A stretch of 64,000 bases of DNA from a bacterium (lineage in GTDB: Bacteria > Eisenbacteria > RBG-16-71-46 > CAIMUX01): positions 1-64,000 of the forward strand of contig JAUIHP010000005.1 of the NCBI GenBank assembly GCA_030431975.1. Direction: 5' to 3'. The translations under genes and the position numbers were made by a program. The first letter of the stretch is position 1. Every line of letters starts with the position of its first letter. Shown here piece after piece: positions 1 to 64,000 of this stretch. The notes below the pieces were generated by a model that saw nothing but the letters and a program-made list of their open reading frames with translations, searched no databases and was not told the DNA's origin.

Positions 1-342
1 TTCAAGAGTGTCGTTGTCGTGCCACGTTGTCATGATACAAGAGTCATCATCTCTAGCGAACGGCCCATCCGGCAATGCTTCGATCTCGTCGGCGATGTCG
101 TGGACACGTTCACAGTTTTCACCCCAACAAACGAAGTAGGAGGCGCCGGACCTCATCAGGACCTTGAGCAGGTTGGAAATGCACTCAACAGATTCGGTGG
201 CCGCGTTCCAGGCGATGAAGCACACGAAGTGCTCTGAACCCAGTTCGATGGAACTGGGAAAATCGGAGGGTTTCGGTAGCAGCAAGGAATACAGCTGCCT
301 GCCAGCTTGGAGGTCGAGTCCGTGCATCGTAGGTAGACCCAT
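1..342 (-). CDS. Partial conserved hypothetical protein (C-terminus off the left edge)
   Basis: An uninterrupted minus-strand frame runs from an ATG at 342 to the window edge, giving the first 114 residues. It is preceded by an in-frame TAG just upstream, so the start is well bounded; a second ATG five codons in is an alternative. The protein has no signal peptide or membrane segment. Near the cut end it shows a segment reading CWGENCERVHDIADE followed by an acidic stretch and MTTWHDNDTLE. I recall a small uncharacterised family (DUF7684-like) with a WG..CERVHDI core and a TTWH motif, but this is from memory. It starts 23 bases after the ftsY stop on the same strand, so it could be the last gene of that operon. 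Function unknown. Confidence 0.55.
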   Translation of the reverse strand, partial: MGLPTMHGLDLQAGRQLYSLLLPKPSDFPSSIELGSEHFVCFIAWNAATESVECISNLLKVLMRSGASYFVCWGENCERVHDIADEIEALPDGPFARDDDSCIMTTWHDNDTLE

Positions 343-365
343 TCGGTTGTCCGCCTAACAGGCAG

Positions 366-1319
366 TTAGCCTGCCGGAGCCTCCGCGATCTCCCCAATCA
401 ACCCATCGGCAAACAGCTTCGGATCAAACTCCAACAGATCCTCCGCCTTCTCCCCCACCCCGACAAACCGCACCGGAATCTTCAGCTCGTGCGAAATGGC
501 GAGAATGACACCGCCCTTGCTCGTCCCGTCGAGCTTGGCCAAGACAATCCCACTGACTGGCACGGCTTCGGAAAAGACCTTGGCCTGGGAGATCGCGTTC
601 TGCCCGATCGTGGCATCGAGAACCAGAAGGACTTCATGCGGCGCATCATCCATGGCCTTTCCGCAAACGCGGTGGATCTTGGATAGCTCCTCCATGAGGT
701 TGGACTGCGTCTGCAGACGGCCGGCGGTGTCGATGAAGACGACGTCGGCGTTTCGGGCCTCGCCGGCTTTGATCCCGTCGAAGGCGACGGCTCCGGGATC
801 GGCTCCGCGTTCGCTCTTCACAAGATGAACGCCGAGGCGGTCTGCCCAAACTTCCAGCTGCTCACTGGCGGCCGCGCGAAAGGTGTCGGACGCGGCAATG
901 ATCGGAGTGCGTCCGTCGTCCTGGACTCGCTTGACGAGCTTGGCCAGCGTGGTCGTCTTGCCGACTCCGTTGACTCCGACGAGCATGACGACACGACGTC
1001 CTGATGCGTGCCCCGAAGGTCCGAGGGGATCGCTTTCATCCCGGCCCTGACGGAGGATGCTCTCCATGATTTCACGCATGGCGTCACGCAGCTCGACCGG
1101 GCTTTCCAGCTTGTCCTTCTTGACGCGCGCGCGGAGTTCGTCGAGCAGGTAGTACGTTGTCGCGGGACCGACGTCGCCACGCAACAACACGGCTTCCAGC
1201 TCTTCGTAAAGATCCTCGTCGATCTTGCCGCCACGGGTCAGAACCTGCTGGATTCCTTCGCTGACGACCGACTGCGTCTTCTTGAAGCCGTCCTTGATCT
1301 TCTTGAATAGAGACTTCAT
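366..1319 (-). CDS. ftsY: Signal recognition particle receptor FtsY
   Basis: FtsY is the SRP receptor GTPase: at the inner membrane it pairs with Ffh and hands ribosome-nascent-chain complexes to SecYEG. The 317-residue protein is the short form, with only a few basic residues (MKSLFKKIKDGFKK) in place of a long acidic A domain, followed by the helical N domain and the G domain. Visible motifs are the P-loop GVNGVGKTT at 115-123, the insertion-box motif DTFRAAA at 145-151, DTAGR at 197-201, and AKLDGTSKGG at 261-270. It is the distal gene of the uvrB-nadC-birA-nrdR-ftsY string, 8 bases after nrdR. Short hairpin-forming sequence overlaps its stop, but I see no T-tract terminator. Confidence 0.97.
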   Translation of the reverse strand: MKSLFKKIKDGFKKTQSVVSEGIQQVLTRGGKIDEDLYEELEAVLLRGDVGPATTYYLLDELRARVKKDKLESPVELRDAMREIMESILRQGRDESDPLGPSGHASGRRVVMLVGVNGVGKTTTLAKLVKRVQDDGRTPIIAASDTFRAAASEQLEVWADRLGVHLVKSERGADPGAVAFDGIKAGEARNADVVFIDTAGRLQTQSNLMEELSKIHRVCGKAMDDAPHEVLLVLDATIGQNAISQAKVFSEAVPVSGIVLAKLDGTSKGGVILAISHELKIPVRFVGVGEKAEDLLEFDPKLFADGLIGEIAEAPAG

Positions 1320-1327
1320 GTCGCGTC

Positions 1328-1795
1328 CTACGTCTCCCCTCGGTCGTGAGCGGGCAGCTCTTGGATGGTGTCGATGAACTGTTGGATGTCGTTGAAGTTC
1401 AGATAGACGGAAGCGAATCGTACATAGGCCACGGGGTCCAGTGCTTTCAACGCGTCCATAACCCGGCGGCCGATCTCCGCCGCGGGAACTTCGCCCTCAC
1501 CGGAACGAAAGAGGTCGCGCTCAATGGAATCCAGGACCTCTTCGATGGTCGCGCGGGAGACCGGGCGTTTTTCGCAGGCCCGGGCGACTCCGCTACCGAC
1601 CTTTTCCCGTTGGAAGGGCTCCCGCCGACCATCCTTCTTCAACACATCGAGAGAGGCCCGTTCCACGTATTCATAGGTCGTGAATCGGTGTTGGCAGACG
1701 GCGCATTCGCGACGGCGACGGGTGGCCTCTCCCTCGCGAACGGAACGAGTCTCCAGAACCTTGTCTTCCCCGTGTTGGCACTTCGGACACTTCAC
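1328..1795 (-). CDS. nrdR: Transcriptional repressor NrdR
   Basis: NrdR is a nucleotide-sensing repressor of ribonucleotide reductase genes. The 155-residue protein has the family's usual length and layout. An N-terminal zinc ribbon has paired cysteines at 3/6 and 31/34 within a basic stretch that contacts DNA, and an ATP-cone domain spans about residues 49-139 (VLKKDGRREPFQREKV onward). The start follows the invariant MKCPKC opening and overlaps the end of birA by 4 bases (ATGA), implying translational coupling. No nrd operon is in this window, so its NrdR-box targets must lie elsewhere. Confidence 0.96.
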   Translation of the reverse strand: MKCPKCQHGEDKVLETRSVREGEATRRRRECAVCQHRFTTYEYVERASLDVLKKDGRREPFQREKVGSGVARACEKRPVSRATIEEVLDSIERDLFRSGEGEVPAAEIGRRVMDALKALDPVAYVRFASVYLNFNDIQQFIDTIQELPAHDRGET

Positions 1796-2523
1796 GCGGT
1801 CACCTCTCCCCCGAAGATGCGTTGCGGTCCGTCTTCGGTTTCGAGCACGAGTTCGCCTTCGGGTCCGATGTCGACGGCCCTGCCGTGAACAGACCGGGAC
1901 TGTGACGTGATCGTGACGTCGCGATCTTTGAGATGGAAACGGTCGATGAGTTCCTCTCGCAGCCGGCCGCTGGAAGCGAGCCCGCCTTCCTGGAAAGACT
2001 CGTACAACTTCGCGAAGTTCCCATCAAGGGCGTTGATCCACTCTCGCGGCGTAATTTCGCGACCGCCCTCCAAGGCGATAGAGGATGCCGTTCCACGCAG
2101 CGCTTCGGGGAAATCGTCCCAGGCGTGCGTCAAATTGACGCCCAATCCGACGACGACGGCCGGGCCGCACGTCTCGGCGAGGACTCCACCGAGTTTGCCC
2201 AAACGTCCGATGAGATCGTTCGGCCATTTGATTGCGACGGGACCCGCGCCCAGCTCTTCCATGCTTTGCGCTGCGGCGACAGCCACGATCGCGGTCAGCT
2301 GCGGCCACTCTGCTGCGGGTCGTTTCGGACGTAGGACAAAACTGATCCACGCGCCTTTCCCCTTGGCCGAGTCCCAGCTGTGATCGCCGCGTCCCCGACC
2401 GGCCGTCTGCTCCAACGCCCAAACGACCGTTCCCTCCGGCGCTCCCGCCGACGCAGCTTCCAGACAGGCCGTCTGCGTCGAGTCGATGGTCGGAAGAGGT
2501 GTGCCGGGTTGGAGAATCTTCAT
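1792..2523 (-). CDS. birA: Biotin--[acetyl-CoA-carboxylase] ligase (monofunctional BirA)
   Basis: This ligase activates biotin to biotinyl-AMP and attaches it to a lysine of biotin-dependent carboxylase carrier proteins. In this genome a likely client is propionyl-CoA carboxylase, which would feed the methylmalonyl-CoA mutase encoded nearby (inference). At 243 residues it lacks the N-terminal winged-helix repressor domain of the E. coli protein, so it should not act as a DNA-binding regulator. The adenylate-binding loop GRGRGDHSW lies at 42-50 and the catalytic KWPNDL motif at 99-104. A small C-terminal SH3-like domain (GRAVDIGPEGELVLE) follows. Its ATG overlaps the nadC stop as TGATG. Confidence 0.94.
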   Translation of the reverse strand: MKILQPGTPLPTIDSTQTACLEAASAGAPEGTVVWALEQTAGRGRGDHSWDSAKGKGAWISFVLRPKRPAAEWPQLTAIVAVAAAQSMEELGAGPVAIKWPNDLIGRLGKLGGVLAETCGPAVVVGLGVNLTHAWDDFPEALRGTASSIALEGGREITPREWINALDGNFAKLYESFQEGGLASSGRLREELIDRFHLKDRDVTITSQSRSVHGRAVDIGPEGELVLETEDGPQRIFGGEVTA

Positions 2524-3452
2524 CAGTCCTCAAAGCGAAAGTCGAGCGAGAGGTCGATGGACGGAGCGGAGTGGGTCAGCGCGCCGACGGAAATGATGTC
2601 GACGCCGGGGACAGCTTTCGCACGAACCGTTTCCAGGGTGATTCCACCGGAAGCTTCGATCCAGGCACGGTGGAGGTCTCGGTCTTTCTCGATTCCACGA
2701 ATGGTTTCGATGGCGACGCCGATCTCATCCGGCGACATGTTGTCGAGCAGGATCTGATCGACCTCGAGAGCGGCAACCTCACGCACTTCCTCCATCGTTC
2801 GCGCTTCGACGACGAGAAAGAGGTCGGGACCGTTGGCCCGCACCTGTTCGACAGCCGCCGACAATCCGCCCGCGGCGATGATGTGGTTGTCCTTGATCAT
2901 GAACGCATCGTAGAGACCGAGTCGATGGTTCGATCCGCCGCCATGACGGACGGCCTCTTTCTGAAGGTAGCGTAAACCCGGAGTCGTCTTGCGCGTGTCG
3001 ACGATGGTGACTCCCGTTCCTTCGACCGCTTCGACGAACCGACGGGTGAGCGTGGCCACTCCGGACAGTCGCTGCATGAAGTTGACGAGAACTCGCTCCA
3101 CGGTCAAAAGGGAACGCGCTTTGCCGCGAAGCACGAGGACGAATTCGCCCGCTTGGAAGGCCTCGCCGTCCTTCTTCTTCAGCTCCAGTTCCACATTCGG
3201 ATCGACGGCCTCGATTGCGGCTTCGGCGGCCCGGGCTCCGGACAAGACGCCGTCTTCTTTCGCGAGCAGGTCACCGATTGCACGAGCTTCCGGGTCGACG
3301 ACGGCCATGCTGGTTGCGTCTCCATCCCCGACGTCCTCCCACACGGCCAACCGCACCAGCGAAGTGACGAGTTCGTCCGTCTTCGTTCCTTCGTGCGCGG
3401 TCTTCTCGTGAAGGCCCGGCCGCTTCGGCCCTTTGCGGACAGAATCATTCAT
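2523..3452 (-). CDS. nadC: Nicotinate-nucleotide pyrophosphorylase (quinolinate phosphoribosyltransferase)
   Basis: NadC converts quinolinate and PRPP to nicotinate mononucleotide, CO2 and pyrophosphate in de novo NAD synthesis. The 309-residue sequence carries the family hallmarks: ERVLVNFMQRLSGVAT around 119-134, DTRKTTPG at 152-159 and GGGSNHRLGLYDAFMIKDNH at 171-190, which line the quinolinate/PRPP site. The first 22 or so residues are poorly conserved-looking, and a shorter start near residue 24-30 cannot be excluded. It sits 3 bases after uvrB and overlaps birA by one base. nadA and nadB are not in the window. Confidence 0.95.
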   Translation of the reverse strand: MNDSVRKGPKRPGLHEKTAHEGTKTDELVTSLVRLAVWEDVGDGDATSMAVVDPEARAIGDLLAKEDGVLSGARAAEAAIEAVDPNVELELKKKDGEAFQAGEFVLVLRGKARSLLTVERVLVNFMQRLSGVATLTRRFVEAVEGTGVTIVDTRKTTPGLRYLQKEAVRHGGGSNHRLGLYDAFMIKDNHIIAAGGLSAAVEQVRANGPDLFLVVEARTMEEVREVAALEVDQILLDNMSPDEIGVAIETIRGIEKDRDLHRAWIEASGGITLETVRAKAVPGVDIISVGALTHSAPSIDLSLDFRFED

Positions 3453-3455
3453 TCC

Positions 3456-5432
3456 TCAGATCTCCCCCTTCAGCTCGAGGATACGATCTCGCAGCGATGC
3501 CGCCCGTTCGTACTGCAGGTCTTCCGCCGCCTTCTTCATCTCCGCGATGAGAAGATCGATGTAGTCGTCATTGGAGAGATGCTCCGGGTGATCCGGCACG
3601 GTCTCGGACTTTTCCTTCTCTACAGCGGCATCGGCAACACTGGTCGCTTCGAGGATCTCGTCGATGGTCTTGGTCACCGTCTGCGGAGTGATGCCGTGCT
3701 CCTCGTTGAAGGCAATCTGCTTGTCCCGGCGCCGCGTCATCTCCGCAATCGCCCGGGCCATCGACCCCGTGACCTCATCCGCATAGAGAACGACCTTGCC
3801 CATGGCGTTGCGGGCCGCGCGTCCGGCCGTCTGAATGAGACTGCGGTCGCTGCGAAGAAAGCCTTCCTTGTCCGCATCGAGAACGGCAACCAGTGAAACC
3901 TCCGGAAGGTCCAAACCTTCGCGAAGAAGGTTGATCCCGACCAGAACATCGACTTTCCCCAGACGCAGGGACCTGATGTTCTCCATCCGCTCGATCGCGT
4001 CGAGATCGGAATGGATGTAGCGGACCTTGATCCCGGCTTCGCTGAGGTAGTCGGTCAGGTCTTCCGCCATTCGCTTGGTCAAAGTCGTGACCAACGTCCG
4101 CTCAGACCGCTCCACTCGCAGACGAATCTCTTTGAGGAGGTCGTCGATCTGATTCTTGGTCGGCCGGACCGAGACTTCGGGATCGACCAGTCCGGTCGGC
4201 CGAATGACCTGCTCGACGATGACTCCGTGGGTTCGTTCGAGTTCATAGTCGGCCGGCGTCGCGGAGACGTAGATGATCTGATTGGTCCGTCCCTGCCACT
4301 CTTCGAAGTTGAGCGGGCGATTGTCGAGCGCCGAGGGCAACCGGAATCCATGTTCGACGAGGGAACGTTTGCGCGCCTGGTCCCCCGCATACATGCCGCC
4401 GATCTGGGGCAGCGTGACATGGCTCTCGTCGACAATGAACAGATAGTCGTCCGGAAAGTAGTTGAGCAGACAGGTCGGGGTCTCCCCGGCCTTGCGCCCG
4501 GCCAGATGGCGCGAATAGTTCTCGATCCCGGGACAAAAGCCGACCTCGGTCAGCATCTCGATGTCGTACCGCGTTCGCATTTGCAGACGCTGTGCTTCCA
4601 GAAGCTTTCCTTCGTCCTTCAACTCCTTCAGCCGATCCTTAAGCTCGTCCTTGATCGAGTCGACGGCACGAAGAACGCGCTGGCGCGGAGTGGAAAAGTG
4701 CGTCGTCGGAAAGGCGAGGAACCCTTCCTGGGAATGGGAGACCTCGCCGGTGATGGGATCGAAGACTTTGATCTTCTCGACTTCGTCACCGAAGAGTTCG
4801 ATCCGATATCCCTTTTCCGCGTGCGACGGAAAGACATCGATGACATCGCCGCGCACCCGGAAGACACCGCGTTTGAACTCGTAGTCGTTCCGCTCGTACT
4901 GGATGTGAACGAGCTTCTCGAGAATCTTCTCGCGGGAGGTTTCTTCACCGACCTGCAGCTGCAGAGTCTGATTGCGAAAGTCCTCCGGCGAACCGAGTCC
5001 GTAGATGCACGAGACCGAAGCGACGATGATGACGTCCCGCCGCTCGAGGAGCAGCGAGGTCGCCTCCAGTCGCAAGCGGTCGATGTTGTCGTTGATCGAC
5101 GAATCCTTCTCGATGTAGGTATCCGTATGCGCGATGTAGGCCTCGGGCTGGTAGTAGTCGTAGTAGGAGATGAAGTAACCGACGCCGTTGCGCGGAAAGA
5201 ACTGTTTGAACTCGCCGTAGAGTTGGGCGGCGAGCGTCTTGTTGTGCGACAAAATGATCGTGGGACGCTTCACCTGGGCGATGACATTGGCCAGGGTGAA
5301 GGTCTTGCCGCTTCCGGTGACGCCGAGAAGAACCTGCTCCTTGTCGCCCCGCTGGACCCCCTCGACGAGCTCTTCAATGGCCGCGGGCTGGTCCCCTCGG
5401 GGGTCGAATTTCGAGACGAGTTCAAAGTCCAT
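3456..5432 (-). CDS. uvrB: Excinuclease ABC subunit B
   Basis: UvrB is the damage-verifying helicase-like subunit of nucleotide excision repair: UvrA loads it at lesions, and it then recruits UvrC. At 658 residues it is full length. Motifs seen are the Walker A GVTGSGKT at 37-44, the beta-hairpin [10 protein letters not shown] at about 90-99 that inserts between strands, DESHV, the helicase motif QTAGRAARN, and a C-terminal UVR domain ([20 protein letters not shown]) that binds UvrC. It is the first gene of the minus-strand housekeeping string and is divergent from mutA, with 112 bases between the two start codons. A SOS box was not recognised by eye. Confidence 0.98.
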
Positions 5433-5486
5433 CCGGGGAGAATACCACGCCCACCCTCAGGATCCGAGATCGTGGATTCGCCCGGG

Positions 5487-5515
5487 TTGCCCTGATCGCT
5501 CTGATTTTCTACTGT
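5487..5515 (+). promoter_or_regulatory. Possible sigma-70 promoter for mutA
   Basis: TTGCCC and TACTGT are separated by 17 bases in the uvrB-mutA divergent gap, about 30 bases before the mutA start. Match to consensus is modest (4/6 and 3/6). Spacing and position are right, but this is a by-eye call. Confidence 0.3.
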
Positions 5516-5544
5516 CGCCGGATACGTTTTCGCGGAGGTGGAAC

Positions 5545-7430
5545 ATGACTCGTCCGGGATCCGGTCCCGACCCATCATTCGAGGATTGGCAGGCCAAGGT
5601 ACGGGCGGAAACCGGCCTCGAGGACCTGGCCCGACTCGCGTCGCAGCCCTTTCCGGGCCTCTCGATCGAGCCCCTTTACGTTGACGCTCCCGCCAAGGCC
5701 CGCGAGCTCTCGGGGGTCGGCGGACCTGCCCCAGCTGGATCCTCGCCTCTCGGTGGCTCTTCTCCGACCGGTGAAACGTCAACTTCCCGCGCCGAGTCTG
5801 CGCTTGCCGCGCGGGGCCGAAGTTGCCCCCGCATCCGGGGCGCCGAGGCCGAATCCTGGAAAGCCGTGACGGAAGCCTGGACCGGCGGCGCACGCAGTGT
5901 GTGGGTGGACTCGGACCTGGCCCCCCGGCTTCCCGAACTCGATGCGTGGGACGAAGCCGATTTCGCGGTCATCGAACCCGGTCCCACCTTCCCCGACCTC
6001 ACGGAATTGCGTTCCAAGGCCTCCATCCGCACCGTCTTCGGCGAGGATCCTCTCTCGAGAGTCTTCGCCGGAACGCTGGAGGCCGCTGCGGCACCCGAGG
6101 CCATGAGTCAGTGGTGCAAGCGGGCCTTTCCGCAGGAAGGCGTCTACCCCGTCCTCATCAGCGCCGCCGACTGTCACGAAGCCGGAGGTCATGCGGCCCA
6201 GGAAATCGGATTCGCACTTTCCGGTGCGTTGCAGTGGTTCCGCGCCTGGGAAGCGGACGGCCACGACCTCGACACGTGGCGCGGGGGACTCTGCTTCCGC
6301 TTCGTCCTCAGTCAGGACGTCTTCGTCGAAATCGGAAAGCTGCGAGCCTTCCGCCGCTGTTGGGAACGGATCGTCCGTGAAGTCGGTCTCTCCGTAGCAG
6401 AGACACCGCCGATCCATACCGTGGACGCGCACCGTATGCTCTCGTTCCGCGATCCGTGGAACAACATGATCCGAAGTTCGCTTTCCGGATTCGCGTCCAT
6501 CGTCGGAGGCGCACAGATTCACACCACGCACGCCTACGACGCGCGTTTCGCAGAGTCCGATGAAACCGCGGTTCGTATGGCGCGGAACACGAATCTGATT
6601 CTCAACGAGGAAAGCCGGCTCGACCACGTCGTCGACCCTGCCGGCGGCTCGTACTTCCTCGAGTCGTTGACCGAGGACCTCGCTCGAATGGGCTGGGAGG
6701 AGTTTCAACGGATCGAATCCGAGGGCGGCCTGCTCAGCAGCCTGAAGGCCGGCGCGTTCGTCGATCGCGTGCGAAGTGCGTGGGAGGATCGGGCGTCCCG
6801 GTTACGGAGTCGAAAGATCTCCGTGGTCGGCGTCAGCGACTACGCCAAGCTCGAAGAAGAGCTTCCGGCCGGCGGCCAACCCGCCGCGGCCGAAGCGAAG
6901 CGCGGAACGGTCGCGGACGGGTCGGCGCCCGACCAACGGTTCGACGGCGACCCGTTCGAGTCTCTGCGCAGCCTCACGGACCGTCTGGGAGTGACGGAGC
7001 ACTCAACGCTTCCCGGCAGGGAATCGGCAGCCGTGTTCCTGGCGACACTGGGACCTCGGAAACATCACGCGGCTCGATCCGCGTTTGCCCGGGACGCATT
7101 CGCAGCGGCCGGCCTGGTAGCCGACAATGCCGATGACTTGGAGTCCGCTGCGCAAGAGGATTGGGCCACGTCCGCCGCTGCCCAATTCCAGTCTTCCGGC
7201 ACAAAGGTCGCCTGCATTTGCGGGCGGGACGAGGACTACGCAACCCACGCGTCTGCGGTCGCAGCAGCGCTGCGCGCGGCTGGGGCACGTCGCATTCTCC
7301 TCGCCGGAAAGCGCGACGCGACCCGGGACGATGGAATCGACGACTGGATCCATCTGGGTTCAGACTTGGCGACCAGCCTGGAAGGCGTGGTCGACGCCCT
7401 CGGGCTGACCAAAGAGACGGGAGGTGTCTC

Positions 7431-7434
<4 letters not shown>
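5545..7434 (+). CDS. mutA: Methylmalonyl-CoA mutase small (beta) subunit
   Basis: This is the non-catalytic partner of the heterodimeric B12-dependent methylmalonyl-CoA mutase, which interconverts (R)-methylmalonyl-CoA and succinyl-CoA in propionate metabolism. The 629-residue protein has a mutase-like barrel ([24 protein letters not shown]... and [13 protein letters not shown]) and a degenerate C-terminal B12-type fold that lacks the DxHxxG cobalt-ligand motif, as expected for the small subunit. Residues about 40-75 form a Ser/Gly/Thr-rich low-complexity insert. The ATG at 5545 is chosen because GGAGGTG lies 4 bases upstream; the frame is open further upstream but overlaps uvrB. Its stop overlaps the mutB GTG start as GTGA. 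Confidence 0.93.
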
Positions 7435-9646
<2,212 letters not shown>

Positions 9647-9650
<4 letters not shown>

Positions 9651-10675
9651 ACGAAGGCAGGAACGAGTCCAGAAAAGAAGAGGGCGCCGCGCAGGCTCGT
9701 CCTGATCGGAAACGAGTTTCAACTCTCTACGATGGAGTTCTCGGCTCGGACCGCGCCGCTCTGGCCCGCGCCATCACCCTCATCGAGAGCCGGCTCGAGT
9801 CCGATATCGACGACGCGCAGGAACTCCTCGGCCGACTGCTCCCCAAAACGGGCCAGGCCTTGCGCATCGGAATCACCGGCGTCCCCGGCGTCGGGAAGAG
9901 CACCTTCATCGAAACGTTCGGACTTCACCTGATCGAGCAGGGACACCGAGTCGCCGTTCTCGCAGTCGACCCTTCCAGTTCGCTTTCGGGCGGCAGCATC
10001 CTCGGCGACAAAGCGCGCATGCACCGACTCAGCCAACGATCGGAAGCCTTCATCCGCCCGTCCCCCTCCCAGGGATCGCTGGGCGGCGTCGCCGGACGGA
10101 CACGCGAAACCATGATCGCCTGCGAGACCGCCGGCTACGACGTCGTGCTCGTGGAAACGGTAGGAGTCGGTCAGTCCGAGACCACGGTCGCCGAGATGGT
10201 CGATGTCTTCCTCGTGCTCATGTTGCCGGGCGCCGGTGATGAGCTTCAGGGAATCAAACGCGGCGTCCTGGAATTGGCCGACATCGTGGCCGTGAATAAA
10301 GCGGACGGCGACAACAAGGCTCGGGCCACGCTGGCCCAGACGGAGTACGCGTCCGCTCTGCGCTACATGGGGCTCCGGGCTGACGGCTCCCCTCGCACCG
10401 CCCGAACGGTCAGCGCGCTGACGGGCGACGGCGTCCCTTCACTTTGGAAAGAGATCGAAAGCTACGCGCAGTCCCTTAGCGACGGAGCCTTTCTCGAAGC
10501 TCAGAGACGTCGACAGCGCACGCACTGGCTTCGCACCCTGCTCGAAGAGGCGCTGTTGCAGCGGCTCCGTCAGGATCCGGACGTCGAACCGCGGCTGGCG
10601 GAGGCGGAAGAAGCGGTGGCGGAAGGGAAGGTCACTCCCCTCTTCGCGGTCCGTGACATCCTGCGCCATCTTTGA
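9647..10675 (+). CDS. meaB: Methylmalonyl-CoA mutase-associated GTPase MeaB (ArgK/YgfD family)
   Basis: MeaB is a G3E-family GTPase chaperone that gates adenosylcobalamin delivery to methylmalonyl-CoA mutase and protects it from inactivation. The 342-residue protein shows the P-loop GVPGVGKST at 78-86, [18 protein letters not shown] (switch region), ETVGVGQSE, and the guanine-specificity motif NKAD. A C-terminal helical dimerisation arm (from about residue 280) completes the family architecture. Its GTG overlaps the mutB stop, so mutA-mutB-meaB should be made in matched amounts. This chaperone is separate from the one fused inside IcmF downstream. Confidence 0.95.
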
Positions 10676-10731
10676 GCCGGGACAAATCTGAGCGGCTTCC
10701 GAGACATACGGGTGAGCCGGTGGACACTTGG

Positions 10732-10771
10732 GCGAACTCAGAGGCGCATGAGCGAACCAGAGGCGCCGTGA
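10732..10771 (+). repeat. 20-bp tandem duplication upstream of icmF
   Basis: Two adjacent 20-base units begin GCGAAC and share the core CAGAGGCGC, with a one-base shift between them; the second unit starts at 10752. It is not within a recognised gene. Confidence 0.65.
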
Positions 10772-10853
10772 GTCCGGGCCGGGGCGTGCTATCCGATTGT
10801 AGCTGCCCGATTTGGCCTCGGATATCGAACGGCGGCCTCGGAATCGACGCAGC

Positions 10854-10870
10854 AACCGCTTGAAGCGGTT
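10854..10870 (+). promoter_or_regulatory. 17-bp palindrome next to a -10-like hexamer upstream of icmF
   Basis: AACCGCTT-G-AAGCGGTT is a perfect inverted repeat with a one-base centre. Its right arm touches TATACT at 10870-10875, a good -10 match. With a one-base centre it cannot form a normal RNA hairpin, so an operator for a dimeric repressor is the simpler reading. No convincing -35 element was found. Confidence 0.45.
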
Positions 10871-10930
10871 ATACTTCGCGGCGGTTGGTGCCGAAGTTTC
10901 AGACAGACCCGACCACCTGGACCCGGCCAC

Positions 10931-10970
10931 ACAGAACCGGCAAGAGAGCCCGGTCAGACAGAACCGGCAA
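10931..10970 (+). repeat. 27-bp-period duplication upstream of icmF
   Basis: ACAGAACCGGCAA occurs at 10931-10943 and again at 10958-10970, each followed by a related purine-rich then GCCCGG/TGCCGG segment. The second copy runs to within about 20 bases of the icmF start and just precedes its ribosome binding site. Confidence 0.65.
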
Positions 10971-10997
10971 AACAGTGCCGGAAGGAGTGCTTCCCGA

Positions 10998-13900
10998 GTG
11001 AGCGAGAGCCCCGTCACGCCTTACAAGCCGCAGAATCCCGTCCGCATCGTCACTGCGGCCTCCCTCTTCGACGGCCACGACGCCGCCATCAACCTCATGC
11101 GCCGCATCCTCCAGTCTTCCGGCGCCGAGGTCATTCACCTCGGACACAACCGCTCGGTCAAAGACATCGTCGACTGCGCGATTCAGGAAGACGCCCAGGC
11201 CGTTGCCATCACGTCGTACCAGGGCGGGCACATCGAGTACTTCAAGTACATGTTCGACCTGCTGAAGGAACGCGGATCCAAGACCAAGATCTTCGGCGGC
11301 GGTGGTGGAACGATTCTCCCCGACGAAATCCAGGAGCTGCACGAGTACGGCATCGCGCGCATCTATCACCCGGACGACGGTCGCAGTTTGGGACTGCAAG
11401 GGATGATCAACGACCTCCTGGAGCAGGCAGACTTCCCGACGCAGGAGCCTTCGGTCAACGGCGACCTGGGACAACTGAAAAAGCAGGACCCGGCGCTGAT
11501 CGCCCGGCTCATCACGCTGGCCGAAAACCATCCGGACCTGGCGAAGTCGTGGCGCGGGCAACTGGACGCCATGCTCGGTCAGAAGACGGTTCCGGTCCTG
11601 GGCATCACCGGCACGGGCGGTTCCGGCAAGTCCTCTCTCGTGGACGAGCTGGTCCGGCGGTTTCTTTCCGACTTCGAAGACAAGACCCTGGCCATTCTCT
11701 CGGTGGATCCTTCGAGAAAGCGGTCCGGGGGCGCCCTACTCGGCGACCGCATCCGCATGAACTCAATCTCGAGTGATCGTGTCTACATGCGTTCCCTGGC
11801 CACACGCCAGTCGAACCTCGCGCTTTCCGCACACGTCCGTGAAGCCATCGACATTTGTCGCGCCGCGCAGTTCGACCTCGTCATCGTCGAGACCTCGGGC
11901 ATCGGCCAATCCGACACGGAAATCATCGATCACTCCGACGTATCGCTCTATGTCATGACCTCGGAGTACGGCGCCGCGACCCAGCTGGAAAAGATCGACA
12001 TGCTGGACTTTGCCGATGTCGTCGCCATCAACAAGTTCGACAAGGCCGGTTCCCTCGACGCCCGTCGCGATGTTCGCAAGCAGGTCAAGCGCAACCGACA
12101 GCTTTGGGAGACGGCCGACGAGGACCTCCCGGTGTTTGGGACGATCGCGTCCCAGTTCAACGATCCGGGAACACACCGCCTCTATCGCCACCTCATCGAC
12201 ACCATCGACGAAAAAACCGGAGCCGGGCTCGGCTCGAACTTCGAACTCACCACCGAAATGAGCACGAAGCGGCACGTCATTCCGCCGGAGCGCGTGCGTT
12301 ACCTCGCCGAGATCTGCGAGGACAACGATCGCTACGGGGACTTCGTCGAAGCGCAGTCCGGGATCGCGCGCAGGCTCTACCAGCTTCACGGAACGATCGA
12401 GATGCTGCGGGCTTCCATCGGGAAGAAGACGATCGAGATCGTCGAGCCCGAAGGCGAAGACGAGATCGTCCGCGCCATTCAGAGCGAGGCCGGGGAGCCG
12501 GAGTATCTGAGCGATCTGGTCGACAAGTACAACGAGCTGGAGTCCCGCCTCGACGCGGAGTGTCGCCGCCTACTGCAGGAGTGGCCGGCCACGAAGAAGC
12601 GTTACCGGGCCGCCAAGTATCAGTTCCAGGTTCGCGACCGCGTCATCGAGCAGGATCTCTACACCGAGTCCCTTTCGCACCTGCGCATTCCGAAGGTGGT
12701 CCTCCCTCGGTACGAAGACTGGGGAGACATCCTCCGCTGGATCCTGACCGAGAACGCTCCGGGAATGTTCCCCTACGCCGCAGGCGTCTTCCCGCTGAAG
12801 CGACAGGGAGAGGACCCGGCCCGCATGTTTGCCGGCGAAGGCGGACCGGAGCGGACGAATCGTCGTTTTCACTACGTTTCCAAGGGACTGCCGGCCAAGC
12901 GGCTCTCGACCGCGTTCGACTCGGTCACCCTATACGGTGAGGATCCGGACCGTCGCCCGGACATTTACGGCAAGGTCGGCAACTCCGGCGTCAGCATCGC
13001 GACCGTCGACGACGCGAAGAAGCTCTACTCCGGTTTCGATCTGGCCAACCCGAAGACTTCCGTTTCGATGACGATCAACGGCCCGGCGCCGATCATTCTC
13101 TCCTTCTACATGAACGCTGCGGTGGATCAGGCCTGCGAAGCCTACATCCGTGAACAGGGAATGACGGACGAGGTGATGGCCAAAATCGACAAGATCTACG
13201 CGGAGAAAGGGCAACCGCGACCGCAGTACCAAGGTGTGCTTCCGGAAGGAAACGACGGGCTCGGACTGTTGCTCCTGGGCGTCAGTGGTGATCAAGTTCT
13301 GGAGAAAGATGTCTACGAACGGCTGAGAGCCGACAGTCTTTCCAAAGTCCGCGGCACCGTGCAGGCCGACATTCTGAAAGAGGATCAGGCGCAGAACACC
13401 TGCATCTTCTCAACGGAGTTCGCCCTCAAGATGATGGGCGACATCCAGCAGTACTTCATCGATCGCGGAGTCCGGAACTTCTACTCCGTCTCGATCAGCG
13501 GCTACCACATCGCCGAGGCTGGCGCGAATCCGATCTCACAACTGGCATTCACCCTGGCCAACGGCTTCACCTACGTCGAGTACTACCTTTCGCGCGGAAT
13601 GAACATCGATGACTTCGCGCCGAACCTGTCCTACTTCTTCTCGAACGGACTCGACCCGGAATACTCGGTCATCGGAAGGGTCGCGCGACGCATCTGGTCC
13701 AAGGCCATCCGCTACAAGTACGGCGGCAACAGCCGCTCCCAGAAGCTCAAGTACCACATTCAGACGTCCGGCCGGTCATTGCACGCGCAGGAGATCTCCT
13801 TCAACGACATCCGGACGACGCTTCAGGCTCTCTATGCGCTCTACGACAACTGCAACTCGCTGCACACGAACGCCTACGACGAAGCGATCACGACCCCGAC

Positions 13901-14450
13901 GGAAGAGTCGGTTCGCCGCGCCCTCGCAATTCAGCTCATCATCAACAAAGAGCTGGGGCTCAACCGCAACGAGAACCCGCTTCAGGGCTCTTTCATCATC
14001 GAAGAGTTGACCGATCTCGTCGAAGAGGCCGTGCTCGACATGTTCCGACGTCTCAGCGAGCGCGGCGGAGTCCTGGGGGCCATGGAACGTATGTACCAAC
14101 GCACTCAGATCCAGGAAGAGTCGATGTACTACGAGTCGCTGAAGCACAGCGGCGACCTGCCGATCGTCGGCGTGAACACCTTCCTGTCACCGGAAGGTTC
14201 CCCGACGGTGCTGCCGCGGGAGGTCATTCGGGCTACAACCGAAGAGAAGGAGTACGCCATCTCCTCTCTGCAGGCGTTTCACGCGCGTAATGAAGGGCGG
14301 GCCGAGGAGGCGCTTCGCACACTCAAGCACACAGCTCTCGAGAACTCGAATCTCTTCGAGTCGCTCATGGAAGCTGGGAAGGTCTGCTCGCTGGGACAGA
14401 TTTCGACGGCCCTCTACGAAGTCGGCGGCGAGTACCGCCGAAACATGTAG
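10998..14450 (+). CDS. icmF: Fused isobutyryl-CoA mutase IcmF
   Basis: IcmF is a single-chain B12 mutase that interconverts isobutyryl-CoA and n-butyryl-CoA, carrying its own MeaB-like GTPase between the cobalamin domain and the substrate barrel. With a GTG start at 10998 the protein is 1150 residues. The B12 domain begins near residue 20 (LFDGHDAA, His27 as cobalt ligand) and the GTPase P-loop [12 protein letters not shown] lies at about 202-213. [28 protein letters not shown] and NKFDKAG follow, then the mutase from about 560 to the end. Phe598 (in AAGVF) and Gln799 (in QAQNT) sit where methylmalonyl-CoA mutases have Tyr and Arg, supporting isobutyryl-CoA specificity. The start was chosen for AGGAG 10 bases upstream; the frame is open back to 10812. 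Confidence 0.95.
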
Positions 14451-14477
14451 CCGCGAAGCTGCCCCCAAAGAACTCAC

Positions 14478-15692
14478 GTGCTGCGAAGACTACTCGGTTC
14501 ATTCATTCTGTTGGCTTTCGCGAGTGCACTCTGCCTGGGTGCACTCGAAGCCGCCGTCCGGATTCTGGATCTTCACGGATCCAACTTTATTCAGTTCGAT
14601 CCGCACACCGGGTGGACGCACCGCCCGGGCGCGAAGGGGACCTTCGTTTCCGACATCGCCCCCGGAGTGAAAGCGGACGTGTCCTACAACCAGCTTGGAC
14701 TTCGCGGACCCGAAACGACGGAAGAGAAACCGGCCGGAAGAAAGCGGCTGCTCCTGCTCGGCGACAGTTTTACCGAGTCCGAACAGGTGCCCTATGAGCA
14801 AACATGGGGCCAGCTCGTCGAGGATCGACTGAACGGGAGGGTTGCCGGCAAAGAGGCGGGCGCAAGTGCGAGTGCTGGTGCTGGGTCCGGCGCGGGGTAC
14901 GCATGGGAAACCCTGAACGCCGGTGTGGCCGGATACGGCACCGACAACGCGCTGCTCTATCTCCGCTCCCGCGGCCATAAACTGGATCCCGATGCTGTCC
15001 TGCTCATGTTCTTCACCGGAAACGATGTCAGTGACAACGACTCCGGGCTCAACCGCAAGGTGGGGACGTGGCAGCGGGAACCGTTCTTCACCCTCGACGA
15101 TGGGACCGGAGAACTCGTCCTCCACGACTACCCGCTCTCGCCGCCCCCGAACACATGGTCCTCGCGGATCAAGGACGGTTTACGCACCAAAAGTCGTCTC
15201 TACCTGATGGTTCGAGACCGCCTCTACAAGGCCAAGGCGGCGCGGAACCAGAACGGAGCCGGGATGGGCTCTGTTCCTTCGGCGTGGGGCGTCTACCGCC
15301 GTTCCAATCCCGCCGAGTGGGACCGAGGCTGGAAGCTGACCCGCGCGCTGATCGCGGAGCTGCGGGACGAATGCGACGCGATGGGCGTCCCTCTACTCAT
15401 CGTCTCCCTGCCCACGGGTTGGCGGGTCGACCTCGATTCACAGGCCGAACTGCTGGATCGGTATCCGGATATGAAAGACAAGAGCGAATGGGACTTTGAT
15501 CTGCCCGATCGTCGACTTGAAGCGATTGCGGAAGCCGAAGGTATTCCGCTGCTGAGCCTGACGACGACGTTGCAACGGGCCTTTCACAGCTCGGACCAAC
15601 CGCTCTACAACGATCACCTATCGAAACAGGGACACGAGATCGTGGCTGGACCGATCTCGGACTTCATTCGCCAACACCTCGATACGGACTGA
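14478..15692 (+). CDS. Membrane-anchored SGNH/GDSL-family hydrolase
   Basis: This 404-residue protein starts at a GTG 27 bases after icmF and has an N-terminal hydrophobic helix (about residues 4-27) that should anchor it in the membrane or serve as a signal sequence. The SGNH hydrolase blocks are visible: block I LLLLGDSFTESEQ with nucleophile Ser97, a Gly-containing block near NAGVAGYGTDNA, TGND as block III, and a C-terminal DHLSKQGHE that supplies the Asp/His pair. Such extracytoplasmic enzymes often remove or transfer O-acetyl groups on polysaccharides; the substrate cannot be read from sequence. It shares the strand with icmF, but the functional link is unclear. Confidence 0.8.
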   Translation: MLRRLLGSFILLAFASALCLGALEAAVRILDLHGSNFIQFDPHTGWTHRPGAKGTFVSDIAPGVKADVSYNQLGLRGPETTEEKPAGRKRLLLLGDSFTESEQVPYEQTWGQLVEDRLNGRVAGKEAGASASAGAGSGAGYAWETLNAGVAGYGTDNALLYLRSRGHKLDPDAVLLMFFTGNDVSDNDSGLNRKVGTWQREPFFTLDDGTGELVLHDYPLSPPPNTWSSRIKDGLRTKSRLYLMVRDRLYKAKAARNQNGAGMGSVPSAWGVYRRSNPAEWDRGWKLTRALIAELRDECDAMGVPLLIVSLPTGWRVDLDSQAELLDRYPDMKDKSEWDFDLPDRRLEAIAEAEGIPLLSLTTTLQRAFHSSDQPLYNDHLSKQGHEIVAGPISDFIRQHLDTD

Positions 15693-15762
15693 CCTGACAG
15701 CTCGGCCGACTCTTGGCCCGGCACTTGGCTCGACACCGGGTCGCCGCAGACGGCAGCAAGAA

Positions 15763-15789
15763 GCCCGGCCGAGGATGACACGGCCGGGC
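15763..15789. terminator. GC-rich hairpin between convergent genes
   Basis: GCCCGGCCG and CGGCCGGGC form a perfect 9-bp stem around a 9-base loop, midway between the SGNH hydrolase stop and the sod stop. Neither side has a long T-tract, so it may be a factor-assisted or bidirectional terminator. Confidence 0.5.
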
Positions 15790-15836
15790 ACTCGAGATTC
15801 GACGGCAACCGCGCGCCGATCAGGTAGTGTCGATGA

Positions 15837-16445
15837 CTACCCCATCGCCTTTTCGAAACGCTTGGCGACTGCGTTCCAGTCGACCGTGTTCCACCAGGCC
15901 TGGATGTAATCCGGACGACGGTTCTGGTACTTCAGGTAGTAGGCATGCTCCCAGACGTCGAGACCGAGGATGGGCTCTCCGCGAACCTCGGCAACGTCCA
16001 TGAGCGGGTTGTCCTGATTCGGAGTCGAGGTCACGGCCAGCTTGCCGTCCTTGACGATCAGCCAGGCAAAACCGGAACCGAACCGCGTGGCGCCCGCATT
16101 GGACATTTCGTCCTTCAGCTTGTCGGCGGAACCAAAGGCCGAGTTGACCGCAGTGGCCAACGAACCGGACGGATCGCCGCCGCCGTCCGGACCCATCGAG
16201 TTCCAGAACAGGATGTGATTGTAGAAGCCGCCGCCGTTGTTGCGGACGGCTCCGGAGGCACCGGAGATCTTGGCGAAGATGTCTTCGAGGCTCTTGTCGG
16301 CAAGGTCGGTGCCTTTGATGGCGTCGGTGAACTTGCTGAAGTAGGCACGGTGATGCTTGTCGTAGTGGATTTCCATCGTGCGCGCGTCGATATGCGGCTC
16401 GAGGGCGTCGAAGCTGTATGGCAGCTCGGGAAATTCGAAACTCAT
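15837..16445 (-). CDS. sod: Superoxide dismutase (Fe/Mn family)
   Basis: This enzyme dismutates superoxide to peroxide and oxygen. From ATG 16445 (opening MSFEFPELPY, the usual Fe/Mn-SOD start) the protein is 202 residues. Metal ligands are readable as His27, His77, Asp163 and His167 (DVWEHAYYLKYQNRRPDY). The second-shell context GGGFYNH and SGFAWL mixes features of iron and manganese types, so the metal is left open. The reading frame is open for 35 codons upstream, but those residues are unlike SOD and AAGGAG precedes the chosen ATG. No signal peptide is seen, so it is cytoplasmic. Confidence 0.96.
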   Translation of the reverse strand: MSFEFPELPYSFDALEPHIDARTMEIHYDKHHRAYFSKFTDAIKGTDLADKSLEDIFAKISGASGAVRNNGGGFYNHILFWNSMGPDGGGDPSGSLATAVNSAFGSADKLKDEMSNAGATRFGSGFAWLIVKDGKLAVTSTPNQDNPLMDVAEVRGEPILGLDVWEHAYYLKYQNRRPDYIQAWWNTVDWNAVAKRFEKAMG

Positions 16446-16490
16446 AACTGACTCTCGTTCTCCTTGGGTTTCGGTGGGATCGATTCGCAA

Positions 16491-16503
16491 GTGGTTATAC
16501 CAC
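16491..16503 (-). promoter_or_regulatory. Palindrome over a -10-like hexamer upstream of sod
   Basis: Read on the minus strand, GTGGTATAACCAC is a near-perfect inverted repeat that contains TATAAC, a plausible -10, about 46 bases before the sod start. An operator covering the promoter would fit a redox- or metal-responsive repressor, but no clear -35 was found. Confidence 0.35.
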
Positions 16504-16681
16504 GAATCCGGGTGCGAACCGACCGGTCGGCGGAAAACACCCAACTCCAATAGGATGCCGGGTGCGCCGGAGGCGTTACGGCAGCAAAATGATCCCGTCC
16601 CGACTCCGGCGGTCTGTTCGGGGCGGCTCGTGCGACTCCTGCTTCCGGGCCTTCCTGCCAGCGGCAGACCGGGCTCCGGTG

Positions 16682-17878
16682 TCAGCCAGGCTGCTCACTT
16701 GCTCCCGCTTCCCGGATCCACTTCCGCACGTAGGGCAGCAAGAGAAAGGCCGGCAACGCGAGCAGGAACGTGGTCCCGAAGTACGCCGAGTACCCGAGTT
16801 CTTCGGCCATGAACCCACTGACTCCCCCGGAAATCGATCGGGAGAGGCCGAACACCGCAGACAGAAGAGCGTACTGAACCGCTGCCCGCTCCTTCTCACA
16901 AACGTTCATGAGGAAAGAAAGAAACGCCGCGGTCCCCAATCCGCCGGCGAAACTCTCGAGAACGGAGACGCCGTAGATCGTCCAGTCGCCGGTATCGACC
17001 GCCGCGACCCCCGCGTATCCGAGGTTCGTCACCGCCTGGATCAAACCGAGCACCCAAAGTCCGTGGAAGATCCCGATTCGACGGACCCAGACACCGCCGA
17101 TCATGGCCCCGGCGATCGTCGCAAGGATCCCGACCGTCGTGGAGACCGTCCCGATCTGAGCCGGAGAAAATCCCCGGTCGACCCAGAACGGTTTCAGCAT
17201 CGGGGCCATCGCGGCATCTCCGACCTTGTAGATGAGAATGAAGATCAGAACGGCCCATCCGCCGGGTCTGGCAATCCAGGCCCAGAGCGACTGCCACATT
17301 TTCTCCCGCGCCTCCGGCGTGATCGAAACGCGCGGCGAGGCCTGCACGACGAGTGCAAGCACGACGGAGATGGCCGCGGCCATCCAGAGAATCCATTTCC
17401 ACGAGACCCAAGTTGCGAGGACGACGAGGCCTCCTCCCGCTGCAATCATGGCCACGCGAAACGCAGACACGCGGAACGAGTTGGCAGGCCCTTCTTCTCC
17501 CTTGTCGAGAATGCCGATGGAATAGGCGTCGATCGCGATGTCCTGGGTCGCGGACAGCGTGGTGTAGACGAGTAGAAGTCCCCACATCACCGTGCTGGGA
17601 TCGGCGGCTCCCTGAAACGGAAGAAGGAAGAGCACCCCGGCCATTCCGAGGAGCGCCGAAACGATCCACTGCTGCCGGGTCCCGAAGCGGTCGACGAGCG
17701 GAGACCAGAAGACTTTGAAGGTCCAGGGCAAGCCGATGAAAGAGAGCATGCCGATGTCGGACAGCGAGACTCCGAAACTGCGGAAGTACACCGGCAGAAG
17801 GTCATAGACGACGCCGAAGGGAAAGCCCTGCGCGAAGTAGAGCAGGGCGACCCAGGCCAGTTTCGTCCGAAGTGACAT
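16682..17878 (-). CDS. AmpG-like MFS permease
   Basis: This 398-residue polytopic membrane protein has about 12 hydrophobic segments. Its opening resembles AmpG (YFAQGFPFGVVYDLLPVYFRSFG, then SFIGLPWTFKVFWSPLVDRFG), the permease that imports anhydro-muropeptides from the periplasm for cell-wall recycling. The PAT/AmpG subgroup assignment rests on that N-terminal motif; the transported substrate is inferred. It is translationally linked to the upstream SDR gene by a one-base overlap, although the SDR has no obvious role in muropeptide recycling. Confidence 0.8.
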   Translation of the reverse strand: MSLRTKLAWVALLYFAQGFPFGVVYDLLPVYFRSFGVSLSDIGMLSFIGLPWTFKVFWSPLVDRFGTRQQWIVSALLGMAGVLFLLPFQGAADPSTVMWGLLLVYTTLSATQDIAIDAYSIGILDKGEEGPANSFRVSAFRVAMIAAGGGLVVLATWVSWKWILWMAAAISVVLALVVQASPRVSITPEAREKMWQSLWAWIARPGGWAVLIFILIYKVGDAAMAPMLKPFWVDRGFSPAQIGTVSTTVGILATIAGAMIGGVWVRRIGIFHGLWVLGLIQAVTNLGYAGVAAVDTGDWTIYGVSVLESFAGGLGTAAFLSFLMNVCEKERAAVQYALLSAVFGLSRSISGGVSGFMAEELGYSAYFGTTFLLALPAFLLLPYVRKWIREAGASEQPG

Positions 17879-18579
17879 CAGTCGGGATTGGTTGCGAACA
17901 CCGTGAGGTCGGTGATGAATCCCCGGTCATCCATCGAAAGCATGCTGACGATGGCGTGCGCGATCTCGGTCCCTCGAAGTTTGCGCTCGCTCTGCTTCTG
18001 ATCGTAGCCGGCCGTCTGGGCGAAATCGGTCAGGACCTCACTGGGATTGACCTGCATGACACGGATGTTGTGTTTGCGGAGTTCGGCTCTCCAACACTCG
18101 GTCATTCCTCCCAGGGCGAACTTGCTCGCGACGTAGGCCGTGCCCCCGGCGAAGCCCTTTCCGCCCGCCGTCGACGAGACGTTGACGATGTTGCCGGTCT
18201 CTTTCTGAATGAAGTGCCGCGCCGATTCCCGAGCCATGATGGTTGCGCCGAAAACGTTCGTCTCCATGAGATCACGGAAGCTCTCCAACTCGAGGTCCTG
18301 GAGCATTCCGAAGTTGCCGTAGGCGGCATTGTTGATGAGCACATTGTAGTCGCCGAAGGTGCCGACGACCTTCTCGACGGCGGCTCGAGCCTGACTCTCG
18401 TCGCGCACGTCCAGGACGATGGGAAGAGCGCCGACCTCCTCGGCCGCCTGCTCCAGGACCTCCGCACGTCGACCGGCAATCGCCACCTGCGCGCCCTGCT
18501 GGCCGAGCTGGCGGGCCGTTTCCAACCCGATGCCCGTGCCTCCACCGGTAACGAGCGCTTTGACGTCTGAAATCCTCAC
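17878..18579 (-). CDS. Short-chain dehydrogenase/reductase
   Basis: This is a 233-residue classical SDR with the nucleotide-binding motif TGGGTGIG at 11-18, NNAAYG at 83-88, catalytic Ser135/136 and Tyr149-x-x-x-Lys153. These indicate an NAD(P)-dependent oxidoreductase acting on a hydroxyl or keto group; the substrate is unknown. A GTG start at 18579 was chosen because a GGAGGTG ribosome binding site lies 6 bases upstream. The frame is open for some 270 codons further upstream only because it runs antisense through the SpmAB gene. It is first in a two-gene unit with the AmpG-like permease and is divergent from spmAB. Confidence 0.9.
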   Translation of the reverse strand: MRISDVKALVTGGGTGIGLETARQLGQQGAQVAIAGRRAEVLEQAAEEVGALPIVLDVRDESQARAAVEKVVGTFGDYNVLINNAAYGNFGMLQDLELESFRDLMETNVFGATIMARESARHFIQKETGNIVNVSSTAGGKGFAGGTAYVASKFALGGMTECWRAELRKHNIRVMQVNPSEVLTDFAQTAGYDQKQSERKLRGTEIAHAIVSMLSMDDRGFITDLTVFATNPD

Positions 18580-18691
18580 GTTTGCACCTCCATCTCTGCT
18601 GCAAGTTCCTCGTTCTGCCTGTCGGAACTGTCCTCCAGAACTCCCGGTCCCGCAAGACTCGACGTGGACATGCCTGCCGAAGTGGGCCAAG

Positions 18692-20149
18692 ATGGCGCCC
18701 ATGCTCAATGCCGTCTGGATCTTCATGGTCGTCGTTTCGCTGATCGCCGCGGCCTTCACCGGACACGTCGCGGACGTGACCGCGGCTTCCGTCGAGTGGG
18801 CCAAGAAGGGCGTCAGCATCGCCATCGGGCTGATCGGGATGATGGCATTCTGGCTGGGGATGATGCGGGTGGCCCGTGATGCGGGAATCCTGCTCGGCCT
18901 GGCACGGGCCCTGCGGCCGCTCATGACCCGCCTCTTCCCGGAAGTCCCGGCGGAGCATCCGGCCATGTCCGCGGTCATCATGAACATCTCTGCCAACATG
19001 CTTGGGCTGGCCAACGCCGCGACTCCTTTCGGCATCAAGGCCATGGAAGAGTTGGACAAGCTGAACCCCGTCAAAGGGACGGCGACCAACGCGATGTGCC
19101 TCTTTCTGGCCATCAATACGTCGAACGTGGCGTTGCTGCCGTTGGGAGTCATGGCGATCCGTGCCTCCGTCGGCTCGACGGATGTGGCCGGGATCGTTCC
19201 GACGACCATCCTTGCCACGACGATCTCGACCATCACGGCGATCACCGTCTCCAAGATTTTTGCGTCGACCTTTTCGGCCGGCAGCAATCCGATGAAGCAG
19301 GTGGCGAGTGGAGCAACGCCCTCGCGGTCGGGACTCGCCGGCGAAGACGGCCGCTCGAGTACGGACCCGACGGACGAGGAATCGAACGCCGCCACCGGGG
19401 AAGACGAGGACTCGATTCAGGCTCAGGACGCGGCGCGAGCGGTACGTGAGGGACGAAGCCCGGTCCGGAAGGCTTTGGTCAACGCGACCCTCATCGTTGT
19501 CTTTCTCGCTCTGGCGGTTGCCCTGGTCCGCAACATTCTGGATCCGTCCACGCTCAAGGCCACGGCCGCTGACGCCGCCGAAGCCGGCCAAGCCGCAGCC
19601 GACGCCGGTGTCCTCGACCTCATCGGAGACATCACATCTGCGTGGATCCTCCCCCTTCTCATGGTTCTCATCGCGTTGTTCGGATGGCTTCGCGGAGTCC
19701 AGGTCTACGAATCCCTGGTCGCCGGAGCCCGGGAAGGATTCGACGTCGCCGTTCGCATCATTCCGTACCTGGTCGCCATTCTGGTCGCCGTCGGGATGTT
19801 CCAGGCGTCGGGCGCACTCGACTTCCTGATCCAGATCGTATCGCCGGTGACGACTCCACTCGGGTTGCCCGGGGAAGCCCTGCCGATGGCGCTGCTGCGG
19901 CCACTGTCAGGTTCGGGAGCATTCGGGGTCATGACCCACGCCCTGGAGACCTACGGAGCCGACAGCTACGTCGGATACCTGGTCAGTACGCTTCAGGGAA
20001 GCACGGAGACGACGTTCTACGTTCTTGCCGTTTACTTCGGGTCGGTCGGAATCCGTAAGACCCGGCACGCCCTCCCCGCCTGCCTAATTGCCGATGCCGC
20101 GGGAATCGCGGGAGCCGTCCTCGCGGTCAAGCTGTTGACGGGTTTTTAG
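18692..20149 (+). CDS. Fused SpmA-SpmB nucleoside-recognition (Gate-domain) membrane protein
   Basis: This 485-residue polytopic protein is a fusion of two proteins that are separate in Bacillus. The N-terminal half (about 1-200) matches spore maturation protein A (LGLANAATPFGIKAMEEL, TNAMCLFLAINTSNVALLPLG). The C-terminal half (from about 320) matches SpmB (GVQVYESLVAGAREGFDVAVRI, YFGSVGIRKTRHALPA). A charged, poorly conserved linker of about 75 residues joins them. Both halves belong to the Gate/nucleoside-recognition superfamily. Fusions occur in non-sporulating Gram-negatives, where the transported substrate is unknown; no sporulation genes are seen here. ATG 18692 or 18701 could start it; neither has a strong ribosome binding site. 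Confidence 0.82.
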   Translation: MAPMLNAVWIFMVVVSLIAAAFTGHVADVTAASVEWAKKGVSIAIGLIGMMAFWLGMMRVARDAGILLGLARALRPLMTRLFPEVPAEHPAMSAVIMNISANMLGLANAATPFGIKAMEELDKLNPVKGTATNAMCLFLAINTSNVALLPLGVMAIRASVGSTDVAGIVPTTILATTISTITAITVSKIFASTFSAGSNPMKQVASGATPSRSGLAGEDGRSSTDPTDEESNAATGEDEDSIQAQDAARAVREGRSPVRKALVNATLIVVFLALAVALVRNILDPSTLKATAADAAEAGQAAADAGVLDLIGDITSAWILPLLMVLIALFGWLRGVQVYESLVAGAREGFDVAVRIIPYLVAILVAVGMFQASGALDFLIQIVSPVTTPLGLPGEALPMALLRPLSGSGAFGVMTHALETYGADSYVGYLVSTLQGSTETTFYVLAVYFGSVGIRKTRHALPACLIADAAGIAGAVLAVKLLTGF

Positions 20150-20213
20150 TCCGGTCCAATCATGAGGGTCCCCTGGGTGACGACCTCCACGAGTAGTTCG
20201 GGCTGTCCCGGCC

Positions 20214-20241
20214 TTGACTTCCGATCGGCCCCGTCTACACT
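20214..20241 (+). promoter_or_regulatory. Sigma-70-type promoter giving a leaderless lipoprotein mRNA
   Basis: TTGACT and TACACT are 16 bases apart. The last base of the -10 is 7 bases before the A of the ATG at 20248, so transcription should begin at or next to the start codon. No ribosome binding site precedes the ATG, consistent with a leaderless message. Confidence 0.5.
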
Positions 20242-20247
20242 TCCCGC

Positions 20248-20745
20248 ATGAAACACTCTATCCGTCACACGGTCTTCGCTCTCGTTGTCATGTTCCTTGT
20301 CTCAGCCTGCGCCGGGGGTGAAAAACCCATGGACGCAGCGGCGCCAAACGACGTCGGCGGTCTTGCCCGGGACACGTACCTGACCGGGGCGGACGCTGCG
20401 GCCAAGATCGACGAGTTCCACATGCGGGACAAGACTTCGGGCGACAGCTGGGCGGCTGCCTATGCCGGAGACCGGGTCTGGCTCTTCGGGGTTCGCTTTG
20501 CCACTCCCGAAGAAGCCGCCACCGCTGTCGGGACGATGGTCAAGATGGCGGGAATGGGCGGGAAGTACACGAACCCCGAGCCCAAGAACATTGCCTACCA
20601 AGCCGGCTACCAGATGAGGAACACCGAAGACAATCGCTTCACGTTCTTCTATGCCAAGCACCGTTGGGTCGTGGCCGTCAACGCAATCGCTCCGGACCTG
20701 GAAGTCTCGGTCGACGCGGTGGAGTGGACTCCGGTCGCTTCCTGA
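20248..20745 (+). CDS. Predicted lipoprotein of unknown function
   Basis: This 165-residue protein opens with a basic n-region, a hydrophobic stretch and the lipobox LVSAC at about 18-22, so it should be lipidated and anchored in the envelope. The mature part has no motif I recognise; it reads like a small alpha/beta domain with phrases such as GDSWAAAYAGDRVWLFGVRF and NRFTFFYAKHRWVVAVNAI. The start codon sits almost at the predicted transcription start of the promoter just upstream. It lies between spmAB and the zinc-ribbon membrane protein on the same strand; function cannot be assigned. Confidence 0.75.
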   Translation: MKHSIRHTVFALVVMFLVSACAGGEKPMDAAAPNDVGGLARDTYLTGADAAAKIDEFHMRDKTSGDSWAAAYAGDRVWLFGVRFATPEEAATAVGTMVKMAGMGGKYTNPEPKNIAYQAGYQMRNTEDNRFTFFYAKHRWVVAVNAIAPDLEVSVDAVEWTPVAS

Positions 20746-20783
20746 TCGGAGCCGCGGCGTGATGCCGCTGACTGGAGAGTGAA

Positions 20784-21749
20784 GTGGAAACCACTTTCCC
20801 GTGCCCCAAGTGCCGCTCCATTCTGCGAACCCAGTATCTGTCCCCAGGTGAGCTTGCACAGTGCAAGGCCTGCGGAGACCTGGTGCCTGTTCCCGAGACT
20901 TCCATTGCGCCGGATCCTGACTCGAATGCACCGGGGTCGAGTGAATCGGGCTCGGCCGGCGGGCCGCCGGGTGCGGTCCCTCCGCCCCTTCCCCAGTTTC
21001 TGGCCGGAGATGGCGCGAAGTGGACGACTTCACATGAGTTTCGAATCGGCCCCCTGATTTCCCAGACCCTGCGAGAGTCCTTCCTTCAGTTTCACCGGTA
21101 CGCCCCCCTCGCGGCGATCGCGGTGCTTCCGTCCATCCTCGGACTGATTCTCGGGATCGCCGGCAACGAAGGACTCGCCACGTTCTTCATCGACGGCTTG
21201 GGGCAGTGGCTCTCAAACGTCTTCAACGCGCTGTCGAGCGCTGCGATCATCTCCGCGACCTACCGACGGCTTCAGGGAAAGCCCGTGTCTCTCGGAAGTG
21301 CCTTCGCCGACGGTATGAGTCATTGGCTCTCCTACTTCTTCCTACTCATACTGGTCGGCCTGGTCGTCTTCTTCGCGTCGCTCATCCTGCTGCTGCCGGG
21401 AATCTACGCCATCCTCACGTTGGCGGTAGCAGGTCCAGCCCTGGTGCTCGAAGACTACGGAGTCACCGAGTCCATGCAACGCAGTTCGGAACTCGTCTCC
21501 GGTTACCGGTGGAAGCTGCTCGGTTTCTATACCGCCCTCTGGTTCCTCGGTGTTCTCTTCTTCATCATCTTCGCCGTCCTCGTTTTCTCTGAGGAAGCGA
21601 CCTTCTCGTTGATGGAGACGTTCTTCGTCATCCTGTTCACTGTGGTTGCGCAGATCCTGGCCAACGTTTCGGCCACCGTGGTCTACAAGGAACTGCGGGC
21701 GGCTCACGGAGACTTCGATCAGACGGAACTGATTTCCGTTTTCGAATAG
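20784..21749 (+). CDS. Zinc-ribbon plus multi-helix membrane protein
   Basis: This 321-residue protein starts at GTG 20784 with GGAG 6 bases upstream. The N-terminus holds two Cys pairs (CPKC at 7-10, CKAC at about 30-33), a zinc-ribbon-like module. A Gly/Pro/Ser linker follows, then six or so hydrophobic helices from about residue 105. The membrane part (VLPSILGLILGIAG, LILLLPGIYAILTLAVAGP, ALVLEDYGVTESMQRSSELV) resembles the uncharacterised DUF975 / glycerophosphodiester-phosphodiesterase membrane-domain type. A cytoplasmic zinc ribbon on such a domain suggests a regulatory or scaffolding role, but this is only inference. Confidence 0.65.
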   Translation: METTFPCPKCRSILRTQYLSPGELAQCKACGDLVPVPETSIAPDPDSNAPGSSESGSAGGPPGAVPPPLPQFLAGDGAKWTTSHEFRIGPLISQTLRESFLQFHRYAPLAAIAVLPSILGLILGIAGNEGLATFFIDGLGQWLSNVFNALSSAAIISATYRRLQGKPVSLGSAFADGMSHWLSYFFLLILVGLVVFFASLILLLPGIYAILTLAVAGPALVLEDYGVTESMQRSSELVSGYRWKLLGFYTALWFLGVLFFIIFAVLVFSEEATFSLMETFFVILFTVVAQILANVSATVVYKELRAAHGDFDQTELISVFE

Positions 21750-21762
21750 CCGGCTTTTTCTC

Positions 21763-21768
21763 TATAAT
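21763..21768 (+). promoter_or_regulatory. -10 element of the ABC-F leader transcript
   Basis: A perfect TATAAT lies 14 bases after the preceding gene's stop. The -35 position 17 bases upstream (TTTCGA) is a weak match. Transcription would start near 21775 and produce a leader of about 115 bases before the ABC-F start. Confidence 0.5.
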
Positions 21769-21770
21769 CA

Positions 21771-21890
21771 CGGTTCACCCCAAACGGAGGAGCGACATGA
21801 AGAACTGATCCGATTTCCGCGACCATTCACCCCCGATCACCCTCGGGCTCACCGTGAACCGGCTGTCGCCAAAACGGATCAGGAGTCTTT
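21771..21890 (+). promoter_or_regulatory. Candidate ribosome-sensing attenuator leader of the ABC-F gene
   Basis: CTGATCCG at 21805-21812, which begins in the last leader codon and covers its stop, is the exact complement of CGGATCAG at 21875-21882. The latter contains the first two bases of the ABC-F ribosome binding site AGGAG (21881-21885). A second hairpin, CCCGA/TCGGG (21832-21836 / 21843-21847), lies inside. A third complement, CGGTTCAC (21771-21778) with GTGAACCG (21854-21861), crosses the first and could form only on read-through transcripts. A ribosome stalled on the leader ORF would block the first helix and free the ABC-F start. Structure was assessed by eye, not folded. Confidence 0.45.
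21797..21808 (+). CDS. Three-codon leader ORF (Met-Lys-Asn-stop)
   Basis: ATG AAG AAC TGA is preceded by GGAGGAG (21786-21792), as strong a ribosome binding site as any in the window, with 4 bases of spacing. It is far too short to be a functional protein, so the likely role is to place a ribosome on the leader mRNA upstream of the ABC-F gene. Whether it is translated is untested. Confidence 0.45.
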   Translation: MKN

Positions 21891-23450
21891 ATGTCCGGTA
21901 CTTCCGGCCTCTCCGCGTCTTCAACGCTCGTTGCCGACTCGATTCACATTTCCGTTCCCGGCGGGCGAACGCTCGTCGACAGGATCTCGCTCGCTCTGAA
22001 TCCCGGCGACAAGCTGGGAGTCATTGGAGCGGAGGGAACGGGCAAGTCCTCCCTGCTTGCGGCCCTGGCTGGGCAAATGCCGAAAGGTCTGCGCGCATCC
22101 GGTCGTGTGGAGCGTCCGCCACAGGTCGCTCTGCTCGAACAGACGCTGGAGGAGGGCTGGCAGTCCCATTCCGTGGTCGAGTTCCTGCTTCTGGACACTC
22201 CCGGGACAGAGATTCCCCTCGAACGGTGGAATACACTTCAGGACTCCGTTGCTTCGATCATCGAAGTCGGGCTCGACCCCGCATGGATCCATGAGGAAGA
22301 CCGTCCGCTTCACACCCTGAGCGGTGGCGAACGGGTGCGCCTTCGCATAGCCAAACTCCTGCAATCCCAGCCGGATCTTTGGCTGCTGGACGAACCGACG
22401 AACGATCTCGATATTCCGACTCTCGAGTGGCTGGAGGGCTTTCTGCTGCGGACGGAGAGTCCGGTCGCGTTCATCTCTCACGACGAAACGCTTCTCGATC
22501 GGTGCGCCAACCGCATTCTCTACTTCCAGCGTCTGGTCTACACCGATCGGACGGAGGTACGACTCGAGTCGATGGGGTACCTGGAGTTCGTCGGCACCCG
22601 CGCCCGACAGATCGAGAAGCAGGAACAGGAAGCGGCCAACCAACGACGCGAACGCGCGCGGGCCGAGCGCGTGCTTCGTGAGCACAAGTCGCGCGTGCAG
22701 TCGGCGCAGGAGAAGATCAAGGACTCGTCCGCCCGGCGCTTGCTCAACAAGAAGATGAAGGTCATTACGACTCGCGAAGCCAAGCTCGAACGCAACCCGA
22801 CGATCGAGAGACCCGAGGACGTCGAAGCCATCCAAATCGACTTTCCCAACGCCTGCAGGACACCGGAAGGAAAGACGGTATTGCAGTTCGAACTCCCGAC
22901 TCTCTCAGCGGGGCCGAAGACGCTGGCTCGGGACATCCGGCTGAGAATCCGAGGTCCGGAGAAGGTCGCCATTATCGGCCGGAACGGAGCGGGCAAGACG
23001 ACGCTGGTCCGGGCAATTGCGGAACACCTGCGTGCTGCCGGTAGCGAGTTCGGGTACTTCCCCCAGGAGCATGACGAAGAGCTGACGGATCCGAACCGGA
23101 GAGCCATCGACTATGTCGTCCATCCGGAGCGCGGCGTGGACATGACCATGGCCGGGATTCTCATGGCGCGTCTCAACATCGCGCGGGATGAAGTCGTGCT
23201 TCCCGTGAAGGAACTGAGCGGAGGGCAGCGGGCAAAGATCGTCTTGTTGCGGATTCTCAGCGGATCGGGGTTTCTGCTCTTGGACGAGCCGACGCGGAAC
23301 TTGTCACCTCTTTCGAACCGGGTTTTGCGGAGGGCGTTTCGCGATCATCCGGGCGCCCTGTTGGCGGTGACGCATGATCGGGCGTTTGTTTCGGAGGTGG
23401 CGGACCGGGTGCTGGAGTTGACACCGGAAGGTCTTTCCCCCCTGCACTGA
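21891..23450 (+). CDS. ABC-F family ATPase (ribosome-associated, possible antibiotic-resistance type)
   Basis: This 519-residue soluble protein has two ABC cassettes and no membrane segment. Cassette 1 has Walker A GAEGTGKSS (46-54), LSGGE (143-147) and LLDEPTNDLD. Cassette 2 has GRNGAGKTT (about 363-371), LSGGQ and the unusual DEPTRNLSPLS at 465-475. The roughly 80-residue charged linker between them (about 225-310, rich in Arg, Lys, Glu) is the P-site tRNA-contacting segment of ABC-F factors, which act on stalled or antibiotic-bound ribosomes. I recall the DEPTRNxSPLS wording from Lsa/Vml-like resistance members, which would make ribosome protection plausible. The upstream leader ORF fits that idea. 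Confidence 0.88.
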   Translation: MSGTSGLSASSTLVADSIHISVPGGRTLVDRISLALNPGDKLGVIGAEGTGKSSLLAALAGQMPKGLRASGRVERPPQVALLEQTLEEGWQSHSVVEFLLLDTPGTEIPLERWNTLQDSVASIIEVGLDPAWIHEEDRPLHTLSGGERVRLRIAKLLQSQPDLWLLDEPTNDLDIPTLEWLEGFLLRTESPVAFISHDETLLDRCANRILYFQRLVYTDRTEVRLESMGYLEFVGTRARQIEKQEQEAANQRRERARAERVLREHKSRVQSAQEKIKDSSARRLLNKKMKVITTREAKLERNPTIERPEDVEAIQIDFPNACRTPEGKTVLQFELPTLSAGPKTLARDIRLRIRGPEKVAIIGRNGAGKTTLVRAIAEHLRAAGSEFGYFPQEHDEELTDPNRRAIDYVVHPERGVDMTMAGILMARLNIARDEVVLPVKELSGGQRAKIVLLRILSGSGFLLLDEPTRNLSPLSNRVLRRAFRDHPGALLAVTHDRAFVSEVADRVLELTPEGLSPLH

Positions 23451-23640
23451 GACGAGTTCGCCTCGGAGTGGTTTCGTGGGGATTGGTTCCAGTTTCCTGG
23501 CAACTCTGTACGCCCTACCGCCGAAAAGGAATCTGTAGTCTGAGTACCCTGGCGCCTCCATTCGACGTGGAGCCACAATACCGTACACCGAACGACCGAG
23601 CCGGAGGGGCTTCGCCGTCCCGCCCCGACAGGAGTCCGTC

Positions 23641-24360
23641 ATGGCCTCGATCCTGACCTACGCCCACCTCGCCAACGCCGTCTACGAGGATGACCCCTCG
23701 GTCGAAGGCTGGGTCCGGGCGGACATGCAGTCCACCGTCTCGAGCCTTTGGGAAGGCGACGGATTTCAGGGCGCGGCCTTCAAGAATGCCGACGAGATCG
23801 TCTTCGCATTCAAAGGAACGGCCAACCTGCAGGACGTGGTCACGGACATCAAGCTCGGGGTCGGGATGAACACCGGCCAGTTCTATCAGGGATACCAGTT
23901 CGTCAAGCAGACCCAGATTCCCGAGGGGACGAAGGTGACGATCTGCGGCCATTCTTTGGGCGGCGCCATCGCGCAGATCGTCGGGAACCGGCGCCGGATG
24001 CGCTTCGTCACGTTCAACGCTCCCGGCGTCGGAATCGTTTCAAGAAACGTCGGCGAGATGGCGGCCACCGTGGCGACGGGAACGATGGCCCTGCGCACGG
24101 CAGGCGCCTTGGTCAGCGCGGTCCGGCATCCGGTCCAGGCCATGCACGATGTCGGATCGTTCTTCAACCGGGTCCAGGGCGTCAACTTCCGGGTCGGCAG
24201 CGATGTCGTCGGGAGCATCGGCGTTCACTACGGGGACGTCATCGAGTTGCGCTACTCCGGCGGCGCCATGGACCTGCTGGCCAAGCACAAGATGGATGCG
24301 GTCCTCACCGCTCTCGGCGAATCATCGTACGGGGGAATGCAACTCTCGGCCCTCGTCTGA
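23641..24360 (+). CDS. Class 3 (Rhizomucor-type) lipase domain protein
   Basis: This 239-residue alpha/beta hydrolase has the nucleophile elbow G103-H104-S105-L106-G107-G108 after a strand reading TKVTICGHS, and the preceding oxyanion-type segment IVFAFKGTANLQDVVTDI typical of lipase class 3. Asp and His of the triad are probably in the C-terminal third (for example the GVHYGDVIEL segment), which I cannot fix by eye. It has no signal peptide, so it is cytoplasmic or released by another route. The ATG has AGGAG 7 bases upstream. The 190-base gap before it has no recognised gene. Substrate unknown; monoacylglycerol or ester hydrolysis is the family activity. Confidence 0.82.
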   Translation: MASILTYAHLANAVYEDDPSVEGWVRADMQSTVSSLWEGDGFQGAAFKNADEIVFAFKGTANLQDVVTDIKLGVGMNTGQFYQGYQFVKQTQIPEGTKVTICGHSLGGAIAQIVGNRRRMRFVTFNAPGVGIVSRNVGEMAATVATGTMALRTAGALVSAVRHPVQAMHDVGSFFNRVQGVNFRVGSDVVGSIGVHYGDVIELRYSGGAMDLLAKHKMDAVLTALGESSYGGMQLSALV

Positions 24361-24397
24361 CCGCCGAGAGCCGAAGTTCACCGCCGTGGGCCGACAA

Positions 24398-25768
24398 CTA
24401 CCGGCGTGACCTCACCGTAAACGACAACACCGTCTCTGCGTCCGCCGCAACCGGAATGCGGAACTCCGCCGCCCGCGCATTCTTCTTCTGATGGGAATGC
24501 GACGCCTTGAGGATCTCCCAGTCGCCGTAGACGTCTTCCTCGACGACGACCTCGACGGCCTCTTCCTTCCGGTTACGCAGCTTGATCTGAACGTCCGTTT
24601 CCCAGATCCGGTCAGAGATCCGCCTCTGGTTCATCTCTGTCCGTTCACCGACGATGTCGAAAGCCTTGCCGATGCGAAGACGGACCTTTTCGTTTCGCGG
24701 TGTGTGGTCGATGGCGTCCTCACCGATGAACTGCAGCTGCCCGCGGGAATCCTTCTTGTACGCGCGAACCTTGCCGGCCGGTAGAGGCATGCCGAGCCCG
24801 CGCTCCTTGCGGTTCTCGGTTTCCAGAACGACGCTGACCTTGGTCGGGTCGCGGCGTCCGTTGTATTCGTAGATCTTCTTGACCGGAGCTTCCGTCGTCG
24901 GAAACAGCGAAACCTGCTTGGTCTCCCGATCGGCGATGGTGGTCGTTCGCTCGACGGTATAGAGGTGGTATTCGAAGAAGGTTTCCTCGGTGACCATGTC
25001 CGCGCTCATGGCCATGGCCGACCTCTCCATCATGCGCCGATTGGGCTGAGGAGTGTGCACCCGCTGGATGTCGCCGGCGATAAGCTGCAATTTGGCGTCG
25101 GGATACGTCGCGCCGGACGTGTTTTCGAGCGAGACCCAGGCCGACAACTCGATCTCGGTATCACTTTCGTTGGAGACGGCCACGTACTCGGCATGCCAGC
25201 TCATCCCTTCCGTCAGGTACGAGAGCTTGACCGGCGACTCGCCGGACTTGTCCGAGAGCAGGCGCCAGACCAGAGTCGGTCGGGTGCGAAGTCCTTCCGG
25301 CAACTCGGGCAGTCGCAGGTCCACGATCTCGGAACGTTGAACCAGACTCACGCTTCCCGACGATTCCTGCAAAACCAGGGCTCCGCCCTGAAAGGAAAGG
25401 AGTCGGCCGCTCTTGAGCTCGCCTTCCTTCAGCACGCACTCGATTTCCTGGTCGAGAAAGCGTTCGAGAATGCGGTCGGGCCCGGCGAGGTCGTACTGAA
25501 AGTTCTGCTCGAGCACCTGCAGGCCGCCCGAACCCGGTTCCAGGTGAACGGATGTCGGATCGATGAGCGCGGGCACGTCGGTGATCTCGACCTGGCCCTC
25601 TCCGCGGTCGACATCGACGCTTCGCTCGTCACTGACCAGGCCGAGATTGTTGTTGTAGACGGTCAGCCGAATCTTGCGGTCGGCGGCGTCAGCAGTGTTC
25701 ATGAGTGCCCCCATGGCGATGGGCAGGGCCGCGGCAAGACCCAATCCGAATCTCAAAGTTGGTTTCAT
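24398..25768 (-). CDS. DUF4139 domain protein, exported
   Basis: This 456-residue protein has a cleavable signal peptide (hydrophobic core at about 7-25, cleavage near ADA-AD). The mature part matches the DUF4139 family as I know it: an N-terminal beta-rich region (VYNNNLGLVSDERSVDV, TDVPALIDPTSVHL), a middle W-x-A-x-Y segment (YLTEGMSWHAEYVAVSN), and the C-terminal LPAGKVRAYKKD and GKAFDIVGER blocks. The family is widespread and mostly uncharacterised; it is often periplasmic or secreted. It ends 37 bases from the convergent lipase gene and is the last in a minus-strand run beginning at the Wzi-like gene. Confidence 0.8.
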   Translation of the reverse strand: MKPTLRFGLGLAAALPIAMGALMNTADAADRKIRLTVYNNNLGLVSDERSVDVDRGEGQVEITDVPALIDPTSVHLEPGSGGLQVLEQNFQYDLAGPDRILERFLDQEIECVLKEGELKSGRLLSFQGGALVLQESSGSVSLVQRSEIVDLRLPELPEGLRTRPTLVWRLLSDKSGESPVKLSYLTEGMSWHAEYVAVSNESDTEIELSAWVSLENTSGATYPDAKLQLIAGDIQRVHTPQPNRRMMERSAMAMSADMVTEETFFEYHLYTVERTTTIADRETKQVSLFPTTEAPVKKIYEYNGRRDPTKVSVVLETENRKERGLGMPLPAGKVRAYKKDSRGQLQFIGEDAIDHTPRNEKVRLRIGKAFDIVGERTEMNQRRISDRIWETDVQIKLRNRKEEAVEVVVEEDVYGDWEILKASHSHQKKNARAAEFRIPVAADAETVLSFTVRSRR

Positions 25769-25846
25769 TGTGATTCTCTCCTCTCTTCGGAGTGGACTGT
25801 AGCCGATCCGGCGGCCGCGTCCAGCAGCAACGCGCCGGCCGTCGGT

Positions 25847-25863
25847 GGCGCGCTGGGCGCGCC
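25847..25863 (-). terminator. Hairpin immediately after the Wzi-like gene
   Basis: GGCGCGC and GCGCGCC form a perfect 7-bp stem with a 3-base loop, directly abutting the stop codon on the minus strand. There is no T-tract, so termination efficiency is uncertain. Confidence 0.45.
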
Positions 25864-27438
25864 TTAACGGAGTGGATCGGGCAACCAGTTCACACTCAAC
25901 TGGAAGTAGTCCCCGGGCGCACCGGGGACCCGGCTGATGTCTTGGCCGTCCTCATCCATGTAAACCACGGAAAGGTCGATCCAGGTCCGCTCGTTCCATT
26001 GACGCTCCACCTTGAGCTCCCAGAACTGCCGCCGGAGGATGCTGCCGAGGTGATAGCCGAACGACTCCTCCCGGTACTCGAGGCGCAAGCGAGCCCGAGC
26101 CTTTGGTGTCGAAATCGCTCCATGCCAGGACACGGCATCACCGCCGATGGGGTGCCCCAGAGGCAAACCTTGGTAGGTGTAGTTGTCGTCTCCGTAAAGT
26201 GTGTGGTCATACCATCGGTTGTTGCCCGTCACCGTCTCCGTCGTTTCGTACTCGAATATCCATCCGGACCAACGCAGAAGGGCTCCGTACTGGTGTGCGA
26301 CGGCCGACGGGATGGGCGGATCGTTGATATCCTCGCCGGCGTACTCCCAGTAGACTTCGACCGCGTCCTGTCCGGGCTCACCGGCTCGCCGCTTCGACAT
26401 CATCCGACCTGAGTCCGGCGAGTCTGACGAATCCGACGAGTCCGCCGAGTCCGCCTTTCCTTCCGGCTCTTCGGCTTCACAGGACGTCCACTTCGCCAGT
26501 GGAAGTCGAACCCGCGCATCGAAGCTCGCCTTCTGGTCGCTGTCGCTGATGGGACGTTCCCCCCGCGTGTTTTCGTTCTGAGCCCAGTAGATGTCCCACA
26601 AGTCTCCCAACGACAGCTTTGAAGTGCGGCCCTCACCACCGAAGAGGATGGTCCGGGTCAGACCGACTTCCAGCCAGGGCCGGATCTGCCAGAGATACCG
26701 CTGTCCGAAGAAAAGAGGATCGTCGATCCGACGAGGACCGTCGTCATCCAGGAACGCCAGAAACGAAGAGCCGCTCCAAGTCGTGGAGCGTAGGCCGGGA
26801 ATGGGCACACCCATCGGCCGCTGGCTCCGCCAACGCAGCTGCCAGCGGGGCAATGAGGAACGGCCCAGTAGGATGCTGCCGCTCGTCCCGTTCCCCCAGA
26901 AAAGGGCAGACCGGCCCAGACCCACGTGGTGGCGTCGACCGGTCCAGGAGACCTCGAGTTCCTGCAGGTTCGACGGTTTGAAGCTGTCTTCGGGCTCGGC
27001 GAGACGGAAGCCGATTCCGACTCCCCACGCGTTTCGTTGCCACCGGCCCCGAGCATCCAAGGCAAAGAGGTTGTCGTCGGGGGCGACCAGGCCGTCCATC
27101 TCACGAACGAGGCGGTCCTCACGAGTCCTGCCCTGATGCTGCTGCAACCAGAAACCGCGGATGAGGAGTGGATACCCCTCGTCCCGATAGACTTCTCCGC
27201 ACTGTCCACGGAAGTCGAGATCGAGTCGGGTGTCGGTGAGGCCGAAGCTGCCGGGCCCGATCGGTAAGGACGCCGACGGCGCAACATCGGAAGCGGAAGC
27301 GACGTCGGAAGCGGAATCAAAATCTGAAGCGGAAGCGACGTCGTAATCGAAAGCCACGCCCGAAGCATGAACCGAGGCACCACAAGCCCCGAGGAAACCA
27401 ACGGCGCCGGAGAGAATCGCAAGTGCGCTGAGTGCCAT
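25864..27438 (-). CDS. Wzi-like capsule-assembly outer-membrane beta-barrel protein
   Basis: The 524-residue protein starts at ATG 27438 (MALSALAILSGAVGFLG), giving a signal peptide; a longer upstream frame runs through a terminator-like hairpin and is rejected. After a repetitive Ala/Ser/Asp-rich segment (about 33-60) the sequence alternates aromatic and polar residues in short strands and ends with a typical outer-membrane C-terminus. Segments such as WQRNAWGVGIGFRL, HHVGLGRSALFWGNG and QYGALLRWSGWIFEYE resemble the CapsuleWzi family, 18-stranded barrels that hold capsular polysaccharide at the surface. A Ser/Asp-rich loop (SADSSDSSDSPDSG) is unusual. It follows a sugar dehydrogenase and a polyprenyl-phosphate sugar transferase. 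Confidence 0.7.
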   Translation of the reverse strand: MALSALAILSGAVGFLGACGASVHASGVAFDYDVASASDFDSASDVASASDVAPSASLPIGPGSFGLTDTRLDLDFRGQCGEVYRDEGYPLLIRGFWLQQHQGRTREDRLVREMDGLVAPDDNLFALDARGRWQRNAWGVGIGFRLAEPEDSFKPSNLQELEVSWTGRRHHVGLGRSALFWGNGTSGSILLGRSSLPRWQLRWRSQRPMGVPIPGLRSTTWSGSSFLAFLDDDGPRRIDDPLFFGQRYLWQIRPWLEVGLTRTILFGGEGRTSKLSLGDLWDIYWAQNENTRGERPISDSDQKASFDARVRLPLAKWTSCEAEEPEGKADSADSSDSSDSPDSGRMMSKRRAGEPGQDAVEVYWEYAGEDINDPPIPSAVAHQYGALLRWSGWIFEYETTETVTGNNRWYDHTLYGDDNYTYQGLPLGHPIGGDAVSWHGAISTPKARARLRLEYREESFGYHLGSILRRQFWELKVERQWNERTWIDLSVVYMDEDGQDISRVPGAPGDYFQLSVNWLPDPLR

Positions 27439-27474
27439 TCTCGAAAGAGTCCCTCCGAACGAAGCGAAAGAACG

Positions 27475-27502
27475 AAGGCGAACCCCATAAGGAGTTCGCC
27501 TT
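27475..27502 (-). terminator. Hairpin terminator after the Gfo/Idh/MocA gene
   Basis: AAGGCGAAC pairs with GTTCGCCTT (9 bp, 10-base loop), 30 bases after the oxidoreductase stop. On the minus strand it is followed by CGTTCTTTCG, a weakly T-rich tail. Confidence 0.55.
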
Positions 27503-27531
27503 CCATCAAACCTCGGCGTCCGTCGCACGGA

Positions 27532-28557
27532 TCAGATCCAGGTCTTCACATCCTCGATCTTCTCCGGCCGTCCGGAGTTCTGCAAAGACCGTTCTGCCGC
27601 CTCCAGAACCTGCACGACGCGAAGGCCGTCTTCGCCGTCGGCGCGCGGCGACCGTTGATCGAGAATGGCCATGACGAAGTCATTGACCTCGGCCTGCAAC
27701 GGTTCAGACGACTCGATCTTCGGAGAGACGATGTCGCCCGTCCGGTAGGAAAGCTTGTACTCGCCGAAGGTATCGGGATCTTTGAAGTGAACGCCCTTGT
27801 CGAAGATCTTGACCGGCTCGAGATGCTCGGTGTCATCGTAGACCAGCATCTTCGCCGAACCGACGATCGTCGTGCGACGCAGCTTGGACGGCGCCAACCA
27901 CGAAACCTGGACGTGGGCGATGGCTCCGCTTCCGAAGCGGAGCGTCATGAAGGCGACGTCCGGGATGCCCTTTTGGACAAAGTCCTTGCCCGTGGCCGTG
28001 ACCTCGGTCGGAGCTTCTCCCAGCCAGTACATGATCATGGAAAGGTCGTGCGGCGCGAGGTCCCAGATCACGCTGTGATCCTTGGAGTGGAGCCCCAGAT
28101 TTACCCGGGTTGAGGAGATGTAGAAGGTCTCCCCCAGCTCACCCGCCTCCATGATCCCTTTGATCATCTCAACAGGCGGGCTGTACTCGAACGTGTGTCC
28201 GACTCCGACAACCAGCTTCTGCGCCTCGGCCAGGGTCAACAGGTTGACGGCCTGGTCGGTCGAACTCGTGAACGGCTTTTCGACGAAGACGTGCTTGCCG
28301 GCCAGGATGGCTTTGCGCGCCAGTTCGTAGTGCGTGTGAATCGGCGTCGCGATCATGACGCCGGACAGTTCCGGATCCGCAAGCATGTCGTCGAAACGCG
28401 GATAGGGAACCGCAGTCGGGTAGCGGCGCGTGATTCGCTCGATGGCCGCAGGGTCGATATCGCAGACGGTCACGCGCGTGCAGTTGCGATTCTCGATGAG
28501 ATTGCGGACGAGGTTCGGACCCCAGTAGCCTAGGCCAACGACTCCAATGGTACACAT
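27532..28557 (-). CDS. Gfo/Idh/MocA-family NAD(P)-dependent oxidoreductase
   Basis: From ATG 28557 (MCTIGVVGLGYWGPNLVRN) the protein is 341 residues. The N-terminal Rossmann fold shows GLGYWG and CDIDPAA. The catalytic-site motif FVEKPFT (EKP, about 93-99) is the signature of this family, followed by the alpha/beta C-terminal dimerisation domain. Relatives next to polysaccharide genes oxidise UDP- or free sugars (WlbA/WbpB type), so a nucleotide-sugar dehydrogenase role is likely but unproven. The frame is open for 77 codons upstream, where it overlaps the sugar transferase; those residues lack family similarity. It starts 38 bases after that gene, in the same operon. Confidence 0.87.
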   Translation of the reverse strand: MCTIGVVGLGYWGPNLVRNLIENRNCTRVTVCDIDPAAIERITRRYPTAVPYPRFDDMLADPELSGVMIATPIHTHYELARKAILAGKHVFVEKPFTSSTDQAVNLLTLAEAQKLVVGVGHTFEYSPPVEMIKGIMEAGELGETFYISSTRVNLGLHSKDHSVIWDLAPHDLSMIMYWLGEAPTEVTATGKDFVQKGIPDVAFMTLRFGSGAIAHVQVSWLAPSKLRRTTIVGSAKMLVYDDTEHLEPVKIFDKGVHFKDPDTFGEYKLSYRTGDIVSPKIESSEPLQAEVNDFVMAILDQRSPRADGEDGLRVVQVLEAAERSLQNSGRPEKIEDVKTWI

Positions 28558-28595
28558 GTTCGCGGAAGGTTCCTCCACAGCGGCTCGGGAATGAA

Positions 28596-30089
28596 TCAGA
28601 CGCCGCCCTTGCCCCAAATGACGACAGGAATCGTCCGGAGCAGGATTTTCAGGTCCATACCGAAGGACCAGTTGGCGATGTAGAAGAGGTCGAGCAGGAC
28701 CATGTCTTCGAAAGAGACATAGCTGCGGCCGGTCACCTGCCACAGTCCGGTCATGCCGGGGGTAACGTCGAGGCGCTTTCTCTGCCAATCCTTATATAGA
28801 TCATACTCGAAAGGCAGACAGGGACGGGGACCGATCAGGGTCATCTCCCCGCGAAGCACGTTGATGAGCTGCGGCAACTCGTCGAGGCTCGTTCGGCGGA
28901 GAAAGCGTCCGATCGAAGTCACCCGAGGGTCATCCACCAGCTTGTAGAATTTCTTTCCGTCCTTGTCGACGGCGGCGGCGTCCCCGCCTTTCATCATCTC
29001 GACGACGTACTCGCGGTGTCCGCTGTCGTCGTTCTGAACAGCCATCGTGCGGAACTTGTAGAACCAGAACTTCCGGCCGCCCCGTCCCACCCGCTCCTGG
29101 CGGAAGAGAATCGGACCCGGCGAGGAGAACCTGACGAGGATGGCGATGAGCAGGAGCACCGGGGAAATGAGAATCCCGCCCGCGGTCGTGGCCACGATGT
29201 CGAAGATCCGCTTGAGTCCGGCATCCGCATCGCTGATCGGCATTTCGCCGACCGGGATCAGAGGAACTCCGTTGTCGGTTTCGAACGGAACGTTGTCGAC
29301 AAGTTGATTGAAGACGTTGGAAACAACGTGGACGCGCCGGCCGGCCCGAGCCAGCACTTCACTGAGTCGGACGATCTCTTCCCGCGGCAGGTTGGGACGT
29401 GCCACGACGACGAGATCGACTTCCAGTTCATCCGCCAACTGCGGCAGCCCTTCCAAGTCGGTGTGGAAGAGCGGACCCACGTGGGCGCCTCCCTTACCCT
29501 CGGTCGAAGCGAACCCGACGATCTGCGCATGCCGGTTTGTCTTGCGCAGTCCCCGAGCCAGGTTCCGGGCCACTCGGTCGCTTCCGACGACCAGAATGCG
29601 GTCCACCCGCGGCGGTGCAAAGACCCGACTGAGAAGGGCCCCGGCCGGTGGCCGCAACGCCAACAGCCAGACCGCCATCATGCCTTGATAGAGGAAGAGG
29701 ACCTTGCGCAGGTCCCAGGTAATCGTATCCGCGAAAAGGAAGAGCAGCCCAACGGTCAACGCCACGAACCAGGCGAGAACCCGAAGTCCGATCTCGGCCT
29801 GGGTCCGCCACGAGGAAAGGTGGCTGCGTCTGTACAGACCGGAGATCCCCACCACGAGCGGAAAGGTCAGTGCAAGTCCGATGGCAAGGCTCTCCGACGC
29901 CGGAGACGCGCCGAGGCCGACACGGTTCGCCATTTGTAGTGCCAACAGACAAAAGATCTGGGCGACGATCAAGTCGGCCGCAAGCAGTACGAACCGAGGT
30001 TTCTGGCTTCTTCTTGGGGTGTCTTCGGGACCGGAAGTCTCGACGGGGACCCGGCCGTGTGCAGCCCGAGCAGCCACCTGCTCTGTCAT
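28596..30089 (-). CDS. Polyprenyl glycosylphosphotransferase (initiating sugar transferase)
   Basis: This enzyme moves a sugar-1-phosphate from UDP-sugar to undecaprenyl phosphate, the first step in exopolysaccharide or O-antigen assembly. The 497-residue protein has four or five N-terminal membrane helices, a central Rossmann-like CoA-binding domain ([20 protein letters not shown]), another membrane helix, and the C-terminal bacterial sugar transferase domain. The last includes [40 protein letters not shown] and [14 protein letters not shown]-like [14 protein letters not shown]. It could start at ATG 30089 or at a GTG two codons earlier; AGGAG lies just upstream. No flippase, polymerase or other glycosyltransferase is in the window. 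Confidence 0.93.
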
Positions 30090-30288
30090 GTGCACTCGTC
30101 TCCTGCTCCCATGCCCCTCAAATCCATGTCGCGCATCGTCATGCGTAGCCAGCTTCCCTGCTGGTCCTTGTTCGCTTCAACCCACATTCGTGCAGACGAT
30201 AGGGAAACGGTACCGGGCATTTCAACCTGAAATGAGACGGCGGTTTGGCGGGGTGGCGTCAAGCAAAGAGGACAGTCACGGCAAATCC

Positions 30289-30309
30289 GCCGGGAAGAAG
30301 GATCCCGGC
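30289..30309 (-). terminator. Hairpin after the receiver-GAF-kinase gene
   Basis: GCCGGGA and TCCCGGC form a 7-bp stem with a 7-base loop, starting 8 bases beyond the kinase stop on the minus strand. No T-tract follows. The remaining 200 bases to the sugar transferase start contain no gene I can support. Confidence 0.42.
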
Positions 30310-30316
30310 ACGTCAG

Positions 30317-31984
30317 CTACTCCGCTAACTGCTTCGAGGACTTGGAGTTGATCGCTGGAGGAGTGTCGGCGGCGGTGGCCTTGGCGGCCGCCTGCTCGAA
30401 CGGAATCCATACGGAGAAGGTGCTCCCCTCCCCCAATTCCGACTGAACCCAGATCCGCCCCCCATGCTCCTCCACGATCCCCTTGGAGATGGCGAGGCCC
30501 AGGCCCGTCCCTCCGGCGGTCCGGGTGCTCGAGGAGTCAAGCTGGCGGAACTTCGTGAAGAGCTTCCCGACGTCCTCCTGGGCGATACCGATTCCGGAGT
30601 CCCGGATGTCGATCCGCACACCCTCGCCGTCCCGCATGGCCGAGGTGGCAATGATGGAGTCGTGGTCGGAGAACTTGACGGCGTTCCCGAGCAGATTCGT
30701 CAACACCTGGCTGAGACGGAGTTCATCGGCTTCCACGGTCGGAAGATCCGCCTCGATCTCGGCTTCGATCTGAATCGACTTCTGCTCCGCAAGGTTGCCC
30801 AGATTGACGACCACGCTGTTGAGAACGAAGTCGACGTTGACCTCGGTAAAGTGAGTGGAGAGACGCGACGACTCGAGCTTGGAGAAGTCGAGGATGTCAT
30901 TGATCAGCGTCTCGAGGCGCTCGACGTTGGTCATGCAGATGTCGAGCAGCTCCTTCTGCGGCTCCTGCATGTCGAAGTATCCGTCGTCGCCGAGGATTTC
31001 GAGAGTACCCTTGATCGCAGTCAAAGGCGTACGCACCTCATGGGAGACGACGGCCACGAACTCGGACTTCATCTTGTCGAGTGCCTGGATCTTCTCGTAG
31101 ACCCGCGCATTGTGGATCGCGATCGAAGCCTGGCTGGCCAGACCGACCAGGAGGTCCTGATCGTCCGGGCTGAAGACCCGGCCTTCCGCCGAGAAGACCG
31201 CAATCGTTCCCATGATCTCCGACTCCTGGAGGAGCGGAACGATGAACGTGTTGCCGTCGGGGTCCTGACCCTCGTGGAGACAGGCCCGCTTCTCACGGAG
31301 AACCCTTGCGTTGGTCTCCGTCAGCGTCTGGTCGCTTTCTTCAAGACCGAGAGCCACGCGGCAGTGCATCTCGTCCCCTTCGTCCAGAAGGAAGAGCTTT
31401 CCGCCTCGCGCCTTGGTCAGTTCGACCGACTTCTCCATGATGAGATTGAGCGTGCGATCGAGATCCAGTGTGGAGGTGATCTCCTTACCGACCTCGTAGA
31501 GCGTCCGCATTCGCCAGGTCGCCTCTTCGACGAGACGGCTCAGCTGATCGCGATGCTCCTGCAGTGACGTGACGAAGCGGCGATTCTCGGAAAGGAGACG
31601 GCGGCGTTCCAGCGCCTTGCTCACCGTCTGCTCCATCTCATAGAGATCGAACGGCTTCAGTACGTAGTCGTACGCTCCCTGACGAAGCGCGTCGATCGCC
31701 GTCAGCGTCGACGCGTTTCCGGTCAGAACGATGACTTCCATTTCGGGATCAGTCCGCTTGGCGGTCTCGAGGACGGTCAGGCCGTCGGCGCCCGGAAGGT
31801 TCAAGTCTGTCACGACAAGGTCGAATTGCTGGGCAGCCAGAAGCTCCATCGCCTCTTCACCGGTCTTGGCGATGGTGAGCTGGTACTCGCTCTCCTCGAA
31901 GAACTCGACAAAGATTTCCAGCAAAGGTTCTTCGTCGTCCACGACGAGGAGGCGCGGCATATCCAGGCTCTGCGACGACTCCAT
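30317..31984 (-). CDS. Receiver-GAF-histidine kinase (N-terminal receiver hybrid)
   Basis: This 555-residue soluble signalling protein has a CheY-like receiver at 10-125 (acidic pair Asp16/Asp17, phosphoacceptor Asp60, Lys110) and a GAF domain at about 160-298. A HisKA/HATPase core from about 300 has phospho-acceptor His315 in VSHEVRTPL. The catalytic domain shows NLLGNAVKF, DSGIGIAQED and GGTGLGLAISKG, so it should be an active kinase. With the receiver at the N-terminus and no membrane segment, it likely takes its input by phosphotransfer from another kinase plus a small-molecule GAF signal. It lies at the tail of the minus-strand flagellar/signalling run, next to a GAF-diguanylate cyclase. 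Confidence 0.93.
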   Translation of the reverse strand: MESSQSLDMPRLLVVDDEEPLLEIFVEFFEESEYQLTIAKTGEEAMELLAAQQFDLVVTDLNLPGADGLTVLETAKRTDPEMEVIVLTGNASTLTAIDALRQGAYDYVLKPFDLYEMEQTVSKALERRRLLSENRRFVTSLQEHRDQLSRLVEEATWRMRTLYEVGKEITSTLDLDRTLNLIMEKSVELTKARGGKLFLLDEGDEMHCRVALGLEESDQTLTETNARVLREKRACLHEGQDPDGNTFIVPLLQESEIMGTIAVFSAEGRVFSPDDQDLLVGLASQASIAIHNARVYEKIQALDKMKSEFVAVVSHEVRTPLTAIKGTLEILGDDGYFDMQEPQKELLDICMTNVERLETLINDILDFSKLESSRLSTHFTEVNVDFVLNSVVVNLGNLAEQKSIQIEAEIEADLPTVEADELRLSQVLTNLLGNAVKFSDHDSIIATSAMRDGEGVRIDIRDSGIGIAQEDVGKLFTKFRQLDSSSTRTAGGTGLGLAISKGIVEEHGGRIWVQSELGEGSTFSVWIPFEQAAAKATAADTPPAINSKSSKQLAE

Positions 31985-32090
31985 CAGTGTCCTTCTACCT
32001 TCCGTTCCAACTGAGCTTCCATCTTCTCTCGCGAACCCGGCCTTGATTCCGATGTTTCCTACGATCCCGTTCTGAACGCTCTACCCCGGA

Positions 32091-33329
32091 CTAGGCTGCT
32101 CCCATCGAACAAGCCATGCTGCGATTGCGGCCCGACTTCTTCGCCTGGTAGAGAGCCTGGTCGGCCATCTTGACCAGCTCTTCGACGTTCTCGGTATCGT
32201 TCGGATAGCAAGAGACGCCGACGGAGATGGTCAGCCGCTTCCTACGCGGGAACGAGTGCTCCTGCACCGCCGTCCGCAGGCGTTCGGCCGCAGCCATGGC
32301 CTGCTGCTGGTCGGTCATCGGCAGAAGCACGACGAACTCTTCTCCGCCGAAACGGGCCAGCAAGTCCGACTTCCGGGCCCACTTGTGGAGCAGTTTTCCG
32401 AGTTCCGCGAGGATTCGGTCTCCTAGGACGTGGCCGTAGGTGTCGTTGATACGTTTGAAATTGTCGAGATCGAGGAACAGCAGCGAGAACGGGTGATCAT
32501 GCCGCTTGGAACGCTCGACCTCCTCCTGCAGACGGGTCACGAAGTGCCGGCGGTTGTAGAGACCGGTCAGTTCGTCGGTGATGGCGAGACGGGCCATCTC
32601 TTCGTACATGAGGATGCGCTGAAGAATCGAAGCCGCCTGCGACGCGATCAGGGTGAGCAGACGGAGATGCTCATCCGTGAAGGCCTGATTCGCCGAATGG
32701 CTCAGATTGAGAACGCCGACCAGTTCCTGCTGAACGACCAACGGCACGGAGAGGAAGGATCCGATCTCCGGTCCGACGGTCCGCGTCGTGCGATGAAGTT
32801 CGTTGAGAAGGATCGGCTTCTGCTGCTTGGCCACCCACGAGGAGAATCCGTATCCATGGTCGAAGGCAACGCCCCCGATGAGATCGACGTGATCTCCGTA
32901 GACCGATCCGACGACAAGCTGGCCCGAACCCCGGTTCAGAACGAAGAGCGTTCCGTTCTCGAAGGGAATGACCTGGCGGATGAGCTCCATGAGCTTGTCC
33001 AGACCTTCTTCACGCTGATTCGTGGTCTGGATGAGACGGGAGACCTCCATGAGGATCTCCAGCTCCTGCCCTTCGTTGGCTCGCTTCTCGCCCTTGCCGT
33101 TCTGGAGGACGCGAATGATTTTGTTGTGCAACGAGTGCGCCGTTGCCAAGACTTCGGATGACCGCTTCTGTGCGACGGCCTTGTCGATTTTGTCGAGGAA
33201 GGTGGACTTCTCCCGTTCCGTGAGATACCCGGCGTCTTCCAGAACCTTGATCAGCTTCGCCTCTCCTTTGCGAAACTTCTCCGTGATGTCCTGGAGTTGT
33301 TGGGATCCGTTACCGTTTCTCCGTCGCAT
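32091..33329 (-). CDS. GAF-domain diguanylate cyclase
   Basis: This enzyme makes cyclic di-GMP from two GTP. The 412-residue protein (ATG 33329; a GTG eight codons earlier is possible) has an N-terminal helical region, a GAF domain at about 92-240 and a GGDEF domain from about 250. The active site GGEEF is at 328-332. An RKSD inhibitory I-site sits at the standard distance (319-322), so product feedback is expected. Substrate-side residues in FLDLDNFKRINDTYGH are intact. No membrane segment is present. Its position downstream of the flagellar genes suggests control of the motile-sessile switch. Confidence 0.93.
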   Translation of the reverse strand: MRRRNGNGSQQLQDITEKFRKGEAKLIKVLEDAGYLTEREKSTFLDKIDKAVAQKRSSEVLATAHSLHNKIIRVLQNGKGEKRANEGQELEILMEVSRLIQTTNQREEGLDKLMELIRQVIPFENGTLFVLNRGSGQLVVGSVYGDHVDLIGGVAFDHGYGFSSWVAKQQKPILLNELHRTTRTVGPEIGSFLSVPLVVQQELVGVLNLSHSANQAFTDEHLRLLTLIASQAASILQRILMYEEMARLAITDELTGLYNRRHFVTRLQEEVERSKRHDHPFSLLFLDLDNFKRINDTYGHVLGDRILAELGKLLHKWARKSDLLARFGGEEFVVLLPMTDQQQAMAAAERLRTAVQEHSFPRRKRLTISVGVSCYPNDTENVEELVKMADQALYQAKKSGRNRSMACSMGAA

Positions 33330-33386
33330 TTCCCTTGCTCCGTTGCGATGCACCCGTGGGTGCTGCCCCCATCATCCTGTGAGTCC

Positions 33387-34274
33387 CTACGCGGCCATCT
33401 GGAAGTACTGAATCTCCCGTTCGACCGCCGCCTGAGTCCGCCGTAGGAACGAACCCAGATCCTCCTGGCTCAAGTGCAGGCGCTTGAACGCAGGTCCCGG
33501 CGCTTCCAACTCCGGCTCTGGAATCTCTTCCACAGTCGAAGACCAAAGCTCCGAATCGAGAAGTTCATCCACCGCCGCCGCATGAAGCGAAAGCGGATCC
33601 AGGACTTCCGGGTCCTGGTGGTGGCAGCGAGCCACCTGGCATAGAACATCGTCGAACTGCCAGTTTTCGAGGATGGCTCCTCCAACCTCTGTGTGATCCA
33701 GTCCGAAGAAGCGGCGTTCGAAGTCCGCCCCCTCCGCGCTGTGATCCTTCGCCAGGACTCCGTACTCACGCGGGAAGGCCAGCAAGAGCTGCTGACGCCC
33801 GAGGTCGTGGAAAAGCCCGGCCAGAAAGTGAACTTCCGGATCGGCTTGCCGTGTCGTCATGCCCAGCGCGCGCATGGTCAACGCGGAGCTGATCGAGCGA
33901 ACCCAGAGTTGCTTCATGACGGGATGGGATCCGCCCCGCTGCACGGCGGGAAGGCACTGCGAAACGACGATGTCCCGCACGAACCGCATCCCCAGTCGCA
34001 TGATGGCGTCCGGCAGGGTGTCGATCTCGCGTTGCGCCGCCATGGCCGCGGAGTTTCCCGCCCGAATGACCGAGGCGGTCAATGCCGGATCGCGGGAGAT
34101 GGCCCGAGCGAAGTCGGCAGCGCCTGCGTTGTCATCCCGGCTCAGTTCGAGCACCTTGGTCGCGACTTCCGGAAAGGGAGGAAGATCCTCGATCCCCTTC
34201 AGAATCGCCGAGCGGCGCTGCTGGACTTCTGTGAGCAAGTTCGTCTCGTCTCCTACCGTGGGATTCCGTCCCAC
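33387..34274 (-). CDS. HDOD domain protein
   Basis: This 295-residue single-domain protein starts from GTG 34274; a TTG twelve codons in has a better placed GGAGA and is an alternative. The HDOD core begins near residue 25 (LPPFPEVATKVLELSRDD) and includes DPALTASVIRAGNSA, the conserved IMRLG segment and FLAGLFHDLGRQQLLL. HDOD proteins resemble HD phosphohydrolases but usually lack full metal-binding sets and act as signalling scaffolds, sometimes in polar flagellar or chemotactic control. It lies 9 bases after the DUF2802-like gene, so it probably belongs to the flagellar transcript. Confidence 0.88.
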   Translation of the reverse strand: MGRNPTVGDETNLLTEVQQRRSAILKGIEDLPPFPEVATKVLELSRDDNAGAADFARAISRDPALTASVIRAGNSAAMAAQREIDTLPDAIMRLGMRFVRDIVVSQCLPAVQRGGSHPVMKQLWVRSISSALTMRALGMTTRQADPEVHFLAGLFHDLGRQQLLLAFPREYGVLAKDHSAEGADFERRFFGLDHTEVGGAILENWQFDDVLCQVARCHHQDPEVLDPLSLHAAAVDELLDSELWSSTVEEIPEPELEAPGPAFKRLHLSQEDLGSFLRRTQAAVEREIQYFQMAA

Positions 34275-34283
34275 CCCGACCCT

Positions 34284-35639
34284 TTATCGGCCGACCTGAC
34301 CCGATTCCGCAGTCGGAACTCCTTCCGACTGGTCACGAAACAAGCTCTTGAGAATGAGTTCGACTTCGCCCTGACCCAGACCGACGCGCGGCCCGATGTC
34401 CTTGACGCCGATCCCTGCCGCGGCCAGGTTCAGCACCTGCTCACGCATGCGGGCGAGGTTGGACAATTCTGCCGGGGAGAGGCCATTGGACGCAGTGGAC
34501 TGGCCGGCGGACCGGGACCGGACCCATTTTTTGGCCGCGGACGGCACGCGCGACGGGGTCGCCGCCGGCGGATTCGTTTCCGTGTTCTCGACCGCGACAG
34601 GTTCCACCGGCCGCGCTTTCGCAGTCTCGTACAGAGGCGTTTCGACTTCCGAGTCGACGAGTTTCGGCGACTGGGCGACTTTCAGTTCAGAACCGGAAGT
34701 GTCGGCCACGAAGTGTTCCCACGGAGAGACATCGACAAGGTCCGGAAGTTCTGCGGAAACATTTGCCGTCTGGATGGATGGATCCAGCGGGATGGACGAG
34801 GTGAAGCGCGCCAGGGCCGCGGCTTCCACTCCCCCGAAGAGAGGATCCGGATCGTCATACTCCAGGTTGCGGCGCCGGCTTGGCGCCGACTCGGTTTCCG
34901 ACGGCTCGGCCGGAGATTTGCTCGGGGACGCGGCCGTAGACGCAGCCGGGGACGCAGCCGGAGACGCGGCCAGGGAACCAGCCGGAGACCCAGCCGGAGA
35001 CGCGGCGGGGGGTGCGGTTGGGGACGCGGTCGGCGGTGCGACCGGAGCATTGTTTCTCGCCCAGGCACCGGCAGGCAACGCGATCTCTTCTTCCGTCTTC
35101 AGCTCGATTCGTCGAAGGCGTCGGGCCACGCTGTCAAAGGACTCGACCAGATCCAGAACGGATTGCTCAATGGTCTCGAGTCGTGAAGAGAAGGCGGAGT
35201 GTGCGTCACGCTCGATGAGATGCGTTCCCGCGGCTTCCTCGGCCAGGCTCGGTCGGCGTCCCAAGCGGCGCGCGCCGACCCAGGATGCGGTCATGAGGAG
35301 AACGCCGCCCAACCCCAATGCCCAGAGATGCAGACCACCCGGAAGCGTTCCGTTGGCCTGATTCTCGTGGCCGTCGGTCAGCGGAGACGTCGGAGCACTG
35401 CCGGGAAGAGAAGGCCCCAAACGAGAGACGCGGATCTGTTCTTCCAGTCGCTCCGTCGAACTCGGCAGGAGCGCCGCCGTCCCGGTTTTGTCCACGCCTG
35501 GATCGGTGGAAGAGGCGGCCGACGCGGGCTTCGCGTCGTTCTCCGCGTCGGAATGGTTTGCAGTCTCCGCCGTCGCGATGGCGACACCGGAAAGAGTCAG
35601 TACAACAAGAGCCATCCATGTACGTAGCGTGCGAACCAT
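34284..35639 (-). CDS. DUF2802-like flagellar-cluster membrane protein
   Basis: From ATG 35639, with AAGGAG 7 bases upstream, the protein is 451 residues. It has a signal-type N-terminal helix (WMALVVLTLSGVAIA), a second hydrophobic helix at about 105-125 (LGLGGVLLMTASWVG), a coiled-coil segment after that, and a long Ala/Ser/Pro repeat linker around 200-250. A C-terminal helix-turn-helix-like module reads LNLAAAGIGVKDIGPRVGLGQGEVELIL. That C-terminal module resembles DUF2802 proteins found beside flhF-flhG-fliA in other bacteria. The role is unknown; the surroundings suggest flagellar placement or regulation. Confidence 0.6.
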   Translation of the reverse strand: MVRTLRTWMALVVLTLSGVAIATAETANHSDAENDAKPASAASSTDPGVDKTGTAALLPSSTERLEEQIRVSRLGPSLPGSAPTSPLTDGHENQANGTLPGGLHLWALGLGGVLLMTASWVGARRLGRRPSLAEEAAGTHLIERDAHSAFSSRLETIEQSVLDLVESFDSVARRLRRIELKTEEEIALPAGAWARNNAPVAPPTASPTAPPAASPAGSPAGSLAASPAASPAASTAASPSKSPAEPSETESAPSRRRNLEYDDPDPLFGGVEAAALARFTSSIPLDPSIQTANVSAELPDLVDVSPWEHFVADTSGSELKVAQSPKLVDSEVETPLYETAKARPVEPVAVENTETNPPAATPSRVPSAAKKWVRSRSAGQSTASNGLSPAELSNLARMREQVLNLAAAGIGVKDIGPRVGLGQGEVELILKSLFRDQSEGVPTAESGQVGR

Positions 35640-35707
35640 CCTGGTTCTCCTTGTGTTTCGACCGGCGGCCGGTTCGGCGTCCACCAGACCGGGTTTGCAA
35701 CAACCCG

Positions 35708-35962
35708 CTAGGCCTTGACGTCGATGTGATGCCCTCGATCCTCGTCTTCGGGTAGCGCTTCCGTGTCTTCGTTCGCTTCCGAAACGTCAGTGTCGTCGTC
35801 CACGTCCTCGACTTCGAATTTCGCCTTGTCCCGCGACTTTCCCTTGTCCTTGTTCTTGTCTTTGCGGCGTCGGCGAGCCGACTTCTCGTCCTTGGTTCGT
35901 CCCTGGCCACTCAGGCTCGTGACACGGTCCACGTTGCTCGGAATCCGGTTCACTTCGTTCAT
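35708..35962 (-). CDS. Small highly charged protein in the flagellar operon
   Basis: This 84-residue protein with a strong ribosome binding site (GGAGGTA, 6 bases before ATG 35962) lies between fliA and the DUF2802-like gene. It has a short neutral start (MNEVNRIPSNVDRVTSL), a Lys/Arg block at about 23-48, then a strongly acidic half ending DRGHHIDVKA. It is probably disordered, with opposite charge in its two halves. I do not recognise a family. The good ribosome binding site and its place between flagellar genes argue that it is real. Confidence 0.6.
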   Translation of the reverse strand: MNEVNRIPSNVDRVTSLSGQGRTKDEKSARRRRKDKNKDKGKSRDKAKFEVEDVDDDTDVSEANEDTEALPEDEDRGHHIDVKA

Positions 35963-36013
35963 GCGGGGTACCTCCGACGAGGCCTTTCTCCTCCGGCTAC
36001 GGCCTGACGGGGC

Positions 36014-36793
36014 CTAGCCGAGCGCCCTGTGCAGGCGTCCCTTGAGTCGGAGAATGGCCTTGGTATGAATCTGCGAGACGCGGGACTCGGATATCCGAAG
36101 GGCCATCCCGATCTCCTTGAGAGTCATCTCTTCGTAGTAGTAGAGAGCCACGACCAGACGCTCCTGCTCACTGAGCAGGTTGATGAGCTCGAGCAGCGTG
36201 TCGCGATACTCTTCGTCTTCGAGTTCTTCCAACATGTTGAGAGCGGACTTGTCCTCGATGACATCGGCCAGCCCGGCCAGGTCGTGGTCGTCATCGACCT
36301 GCATCGCTTGATCGAGGGAAAGCAGAACGGTTCCGCGAACTTCTTCCAAAAGACGAAGGAACTCGTGCAGGGTGATGCCCATCTCGTCGGCCATTTCCTG
36401 CTCCGTAGCAGCGCGGCCAAGCTTCTGGTCCAGCCTTTGTGCAACCTGTTCGATCATCCGAGCCTTGCGACGGGTCGTACGGGATGCCCAGTCCATGGAG
36501 CGGAGTTCGTCGAGCACGGCGCCCTTGATCCGCCAGATGGCATAGGTCTCGAACTTCGTTCCGCGGCTCTCGTCGTACTTCTCGAGCGCATCGAAGAGAC
36601 CGATCATGGCGGTGTTGATGAGGTCGTCCCGTTCGATCGACTTCGGCAGACCGGATGCGATCTTGTCGACGACATACTTGACAAGGGGGAAGTACCGGCG
36701 AAGCGCAGCGTCTTTGTCCCGTTGATAAATAACGGAGACAGATTCCTCTTCCACGGGCTTCTCCTGGCGAACGGTTTCCGTACGAGCCATCAT
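36014..36793 (-). CDS. fliA: Flagellar sigma factor FliA (sigma-28)
   Basis: FliA directs RNA polymerase to late flagellar and chemotaxis promoters. The 259-residue protein has region 2 (DLINTAMIGLFDALEKYD, FETYAIWRIKGAVLDELRSMDW), region 3 (GRAATEQEMADEMGITLHEF) and region 4 (LSEQERLVVALYYYEEMTLKEIGMALRISESRVSQIHTKA), the normal FliA/WhiG layout. Two Met codons at the start are both possible. It is expressed from the same unit as flhF/flhG. No flgM anti-sigma gene is in the window. Confidence 0.96.
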   Translation of the reverse strand: MMARTETVRQEKPVEEESVSVIYQRDKDAALRRYFPLVKYVVDKIASGLPKSIERDDLINTAMIGLFDALEKYDESRGTKFETYAIWRIKGAVLDELRSMDWASRTTRRKARMIEQVAQRLDQKLGRAATEQEMADEMGITLHEFLRLLEEVRGTVLLSLDQAMQVDDDHDLAGLADVIEDKSALNMLEELEDEEYRDTLLELINLLSEQERLVVALYYYEEMTLKEIGMALRISESRVSQIHTKAILRLKGRLHRALG

Positions 36794-36811
36794 TCCTCCC
36801 TTGCAGTAGGG

Positions 36812-37267
36812 CTAGGCAGCTTTCGCGACGTCAGCAGCGTCGCTGGTTTCATTGGCAGCATTTCGAGCATCGGCGGCCGGAGCCTCGACGGTCTGGGAGT
36901 CCGTACCCGGACCGTCGGTGGCCGGGCTCTCCCCGGCCGTCGTGTTCCCATCCGTGGGATCCGTAGTCTCCGTGGAACCCACGAATCCCCGTGGAATCGG
37001 CGTGTCGTCACCGTGTTCCACCATTTCCCGTCTCTTCTCTTCCTCTTCCTTCTTTCGCTCCATCTCCTCGCGGGCGAGTTCCGCCAAGACCGATCGGCCG
37101 ACGAGATGCGCGCCAAAGAACGTGACGAAGAAGACCACTCCACCGCCGATCAGGGATCGCAATGCAATGCCCCAAACGGAGACTCCGTTCCACAACATGA
37201 CGGCGGCGGACAAACCCGTAGCGCAAAGCGCCACGATCATCGAAATCTCGAAGACCATCTGATGCAT
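36812..37267 (-). CDS. Two-helix membrane protein between flhG and fliA
   Basis: This 151-residue protein is unrecognised. It has two hydrophobic helices (about 7-30 and 33-55), then a strongly charged helix (LAREEMERKKEEEEKRREM) that should be cytoplasmic, and a Thr/Asp/Pro/Ala-rich disordered tail. It lies 15 bases after flhG and 18 before fliA, on the same strand. Position suggests a part in flagellar placement or control, but nothing in the sequence proves it. Confidence 0.6.
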   Translation of the reverse strand: MHQMVFEISMIVALCATGLSAAVMLWNGVSVWGIALRSLIGGGVVFFVTFFGAHLVGRSVLAELAREEMERKKEEEEKRREMVEHGDDTPIPRGFVGSTETTDPTDGNTTAGESPATDGPGTDSQTVEAPAADARNAANETSDAADVAKAA

Positions 37268-37282
37268 CGCGTCGTCCCTCTT

Positions 37283-38173
37283 CTATCCGGCCAGACGACG
37301 GAAAACTCCGTCCGGCTCGAGCCCAATCGGGTCGTGAGGTTGCGGTGCGTGCAGAAGTCGGTCCGTGAGAACTTCCAGGGCCTGTGCCGCCGGGCTCTGC
37401 GGAAACAGAGACAGCAAAGGTTCCTGTTTGATCACGGAGCTTCCGACGGAGGCATCCTCCGGGACGTGCCCGAGAAGCTCCGGCTCCACTCCGAGAAATC
37501 GTTTGGCGACCGTTTGAATTCGCTTGGCGGTGCGACGCGCCTCCTCGATCGAACCGACACGGTTGACGACGAGCGAAGGAGTGGCCTGGGCAGCATGGGC
37601 GCCGGCAAGCAGAACCTTGAGCGTGGCGTAGGCATCGCTGAAAGAGGTCGGTTCCGGAGTCGTGACGATCAGGATCTCGTCGGCCGCCCCGGCAAAGTGC
37701 ATCGTTTGACGGCCGATCCCCGTCGCCGTATCGAAGAGGAGAAGGTCGCAGGACTCTTCGATCCGGGAGAGTTCCCGAATGAGACGCTCACGGCTGAAGT
37801 CGTCGAGATTGGCCAATCGTTCCAGTCCGGAAGCGGCAGGTAGAACCTTGAATCCGTAAGGCGTGTCCACCAACACGTCCTCGATCGACTTCTCTCCGGA
37901 AATGATGTCACCGACGTTGGCCGACGGAATCATCCCCAGGAGGAGGTCGACGTTGGCCAGCGAGAGATCGGCATCGACGAGGACGACACGCTTCCCCGCT
38001 CTGGCCATCGCGATGGCCAGGTTCGTCGTCAACGCGCTCTTGCCGACGCCGCCCTTTCCGCTGGTGACGGCCACCGTGCGAACGCGCGGGCGACCCGACG
38101 AAGCCGTGTTGTCGTCCCCAGCCTCGCCCTGAACGAGCCGCAGAGAGCGCAGTTTGGAAGCCTGATCAGCCAA
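37283..38173 (-). CDS. flhG: Flagellar number regulator FlhG (FleN, MinD-like ATPase)
   Basis: FlhG is a ParA/MinD-family ATPase that limits flagellar number and stimulates FlhF GTPase. The 296-residue protein carries the N-terminal activator motif DQASKLR at 3-9 (DQAxxLR type), the deviant Walker A SGKGGVGKS at 38-46, DADLSLANVDLLLG, and a Walker B segment LLLFDTATGIG. A C-terminal amphipathic helix probably mediates membrane binding. It overlaps flhF by 8 bases. The presence of the FlhF/FlhG pair points to polar or otherwise numerically controlled flagella rather than peritrichous ones. Confidence 0.95.
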   Translation of the reverse strand: MADQASKLRSLRLVQGEAGDDNTASSGRPRVRTVAVTSGKGGVGKSALTTNLAIAMARAGKRVVLVDADLSLANVDLLLGMIPSANVGDIISGEKSIEDVLVDTPYGFKVLPAASGLERLANLDDFSRERLIRELSRIEESCDLLLFDTATGIGRQTMHFAGAADEILIVTTPEPTSFSDAYATLKVLLAGAHAAQATPSLVVNRVGSIEEARRTAKRIQTVAKRFLGVEPELLGHVPEDASVGSSVIKQEPLLSLFPQSPAAQALEVLTDRLLHAPQPHDPIGLEPDGVFRRLAG

Positions 38174-39515
38174 CCGTTTCTTCCTCGTTGCGGACGATGC
38201 CGTCCGTCAGTTTTTCGGGTGTGGCCTTCTCCAGGTCATCCGGCACTTCCTGTCCGGTTCCCAGGTAGGCGACCGGGCGACGAGCTTTCAGAGAGATCGT
38301 GAAGAGCCCGCCGGGACGAGTCGTTTCGTCGGTCTTGGTAAAGATGAGGTGGCTGACCGGAAGCGTTCCAAAGCTCGCGAGGGCGAAGGCCATGTCGCGA
38401 ACACGGGAGTTCGCCGCAAGAACGAGGTGAATCTCCGCTTTGGGACAGGCTCCGAGAATGTCGGCGATCTCGCGAATCCCGTTCGGATCTCCGGGAGAAC
38501 GTCCCGAAGTGTCGATCAGGATCAGGTCCTGATCGGCGAGGGCCTCGTCCACGAGTTCATGAATGTCCTGACGGGACTTTGCGACCTCAAACGGAAGGCC
38601 CATGAGCGCAGCGTAGGAACCAAGGTGTTGCGCGCCGAAGACCCGGTAGGAGTCGGTCGAAATGAGAGCCACCTTCTTGCGGTGCACGAAGGCCGCCTCG
38701 CCCGCGATCTTGGCCACGGTCGTGGTCTTTCCGACACCGGTCGGGCCGACCAGCGCGACGATGCGACGCGTGTCGGTAGCTTCAACGTGTCCGCCCACCT
38801 GAACCAGTCCACGCAGGCGCTCCAGCAGTTCGTCGGCCGGTACCGACTGGAACTGTCCGTGCAACGGAGCCTGTCCCATCCGAGAGACGAGTTCGAAGAC
38901 GAGGTTGCTGTCGATCTCGGCCTCGGTCAGATCGAGATAGAGCTCACGGAGCGGAATCGGAATCGCAGAGAAGTGTTCGGAACGAACCAGACGCGACAGG
39001 TAGTCGAGACGGTCCTGACTGCGGCGGAGTTCTTCCTCCAGTTCCCTGGGCGGCTGTGCCACCGGGGTCTTCGGAGAAGAAGAGACATTCGGGGAACCGA
39101 CGGTCGCCGCCGTCGGAAGGGCCGGAATACCGTTGTCGGGAGAAGCGATCGGACCGTTGTAGGAAGAGGATGAGAACACCTTGCGACGCTGCTCGGGATC
39201 GAGAGCGGCTTCGACCGTGGCCCGCGGCATTCGGGAGAGGATGTCTGCGACCTTGCCGGCCACGTTGGTCGACGAACCTGCCTCGTTGCCGGCATCCGTC
39301 GACGGGCGCGCACTCGCATTCGCGCTCCCGGTCACGGTTCCGGTCACGGTCCCGCTTTGTGCCCCGGCGTGGGGCAGCGCTGCCGTCACCTCGACACCGC
39401 GTTTCCCATTCGACTGGTTCCGGGTCTCGAGAATGAGGGCGTCCGGACCGAGCTCAGTGCGAATCCGGTCCAGGGCCTCGTTCAAGGTCGGCGCTTCAAT
39501 TCGCTTGATGTGCAT
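38166..39515 (-). CDS. flhF: Flagellar SRP-like GTPase FlhF
   Basis: FlhF marks the site of flagellar assembly, usually a pole. The 449-residue protein has the B domain at the N-terminus (MHIKRIEAPTLNEALDRI), a variable Ser/Thr/Ala-rich segment (about 55-150) and an NG GTPase core. The P-loop is GPTGVGKT at 257-264, followed by STDSYRVFGAQHL, IDTSGR and TKTDETTRPGG. It overlaps both neighbours, flhG by 8 bases and flhA by 20 bases, showing tight coupling. It is paired functionally with FlhG, whose N-terminal motif activates its GTPase. Confidence 0.95.
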   Translation of the reverse strand: MHIKRIEAPTLNEALDRIRTELGPDALILETRNQSNGKRGVEVTAALPHAGAQSGTVTGTVTGSANASARPSTDAGNEAGSSTNVAGKVADILSRMPRATVEAALDPEQRRKVFSSSSYNGPIASPDNGIPALPTAATVGSPNVSSSPKTPVAQPPRELEEELRRSQDRLDYLSRLVRSEHFSAIPIPLRELYLDLTEAEIDSNLVFELVSRMGQAPLHGQFQSVPADELLERLRGLVQVGGHVEATDTRRIVALVGPTGVGKTTTVAKIAGEAAFVHRKKVALISTDSYRVFGAQHLGSYAALMGLPFEVAKSRQDIHELVDEALADQDLILIDTSGRSPGDPNGIREIADILGACPKAEIHLVLAANSRVRDMAFALASFGTLPVSHLIFTKTDETTRPGGLFTISLKARRPVAYLGTGQEVPDDLEKATPEKLTDGIVRNEEETVG

Positions 39516-41547
39516 GATCCGTCTTCACCACAGCTAGGTTCTTGATCGTTCCCGCTCCCGCGACTTCCGCGTAGGAGAGGACCGGCACGTGGGGCAGAGC
39601 CCGTTCCACGAACTGCCGGAGGTACGGACGCAGATACGGCGAGCAGAGGAGCACCGGATGGGCCACGCGCCCCAGGGCCTCCTGCACACCCGAAGAAAGT
39701 CGGTCGAGGAGGTCGCGCGTCTCGTTGCCGTCGAGGACCAGTCGTTCCTGGCCGGTGCTGGCGACACGGTCGACCAAAGCCTGTTCCAGTGCCGGGTCGA
39801 GAGAGACCGCGCCGATCTCGTTGTTCTCCGTCCGGTACGGCTGGCTAATGGCGCGACCCAACGACTCCCGAACACGCTCGGCCAGCGTGGAGATGTCCTT
39901 GGTCGTCGGCGCGTGATCGGCCAATGTCTCGAGAATGGTCAAGGTGTCCCGAACCGAAACCTGCTCGGCCAACAAACGCTGCATGACCTTGTGCACGCCG
40001 CCGACGGTCAGGTGGTTGGGAATCAGTTCGTCGACGACGACCGGCGAGTTCTCCTTGACGCGGTCGATCATGGTCTGGACTTCCTGACGTCCCAGGATCT
40101 CCGAGGCGTTCGACTTGATGAGCTCGGACAGATGGGTCGCCACGATGGCGCTCGGATCGACGACGGTGTACCCGCCCTGCTCCGCTTCCTCGCGCTGTGA
40201 CTTGTCGATCCAAACCGCGTCGAGACCGAAGACCGGTTCGATGGTCGGCTGTCCGGCCAGCGGCATGGCGCCCGGTCCCGGGGACATGGCCAGAAGCTGA
40301 CCGAGACGCAGGTTGCCCCGGCCGATCTCGACACCCTTGAGACGAAGCACGTAGGTGTCCTGGCCCAGTCGAATGTTGTCGCGGACGCGAATGGGCGGAA
40401 CGAGAAGCCCGAAGTCGGTCGTCATCTGCTTCCGAACGGAGGCGATCCGACGGAGGAGGTCCCCGCCCTCGGTCTTTTCATCCACGATGCTGATCAGTCC
40501 GAAGCCGATCTCGAGCTCCAGGGTGTCGACACCCATGAGCTGCTCCATGCGCTCCGGAATCTGCGCCGTCTTTTCCTTGGCTTCCTTCTGCTCACGCGCC
40601 GCTTCGTTCTGTTGTCCCTGATGAGCACGGAGCCCAAGGACGACGGCGACGACCGCCAGGGACAGGAACGGAAGAAGCGGCAGGCCGGGCACGAGTCCCA
40701 GAAGCGCAAGAATGACGCCGGCCATCAGTGCAGCCTTGGGCTCACCCAGAAGCTGGGTACCGATCTCGCGGGAAAGGTTCTGCTGTCCTTCGGAGCGGGT
40801 GACGAGAAGACCCGAGGCCGTGGAAACGACGAGCGCAGGAATCTGCGCGACGAGGCCGTCACCGATCGTCAGCAGGGTGTAGGTGCGGAGCGCTTCACCG
40901 ACACCCATGCCGTTTTGCGCCATCCCGATGACGAAGCCGCCGAGAATGTTGACAATCGTGATGACGATGGCGGCGATGGCGTCGCCGCGAACGAACTTGG
41001 CGGCACCGTCCATGGAACCGTAGAAGTCGGCCTGCGCCGTGATCTGCTCGCGGCGGGTCCGGGCTTCGTCTTCGTCGATGAGACCGGCATTGAGGTCGGC
41101 GTCGATGGCCATCTGCCGACCGGGCATGGCGTCCAAGGTAAAGCGGGCCGCGACTTCGGCGATACGACCGGCGCCCTTGGTGATGACAAGGAATTGAATG
41201 ACGACGAGAATGAGGAAGGCGACGAGACCGACGGCGTAGTTACCGCCGACGACGAAGTCACCGAACGCACCGATGACCTTTCCACCGTAACCCTGCAGCA
41301 GAATCGTCCGCGTCGTCGCGACGTTGAGAGCCAAACGGTAGAGCGTGACGACCAGAAGCAGTGTCGGGAAGACACTGAACTTGAGCGGCTCGGCCACATA
41401 GACCGTGACCAGCAACATGACCAGCGAGACGGCCAGGTTGAGGACGAGCAGCGAATCGAGGAAGAACGTGGGGACCGGCACGATCATCACCGACAGCAGC
41501 ATGAGGATCGCTCCACCCAGGAGCAGATCTGTCGTACGCCCGAACAT
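39496..41547 (-). CDS. flhA: Flagellar export gate protein FlhA
   Basis: FlhA is the large export-gate component of the flagellar type III secretion system; its cytoplasmic ring binds chaperone-substrate complexes. The 683-residue protein has about eight N-terminal membrane helices and the FHIPEP-type loop region (GRIAEVAARFTLDAMPGRQMAIDADLNAG), followed by the cytoplasmic domain from about 330. That domain ends with PVLLCSPYLRPYLRQFVERALPHVPVLSYAE. Length and order are standard. It is 4 bases after flhB. Confidence 0.97.
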   Translation of the reverse strand: MFGRTTDLLLGGAILMLLSVMIVPVPTFFLDSLLVLNLAVSLVMLLVTVYVAEPLKFSVFPTLLLVVTLYRLALNVATTRTILLQGYGGKVIGAFGDFVVGGNYAVGLVAFLILVVIQFLVITKGAGRIAEVAARFTLDAMPGRQMAIDADLNAGLIDEDEARTRREQITAQADFYGSMDGAAKFVRGDAIAAIVITIVNILGGFVIGMAQNGMGVGEALRTYTLLTIGDGLVAQIPALVVSTASGLLVTRSEGQQNLSREIGTQLLGEPKAALMAGVILALLGLVPGLPLLPFLSLAVVAVVLGLRAHQGQQNEAAREQKEAKEKTAQIPERMEQLMGVDTLELEIGFGLISIVDEKTEGGDLLRRIASVRKQMTTDFGLLVPPIRVRDNIRLGQDTYVLRLKGVEIGRGNLRLGQLLAMSPGPGAMPLAGQPTIEPVFGLDAVWIDKSQREEAEQGGYTVVDPSAIVATHLSELIKSNASEILGRQEVQTMIDRVKENSPVVVDELIPNHLTVGGVHKVMQRLLAEQVSVRDTLTILETLADHAPTTKDISTLAERVRESLGRAISQPYRTENNEIGAVSLDPALEQALVDRVASTGQERLVLDGNETRDLLDRLSSGVQEALGRVAHPVLLCSPYLRPYLRQFVERALPHVPVLSYAEVAGAGTIKNLAVVKTDHAHQAN

Positions 41548-41551
41548 CTAG

Positions 41552-42625
41552 CTAGGCCCCCATTCCCTGACCACGCAGGCGCCAAACCTGCGCGAGGATC
41601 TTGGCCACGGCCTGATAGAGGTCGACCGGGATCGGCTGTTCGAGCTTGGCTTCCTTGTAGAGGAGTCGAGCCAACGGCGGATCTTCGAGAATCGGCACGT
41701 TGTGCTTGCGCGCTTCGTCCTTGATGCGCTGCGCCATCTTCCGCATCCCGCGGGCGACAACGATCGGGGCGTCCATCGATCCGCGTTCGTACTTGAGAGC
41801 GACGGCGACATGAACCGGGTTCGTCACGACAACGTCAGCGTCGGCGACGGCTGCGATCATCCGGTTGCGCGAAAGCTGACGCTGCAGAAGACGAATCCGC
41901 GACTTGACCTGCGGGTCACCGTCCGACTGCTTCTGTTCATCGTCGATCTCTTTCCGACTCATCCGAATCGACTGCTCCCACTCCCAGCGCTGATAGCCGT
42001 AATCGAGAGCCGCAAGGACGAGGAGAGCCAACCCGACGCGGAAGCCGAGCTGCAAAGTGAAGAGACCGATCTTTTCGACGAGCGTGCCGCCATCCGCACC
42101 CAGCAGCGGCACGAGATCCCCGAGATCGGCCTTCACGGTGACAAACGCGGTCAGACCAATGATCGCCACCTTGAAAAGCGTCTTGAAGAGTTCGACCCAT
42201 CCACGACGACCGAACTTGCGGCCGAACCCCTGGATGGGATCGAGGACCTGCCACTTCGGATTCAGCGGCTTGGTCGTGAAGAGAAAGCCCACCTGGGCCA
42301 CGTTCGAAATCACACCGACGAGAAGAATGGCCAGGACGAAGGGCGCGAGAAGGCCGAGGACGTGGAGCGACATCTCCCGAAAGACCATGTTGGCGCCGGC
42401 CGGCGTCGAGACTTCGAGCTGGCCCCCGGCCAGGAGCGAACGCATCAGCTCAGAAAGGCGGTAGAAGAGCGTGGGACCGAGCAGGGCGAGTCCGGCCATG
42501 GCAGCGAGTACGGTGAGAGCGGATCCGACCTCGGCGCTACGCGCGACCTGGCCTTCGTTCCGAGCCTGCGACCGCCGTTTCGGGGTCGCCGGTTGAGTCC
42601 TCTCTCCAAAGCTCTCGTTCGCCAC
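41552..42625 (-). CDS. flhB: Flagellar export switch protein FlhB
   Basis: FlhB is the export-apparatus switch whose cytoplasmic domain cleaves itself to change substrate from rod/hook to filament proteins. GTG 42625 is chosen because the translation then starts VANESFGERTQPATPKR, the family's usual opening, with GGAGGA just upstream; an ATG 11 codons earlier is open. The 357-residue protein has four membrane helices. The autocleavage motif, normally NPTH, reads N269-P270-V271-H272, a Thr-to-Val change, and the next residue Val replaces the usual Tyr. The cleavage Asn-Pro and His are kept, so cleavage may still occur. Confidence 0.95.
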   Translation of the reverse strand: MANESFGERTQPATPKRRSQARNEGQVARSAEVGSALTVLAAMAGLALLGPTLFYRLSELMRSLLAGGQLEVSTPAGANMVFREMSLHVLGLLAPFVLAILLVGVISNVAQVGFLFTTKPLNPKWQVLDPIQGFGRKFGRRGWVELFKTLFKVAIIGLTAFVTVKADLGDLVPLLGADGGTLVEKIGLFTLQLGFRVGLALLVLAALDYGYQRWEWEQSIRMSRKEIDDEQKQSDGDPQVKSRIRLLQRQLSRNRMIAAVADADVVVTNPVHVAVALKYERGSMDAPIVVARGMRKMAQRIKDEARKHNVPILEDPPLARLLYKEAKLEQPIPVDLYQAVAKILAQVWRLRGQGMGA

Positions 42626-42673
42626 CGTTCCTCCGGTCGCCCAGTCCGCGGGCGACAAAGGAACTAGGGCAAG

Positions 42674-43441
42674 CTACATGCCACGCAGAAGCTGAAGGAG
42701 TTGCCCCTCCATCCTCTCGGTGTGAAATCGGACGAACGTGCTGATAAGTGGCGTTGTGACAATAAGAAAGGCCACGCCGGCCGCAATCTTGGCCGGAATT
42801 CCGATGAGGAAGACATTCATCTGCGGCACGGCCCGGGCGACAAATCCCAAGGCGGTGTCGGTCAGAAACAAGGCAGCCAGGACCGGAGCCCCGACCTGGA
42901 GCGCGAGAAGAAAGACTCCCGAACCTATCGCGGTCGTCACTGCGATCAAATCCGTGCCGACCGGAAGTTGGCCCGGCCCTACACGTTCCAGGCTGAGCCC
43001 GAGGGCCCGCAGGAGGATGTGGTGGCCGTCGAGGGCCAGAAAGACGAGCAGCCCCAGCATCTCCAGGAACTTTCCAACGATCGGCACTTCCTCCCCACTC
43101 CCTGGGTCAAAAATGCCGGCCAACGAAAAACCCATCTGGACCCCGACGAGGTAGCCGGCGAAACGGAGCGCCGCAAAGACCAGCCCGGCGATGAGCCCGA
43201 TGAGCCCGCCGAGAAGGACTTCCCGCGCGATCAACAGCGCGAACCCGAAGAGCCCCGGCTCGGGCGTGTACGCAGAGAGATCAACCGTCGGAAAGAGAGC
43301 AAAGGCCGTGGCCAAGGACGCCAGAGCCTGAACCTGGGGCGGGATCTTCTTCTGGGCAAAGAGAGGCCCGACGCCATAGAAGGTCAGGCACCGCACCATG
43401 ACGAGAAGAAAGGGAAAGACCAGATCGAGGGAGAAGATCAT
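42674..43441 (-). CDS. fliR: Flagellar export protein FliR
   Basis: FliR is an integral membrane part of the FliPQR core through which substrates pass. The 255-residue protein has about six hydrophobic helices and family phrases such as ALASLATAFALFP, LIAREVLLGGLIGLIAGLVF, GFSLAGIFDPGSGEEVPIVG and MNVFLIGIPAKIAAGV. It overlaps fliQ by 4 bases. A 48-base gap separates it from the chosen flhB start. Confidence 0.94.
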   Translation of the reverse strand: MIFSLDLVFPFLLVMVRCLTFYGVGPLFAQKKIPPQVQALASLATAFALFPTVDLSAYTPEPGLFGFALLIAREVLLGGLIGLIAGLVFAALRFAGYLVGVQMGFSLAGIFDPGSGEEVPIVGKFLEMLGLLVFLALDGHHILLRALGLSLERVGPGQLPVGTDLIAVTTAIGSGVFLLALQVGAPVLAALFLTDTALGFVARAVPQMNVFLIGIPAKIAAGVAFLIVTTPLISTFVRFHTERMEGQLLQLLRGM

Positions 43442-43704
43442 GGCAGATGGGAGGCGAGCCCGAAGATCTCCGTCGTGTACTGGATGAGTTTGTTCAGCAT
43501 CCAGGGAAGGAACAGAAAGAGCGAAGCCACGACGGCGAGGATCTTGGGAACGAAGGACAGGGTCATTTCCTGGATCTGCGTCACGGCCTGAAAGATGGAC
43601 ACGAGGAGACCGGTGACCAACCCGAAGAGCAACATCGGTGCGGACAGAATCAATGACATGAGAAGTGCGTTCTGAAAGATGGTCACAGCTTCGGTAACGG
43701 ACAT
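43438..43704 (-). CDS. fliQ: Flagellar export protein FliQ
   Basis: This 88-residue, two-helix membrane protein (LLMSLILSAPMLLFGLVTGLLVSIF, then VASLFLFLPWML) has the family length and the conserved QAVTQIQEMTLSFVPKI segment between the helices. It forms the FliPQR pore with its neighbours. It overlaps fliR by 4 bases and begins 13 bases after fliP. Confidence 0.95.
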   Translation of the reverse strand: MSVTEAVTIFQNALLMSLILSAPMLLFGLVTGLLVSIFQAVTQIQEMTLSFVPKILAVVASLFLFLPWMLNKLIQYTTEIFGLASHLP

Positions 43705-43717
43705 GGTTCGCCTCGAT

Positions 43718-44497
43718 TCAACTGAAGCTCGTGACGAGCGAGCGCGTGATGAGATTCCAACCGTCGACCAGGACGAAAAGTAGGATCTTGAACGGTAGTG
43801 AGATCATGGCCGGTGGAAGCATGAGCATACCCATGCTCATGAGCACGGAAGCGATGACCAGATCGATGATCAGAAACGGCAAGTAGAGCGTGAAGCCGAT
43901 TTCGAAAGCGGTCTTCATCTCGGAAATCATGAATGCGGGCAGGATCACGGTCATGGAAAGATCGTCCGGCGTGTTCGGTCTCTCCTGCCGCGAGAGCTGG
44001 ACGAAAAGCGCCAGATCCTTCTCCCGGGTTTGCGAGAGCATGAACTCGCGAATCGGGTCCGTCGCCGTGTTCAGCGCTTCCTTGCTCGTGATCTCCCCGT
44101 CGAGGTACGGCCGCAGCGCCGTGTCATGCACCTGCTCCAAGGTCGGTCCCATGATGAAGAGCGTCATGAAGAGAGCCAGGGCCAGAAGAATCTGATTCGG
44201 CGGCATCTGCCCCGTCGCCATCGCCTGTCTCAGGAAAGAGAGGACGATGACGACGCGTGCAAAGGACGTCACCATGAGGAGAATGGCCGGGACCAGCGAG
44301 AGAATCGTGATGAGCAGGATGATCTGAAGCCCGGTCGACAGCTCCTCGTCCTGCCCACCTCCGATGGACAGAGTCAGTTGTGGGTCGGCCCAGGCCAGGC
44401 CCACACCAAGGCAGAGGATGAGGACGGCCGCCATGAGGCCGACTCGTCCCCACTGGTGTACGCCAAGGCGGCGCACGTTGCCCGAATCGTTCTTCAC
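43718..44497 (-). CDS. fliP: Flagellar export protein FliP
   Basis: FliP is the main pore subunit of the flagellar export gate. The 259-residue protein has an N-terminal signal peptide (hydrophobic core about 20-35, ending AWA), then membrane helices. It carries the family's best conserved block, with segments LLMVTSFARVVIVLSFLRQA, PNQILLALALFMTLFIMGP and DLVIASVLMSMGMLMLPP. It overlaps fliO by 4 bases, so the two should be co-translated, as in most flagellar operons. Confidence 0.96.
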   Translation of the reverse strand: MKNDSGNVRRLGVHQWGRVGLMAAVLILCLGVGLAWADPQLTLSIGGGQDEELSTGLQIILLITILSLVPAILLMVTSFARVVIVLSFLRQAMATGQMPPNQILLALALFMTLFIMGPTLEQVHDTALRPYLDGEITSKEALNTATDPIREFMLSQTREKDLALFVQLSRQERPNTPDDLSMTVILPAFMISEMKTAFEIGFTLYLPFLIIDLVIASVLMSMGMLMLPPAMISLPFKILLFVLVDGWNLITRSLVTSFS

Positions 44498-45462
44498 GCG
44501 CGAAGGTCCTCGAACTCACCGAGTGTCGGGTACTTCTTCTTCATGTCTGCAAGCTTGCTCCGAAACTCGCGTTCGAACTCTTCGGGCGTCGATGCGGCTG
44601 CCTGCTCCTCCTGCTTGCGACGCTTGGCGGCGGCCGCAATCTCGGCCGCGACCTCGATGTCGTTGAGAATGGACGAACGTTCCTGAGCCGGGCGTCGGCG
44701 AACGGCTCTGGCGGTCAGGTTCGTGGGCTCAGTGGAATTCTTGGATGCACTCTTCGTAGGCCGAGCCGCCTTTGGCGCGATCAGTCTGCGGAGCCATCGC
44801 CCCAGCGGGGACGAAGGCTCGCGACGAGATAAGGCGGGGGCCGCAGATCCTGTCGCGGAAGTGCCCGTCACCGAAGAAGGATTCCCCAAGACCTGGGGGG
44901 AAGGAGCCTCCGCCGACGCGGACGACGCAGACGTGATGGCTGCAGACGCTGCGGCTATTGAAGCGGCCGCGTCCGTCGCCGTAGGGAAGCCTGTCGAGTG
45001 CGGCGACGGATCGTTCGCGCTCACGCCAACCGCTCCCGCAGCAGCGTCCATCGCGTCGCCGGCCGGTCCGCTCGGATTCAGCGTCGACAGGCGTTCGATC
45101 CCCTGCGGAGAAAGCCCGAGGAGAAGAGTCTGGTCCATGACCTGGACCACGGTCAGAGAAAGCCGGTTTCCGAGCGAACGCTGGGCCAGGATCTCGATCG
45201 TACCGCTGCCGTAGGGCGAGAGTCCGCCTCCGAAACGTCGAGCCAGACGCTGCAGCACGAGAATGAGCACGAGGATGACGGAAAGAGCCAGCCCCAGCTG
45301 GAGCAAGGTTCCACCCATACCCTCGCTAAGTCCGGACACCATCGGGATGGTGGCCGCACTCGGTTCCGAGGTGGTCGTTCCTTCGTTGGCGAGACTTGTC
45401 CGAGCCAGGCTCAACGAGCCGAAGATTCCCAACGCGGCGAGAGTGGCATTTCCTATGCGCAT
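44494..45462 (-). CDS. fliO: Flagellar export protein FliO (extended)
   Basis: FliO helps FliP assemble into the export gate. The recognisable part is short: a signal-like N-terminus, a membrane helix (LQLGLALSVILVLILVLQRL, about 54-73) and the small cytoplasmic domain GTIEILAQRSLGNRLSLTVVQV...TLLLGLSPQGIERLS. Beyond residue about 130, where typical FliO ends, a further 190 residues follow. These are first an Ala/Ser/Thr-rich segment, then a basic stretch (LRRLIAPKAARPTKS) and a charged helical tail. Total length is 322 residues, more than twice the common length. Confidence 0.85.
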   Translation of the reverse strand: MRIGNATLAALGIFGSLSLARTSLANEGTTTSEPSAATIPMVSGLSEGMGGTLLQLGLALSVILVLILVLQRLARRFGGGLSPYGSGTIEILAQRSLGNRLSLTVVQVMDQTLLLGLSPQGIERLSTLNPSGPAGDAMDAAAGAVGVSANDPSPHSTGFPTATDAAASIAAASAAITSASSASAEAPSPQVLGNPSSVTGTSATGSAAPALSRREPSSPLGRWLRRLIAPKAARPTKSASKNSTEPTNLTARAVRRRPAQERSSILNDIEVAAEIAAAAKRRKQEEQAAASTPEEFEREFRSKLADMKKKYPTLGEFEDLRA

Positions 45463-45485
45463 CTCGTCCTCCTGATTCTAAAAGG

Positions 45486-46094
45486 TCACTCTCCGAGTGA
45501 CCGAACGCGGTCTTGTGGAGAAAGCAGACTGGTCACGCGAACACCGAAGTGCTCGTCGATGACGACGACCTCCCCCTGAGCCACCATCTTTCCGTTGACG
45601 TAGAGATCGACCGGATCCCCCGCCAGTTTGTCCAACTCGATGATGCTTCCCGGTCCGTACTCCAAAATGTCCCGGACGAAACTCTGGGTTCGGCCGAGTT
45701 CGACGGAAACGGGAAGACGAATGTCCATGAGAAGCTCGAGACTCGCGCCTTCTCCGGCCTCGGTCTCGTCTTCGACCTGGGAAAACTGCACCGGCCGGAT
45801 GTCCGGACCGGGATCGGAGGGTGGCGCGGCACTCGCAGCGGCCGACGCGGCGGCCTCTGCAGCAATCGCTTCTGCAGCGGCGTTCTCGGCCGCAGCTTTG
45901 GCCGCAGCTTCCTCGGCGGCCTTGGCGGCCGCTTCCTCGGCGATGACCGCAGCCATTTCCTCGGCATCGGACATGCCGGAGCTGTCGTCCGACGCGTCTG
46001 CGGACGAAGCCTCGGCCGGAGATTCGGCTTCCGCTCCTTCACCCTCGTCGGCAGGTTTGCCCTGGGTGTCCTCAGGCTGCTGTTCCGGACTCAT
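45486..46094 (-). CDS. fliN: Flagellar motor switch protein FliN with Ala/Glu-rich extension
   Basis: FliN forms the lower C-ring and docks FliH-FliI. The SpoA domain is at the C-terminus (about 118-200: LLMDIRLPVSVELGRTQSFVRD, GPGSIIELDKLAGDPVDLYVNG, VVVIDEHFGVRVTSLLS). The first ~115 residues are an acidic Ser/Glu start followed by an Ala/Glu/Lys repeat at about 48-90 (AEEAAAKAAEE pattern) that should form a long single helix. It overlaps fliM by 23 bases. Confidence 0.92.
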   Translation of the reverse strand: MSPEQQPEDTQGKPADEGEGAEAESPAEASSADASDDSSGMSDAEEMAAVIAEEAAAKAAEEAAAKAAAENAAAEAIAAEAAASAAASAAPPSDPGPDIRPVQFSQVEDETEAGEGASLELLMDIRLPVSVELGRTQSFVRDILEYGPGSIIELDKLAGDPVDLYVNGKMVAQGEVVVIDEHFGVRVTSLLSPQDRVRSLGE

Positions 46095-47112
46095 CCATTT
46101 CCTCCTCGTGAACTACGCTGTGGACCTTGACGCAGCGGTGTCGCCCCTTCAGTCCGGGACGGCCCATGGCTTTGACTTCACCGCTGACCAGAAGCTCGAT
46201 CGGATCCTGAACCTTCTGATCCAGGGAAAGCACGTCACCGGGACGCAACTTGAGGAAGTCGCCGATGCTGAGGTCGGCCTCCCCGAGTTTCGCGGTCAGG
46301 TCGAGGCTCGAGGCGCCGAGTTGCTGGCGCATCCAGCGGGCTTCCCGCGGGTTCTGTTCCGCCTTTTTCGTGAACATCTGCGTTTGCGAGATGCGCGGCA
46401 TCAGGGGCTCGATCGACGAGTACGGATAGCAGAGCGAAAGCGATCCCTTCGTGTACTGCGTCTTGAGATCGAAGGAGATGAGAACCACCGACTCGGCGTT
46501 GGACATGAGCTGCATCATGACCGGCTTCGTTTCGTGCGCCATCAGACTGAGGTTGAGTTCCGCGATCCCACGCCACGCCTGTTGGAGCACGACGAGAGCG
46601 CGCTCGACAAGACGGGTCATGACCGCGGTCTCGATATCGGTGAGGTCCCGGTTGACTTCGGACTCACGTCCCACGCCACCGAAGAGGCGGTCCACGATGC
46701 TGAGTGTCAGGGACGGGTTCACCTCCATAACCGCGCGGCCCTCGAGCGGAGTGATCCCGAACAGGTAGAGGCTGGTGTAGTTCGGCAGGGAAAGGACGTA
46801 CTCACCGTAGGTGAGCTGATCCGCCGCCACGATTTCGATCTCGACCATGGAACGTAGGTAGGCCGCCAACGATGCGCCGTACTGACGGGCGAACCCTTCG
46901 TGAATCGACTCGAAGACTCGCAACTGTTCCCGGAAGAACGAACGGTTGGGTCGACGAAAGTCGTAGGACGTGGCCTTCTTGTCGGGGTCGGATGAACCTT
47001 CCCCGTGGCTGGCAGCCTCTGACGAATCACCGTCCGATGAGTCTGACGCATCGTCATCCTCGACGGCGTCCATCAGAGCATCGATCTCGTCCTGTGAGAG
47101 AATGTTCGCCAA
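46072..47112 (-). CDS. fliM: Flagellar motor switch protein FliM
   Basis: FliM is the C-ring subunit that binds phospho-CheY to reverse the motor. The 346-residue protein begins with the CheY-binding segment ILSQDEIDALMDAV at 4-17, then an acidic Ser/Asp linker, the CheC-like middle domain (ESIHEGFARQYGASLAAYLRS, SLTLSIVDRLFGGVG, RALVVLQQAWRG), and a C-terminal SpoA domain (VLSLDQKVQDPIELLVSGEVKAMGRPG). The intact N-terminal motif implies chemotactic control, though no che genes are in the window. Confidence 0.96.
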   Translation of the reverse strand: MANILSQDEIDALMDAVEDDDASDSSDGDSSEAASHGEGSSDPDKKATSYDFRRPNRSFFREQLRVFESIHEGFARQYGASLAAYLRSMVEIEIVAADQLTYGEYVLSLPNYTSLYLFGITPLEGRAVMEVNPSLTLSIVDRLFGGVGRESEVNRDLTDIETAVMTRLVERALVVLQQAWRGIAELNLSLMAHETKPVMMQLMSNAESVVLISFDLKTQYTKGSLSLCYPYSSIEPLMPRISQTQMFTKKAEQNPREARWMRQQLGASSLDLTAKLGEADLSIGDFLKLRPGDVLSLDQKVQDPIELLVSGEVKAMGRPGLKGRHRCVKVHSVVHEEEMDESGTAA

Positions 47113-47139
47113 AGTCCACTGCCTTTCCGAGGCCGGGTG

Positions 47140-47766
47140 CTACTGAATCACGTACTCCGTGAAATAGAGATCATCGATGACCCGACCACCCAGTATTCGG
47201 TTCATCTCGTCGATGATCGTCTCTTTCATCTCATCCTTGGCCACGGGGTCGGTCAGCTCTGAAAGCGTTCGCGAGGTCAGCTCCCGAATCATTCGATCCC
47301 GAAGCTTGGCCTTGCGATGCGTGACGTCTCCCGAGTCGTCCGGATCATCGAGCTCGACCTGCACCTGCACCTTCAGGTAGCGACGGCCGGCCGTGCCCGC
47401 CGGATTGATGACCAGGTCGCCCAGGTCGACGATGTTGGCCGGGCCTCCGCCCCCCTCTTCGCCGTGACCGTCGCCGTGGTCATCATCCTTCTTCTTTTTC
47501 TCGTCGTCCTTCTTGTCACCGTGATCGTCGTCGTGCCCGTCCTCGTGATCGTCGCCGTGCTCACCGTCCTCATGCTCGCCATCGATCGCGGCGGTGTCCG
47601 AGCTCTTGAGCTTGGGCGCGATGACCTCCGTAACGAGAAACAACGATCCAACTCCAACGACGACCAGAATCCCCGCAATGATCGCGATCTTGACCACGAT
47701 GGGCGGCAACGGACCTTTTTTGGCCGCTTCCGGTGCCGCTTCTTCCGCTTTGTTCTCTTCCGCCAT
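47140..47766 (-). CDS. fliL: Flagellar basal body-associated protein FliL with His/Asp-rich insert
   Basis: FliL is a single-pass inner-membrane protein that forms a ring around the stators and supports torque. The 208-residue protein has a cytoplasmic start, a membrane helix at about 22-47, and the periplasmic FliL domain from about 108 (NIVDLGDLVINPAGTAGRRYLKVQVQVEL to the end). Between them, residues 62-103 are almost entirely His, Asp, Glu, Gly and Lys, with seven His (65, 70, 74, 78, 82, 97, 101), an insert that looks able to bind divalent metal in the periplasm. The usual short linker is much less biased. Confidence 0.92.
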   Translation of the reverse strand: MAEENKAEEAAPEAAKKGPLPPIVVKIAIIAGILVVVGVGSLFLVTEVIAPKLKSSDTAAIDGEHEDGEHGDDHEDGHDDDHGDKKDDEKKKKDDDHGDGHGEEGGGGPANIVDLGDLVINPAGTAGRRYLKVQVQVELDDPDDSGDVTHRKAKLRDRMIRELTSRTLSELTDPVAKDEMKETIIDEMNRILGGRVIDDLYFTEYVIQ

Positions 47767-47805
47767 TCGACTTTCTCCCTCTTCTCCACCCGAAGTTGGG
47801 CTCAG

Positions 47806-47831
47806 AACGGGGAATCCAGGCGTTCCCCGTT
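47806..47831 (-). terminator. Hairpin between flgE and fliL
   Basis: AACGGGGAA and TTCCCCGTT form a perfect 9-bp stem around 8 bases, in the 80-base gap downstream of flgE. There is no T-tract on the minus strand, so it may attenuate, stabilise the flgE mRNA end, or mark RNA processing rather than stop all transcription. Confidence 0.5.
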
Positions 47832-47846
47832 CCTATCTAAATCGCT

Positions 47847-49547
47847 CTACCGCTTGATGTTGATCAGCTCGGAGAGCACTTCGTCGGATGTCGTCACAAT
47901 CCTGGCGGAAGCCTGGAAGCCTCTTTGGGCCAAGATCATGTTTGTGAATTCTCGTGCCAGATCGACGTTGGACTGCTCCAACGACCCACTAAATACGGAG
48001 GCCTCGATTCCGGAAGCCGCGGTCGCGACCAGGGCGTCACCGGAGTTGACGCTCGCCTCGAAGAGATTGTCCCCCGATCGGACCAGCCCGCCTTCATTGA
48101 CGAACTCGGCCAGAGCCAGTCGCGCCACGGGCCGCGTCACTCCGTTGGAGAACAGCGTGATGACGGTTCCGTCCCGATCGATTCGGTAGTCGACGAGAGA
48201 GCCCTGGGTGAACCCATCCTGGGTCGCTTCCAAACTGGAGGAAGCTTCCAGCAGGGTGATCCCGTCGAAACCGCCGATGGAGCCGGCGTTGAGGTCGATC
48301 TCCAGCGGGGACGCCGCTCCGGTCGTCGGGCCCAACGTCAGCTTGTTCGGCAGAACCCCATTGACGACGTCAAAGGAGAAGCCGCTGAGAGAACCGTCCG
48401 TGTTGAACGTGACACGACCGCTTCCCCCGACCAGAACGTCGGTGTCCCCACCGTCGACTTCCGCGTTCCAGGTGAACTGGTTGGTCCCGAGGACGCGGGT
48501 GAACTCCAGACGAACGACGTGGGCGAAGCCCAGGGAGTCGTAGACCGTCGTCTCCTCGACGAAGACTCCGGCGTCGCGCGGGGAATCCGTTTCCGTAAGA
48601 CCCGCGATGCTGTTGAAATCGTCCCGGGTCAGGCCTTCGGAATCGATTCCCTGGATGATGAGTCCGTTGACCGCACCGTCCGTACCCAGACCGTCGGGCG
48701 AGGTCACTTCGATGCGCCCATCCGTTCCGATGGCGACCTGGATTCCATCGACCCCGTCCACGGAGTTGAGCGTGGCCGCAATGGCGGCGGTCAGTTCCGC
48801 AACGGTCGATCCTCCGGCCACGGAGAACGAACCATCGACGGCCGTGTCCCCGACCGTGGCCGAAAACTGGACCTGATCTCCGTCAGACAACAGAGAAACG
48901 ACACCGGTGGCATCGGCACGAAGGTCGACGAGAGCCGTATCCGAGGCTGCGAAGTCACCGCTCGCGCCGTAGAAGACGCCCGACTCCGCTTCCGTACCGC
49001 GAGGCTCCGAATCGGCCTCCAGGTTCCCGCGGTAGTTGATGACCGTCGTCGAACGGGCCGGCTCCGCTTCACCGAGCGGAATCTCGATCGCCGAGGGCTG
49101 AGCCGCAAAGGTTTCACCGGCACGATCGAAGGCAAAACCCTGAACGACGTAGCCGTTCGACGGGTTGACCAGCTGCCCGGCGCCGTCGATCTGGAACGAG
49201 CCGGCTCGGGTGAAGAAGTCGCGGGAGCCGTTGGAGAGCACGAAGAACGCGTTGCCCTGAATGGCAAGGTCGCTGTCGATCCCCGTGGCTTCCAGACCTC
49301 CCTGACTGAAAACACTGTCGAGGGCGGCGATGCGCGCTCCGTTTCCGATTTGCATCGGATTGGAGCCACCCAATGCCCCGTTCGGGCCCGTCGCCCCCTG
49401 CAGGAGTTGACTGACCTGTTCTTCGAAGGTGATACGTGACGACTTGAAGCCGACCGTATTCACGTTCGCAACGTTGTTACCGATGACATCCATCCGGAGA
49501 GTGTTCGTCCCCAGACCTGTCACCCCGGAAAAGAGTGATCTCAACAT
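47847..49547 (-). CDS. flgE: Flagellar hook protein FlgE
   Basis: FlgE polymerises into the hook. The 566-residue protein has the conserved N-terminal rod/hook motif (MLRSLFSGVTGLGTNTLRMD, NNVANVNTVGFKSSR), FlgE/F/G core segments (IQGNAFFVLSNGSRDFFTRAGSF, NPSNGYVVQGF), a variable surface-exposed middle that accounts for the large size, and the C-terminal helix (NVDLAREFTNMILAQRGFQA, SELINIKR). It is separated from the upstream gene by a 129-base gap with a sigma-54-like promoter, and from fliL by a hairpin, so it may be expressed at its own level. Confidence 0.96.
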   Translation of the reverse strand: MLRSLFSGVTGLGTNTLRMDVIGNNVANVNTVGFKSSRITFEEQVSQLLQGATGPNGALGGSNPMQIGNGARIAALDSVFSQGGLEATGIDSDLAIQGNAFFVLSNGSRDFFTRAGSFQIDGAGQLVNPSNGYVVQGFAFDRAGETFAAQPSAIEIPLGEAEPARSTTVINYRGNLEADSEPRGTEAESGVFYGASGDFAASDTALVDLRADATGVVSLLSDGDQVQFSATVGDTAVDGSFSVAGGSTVAELTAAIAATLNSVDGVDGIQVAIGTDGRIEVTSPDGLGTDGAVNGLIIQGIDSEGLTRDDFNSIAGLTETDSPRDAGVFVEETTVYDSLGFAHVVRLEFTRVLGTNQFTWNAEVDGGDTDVLVGGSGRVTFNTDGSLSGFSFDVVNGVLPNKLTLGPTTGAASPLEIDLNAGSIGGFDGITLLEASSSLEATQDGFTQGSLVDYRIDRDGTVITLFSNGVTRPVARLALAEFVNEGGLVRSGDNLFEASVNSGDALVATAASGIEASVFSGSLEQSNVDLAREFTNMILAQRGFQASARIVTTSDEVLSELINIKR

Positions 49548-49604
49548 AGGATTCCATTCCTCTTTGCAAGTGTGCTTATCCGTCTGCGCCGCCGGCGATG
49601 AACC

Positions 49605-49619
49605 GCTTCATACGTTCCA
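49605..49619 (-). promoter_or_regulatory. Sigma-54-like promoter for flgE
   Basis: On the minus strand TGGAACG-TATG-AAGC keeps the GG at -24 and GC at -12 with exact 10-base spacing, and 6 of 7 bases of the -24 box. The TT of the -12 box is missing. It would give a 5' leader of about 45 bases. Hook genes are commonly sigma-54 dependent. Confidence 0.4.
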
Positions 49620-49676
49620 CGGTTCGCGACCCCCTGCAAGAGGACCGGTCGCCTTCGCGAAGCCTCCTGGCCTCGT

Positions 49677-50096
49677 TCAGAGCACGACAGCGCTGTCGAT
49701 CTTCGTAAAAACATGTCCCTGCGATTGATCTGCGGAAAGAGCGGTCACGACCGTTCTCCCCGGCACATCCACCACAAATGACAACGGACCGCTGACGATG
49801 AGCGAATCCTTTGCTCCTCGTTGCGCGGCCATTTCCACGGCCTGCCCCAATCGGTCCATCTCATGGGGCGTGATCTGAATACCACGAGCCCGAATCCGGT
49901 CCTGCGCGTGTCGCGAGAACTGGATGGGCGCTTCTGAACGCAACTCCGACTGGAGAACCCGATCGAAGGGCGTCGAGACCGAATCCGACCCTGACGTCTG
50001 TCCCGAAGGACGGATGTTCCCTGCGGACCCGGGTTGCTCGACTCCGGTCGGCTGCCGGGTCGGAATCGTGAACGTCGGCCCTCGTATCTCGGTCAT
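49677..50096 (-). CDS. Flagellar operon protein (TIGR02530 type)
   Basis: From ATG 50096, with AAGGAGG upstream, the protein is 139 residues. The C-terminal half matches the small flagellar operon protein family that commonly sits between flgD and flgE: FSRHAQDRIRARGIQITPHE, DSLIVSGPLSFVVDVPGRTVV and HVFTKIDSAVVL. The N-terminal half is Pro/Thr/Gly-rich and unstructured. The exact role is not established; a part in hook assembly is assumed from position. The frame is open for 121 codons further upstream but overlaps flgD in a different frame. Confidence 0.85.
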   Translation of the reverse strand: MTEIRGPTFTIPTRQPTGVEQPGSAGNIRPSGQTSGSDSVSTPFDRVLQSELRSEAPIQFSRHAQDRIRARGIQITPHEMDRLGQAVEMAAQRGAKDSLIVSGPLSFVVDVPGRTVVTALSADQSQGHVFTKIDSAVVL

Positions 50097-50130
50097 GACT
50101 GGGCTTCCTCCTTCGCCATCAGCTGTCGGT

Positions 50131-50820
50131 TCAACCTTCGTCGCCGTCCTCGGAAGAGGCGGCAAAGACTTCGAGAATCGAGGAGAGCGGTACCTCCCGT
50201 CCTTCGACGAGAAGCAGGGCCTGCCCCGATTGGAACGTGACGCCGTCGACCATCCCGACGACCGTGTTGGTGACCGCGACGGGATCGCCGGACTGGGTCC
50301 GGGCTTGGGTGGTGAACGTGTAGGTGCCGGCCGGCAGTCGGGAACCGGCGGCATCCCTTCCGTCCCACTCGATCTGATGCGATCCCGCCTCGAGATCGTT
50401 GGCGACAAGGGTCCGCACCGTTTGACCGGACCCGTCCTTGACCTGGATTTCGACCGCACTGGCCGTAGAACTCAGGAAGTAGCCGAGGGACTCGGTTCCG
50501 TTCTCACCCAGCTGAATCTCGTTTCCGGCAGCGCGGACCTCGCGGCCGATGAGGGACGTCGCGGCGCTGTTGGCCTCGGATTGATTGAAGGCCAGCATCG
50601 ACTCGAAGTTCGTGTTCAGCTGTTGCATCTGTTCGAGCGAACTGAACTGCGCGAGCTGCGCGATGAACTCCTCGTTCTCCATGGGCGAAAGAGGATCCTG
50701 GTAGCGCATCTGCGTGATGAGCAACTGCAGGAAGGCATCCTGGCCGATGTCGTTCCCCGACGAGGCCGCATCGGTTCCCGTGGTTGCGGACGCTGCGCCG
50801 GTGAAAGGTAGGATCTCCAT
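50131..50820 (-). CDS. flgD: Flagellar hook cap protein FlgD
   Basis: FlgD caps the growing hook. The 229-residue protein has the N-terminal FlgD motif (FLQLLITQMRYQDPLSPMENEEFIAQLAQFSSLEQM), followed by a Tudor/FnIII-like C-terminal part (IEWDGRDAAGSRLPAGTYTF). Order flgD-(TIGR02530)-flgE is standard. It lies 14 bases after fliK. Confidence 0.95.
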   Translation of the reverse strand: MEILPFTGAASATTGTDAASSGNDIGQDAFLQLLITQMRYQDPLSPMENEEFIAQLAQFSSLEQMQQLNTNFESMLAFNQSEANSAATSLIGREVRAAGNEIQLGENGTESLGYFLSSTASAVEIQVKDGSGQTVRTLVANDLEAGSHQIEWDGRDAAGSRLPAGTYTFTTQARTQSGDPVAVTNTVVGMVDGVTFQSGQALLLVEGREVPLSSILEVFAASSEDGDEG

Positions 50821-50834
50821 CTCCGTCTCCTTGT

Positions 50835-53717
50835 CTATACGCGAAGGTCCACGCGCCGATCTGTAAGTGCATTGGCGGCGGTGGCAACTCTTGAATTCAG
50901 TGTGGACGCCGATCTCGATTGCGTTGCCGACGTGTTCCGTGAACCGTTCGGATTCTGGTCGGAACGTTGACGCGGATCCGAGTGCGAAGAGCGTGACCCC
51001 GAATCGGAATCGACGTGAAGTTGCTCCAGCCGGAGTCCGGAACTCTCCAGGCTTCGTTCCAGATCGGACCGGAAACTCTCGATTCGTGTCGCAATCTCGG
51101 GACGCTCGGTAGAGATGCGAGCGGAGAGATCACGTCCCTCCATGACGAGCTCGATTCGGACCGTTCCCAGCTCGGGCGGATTCAGTTCGAGCAAGGCTTC
51201 CCGGCCGCCGGAGCGAACCGTCACGCGTAATGCCCGACCCAATGCATCCTCCAACTCGTGGGGACCTGATGTGAAACGCAGCGCGGTCGACGATGTCGAG
51301 GCACTCCCTTCAGATCCGCTTGTCGAAGAAACCGAGGAGAGAACCGACCCAAACCCGTCACGCACGGCGAGGCCGCCCTTGGGGTCCGGAATCATCCCGC
51401 CGACATCGACTTTCGTTGCAGACGCCGGACGGATCAGGTCCGTTTCGTTCTGTGACCTGGACGCAGTGACCAACGAGTCATCGAATGCCGATGAAACGTC
51501 GGACGCCGGCTCTGAACGTCCCCGGCCGTTCTCTGCAGCGCGTGACTCCGATGCAGCATTGGCCGAACGCGGGTTCGACAGCTCGGTCGCTGCCTCGGTC
51601 GCTGTCTGGGTCGCTGCCTGGGTTGATTCCTGAACCGATGTTTGACCCGATACCTGAGCCGACACAGGCCCCGACACCAGCGAAGGCGTCGCTGCTCGGT
51701 GTGATGCTTCGAGTGACGCGCCTGTCGTGGGACGGGTCGACACTTCGGCCAGCGTTTCGGACGGCGTTGTCGTCGCGAGGTCAGGCGACGGGACGTTCAG
51801 AGTTCCGGGTGCAGCGTCCGGGAACGTCGTTGTAGAAGCCGGCGAGTTGGTGGTTCTGCCCGTCGCCAGCCGGTGGACCCACTGCAAGGTTTGCGAATCC
51901 TCGGCGGCAGAGGAAAGGAAGCCGGTTTCCACGCCGTCAGCGAGATTCCATTCGGTGCCCACGGCTGTGTTCACTGCGGTACTTGCGGATGCCATTTGCG
52001 ATTCCGTGGACACGCGGTTCACGGACAACGGCTGCGCCGTCGCGTTTGCAAGCGGGTACGGCGCGATCGTCGTGGTCCCTGTGGCCGCTGTGGCCGCTGC
52101 GGTCCCCGTGGTCGGGTTCGCCAACGGCTGCCCGTTGGTCGGGGCCTGTGACTCGGTCGCGGTCGAAGACAGTGCGGCTGGGTACGCGCCCGACCGAGCA
52201 GCCGACATCCGAGACGGGATTCCGTCCGAGACGCCATCGGCCCTCAGCGCCGCGACCGTGGAAGCCTCGTTGACGGCGCCTCCTGAGAGAACATTCGCGG
52301 CAACCAACGGACGCGAGACGGCCCGTGAGGATCCGAATCCAACAGTAGACCTCGACGCGCGGTGCAAGGGCTCGCCGTATCGCGGTTCGGTGGCCCGGCT
52401 CGAGTCCAACGCGACTTCAGAATCGCTTCCGTACACCGCGCGTGATGCGCTCGACTTCGGCGATGGGTTGCCACTATCGACTCGGAATGCAGCGTTTGGA
52501 TCGGACGCTGTGGGAGTCGTTCGACCGGGATTGGAGGCAGCTGCAGTCTCGACCGGAATCGAAACTGAAGTCGCCGCGGGACTCGTAGGTGCACTCACAT
52601 CCGGTATTGGTGTCGCGGCCGATGCCGATGCCGCTGCCGCTGCCGGTGACGGTGTCGCGGCCAGCGTCGCCGCCGGAGTTACACCCTCCGTTGCAACCTG
52701 AGGCTGAGCCGTGGTCGCAGTCGTACCCAGACCCGCGTTTCGGATCCCTCCCCCAGTTCGTGACGGCTTGGAGACGGAGTCCGATTCGACAGCCGGGGCG
52801 TCGCTGCCCAACTTGGAGTCCGGTGCTCCCACGTCGACGAGGGATGCAAGATCCTCCGTGACCCTGGATTGTCCGGCTTGTGCAGAAGATGCCCCGAACT
52901 CGAGTGATGGGATGGCTGGCGGCCGCCCCGCCTCCCCGGTCAACTGTCCTACCGGGTTCCTGTGGGCCTGTCCGTCCTGCGGCAAAATCGAAGCCGAAGC
53001 CGAAGCGGAAGCAGGACTCGTATTCCCATTCGCCGGTCCCGCTGCCGATGCGGGTGTCGGAGTCGTCGGTCGACTCAACCCGGAAACTCCCGACCCGGAA
53101 ACTCCCAGCCCGGAAACTCTCGACCGAGCAGGTAGCGCGACCGAAACGTCTGCTCCGTCGACAGCACCCGCGGAGCTACCGATGGGTTGGCCTGCGTCGC
53201 CCGACGCCGGTGAGGCAGCCGACGCGCCGGTCACCCCCGTAGCCCCCAGCGTAGCCGCAACGGTCTGTGAGGACGGCGAGCCTTCCGGACTCGATAACGC
53301 CGCAGGCAGCGAAGCACTCAACCCCTCGCCCGCCGAACCGGCCGGCCATGCAGACACTGGGTCCTGGGAGAGATCCGTGAGCAAGCCGATAGCTCGTTCC
53401 GAATCTTGCGGGACACCCCAGAGGGGCAGACCTGCATCCGCCCGACGTTGCGTGTCACCCTTCGTCAGGGTACCCGTGCCCAACGGCCTTCCCTCGGTTC
53501 CTGACGGTTGACCGCCATTCGAAGGCAAAGAAAAACGACGGACCGCTCGCGTGTCGCCCAGCCCTCCACTGCTGTAGGCAGTCTGCAGGTGGGCGTCGAA
53601 CTCCGCAGCGACACCGAGACTCGTCGAACCCTGTGGCACAGGACTTCGCGACCCAAGACCTTCGGGGACCAGACCGGGGAATGTCGCGGTCAGGCCGAAC
53701 AAGGACGGCGTACTCAT
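50835..53717 (-). CDS. fliK: Flagellar hook-length control protein FliK (very long)
   Basis: FliK measures hook length and triggers the FlhB switch. The conserved part is the C-terminal Flg_hook domain (about 830-905: LRVTVRSGGREALLELNPPE, then LGTVRIELVMEGRDLSARIS). The remaining 800 or more residues are Ala/Ser/Thr/Gly/Pro/Val-rich, with short repeats (GVSGSGVSG type) and no fold I can see; this is expected of the flexible ruler portion. At 960 residues it is about twice the common length. It overlaps motE by 4 bases. Confidence 0.92.
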   Translation of the reverse strand: MSTPSLFGLTATFPGLVPEGLGSRSPVPQGSTSLGVAAEFDAHLQTAYSSGGLGDTRAVRRFSLPSNGGQPSGTEGRPLGTGTLTKGDTQRRADAGLPLWGVPQDSERAIGLLTDLSQDPVSAWPAGSAGEGLSASLPAALSSPEGSPSSQTVAATLGATGVTGASAASPASGDAGQPIGSSAGAVDGADVSVALPARSRVSGLGVSGSGVSGLSRPTTPTPASAAGPANGNTSPASASASASILPQDGQAHRNPVGQLTGEAGRPPAIPSLEFGASSAQAGQSRVTEDLASLVDVGAPDSKLGSDAPAVESDSVSKPSRTGGGIRNAGLGTTATTAQPQVATEGVTPAATLAATPSPAAAAASASAATPIPDVSAPTSPAATSVSIPVETAAASNPGRTTPTASDPNAAFRVDSGNPSPKSSASRAVYGSDSEVALDSSRATEPRYGEPLHRASRSTVGFGSSRAVSRPLVAANVLSGGAVNEASTVAALRADGVSDGIPSRMSAARSGAYPAALSSTATESQAPTNGQPLANPTTGTAAATAATGTTTIAPYPLANATAQPLSVNRVSTESQMASASTAVNTAVGTEWNLADGVETGFLSSAAEDSQTLQWVHRLATGRTTNSPASTTTFPDAAPGTLNVPSPDLATTTPSETLAEVSTRPTTGASLEASHRAATPSLVSGPVSAQVSGQTSVQESTQAATQTATEAATELSNPRSANAASESRAAENGRGRSEPASDVSSAFDDSLVTASRSQNETDLIRPASATKVDVGGMIPDPKGGLAVRDGFGSVLSSVSSTSGSEGSASTSSTALRFTSGPHELEDALGRALRVTVRSGGREALLELNPPELGTVRIELVMEGRDLSARISTERPEIATRIESFRSDLERSLESSGLRLEQLHVDSDSGSRSSHSDPRQRSDQNPNGSRNTSATQSRSASTLNSRVATAANALTDRRVDLRV

Positions 53718-54286
53718 GACCCTTCCCCTGCGTTCGGCGGTGTGACCGCGCTGAGTTGTGGACGCCCGATCTCCTCCATCGAAAGACGGGCCAACCGGCG
53801 CGGATCGAGTTGTCCCATGACTTTGCTCGCGGCCCGCGCGTTCATTTTCTTGAGGACGGCGACCAAAGTCGGATCGTCCAGGGAATGAAGTATCCGGGCC
53901 GCCTCGAGCGGCTTCATCGAGGCGTACAGCTTCGCCTGTCTTGCGATCTCGTCTGTTTGAACCGTCGAAATGTCGACAAGAACGCTGTCGATCTCGGCCC
54001 GCGCGCGCTGAATCTCCTTCTCACGCTGCATCAGAAGCACCTGATGTGTTTCCAGCTGCGTGAGCAGTGCGTCCAGGGAGTCCGCCGGCGTATCGCCGGG
54101 GATCGGGGCGGCAACCTCTTCAGGCTCGTCCTCCCCGATCAGGGGGAGTCCGTTGACCGCGGTTTCTACCCGCTCCTGGATTCTGGGCCAAATCTCGTTC
54201 TGCATGAGTCCGGTTGCGAAGAGGGCGACGACGACACTGACCAGGCCGAATCCGACGATGGTCGCGAGAATGGAGAGAAAGCCCAT
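53714..54286 (-). CDS. motE: MotE-like flagellar protein (MgtE-N domain)
   Basis: From ATG 54286, with GGGAGG 8 bases upstream, the protein is 190 residues. It has an N-terminal membrane helix (ILATIVGFGLVSVVVALFATG), a coiled-coil (LLTQLETHQVLLMQREKEIQRAR, about 70-110), and a C-terminal MgtE-N/FliG-N-like domain (LYASMKPLEAARILHSLDDP, VLKKMNARAASKVMGQLDP). This is the layout of MotE, a chaperone for the periplasmic motor protein MotC. The symbol is given by architecture and its position between fliJ and fliK. Confidence 0.8.
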   Translation of the reverse strand: MGFLSILATIVGFGLVSVVVALFATGLMQNEIWPRIQERVETAVNGLPLIGEDEPEEVAAPIPGDTPADSLDALLTQLETHQVLLMQREKEIQRARAEIDSVLVDISTVQTDEIARQAKLYASMKPLEAARILHSLDDPTLVAVLKKMNARAASKVMGQLDPRRLARLSMEEIGRPQLSAVTPPNAGEGS

Positions 54287-54383
54287 CTTACCGGCCTCCC
54301 GTCCCCACCTTGGTTCTCGCGGTCCGTGGCTCATCTTCGTTAAAACCTTCTCCCTCGTTCCGGGCCTGATCGGCTCGTGCCGT

Positions 54384-54821
54384 TCACGCCGCCTTCCGTT
54401 GCTTTTCGTGCATCTGACCGGCGACCTCGTCGAGATCGCGTTGCTCCTCTCGCATCACTTCGCGCAGGTATTCGACCTTCTTTTGCTCCCGAATCCGTTC
54501 CACAACGACGCGCTGTTTCTCGGCTTCGGCCAGTCGCGTCTTCACCTCGTTCATCTCCCGAACTTCCGACGCCTCCTTCTCCTCGATCCGCCGGATTTCC
54601 TCTCTCAGCCGGGCCCTACCCTCTTCCCAGTTGTGCAGTGCCCGCGGATCCGAGACGGGACGTTCCAGATTCGAGACTTCCAACAGTTCGCGCCGCCGTG
54701 AGAGGACCTCCCGAGTCTTGCGAACCTGCGAGGCCGAGACCTCGAGCTCCCGCTCGACTTCCTTGACCTGCATTTCCCGGAGTCGTTCGAGCCCCTGCAG
54801 CGGAAAGTGGAACTTCTTCAT
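54384..54821 (-). CDS. fliJ: Flagellar export protein FliJ
   Basis: FliJ is the coiled-coil stalk of the FliI ATPase ring. The 145-residue protein starts FHFPLQGLERLREMQ, the typical FliJ opening, and is charged and helical throughout with no other domain. GGGGA lies 5 bases before its ATG. The 5' 206 bases also lie under the fliI reading frame as sequenced (see fliI). Confidence 0.9.
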   Translation of the reverse strand: MKKFHFPLQGLERLREMQVKEVERELEVSASQVRKTREVLSRRRELLEVSNLERPVSDPRALHNWEEGRARLREEIRRIEEKEASEVREMNEVKTRLAEAEKQRVVVERIREQKKVEYLREVMREEQRDLDEVAGQMHEKQRKAA

Positions 54822-56154
54822 GCGATTCCCCGTTCACTCCGGCCACCTGCTGCAGCCGGTTCAAAGTTTCCTCGAGAGATCCGGACTCACCGATCTGCTG
54901 CAGCCGAAACGCGTCAATCTCAGCCATGCGTTGCAGCGCTTCGTCGGCGGTCGGATTACCACCCGGGACATACGCACCGAGTTGAATCAGATCCTCGATG
55001 TCTTCATAAGCTGCCAGCCAGTTGCGGACTCGCCCCTGCGCTTCGCGCACCGCCGGGTCGCAAATTTGTGGCGCAAGGCGCGAGATCGATGCCAGGACGT
55101 CGACGGCCGGGTAGTGATTCCGGTTGGCCAGCTTTCGCGAAAGGACGATGTGCCCGTCCAGAACAGACCGTGCACTGTCGGCGACAGGATCGGAAAGGTC
55201 GTCACCTTCCACCAAAACGGTGTAGAGACCGGTCACGGATCCACGGCTCGACTGTCCGGCACGTTCGAGTAGACGCGGCAGGAGAGTAAAGACGGACGGA
55301 GTGAAACCGCGGGTTGTCGGCGGTTCTCCGCGTGTCAGTCCGATCTCGCGTTGGGCCAGGGCCACACGCGTCAGCGAATCCATGAGCAGAAGCACGTCCA
55401 TTCCGCGGTCACGGAACGACTCGGCCATGCGAGTGGCAGAGAAGGCTGCGGCGACACGCCGAAGGGGTGGCTCGTCCGCGGTCGAAACGACGACGACGGA
55501 ACGCTGGCGTCCCTCCGGTCCCAGGTCCCGCTCGATGAACTCACGTACTTCACGTCCGCGCTCGCCGACCAGGGCCACGACGATGACGTCGGCCTGGGTC
55601 TGGCGCGCAATCTCGCCCAGAAGCACGGACTTCCCGACACCGCTGCCGGCAAAGATTCCCATGCGCTGTCCACGCCCGATGTTGAGCAGTCCGTCGATGA
55701 CACGGATTCCGGTACCGAGTTGCGTTTCGATCCGGCGACGGCTCATGGGCGACGGCGTCTGCGGCCGTACCGAGACGTTGCGTGTGTTCCGCAATGGACC
55801 TTCGTCATCGATGGGGCGACCCAGCGCGTCGACAACTCGCCCGAGAAGTCCGAGTCCTTCTGGAATGAGCAGCTCGGTCTGTCCTCCACGCACGCGTGCT
55901 CCCGGAGCCAGTCCCTCGGAAAACCCGTAGGTCATGAGGAGAAGGTGATCGTTCTGGAAGCCGACGACCTCGGCCGTCTCCAGCTCGCCGTCCGGACGTT
56001 CGATGTAGCAAACTTCACCGATGGACGCTTTCGGTCCCACGGATTCAACGAGTGGACCGGTCACCCGAACGATTCGTCCCGTGGACGTCGCGGGTTGGGT
56101 CCTGCGAATCCGGTCGCTGCAGTCGCCGAGCAGCTGAACGAAGTCGTGACTCAT
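54616..56154 (-). CDS. fliI: Flagellum-specific ATPase FliI (with out-of-frame extension into fliJ)
   Basis: FliI energises flagellar export and is homologous to F1-ATPase beta. The core is complete: GIFAGSGVGKSVLLGE as Walker A near 168-182, ERGREVREFIERDLGPEG, DSLTRVALAQREIGL and AYVPGGNPTADEALQRM near the end of the usual family length. The frame as sequenced runs on to 512 residues; the last ~70 are Gly/Ala/Ser-rich and are simply fliJ read in another frame. In the neighbouring frame a TGA at 54836-54834 lies 12 bases before the fliJ ATG and would end FliI at about 439 residues, the standard length. Either a true long overlap or a one-base indel near the 3' end explains this. Confidence 0.93.
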   Translation of the reverse strand: MSHDFVQLLGDCSDRIRRTQPATSTGRIVRVTGPLVESVGPKASIGEVCYIERPDGELETAEVVGFQNDHLLLMTYGFSEGLAPGARVRGGQTELLIPEGLGLLGRVVDALGRPIDDEGPLRNTRNVSVRPQTPSPMSRRRIETQLGTGIRVIDGLLNIGRGQRMGIFAGSGVGKSVLLGEIARQTQADVIVVALVGERGREVREFIERDLGPEGRQRSVVVVSTADEPPLRRVAAAFSATRMAESFRDRGMDVLLLMDSLTRVALAQREIGLTRGEPPTTRGFTPSVFTLLPRLLERAGQSSRGSVTGLYTVLVEGDDLSDPVADSARSVLDGHIVLSRKLANRNHYPAVDVLASISRLAPQICDPAVREAQGRVRNWLAAYEDIEDLIQLGAYVPGGNPTADEALQRMAEIDAFRLQQIGESGSLEETLNRLQQVAGVNGESHEEVPLSAAGARTTPGNAGQGSRAGARGLGLAGSQDSGGPLTAARTVGSLESGTSRLGSAGTAQLGRG

Positions 56155-56825
56155 GCAGCCTCTCCTTCGTCATTCACCTCAGGATCCGACTCGTCCGGAG
56201 CCTCCTCGAGGAAATCCTCACGCTGTGAAGTGAGAACAGACTGGATACGGCTCCAACGTTCCCGGAATCGCGCGTCCCATCCGCCGAGCTCGGAATCAAT
56301 GGTCACCTCGCCGACCAGCAGAGTCGGGTCCGCCTCAAACGAAAGATTGTCGGGCAGGTGACACTTGCGCTCTTCGACCACGTCGAGGGAATCCGGGGCC
56401 AGCCGCACTGTGACGTCCGCGGCCTTCTTCAGGTCGCCCACGAGTTCCATCAGGAGTTCTTCCATCTTCTCCGGATGGTTCTTCACTTCGTATCCGACCA
56501 TCGCATGCGAGATCTCTCCCGCCAGGCCGAGAATGGGCTTGGAAAGATTCTCGAGAAGTTGGTCGCGCCGGACCTGAAGGTCGCGCGCCGCGTCACCCAA
56601 TGCGTCCAAGGTGTTCTGGAGGTTGGCGTCCAGCCCACGAAGGTAGCTCTCGACTTCCTGAGACGCCTCGGCCCGGCCAACGAGGACACCCTCGCGCCGG
56701 GCTTCTGCGATTTGGTCCTCGGAAAAGCCGAACTGCTCAGCCAGTCGGTTCGACTGCTGCGTGCGGGCCACCTTCAGTTCGAAGGTCTCTCCGGAAAGCG
56801 CCGGTTCGCGGAAGAGCTTACTCAA
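56151..56825 (-). CDS. fliH: Flagellar assembly protein FliH
   Basis: FliH is the export-ATPase regulator and peripheral stalk that links FliI to FliN. The 224-residue protein has an N-terminal charged part, a long helical middle with alternating charge (about 30-100), and a C-terminal domain with GEISHAMVGYEVKNHPEKMEELL and DPTLLVGEVTIDSELGGWDAR, typical of FliH/YscL. It overlaps both neighbours, fliI by 4 bases and fliG by 8. Confidence 0.9.
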   Translation of the reverse strand: MSKLFREPALSGETFELKVARTQQSNRLAEQFGFSEDQIAEARREGVLVGRAEASQEVESYLRGLDANLQNTLDALGDAARDLQVRRDQLLENLSKPILGLAGEISHAMVGYEVKNHPEKMEELLMELVGDLKKAADVTVRLAPDSLDVVEERKCHLPDNLSFEADPTLLVGEVTIDSELGGWDARFRERWSRIQSVLTSQREDFLEEAPDESDPEVNDEGEAA

Positions 56826-57834
56826 TCAAACGCTCCGACTCTCCGCGCGAGATGTGAACCTCGCCCGACTCGTCGAGTCTGCGCACGGTGTCGACGACGC
56901 GACGCTGGGCTTCTTCGACCTGCTTGAGCGGTACCGGACCCATGTACTCGAGTTCGTCCCGCAACATCTCGGCCGCTCTCTGCGAGAGATTCCGGAAGAT
57001 GATCCCTTTGAGATCCTCCGAGGCGAGCTTGAGTGCCACGGCGAGATCGCGGGAGTCCACGTCCTTGAGCAGTCGTTGCACTTCCTTGTCGCCGAGCTGG
57101 AGGATGTCCTCGAAGACGAACATGAGACTGCGGATGCTGGTGGCCAGGTCCGGGTCTTCGTCTTCCAAACGGGCCATGATGTTCTTTTCTGTGGCCCGGT
57201 CGACACTGTTCAGCATCTCCGCGACCGCCTGGACACCACCCAGTCGCGCTCTGGAAGCCCGGACCATTCCGGCGAGGTGCTGTTCGAGCACACCCTCGAT
57301 CTCGCGAATCATTTCCGGAGAAATCTGTTCCATCGTCGCCATCCGCGCGATGACCGAAGGCTGAACTTCCGGGGACAGAGCCGAAAGAACCGGAGCGGCA
57401 TGTGCCGGATTGAGCTGTACGAGAATCAGAGCAATGGTTTGCGGGTGCTCACTCTGGATGAAGGTCACGAGCTGCTTTGGGTCGACCCTGTTGAGCATGT
57501 TCATGTGGAAGACGTCGCCCGAGGCGTGTTCCGTCAGACGCTCGAGAATCTCCTGCGCCTTCTCCGTGCCCATCGCCTGCACGAGCATTTCGCGGGCCAC
57601 CTCCACACCGCCCTCCGAAACGTAGACCTGGGCTTTGACCAGGTCCTCGAACTCGTGAAGAACGGTGTCGCGGTCTTCCGCCGGGATTTCGTTCAGGACC
57701 GCAATCTCCGCGGCAAGCTGCTCGACTTCCTCGTGGTGAAGCCAACGAAAAACCTTGGCTGCGGTGTCCGAGCCCATGGCCACGAGGACGGTGGCGGCCT
57801 TCTGCATTCCTGAGAGTTTGTTCTTGGCCGGCAT
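56818..57834 (-). CDS. fliG: Flagellar motor switch protein FliG
   Basis: FliG is the C-ring protein that contacts the stators and FliF. The 338-residue protein has the three FliG domains. The middle domain shows the EHPQTIALIL motif near 129-138 that contacts FliM. The C-terminal domain includes the charged torque helix (DVDSRDLAVALKLASEDLKG, SQRAAEMLRDELEYMGPV). The length is normal. It lies 2 bases after fliF. Confidence 0.97.
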   Translation of the reverse strand: MPAKNKLSGMQKAATVLVAMGSDTAAKVFRWLHHEEVEQLAAEIAVLNEIPAEDRDTVLHEFEDLVKAQVYVSEGGVEVAREMLVQAMGTEKAQEILERLTEHASGDVFHMNMLNRVDPKQLVTFIQSEHPQTIALILVQLNPAHAAPVLSALSPEVQPSVIARMATMEQISPEMIREIEGVLEQHLAGMVRASRARLGGVQAVAEMLNSVDRATEKNIMARLEDEDPDLATSIRSLMFVFEDILQLGDKEVQRLLKDVDSRDLAVALKLASEDLKGIIFRNLSQRAAEMLRDELEYMGPVPLKQVEEAQRRVVDTVRRLDESGEVHISRGESERLIE

Positions 57835-57836
57835 GG

Positions 57837-59312
57837 CTAGCCCATATCCTCTTTCATGAGAGTTCGGATGAGCCTACTGACTTCCTCGGGTCGGGCTTTG
57901 GCCAGCTCGACGATCCGGCCGCGAAGGATCTCGGATTCGTTGATCTTCTGGGTCAGAAGTGGATTCCCCTCCAACTCTGGTTCCTCTACCACCTCCACTT
58001 CCGGAAGCGGATTGAAGATCGGCGATTTGCGGATGGCGCGAATGGCAAGAAAGAGGACGGCGCCGATGAGCGCGATGCTCGCGACCCGACCGCCGATGGA
58101 GAGAAGCATTTGATTGCGCCGGGCCGCGGCCATTCCTCGCTTCTCTTCTTCTCGGATGGAGTTGTCGAAAGCGATGTTCTCGACCGTGACCTCGTCCCCA
58201 CGGTTGGCGTCGAAACCGATCGCGGACCGGATGATGTTCTGGAACTTTGTCATCTCATCGTCCGACCGCGGGACGTAAGCCTTTTCTCCATCGGCTCCGT
58301 CTTCGTAGGTTCCGTCGACGAAGACCGAGGCCGTAATGCGGCTGACTCGTCCGGCCGGAACCGAGGTGTGCTCGACCGTCTTCGAGATGTCGTAGTTGGT
58401 CGTTCCCGTCTCGGACGTCGTTCCGTCCTGTTCCGTCGAGTTGGTCAGAACCTCCGACCGGACGACCGGGTTGTCCGCATCGAACGACTCGACCGTTCTC
58501 TCCTTCTTCTCGAAGTCCATCTCGACCGCGATCCGGGTCACGGACTTTCCAGGTCCGAGAACCGCCTGAAGCAGCGACTCGACCTTCTCGGAGAGTTCCG
58601 CCTCTTTGCTTTGAACCAGTTCGAGTTGATCGGCGGAGACGCCCATCTCCTTGTTTCCACCGGGCCGACTGAGAAGGTTACCTTCGGTGTCGAGAACGGT
58701 GACGTGATCCGGGCGCAGTCCTTCGACGGCCGAAGAAACGAGGTGAACGATGCCGGCAATCTGTCCGCCGCCGAGGCGGGCTCCGGAACGAAGTTGGACG
58801 ACGACGGATGCCGTGGCCGGCTTTTCCTCGTCGAGGAAGAGACTGGGTTCGGGCGTCACCAGGTGCACCCTTGCCGTCATGATTTCGGTCAGGGTCTGGA
58901 CGCTCCGGGCGATCTCTCCTTCGAGAGCGCGTCGGTGTTGCAGCTTCTGGACGAAGTCGGTCCAACCCAGCTTGCTCGTGTCCATGAGTTCGTAGCCCGT
59001 CCCCGACGAGGGCAGACCCTCACCGGCCAGCGCGATTCGAACCTCGTGGACACGATCCCGTGGGACCTTGACCATCTGGCCACCCTGACTCAACTCGTAC
59101 GGCGTTCCATCCGCCTTCAGGCGATCGACGATGAGCGAGGCGTCGGCAGTCTCCAGCTTGGAGTAGAGAACGGCATACTCCGGCTCCGAAGCCCAAAACA
59201 TAACGAGAACCATGAGCAGGGCGATGGCCCCACTCACGGTTCCGAAGAGGATCTTTTGGTTTGGCGTCAAGCGAACCCAGAGCTCGCGAAGCCTCTCCAG
59301 CGCGTGATTCAA
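57837..59312 (-). CDS. fliF: Flagellar MS-ring protein FliF
   Basis: FliF forms the MS ring around the export gate. The 491-residue protein has a membrane helix at about 25-44 and periplasmic ring-building motifs (EYAVLYSKLETADASLIVDR, GSGTGYEL-like SSGTGYELMDTSKLGWTDF, ARVHLVTPEPSLFLDEEKPA). A second membrane helix at about 415-432 follows, and then the C-terminal FliG-binding tail (ILRGRIVELAKARPEEVSRL). The protein is slightly shorter than in enterics. A 94-base gap with no recognised feature separates it from fliE. Confidence 0.97.
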   Translation of the reverse strand: MNHALERLRELWVRLTPNQKILFGTVSGAIALLMVLVMFWASEPEYAVLYSKLETADASLIVDRLKADGTPYELSQGGQMVKVPRDRVHEVRIALAGEGLPSSGTGYELMDTSKLGWTDFVQKLQHRRALEGEIARSVQTLTEIMTARVHLVTPEPSLFLDEEKPATASVVVQLRSGARLGGGQIAGIVHLVSSAVEGLRPDHVTVLDTEGNLLSRPGGNKEMGVSADQLELVQSKEAELSEKVESLLQAVLGPGKSVTRIAVEMDFEKKERTVESFDADNPVVRSEVLTNSTEQDGTTSETGTTNYDISKTVEHTSVPAGRVSRITASVFVDGTYEDGADGEKAYVPRSDDEMTKFQNIIRSAIGFDANRGDEVTVENIAFDNSIREEEKRGMAAARRNQMLLSIGGRVASIALIGAVLFLAIRAIRKSPIFNPLPEVEVVEEPELEGNPLLTQKINESEILRGRIVELAKARPEEVSRLIRTLMKEDMG

Positions 59313-59406
59313 CTCGGTCTACCTACTTACTCTTCCGTGCCGTCCTCAGACATCAACGAGGCTGGCGTCGGCGAATCGATTCCGCCCGCAGCCCGCGTCC
59401 CGTTCA

Positions 59407-59757
59407 TCAAATCTGCGTCCTCATCACTTCCTGATAGGCTCCGATCAGCCGGTTCCGGATCTCCTGCGTCAATCGCATGGCGATGGACGCTTCGTGCGCC
59501 GCAATGGCAACGTCATGAAGCTCCGCTTCCCCTCGCACAAACGACTCGAACTGCGCCTTGGAGTTGTGCTGCAGGGCGTTCACACCGTCGACGAACTCCG
59601 ACACGGTTTCCTTGAAACCCGTGCCTTGGGCTCCCCCCGCTGCCGCGGACCCGGCCGCACCGATGTTCGAAGGACTCGGGTCGAGGCGACGACCTCCACC
59701 CAACTCGGAAGGCGGCAGGATTCGGGCGGCGCCCGCACCGGATACTGGGTTCGGCAT
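59407..59757 (-). CDS. fliE: Flagellar hook-basal body protein FliE
   Basis: FliE links the MS ring to the rod. The 116-residue protein has a Gly/Ala/Pro-rich start (about 1-45) and the conserved helical part FKETVSEFVDGVNALQHNSKAQFE, HDVAIAAHEASIAMRLTQEI and NRLIGAYQEVMRTQI at the C-terminus. It lies 14 bases after flgC. Confidence 0.93.
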   Translation of the reverse strand: MPNPVSGAGAARILPPSELGGGRRLDPSPSNIGAAGSAAAGGAQGTGFKETVSEFVDGVNALQHNSKAQFESFVRGEAELHDVAIAAHEASIAMRLTQEIRNRLIGAYQEVMRTQI

Positions 59758-59771
59758 CTAGTTCTTCTCCT

Positions 59772-60287
59772 TTAACGGGCCAGGTCCAGGGCGGCGTCCG
59801 CCATGGTCTTAGCCGCGCCGAGCGCAGCGACGTTGGCTTCGTAGGCCCGGGCTGCCACCATCAGCAGGACCAGTTCCTGGGCCGAGTCGACATTGGGCAT
59901 CCGAACATTTCCCTCTGCATCCGCATCCGGATGCGCCGGATCGTGGACGAGAAGGAACTCAGACTCGTCGGCAACGACTTCCGCACCCACCTGTGGCGGA
60001 TCCCCACCCGCACCCGGCCGGCTACCGAACACAGCCTGAATGTCCCGATGCGCAGAATGGGTGGTCACGACCGGAGCTTGCTCGTAGTCCGGAATACGCG
60101 CTCCGCCACCAGCCTCGGCGTCGGCCACGGCCTCGAATGTGACGACCTGCCGCCGATAGGGATCTCCCGACTCGGTCCTCGTCGTGTGGACGTTGGCCAG
60201 GTTCTCGGCGGAGACGTCCATCTGACGGCGTTGGGCGTGAAGGCCGCTGCCTGAGATATCGAGTCCGGAGAGATAGCGAATCTTCAT
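59772..60287 (-). CDS. flgC: Flagellar rod protein FlgC
   Basis: FlgC is a proximal rod subunit. The 171-residue protein has the N-terminal rod motif (LSGLDISGSGLHAQRRQMDV, SAENLANVHTTRTESGDPYRR), a variable middle and the C-terminal helix (VDSAQELVLLMVAARAYEAN, KTMADAALDLAR). FlgC usually ends with such a helix. It is 17 bases after flgB. Confidence 0.95.
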   Translation of the reverse strand: MKIRYLSGLDISGSGLHAQRRQMDVSAENLANVHTTRTESGDPYRRQVVTFEAVADAEAGGGARIPDYEQAPVVTTHSAHRDIQAVFGSRPGAGGDPPQVGAEVVADESEFLLVHDPAHPDADAEGNVRMPNVDSAQELVLLMVAARAYEANVAALGAAKTMADAALDLAR

Positions 60288-60304
60288 CGTTCAGCTCTCT
60301 TCGC

Positions 60305-60703
60305 CTAGCCCTGTGAGTCGATGGCCTGCATCAGGCCCCGATAGCGATTGGCGACGAACTGGGCCAACGCCCTGTAGTGCATCGCGTTCTTCTGCAGCTC
60401 GATCATTTCTTCCTCTACGTCGACCGTTTCCGAGTCGCGAAAGGCGACATCGGCCAAGGTGGAGTTGCTCTCCGGCGGGACGATGTGCGCCGGGTGGGTC
60501 AATGTCGGCGAAGCCGGACGGCCCTCCCCGGGATCCGTCGACTCGCGCAGCAACTCTTCGAAACGAACCTCCTGGGGCCGGTAGCCGGGCGTGTTGACGT
60601 TGGCGATGTTCGAAGCGACGACTCGCTGCCGCAGCGACGACGCGTCCAGCGCCGCCTTTGCGTCGGTGAGCGCTCGATTTCCGAAAAGGAACTTCTCGAT
60701 CAT
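60305..60703 (-). CDS. flgB: Flagellar rod protein FlgB
   Basis: FlgB is the most proximal rod subunit and the first gene of the flagellar super-operon. From ATG 60703, with GGAGA upstream, the protein is 132 residues: MIEKFLFGNRALTDAKAALD then SNIANVNTPGYRPQEVRFEEL, and the C-terminal helix EEEMIELQKNAMHYRALAQF. The frame is open for 36 more codons upstream, but those cover the 5' hairpin and promoter leader, so they are not translated. Transcription likely starts near 60791 from the sigma-54 promoter. Confidence 0.95.
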   Translation of the reverse strand: MIEKFLFGNRALTDAKAALDASSLRQRVVASNIANVNTPGYRPQEVRFEELLRESTDPGEGRPASPTLTHPAHIVPPESNSTLADVAFRDSETVDVEEEMIELQKNAMHYRALAQFVANRYRGLMQAIDSQG

Positions 60704-60738
60704 CCCGTTGCATCTCCGTTTCTCAAACGCCACAGGGC

Positions 60739-60770
60739 CGGGAGCGGGCAGCCACGGCTCCCCGCTCCCG
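60739..60770 (-). promoter_or_regulatory. 5'-leader hairpin of the flgB operon
   Basis: CGGGAGCGGG and CCCGCTCCCG pair perfectly (10 bp, 12-base loop), 35 bases upstream of the flgB ATG and inside the leader predicted from the sigma-54 promoter. Such stems can protect the 5' end of a long polycistronic message or modulate early elongation. Confidence 0.5.
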
Positions 60771-60802
60771 AATCCCCGGACCCAGTGGGCCGGTCGTTTA
60801 CT

Positions 60803-60818
60803 AGAAAGCACCGTGCCA
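60803..60818 (-). promoter_or_regulatory. Sigma-54 promoter of the flgB operon
   Basis: Read on the minus strand, TGGCACG-GTGC-TTTCT matches the sigma-54 consensus TGGCACG-N4-TTGCW in all seven -24 bases and in TT and C of the -12 box (G replaced by T). Start of transcription is expected near 60791, about 88 bases before flgB. The adjacent sigma-54 activator gene supports the call. Confidence 0.65.
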
Positions 60819-60831
60819 TCTGGCGTCTTAC

Positions 60832-60846
60832 CCTCGGCTGCCGAGG
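60832..60846. repeat. Palindrome upstream of the sigma-54 promoter
   Basis: CCTCGG-CTG-CCGAGG lies 14 bases upstream of the -24 box. It could be a protein site or a small hairpin on transcripts from elsewhere; nothing ties it to a specific regulator. Confidence 0.35.
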
Positions 60847-60915
60847 TAATCCCTTGAAGGGACTTCGCTTGTTGTCATGACCGTGAACTCCCAGCGTGGG
60901 AATGTGCACGGGTGT

Positions 60916-60966
60916 GCGGCAAAGAATTCTCCAGGGGCGGCAAAGAACAGCCCGGTAGGCAAAACA
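60916..60966. promoter_or_regulatory. Three phased repeats, candidate enhancer for the flagellar sigma-54 activator
   Basis: GCGGCAAAGAA occurs exactly twice, at 60916-60926 and 60937-60947, 21 bases apart. A third GGCAAA core begins at 60958, 19 bases further. Spacing is about two helical turns, so all sit on one face. They lie roughly 100-150 bases upstream of the flgB sigma-54 promoter, the usual range for NtrC-family enhancers. Confidence 0.55.
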
Positions 60967-60977
60967 TCCCGTACGAG

Positions 60978-61006
60978 AAGCGGGCTCCCACTTTGGGAGC
61001 CCGCTT
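60978..61006 (-). terminator. Strong hairpin terminator after the sigma-54 activator gene
   Basis: A 13-bp perfect stem (AAGCGGGCTCCCA with TGGGAGCCCGCTT) has a 3-base loop, 52 bases after the regulator stop. The minus-strand tail is not T-rich, but the stem is the strongest in the window. It separates the regulator pair from the flgB operon. Confidence 0.7.
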
Positions 61007-61057
61007 TCCTCTTGCTCGAATAGACAGTGATGAAGACTCGCCGAATTGCCCGAGTGA

Positions 61058-62458
61058 CTAACTCGCCTGGTCCATCTCCAACCACTGGTTCCGGGCTCTC
61101 GCGTCCGCCTCGGCTTCCTGCCTGGAGTACAACGAAAGCTTGTTCCGGATCGTGCGGACACTCACTCCCAGACGCTTGGCCGTCCGGGTCCGATTCCCAC
61201 CTTCCTGTTCGAGAATCTCGAGTATCCAAGACTTCTCCCGCTCCGCGATGGTGTCGCCGACGGGTTCATTGTTCCGGCGCCCCGAAGAGTCGACGTCGAG
61301 CACCAGGTGCTGCGGCCCGACTTCGTCCTCGGAGCAAAGGATGACGGCACGTTCGACGGCGTTGATGAGCTCACGAACGTTCCCCGGCCAGTCATAGGCC
61401 AGCAGCGACTCCATGGCGGCGCGGCCGACCTTCAAGCCGTGTTTGTCATTGGCCTCTGCGGCGCGTCCCATGTAGTGCTGCGCCAGGAGCGGAATGTCAT
61501 CGCGTCGCTCGCGAAGCGGCTTCAGATGGATCGGAACGACGTTCAGCCTGTAGAAGAGATCCTCGCGGAAGCTTCCATCCTTGGCACGGTCCCGAAGGTC
61601 GGCGTTCGTCGTGGCGAGCACCCGCACGTCGACATTGACCGTCTCACGTCCGCCGACACGATAGAACTCCCGCTCCTGCAGGACCCGAAGCAGCTTCGGC
61701 TGCAGGGCCAGTTCCATCTCGCTGATCTCGTCGAGAAGCAGCGTTCCTCCGTTGGCCTGTTCGAAACGTCCCTGGGTCCGCCCCGTGGCGCCGGTGAACG
61801 ATCCTTTCTCGTGCCCAAAGAGTTCGGACTCGAGAAGCCCCGGCGGTACCGCCGCGCAGTTGATCTTGACGAAGGGCTTGTCCGCTCGCGTCGACGCTTC
61901 GTGAATGGCGCGCGCGACCAGTTCCTTGCCGGTTCCGCTCTCACCCTGAATGAGGACGGTCGACTGGGACGGCGAGACCAGGCGAATCGTGCTTCGCAGT
62001 TCGTCCATGGCCCGGGAACGCCCGACCAGGTTCTCCACTGCCACCTGTTGGGAGAGTTTCCCGCGCAGGTGCGTGTTCTCGCGACGCAACTGTCCGACTC
62101 CGGCGGCCCGTTCAACCGCCATCTCGACTCGATCCGCCGAGAACGGTTTCGTCAGATAGTCGAAAGCGCCCAGCCGCATCGACTCAACGGCGCTTTCGAC
62201 GGAGCCGTGGCCGGTCATCATGAGAACGGGAGTGTCGGGACACTGCTGCCGGATTTCCGGGAGCAGGGAGAGCCCATCTCTTCCCTTCATCCGGATATCG
62301 AGAAGCACGATCTCCGGCACAGTCTTCCCGACCTCGCGGAGTGCTTCCTCCGCTCCGGTCGCTTGGGTGACCTCGTAACCCTGTCGGGTCAGAGTTTGCT
62401 CGAGAAACTCGCGCAACAAAGGTTCATCATCAACGATGAGGATTCGTGATCTCGACAT
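61058..62458 (-). CDS. Sigma-54-dependent response regulator (FlrC/NtrC-like)
   Basis: This protein activates sigma-54 promoters after phosphorylation by its partner kinase. The 466-residue protein has a receiver with Asp54 (LLDIRMKG) and an AAA+ domain with Walker A GESGTGKE (172-179), the sigma-54-contacting loop GSFTGA (219-224), LLLDE (240-244) and [10 protein letters not shown] Fis-type helix-turn-helix (about 415-440: [20 protein letters not shown]) follows. Position just upstream of flgB and next to sigma-54 and enhancer-like elements makes it the flagellar master activator in the FlrC/FlbD sense (inference). It overlaps the kinase gene by one base. Confidence 0.93.
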
Positions 62459-63669
62459 CAGGCGGCCTCCTTGTGAGACTCGATCCGTGGTTCATCCGCA
62501 GAACGCGCGAGCGCACGTCCCCTCTCCTTGGTTGGGTCGAAACGGAGAGGAGCGCCTGACTCGGCGGGAAAGTCGAGAACGACCGAAGTTCCGCGCCCCT
62601 GGGCGCTGACGACGTGGATTTCGCCGCCATGGACTTCGATCGTTCGCCGAACGATCGCCATGCCGAGACCGGTTCCCCCCGGTTTCGTTGTGTAGAACGG
62701 TTGAAAGACGCGCGAAACTTCCTCCGCGCTCAGTCCGCAGCCACTGTCACGAATGACGATGCGAACCCGTTCCCGTCCGTTGATGCCGCCGGTGGAGCGC
62801 ACACGGAGGCTGATCGACCCCTTGTCCTCCATCGCGTCCATCGCGTTGTTGAGCAGGTTGGCCAAAGCCTGAAGCAGAAGCCGACGATCTCCCCGAATGG
62901 CGGGGACTCCGCGCTCGACTCCCATGTCGATGACGATGCCGTTGCGCCAACGGGGCGAAACTTGAAGCGAGGCCGCACCTTCCGCCAGCAGGGACTCGAC
63001 GGAGATCGTCTCCCACCTGGGCTCGACCGGCCGGCTGTACTCGAGCAGGTCTTCGACGATTCGATTGGCTGCGTCACAACCCTGAAGAATCTTCTCGACG
63101 CGGGACCGGGAGTCCGAGTCCGCTTCGACATCACGTTGAAGAAGGCTGGCGAACCCCTGAATGACTCCGAGGGGATTTCGCAACTCGTGAGCGACCGTCG
63201 CCGACATCCGTCCAAGGGCGGCAAGGTCGCGTGTCCGCTCCAGCTCGCGGCTCAGTTCATGCATGGCCGTCCGGTCGTGGAACGCAAACAGTGTGACGAG
63301 ATGTTCCCGGGTTGGCGTGTCCGTCCCATGCAGGGAACGCGACGTGGCCGCCGCTGCCACGACTTCGTAGACACGAGCGCCGGTTTCCTCCCTCGACCAT
63401 CGCAGCTCGAAACGACGCGGTTGGGTCCCAACCTCTTTCGCTTCCTGGCGCAACCGTTCCAGGACGAGCGGCGGCAAGCCCGGTTCGGTCCCAAAGGACG
63501 GCTCGTGCAGTCCATCAGAGACATGCGTGAGTTGGCCTTTGAAATCGAGCGCGACGACGCCGTCCGCGATCGATTCGAGCAGTGCTTCGAGCGTGAGGCT
63601 AAGCTGCTCTTTCTGCGTCAGCTGATCGTGGAGTCGAGCGAACTCCGTTCCTGATGTCGATGGGCTCAT
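62458..63669 (-). CDS. Flagellar-type sensor histidine kinase (FlrB/NtrB-like)
   Basis: This 403-residue soluble kinase has a PAS-like N-terminal half (LEALLESIADGVVALDFKGQ, about 25-135) and a coiled segment. The HisKA domain with phospho-acceptor His161 (TVAHELRNPLGVI) is followed by a complete ATPase domain (NLLNNAMDAM, RDSGCGLSAEEV, PGGTGLGMAIVRRTIEVHGG). There is no membrane segment, so it senses a cytoplasmic cue such as basal-body assembly state, as its FlrB relatives are thought to do. It ends in a one-base overlap with the regulator and begins within the preceding TPR gene's last codons. Confidence 0.92.
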   Translation of the reverse strand: MSPSTSGTEFARLHDQLTQKEQLSLTLEALLESIADGVVALDFKGQLTHVSDGLHEPSFGTEPGLPPLVLERLRQEAKEVGTQPRRFELRWSREETGARVYEVVAAAATSRSLHGTDTPTREHLVTLFAFHDRTAMHELSRELERTRDLAALGRMSATVAHELRNPLGVIQGFASLLQRDVEADSDSRSRVEKILQGCDAANRIVEDLLEYSRPVEPRWETISVESLLAEGAASLQVSPRWRNGIVIDMGVERGVPAIRGDRRLLLQALANLLNNAMDAMEDKGSISLRVRSTGGINGRERVRIVIRDSGCGLSAEEVSRVFQPFYTTKPGGTGLGMAIVRRTIEVHGGEIHVVSAQGRGTSVVLDFPAESGAPLRFDPTKERGRALARSADEPRIESHKEAA

Positions 63670-64000
63670 GGGTTCTTAAGCTCCTCGATTCTTGAAGCCA
63701 CGTCCGATTCCCAACCCAGTGAGCCTAGTCTTTCTCGGGCAAAGCGGGTCCAGAAGGCCTCCGGGTGTTGCTCGATCAGTTCTTCATAGGCGTGACGAGC
63801 CGCTTCGACCCGTCCCTTGATGAAGTGGCAGTTTCCGATCTGATATCGAGCCCAGATCTTTTCGTCCTCGGGCGCATCGACGGCCAGAAGCTCTTCGTAG
63901 GCGTCGAGAGAGGCATCGATCTCTCCGTGCTGAAACTCCAGGTCGGCGGAGCGGGCCAGTCCGCGAAGGGAAAACGGACCTGTCACTTCACGAGCCAACT
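63666..64000 (-). CDS. Partial tetratricopeptide-repeat protein (N-terminus off the right edge)
   Basis: The last ~110 residues are in the window; the frame is open to the edge, and a TTG at 63998 is the only candidate start, so the gene almost certainly begins further right. The sequence is helical with TPR character (ASLDAYEELLAVDAPEDEK, RYQIGNCHFIKGRVEAARHA, EELIEQHPEAFWTRFARERL). It overlaps the kinase gene by 4 bases, so it is co-translated with the flagellar regulatory pair. Function unknown; TPR proteins here are usually scaffolds. Confidence 0.75.
   Translation of the reverse strand, partial: LAREVTGPFSLRGLARSADLEFQHGEIDASLDAYEELLAVDAPEDEKIWARYQIGNCHFIKGRVEAARHAYEELIEQHPEAFWTRFARERLGSLGWESDVASRIEELKNP

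Follow-up and report, generated by a model that had tools for sequence, protein, structure and literature searches.

The leader of an ARE-like ABC-F gene in the window (the whole stretch of DNA that was analysed, 64,000 nucleotides long) is likely to act as a translational attenuator, presumably controlled by drug-dependent stalling of a ribosome on a three-codon leader ORF (uORF) that encodes MKN. Among the readings that we weighed, a drug-inducible and purely translational attenuator is the most likely, and the leader is real and probably functional. Direct support comes from the elements in the leader, from its predicted fold and the unusual strength of that fold, from the modelled effect of a ribosome footprint, and from the uORFs of homologous ABC-F genes. 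From these we infer a transcription start, translation of MKN, drug stalling, induction and a protective function of the ABC-F protein.

Organization of the leader

Every element named in the original prediction is present at its coordinates, as judged both by direct reading and by script. The features, including those added by RNA folding, are as follows:

21763..21768, + strand: candidate -10 box TATAAT (sequence), without a clear -35; transcript start expected at ~21775-21777
21787..21793, + strand: leader-ORF Shine-Dalgarno GGAGGAG (sequence)
21794..21803, + strand: 5' arm of a 10-bp helix, GACATGAAGA, pairing with 21886-21895 (RNA fold)
21797..21808, + strand: leader ORF of three codons, ATG AAG AAC TGA (MKN) (sequence); the same kind of uORF occurs in 23/33 nearest homologues
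21805..21812, + strand: 5' arm of an 8-bp helix, CTGATCCG, over the uORF stop codon, pairing with 21875-21882 (sequence, fold)
21814..21874, + strand: upper part of the hairpin, 21814-16:21872-74, 21819-23:21865-69, 21826-30:21854-58 and 21832-36:21843-47 (RNA fold)
21875..21882, + strand: 3' arm of the 8-bp helix, CGGATCAG, running into the ABC-F Shine-Dalgarno (sequence, fold)
21881..21885, + strand: ABC-F Shine-Dalgarno AGGAG (sequence), beginning where the 8-bp 3' arm ends
21886..21895, + strand: 3' arm of the 10-bp helix, TCTTTATGTC, including the ABC-F start codon (ATG 21891) (RNA fold)
21891..23450, + strand: ABC-F protein, 519 aa, ARE-like with an extended interdomain linker (Pfam, NCBIfam, tree, linker); nearest solved relative by sequence Lmo0919

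The 8 bases over the uORF stop codon (CTGATCCG, 21805-21812), which had been described as complementary to the beginning of the ABC-F ribosome binding site (RBS), are indeed the exact reverse complement of CGGATCAG at 21875-21882. The sequence also contains an inner hairpin (CCCGA/TCGGG, 21832-21836:21843-21847) and an outer pair of complementary segments, CGGTTCAC at 21771-21778 and GTGAACCG at 21854-21861. The outer complement had been proposed as a mutually exclusive alternative. It exists, but is probably no working part of the leader, since a transcript starting at ~21775-21777, as expected from TATAAT, would leave most of its 5' side untranscribed. The proposed promoter was borne out in part: TATAAT is present at 21763-21768, but a promoter scan of the leader returned no two-hexamer match and no good -35. 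Neither a scan of the leader nor a script comparison with homologues found an intrinsic terminator, and the genome holds no further exact copy of ATGAAGAACTGATCC. A frameshifted N-terminal extension of the ABC-F protein was rejected, as reading this frame upstream meets a stop after 11 codons without any start codon on the way.

Predicted fold and modelled effect of a ribosome on the uORF

Free leader RNA was predicted to fold into one long hairpin spanning the uORF and the ABC-F start. The 8-bp helix and the apical parts agree with the original prediction, which had nevertheless overlooked the 10-bp helix 21794-21803:21886-21895, so that the predicted pairing is longer than proposed. This helix consists of 9 Watson-Crick pairs and one G-U, its two strands carrying the start codons of the uORF and of ABC-F, respectively, and uORF-RBS pairing as a whole spans 21794-21812 with 21875-21895, along the uORF. 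To open the ABC-F initiation region (-15..+15), a predicted 25.5 kcal/mol is required, compared to a genome mean of 14.2 (sd 4.2); this is the 4th highest value among the 297 gene starts compared within the genome.

Refolding with a ribosome footprint on the leader had been put forward as a check together with the original prediction. A ribosome modelled on the uORF, its P site occupied by AUG or its A site by UGA, reduced the opening energy of the ABC-F start from 21-29 to ~7-15 kcal/mol (the ranges depend on the 3' end and the region chosen), so that one of the most closed starts in the genome became ordinary in this respect. The ABC-F start codon, fully paired in the free fold, was 0.2-0.5 paired under the modelled footprint. 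Two aspects of the model count against the attenuator reading: the ABC-F Shine-Dalgarno, whose core is ~40% paired in the free fold, was still 0.5-0.8 paired under the footprint though the start codon opened, and the uORF start codon itself lies inside the helix. Further points against it are the missing -35 of TATAAT, an NF000355 score under the cut-off, and the lack, among 47 phylum genomes, of an orthologue in which this particular leader might be seen to be conserved.

The ABC-F protein and its origin

The 519-aa product matched ABC_tran twice (Pfam), giving two ABC domains in one chain and no membrane domain. Its best NCBIfam model was NF000355 (ribosomal-protection ABC-F) at 283 bits, under the 380-bit cut-off, and the uORF-bearing homologues tested against this model likewise fell under the cut-off, at 256-265 bits. 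The best solved relative by sequence was Lmo0919 (7nhn). At 162 residues, the interdomain linker is longer than in the housekeeping-type ABC-Fs compared (137-142), a trait common to the window protein and its other-phylum homologues, and the protein differs from the housekeeping ABC-Fs found in its genome and phylum. In a tree that included no experimentally proven ARE protein, it grouped with the other-phylum homologues, whose best model was ribo_prot_ABC_F, at 100/100, and formed the outermost lineage of that group, its branch being long (1.73). Judged by its sequence, it is a probable antibiotic-protection protein of ARE-like type.

No orthologue was detected at E <= 1e-55 among the 46 other genomes of the phylum (47 total), and a broader set of 385 genomes yielded just one other with a match at this threshold. 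Horizontal acquisition of the ABC-F gene would fit this distribution and the tree; a plasmid origin was rejected, there being a single plasmid match of 29% identity. Synteny with family genomes was uninformative, the neighbours being mostly absent. The gene preceding ABC-F (20784-21749) encodes a membrane protein that matches the YciC family weakly, and is present in 1/10 other genomes of the order, at 33% identity. The gene following it (23641-24360) is class 3 lipase-like (Pfam Lipase_3), with no sign of a common unit with ABC-F.

uORFs of homologous ABC-F genes

The original prediction had looked to relatives for conservation of the uORF and the helix. Among the 47 genomes of the phylum there was no orthologue of this leader, and a DNA search with it returned short chance matches only; a uORF and hairpin were, however, found in distant homologues. 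For this comparison we used the 33 nearest ABC-F leaders, most of them from a single order belonging to a different phylum. A 3-4 codon uORF preceded by a Shine-Dalgarno was present in 23 of them, representing 15 genera, at 163-242 nt upstream of the gene, compared to 2.0 +/- 1.4 (maximum 7 in 200 rounds) expected from dinucleotide shuffling. Only 1/28 housekeeping-type ABC-F leaders carried a comparable uORF. The encoded peptides include MRK, MNK, MLK, MTK, MRF, MHL, MFA, MHA, MRS, MIIK, MTIK, MTNK, MFNK and others. In addition to the 23, a five-codon uORF (MLNNL) was seen by eye in one leader (L072), while two homologues (G082 and G100) had no 3-4 codon uORF with a Shine-Dalgarno within the range examined.

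In all 23 uORF-bearing homologues the uORF stop codon lies within a predicted helix, and uORFs paired more strongly with their own downstream sequences than with permuted ones (mean -23.4 vs -15.9 kcal/mol; 0/20,000 permutations as good). Since swapping the downstream sequences abolishes pairing, each uORF arm has changed together with its partner, in fewer independent events than there are sequences because some genera have several members in the set. The window uORF likewise paired best with its own downstream sequence in this exchange test. The layouts differ: in the homologues the 3' arm of the uORF helix lies well upstream of the gene, and our script reported a terminator-like hairpin in 23/23, mostly 17-56 nt before the gene, whereas in the window the 3' arm falls on the ABC-F start itself. 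Given a separate uORF hairpin plus terminator in the homologues and neither arrangement in the window, the mechanism is not simply identical.

Leaders L070 and L072-L100 represent a large ABC-F set from one order, with 3-4 codon uORFs and a terminator-like hairpin before the gene; these ABC-Fs apparently form a general uORF-attenuator family. A limited search of the open-access literature found no earlier reports of 3-4 codon uORFs for this ABC-F clade. The TGA stop is followed by TC in 7/9 of the homologues with a TGA stop (L075, L077, L082, L084, L086, L090 and L095), and the same TGATC occurs in the window at 21806-21810; this could reflect shared ancestry, termination context or relatedness. 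In L067 (G100), the ABC-F match at 771-2249 contains one in-frame TGA, and the near-identical copy in G082 is open; the interruption may be due to decay, an error or recoding.

Comparison with chance and the genome background

Shuffled sequences and other gene starts of the same genome served as controls. An exact complement of the RBS region of >=8 nt arose in 0.8% of base-shuffled leaders, and an ORF of <=4 codons with a strong Shine-Dalgarno in ~0.4% of shuffled leaders. The fold of the whole leader had z = -3.1, with 0/200 shuffles equally stable, and its duplex with the RBS was matched by 1/2000 shuffles. Against a background of 297 gene starts located in 457 kb of genome sequence, the ABC-F leader ranked 5th by duplex z and 13th by RBS pairing; these ranks are approximate because the background gene calls were simple (longest ORFs, start picked by Shine-Dalgarno).

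These figures bear on whether the leader is merely a stable, unregulated sequence that keeps ABC-F expression low, its Shine-Dalgarno, ATG and stop being a coincidence, an explanation that we regard as unlikely. It draws on the comparably hidden starts in the genome (13/297 by RBS pairing, 4/297 by opening energy), on the occurrence of short ORFs preceded by a Shine-Dalgarno in shuffled leaders, and on the lack of an orthologue in the 47 genomes of the phylum. Against it, the combination is rare, and homologous ABC-F genes carry such uORFs at ten times the shuffle frequency. While each part of the leader is only moderately rare by itself, their combination, and above all the homologues, are convincing.

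Relation to known attenuators and proposed mechanism

uORFs of this size are known from other ABC-F genes. That of Bacillus subtilis vmlR encodes MIN, with natural variants MDN, MDK and MRK, and both its Shine-Dalgarno and its AUG are needed for induction by lincomycin, which, like retapamulin, is described as stalling initiating ribosomes (PMC9226507). The cplR uORF encodes MRI and requires its start codon for drug induction, the VmlR2 uORF has the consensus MK[L/Q], and that of LsaA encodes MAGN (PMC10201436); for VmlR, CplR and VmlR2, regulation by a three-codon uORF has been established or predicted (PMC9226507, PMC10201436). The original prediction had called a three-residue leader that works through initiation or termination unusual. 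This part does not hold: with MIN, MRI and MK[L/Q] on record (PMC9226507, PMC10201436), and with descriptions of the cognate drugs as halting ribosomes during initiation, three-residue leaders are the norm for such regulation. Its central proposal, that a ribosome held on the uORF keeps the ABC-F start open, remains the best reading in light of the 23/33 homologues and the vmlR and cplR papers.

The vmlR leader resembles that in the window in having a three-codon uORF, driven by a Shine-Dalgarno and embedded in a hairpin, before an ARE ABC-F gene whose own Shine-Dalgarno is hidden, and its variants MDN, MDK and MRK are similar to MKN (PMC9226507). It differs in its 219 nt, four stem-loops, intrinsic terminator and RNA polymerase pauses (PMC9226507), compared to ~120 nt, one hairpin and no terminator found in the window. 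The leader of cplR, from Clostridioides difficile, also combines a three-codon uORF in a hairpin with a hidden ABC-F Shine-Dalgarno, but uses two hairpins and hides the Shine-Dalgarno in a terminator, while in the window the uORF strand itself covers the RBS; translational attenuation alone can hold cplR off (PMC10201436). The toiL-topAI leader of Escherichia coli shares the single uORF-RBS hairpin, which opens when a ribosome stalls on the uORF start codon or further along, and the lack of an intrinsic terminator, but its uORF is longer, the operon it controls is of the toxin-antitoxin type, and Rho-dependent termination within the gene also plays a part (PMC12121999). MsrDL (MYLIFM), the leader of msrD in Streptococcus, is likewise a very short ORF before an ABC-F resistance gene, but has six codons and acts by macrolide-specific arrest at termination and transcription attenuation via an intrinsic terminator (PMC10314930). 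The window leader thus has the 3-4 codon uORF with its own Shine-Dalgarno, the uORF in a hairpin and the RBS hidden in the repressed fold that typify vmlR and cplR, lacks their intrinsic terminator, and has the pairing with the gene RBS along the uORF that typifies toiL. Lacking a terminator, it represents a translation-only variant of the vmlR/cplR type, with a layout closer to toiL.

We propose that, without drug, a ribosome would pass rapidly over the MKN ORF, after which the leader would close as the long hairpin, with the uORF in the 5' arm and the ABC-F RBS and start codon in the 3' arm, leaving ABC-F untranslated. A blocker of early peptide synthesis (by analogy, of the pleuromutilin, lincosamide or streptogramin A type) would hold a ribosome at the uORF start. 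As the uORF is paired over its full length, a ribosome stalled at any position within it should suffice to cover the 5' arm and prevent closure of the hairpin. The open RBS would then allow ABC-F to be made, which would clear the drug from the ribosome.

We also considered whether the uORF is a sensor whose arrest is set by its peptide or by termination (fMKN at UGA), as in MsrDL, instead of by a ribosome at the start codon, and assign this a small probability. Three residues hardly reach the exit tunnel, and the highly varied peptides of the homologues (MRK, MLK, MRF, MHL, MFA, MIIK) argue against a fixed arrest sequence. The position of the stop codon, inside the 8-bp helix here and inside a helix in 23/23 homologues, would suit such a sensor, as would the arrest of MsrDL at termination (PMC10314930) and the weaker induction of the vmlR MRK variant, which indicates that codons matter somewhat. 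An RNA switch that works without a ribosome (thermometer or ligand riboswitch) and to which the uORF is incidental is very improbable, for although such switches are often built as a long hairpin over Shine-Dalgarno and AUG, the modelled hairpin did not open between 25 and 50 C, the window has no Rfam family match, and the homologue uORFs would be left unexplained.

Significance

Taken together with the known systems, a drug-dependent translational attenuator in this leader would be an instance of a known principle, that of the Bacillus and Clostridioides switch, its novelty lying in a compact build and an unexpected bacterial group. What is new in the build is that one hairpin links the uORF and the ABC-F RBS directly, with no intrinsic terminator seen. 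The chances are about even that the leader is, more specifically, a single-hairpin, purely translational ABC-F attenuator in a phylum without an earlier description of such regulation, with the three-codon uORF serving as the anti-RBS strand, possibly in the smallest build, and sensing any block of initiation instead of a peptide. With one hairpin in ~120 nt, it would offer a simple test of whether occupancy of the start codon suffices for induction without a peptide signal or a terminator. The homologue survey points to 3-4 codon uORFs across the ABC-F clade sampled in 15 genera, and the finding would extend drug-sensing mini-uORFs before ABC-F genes beyond the Gram-positive groups in which they were worked out.
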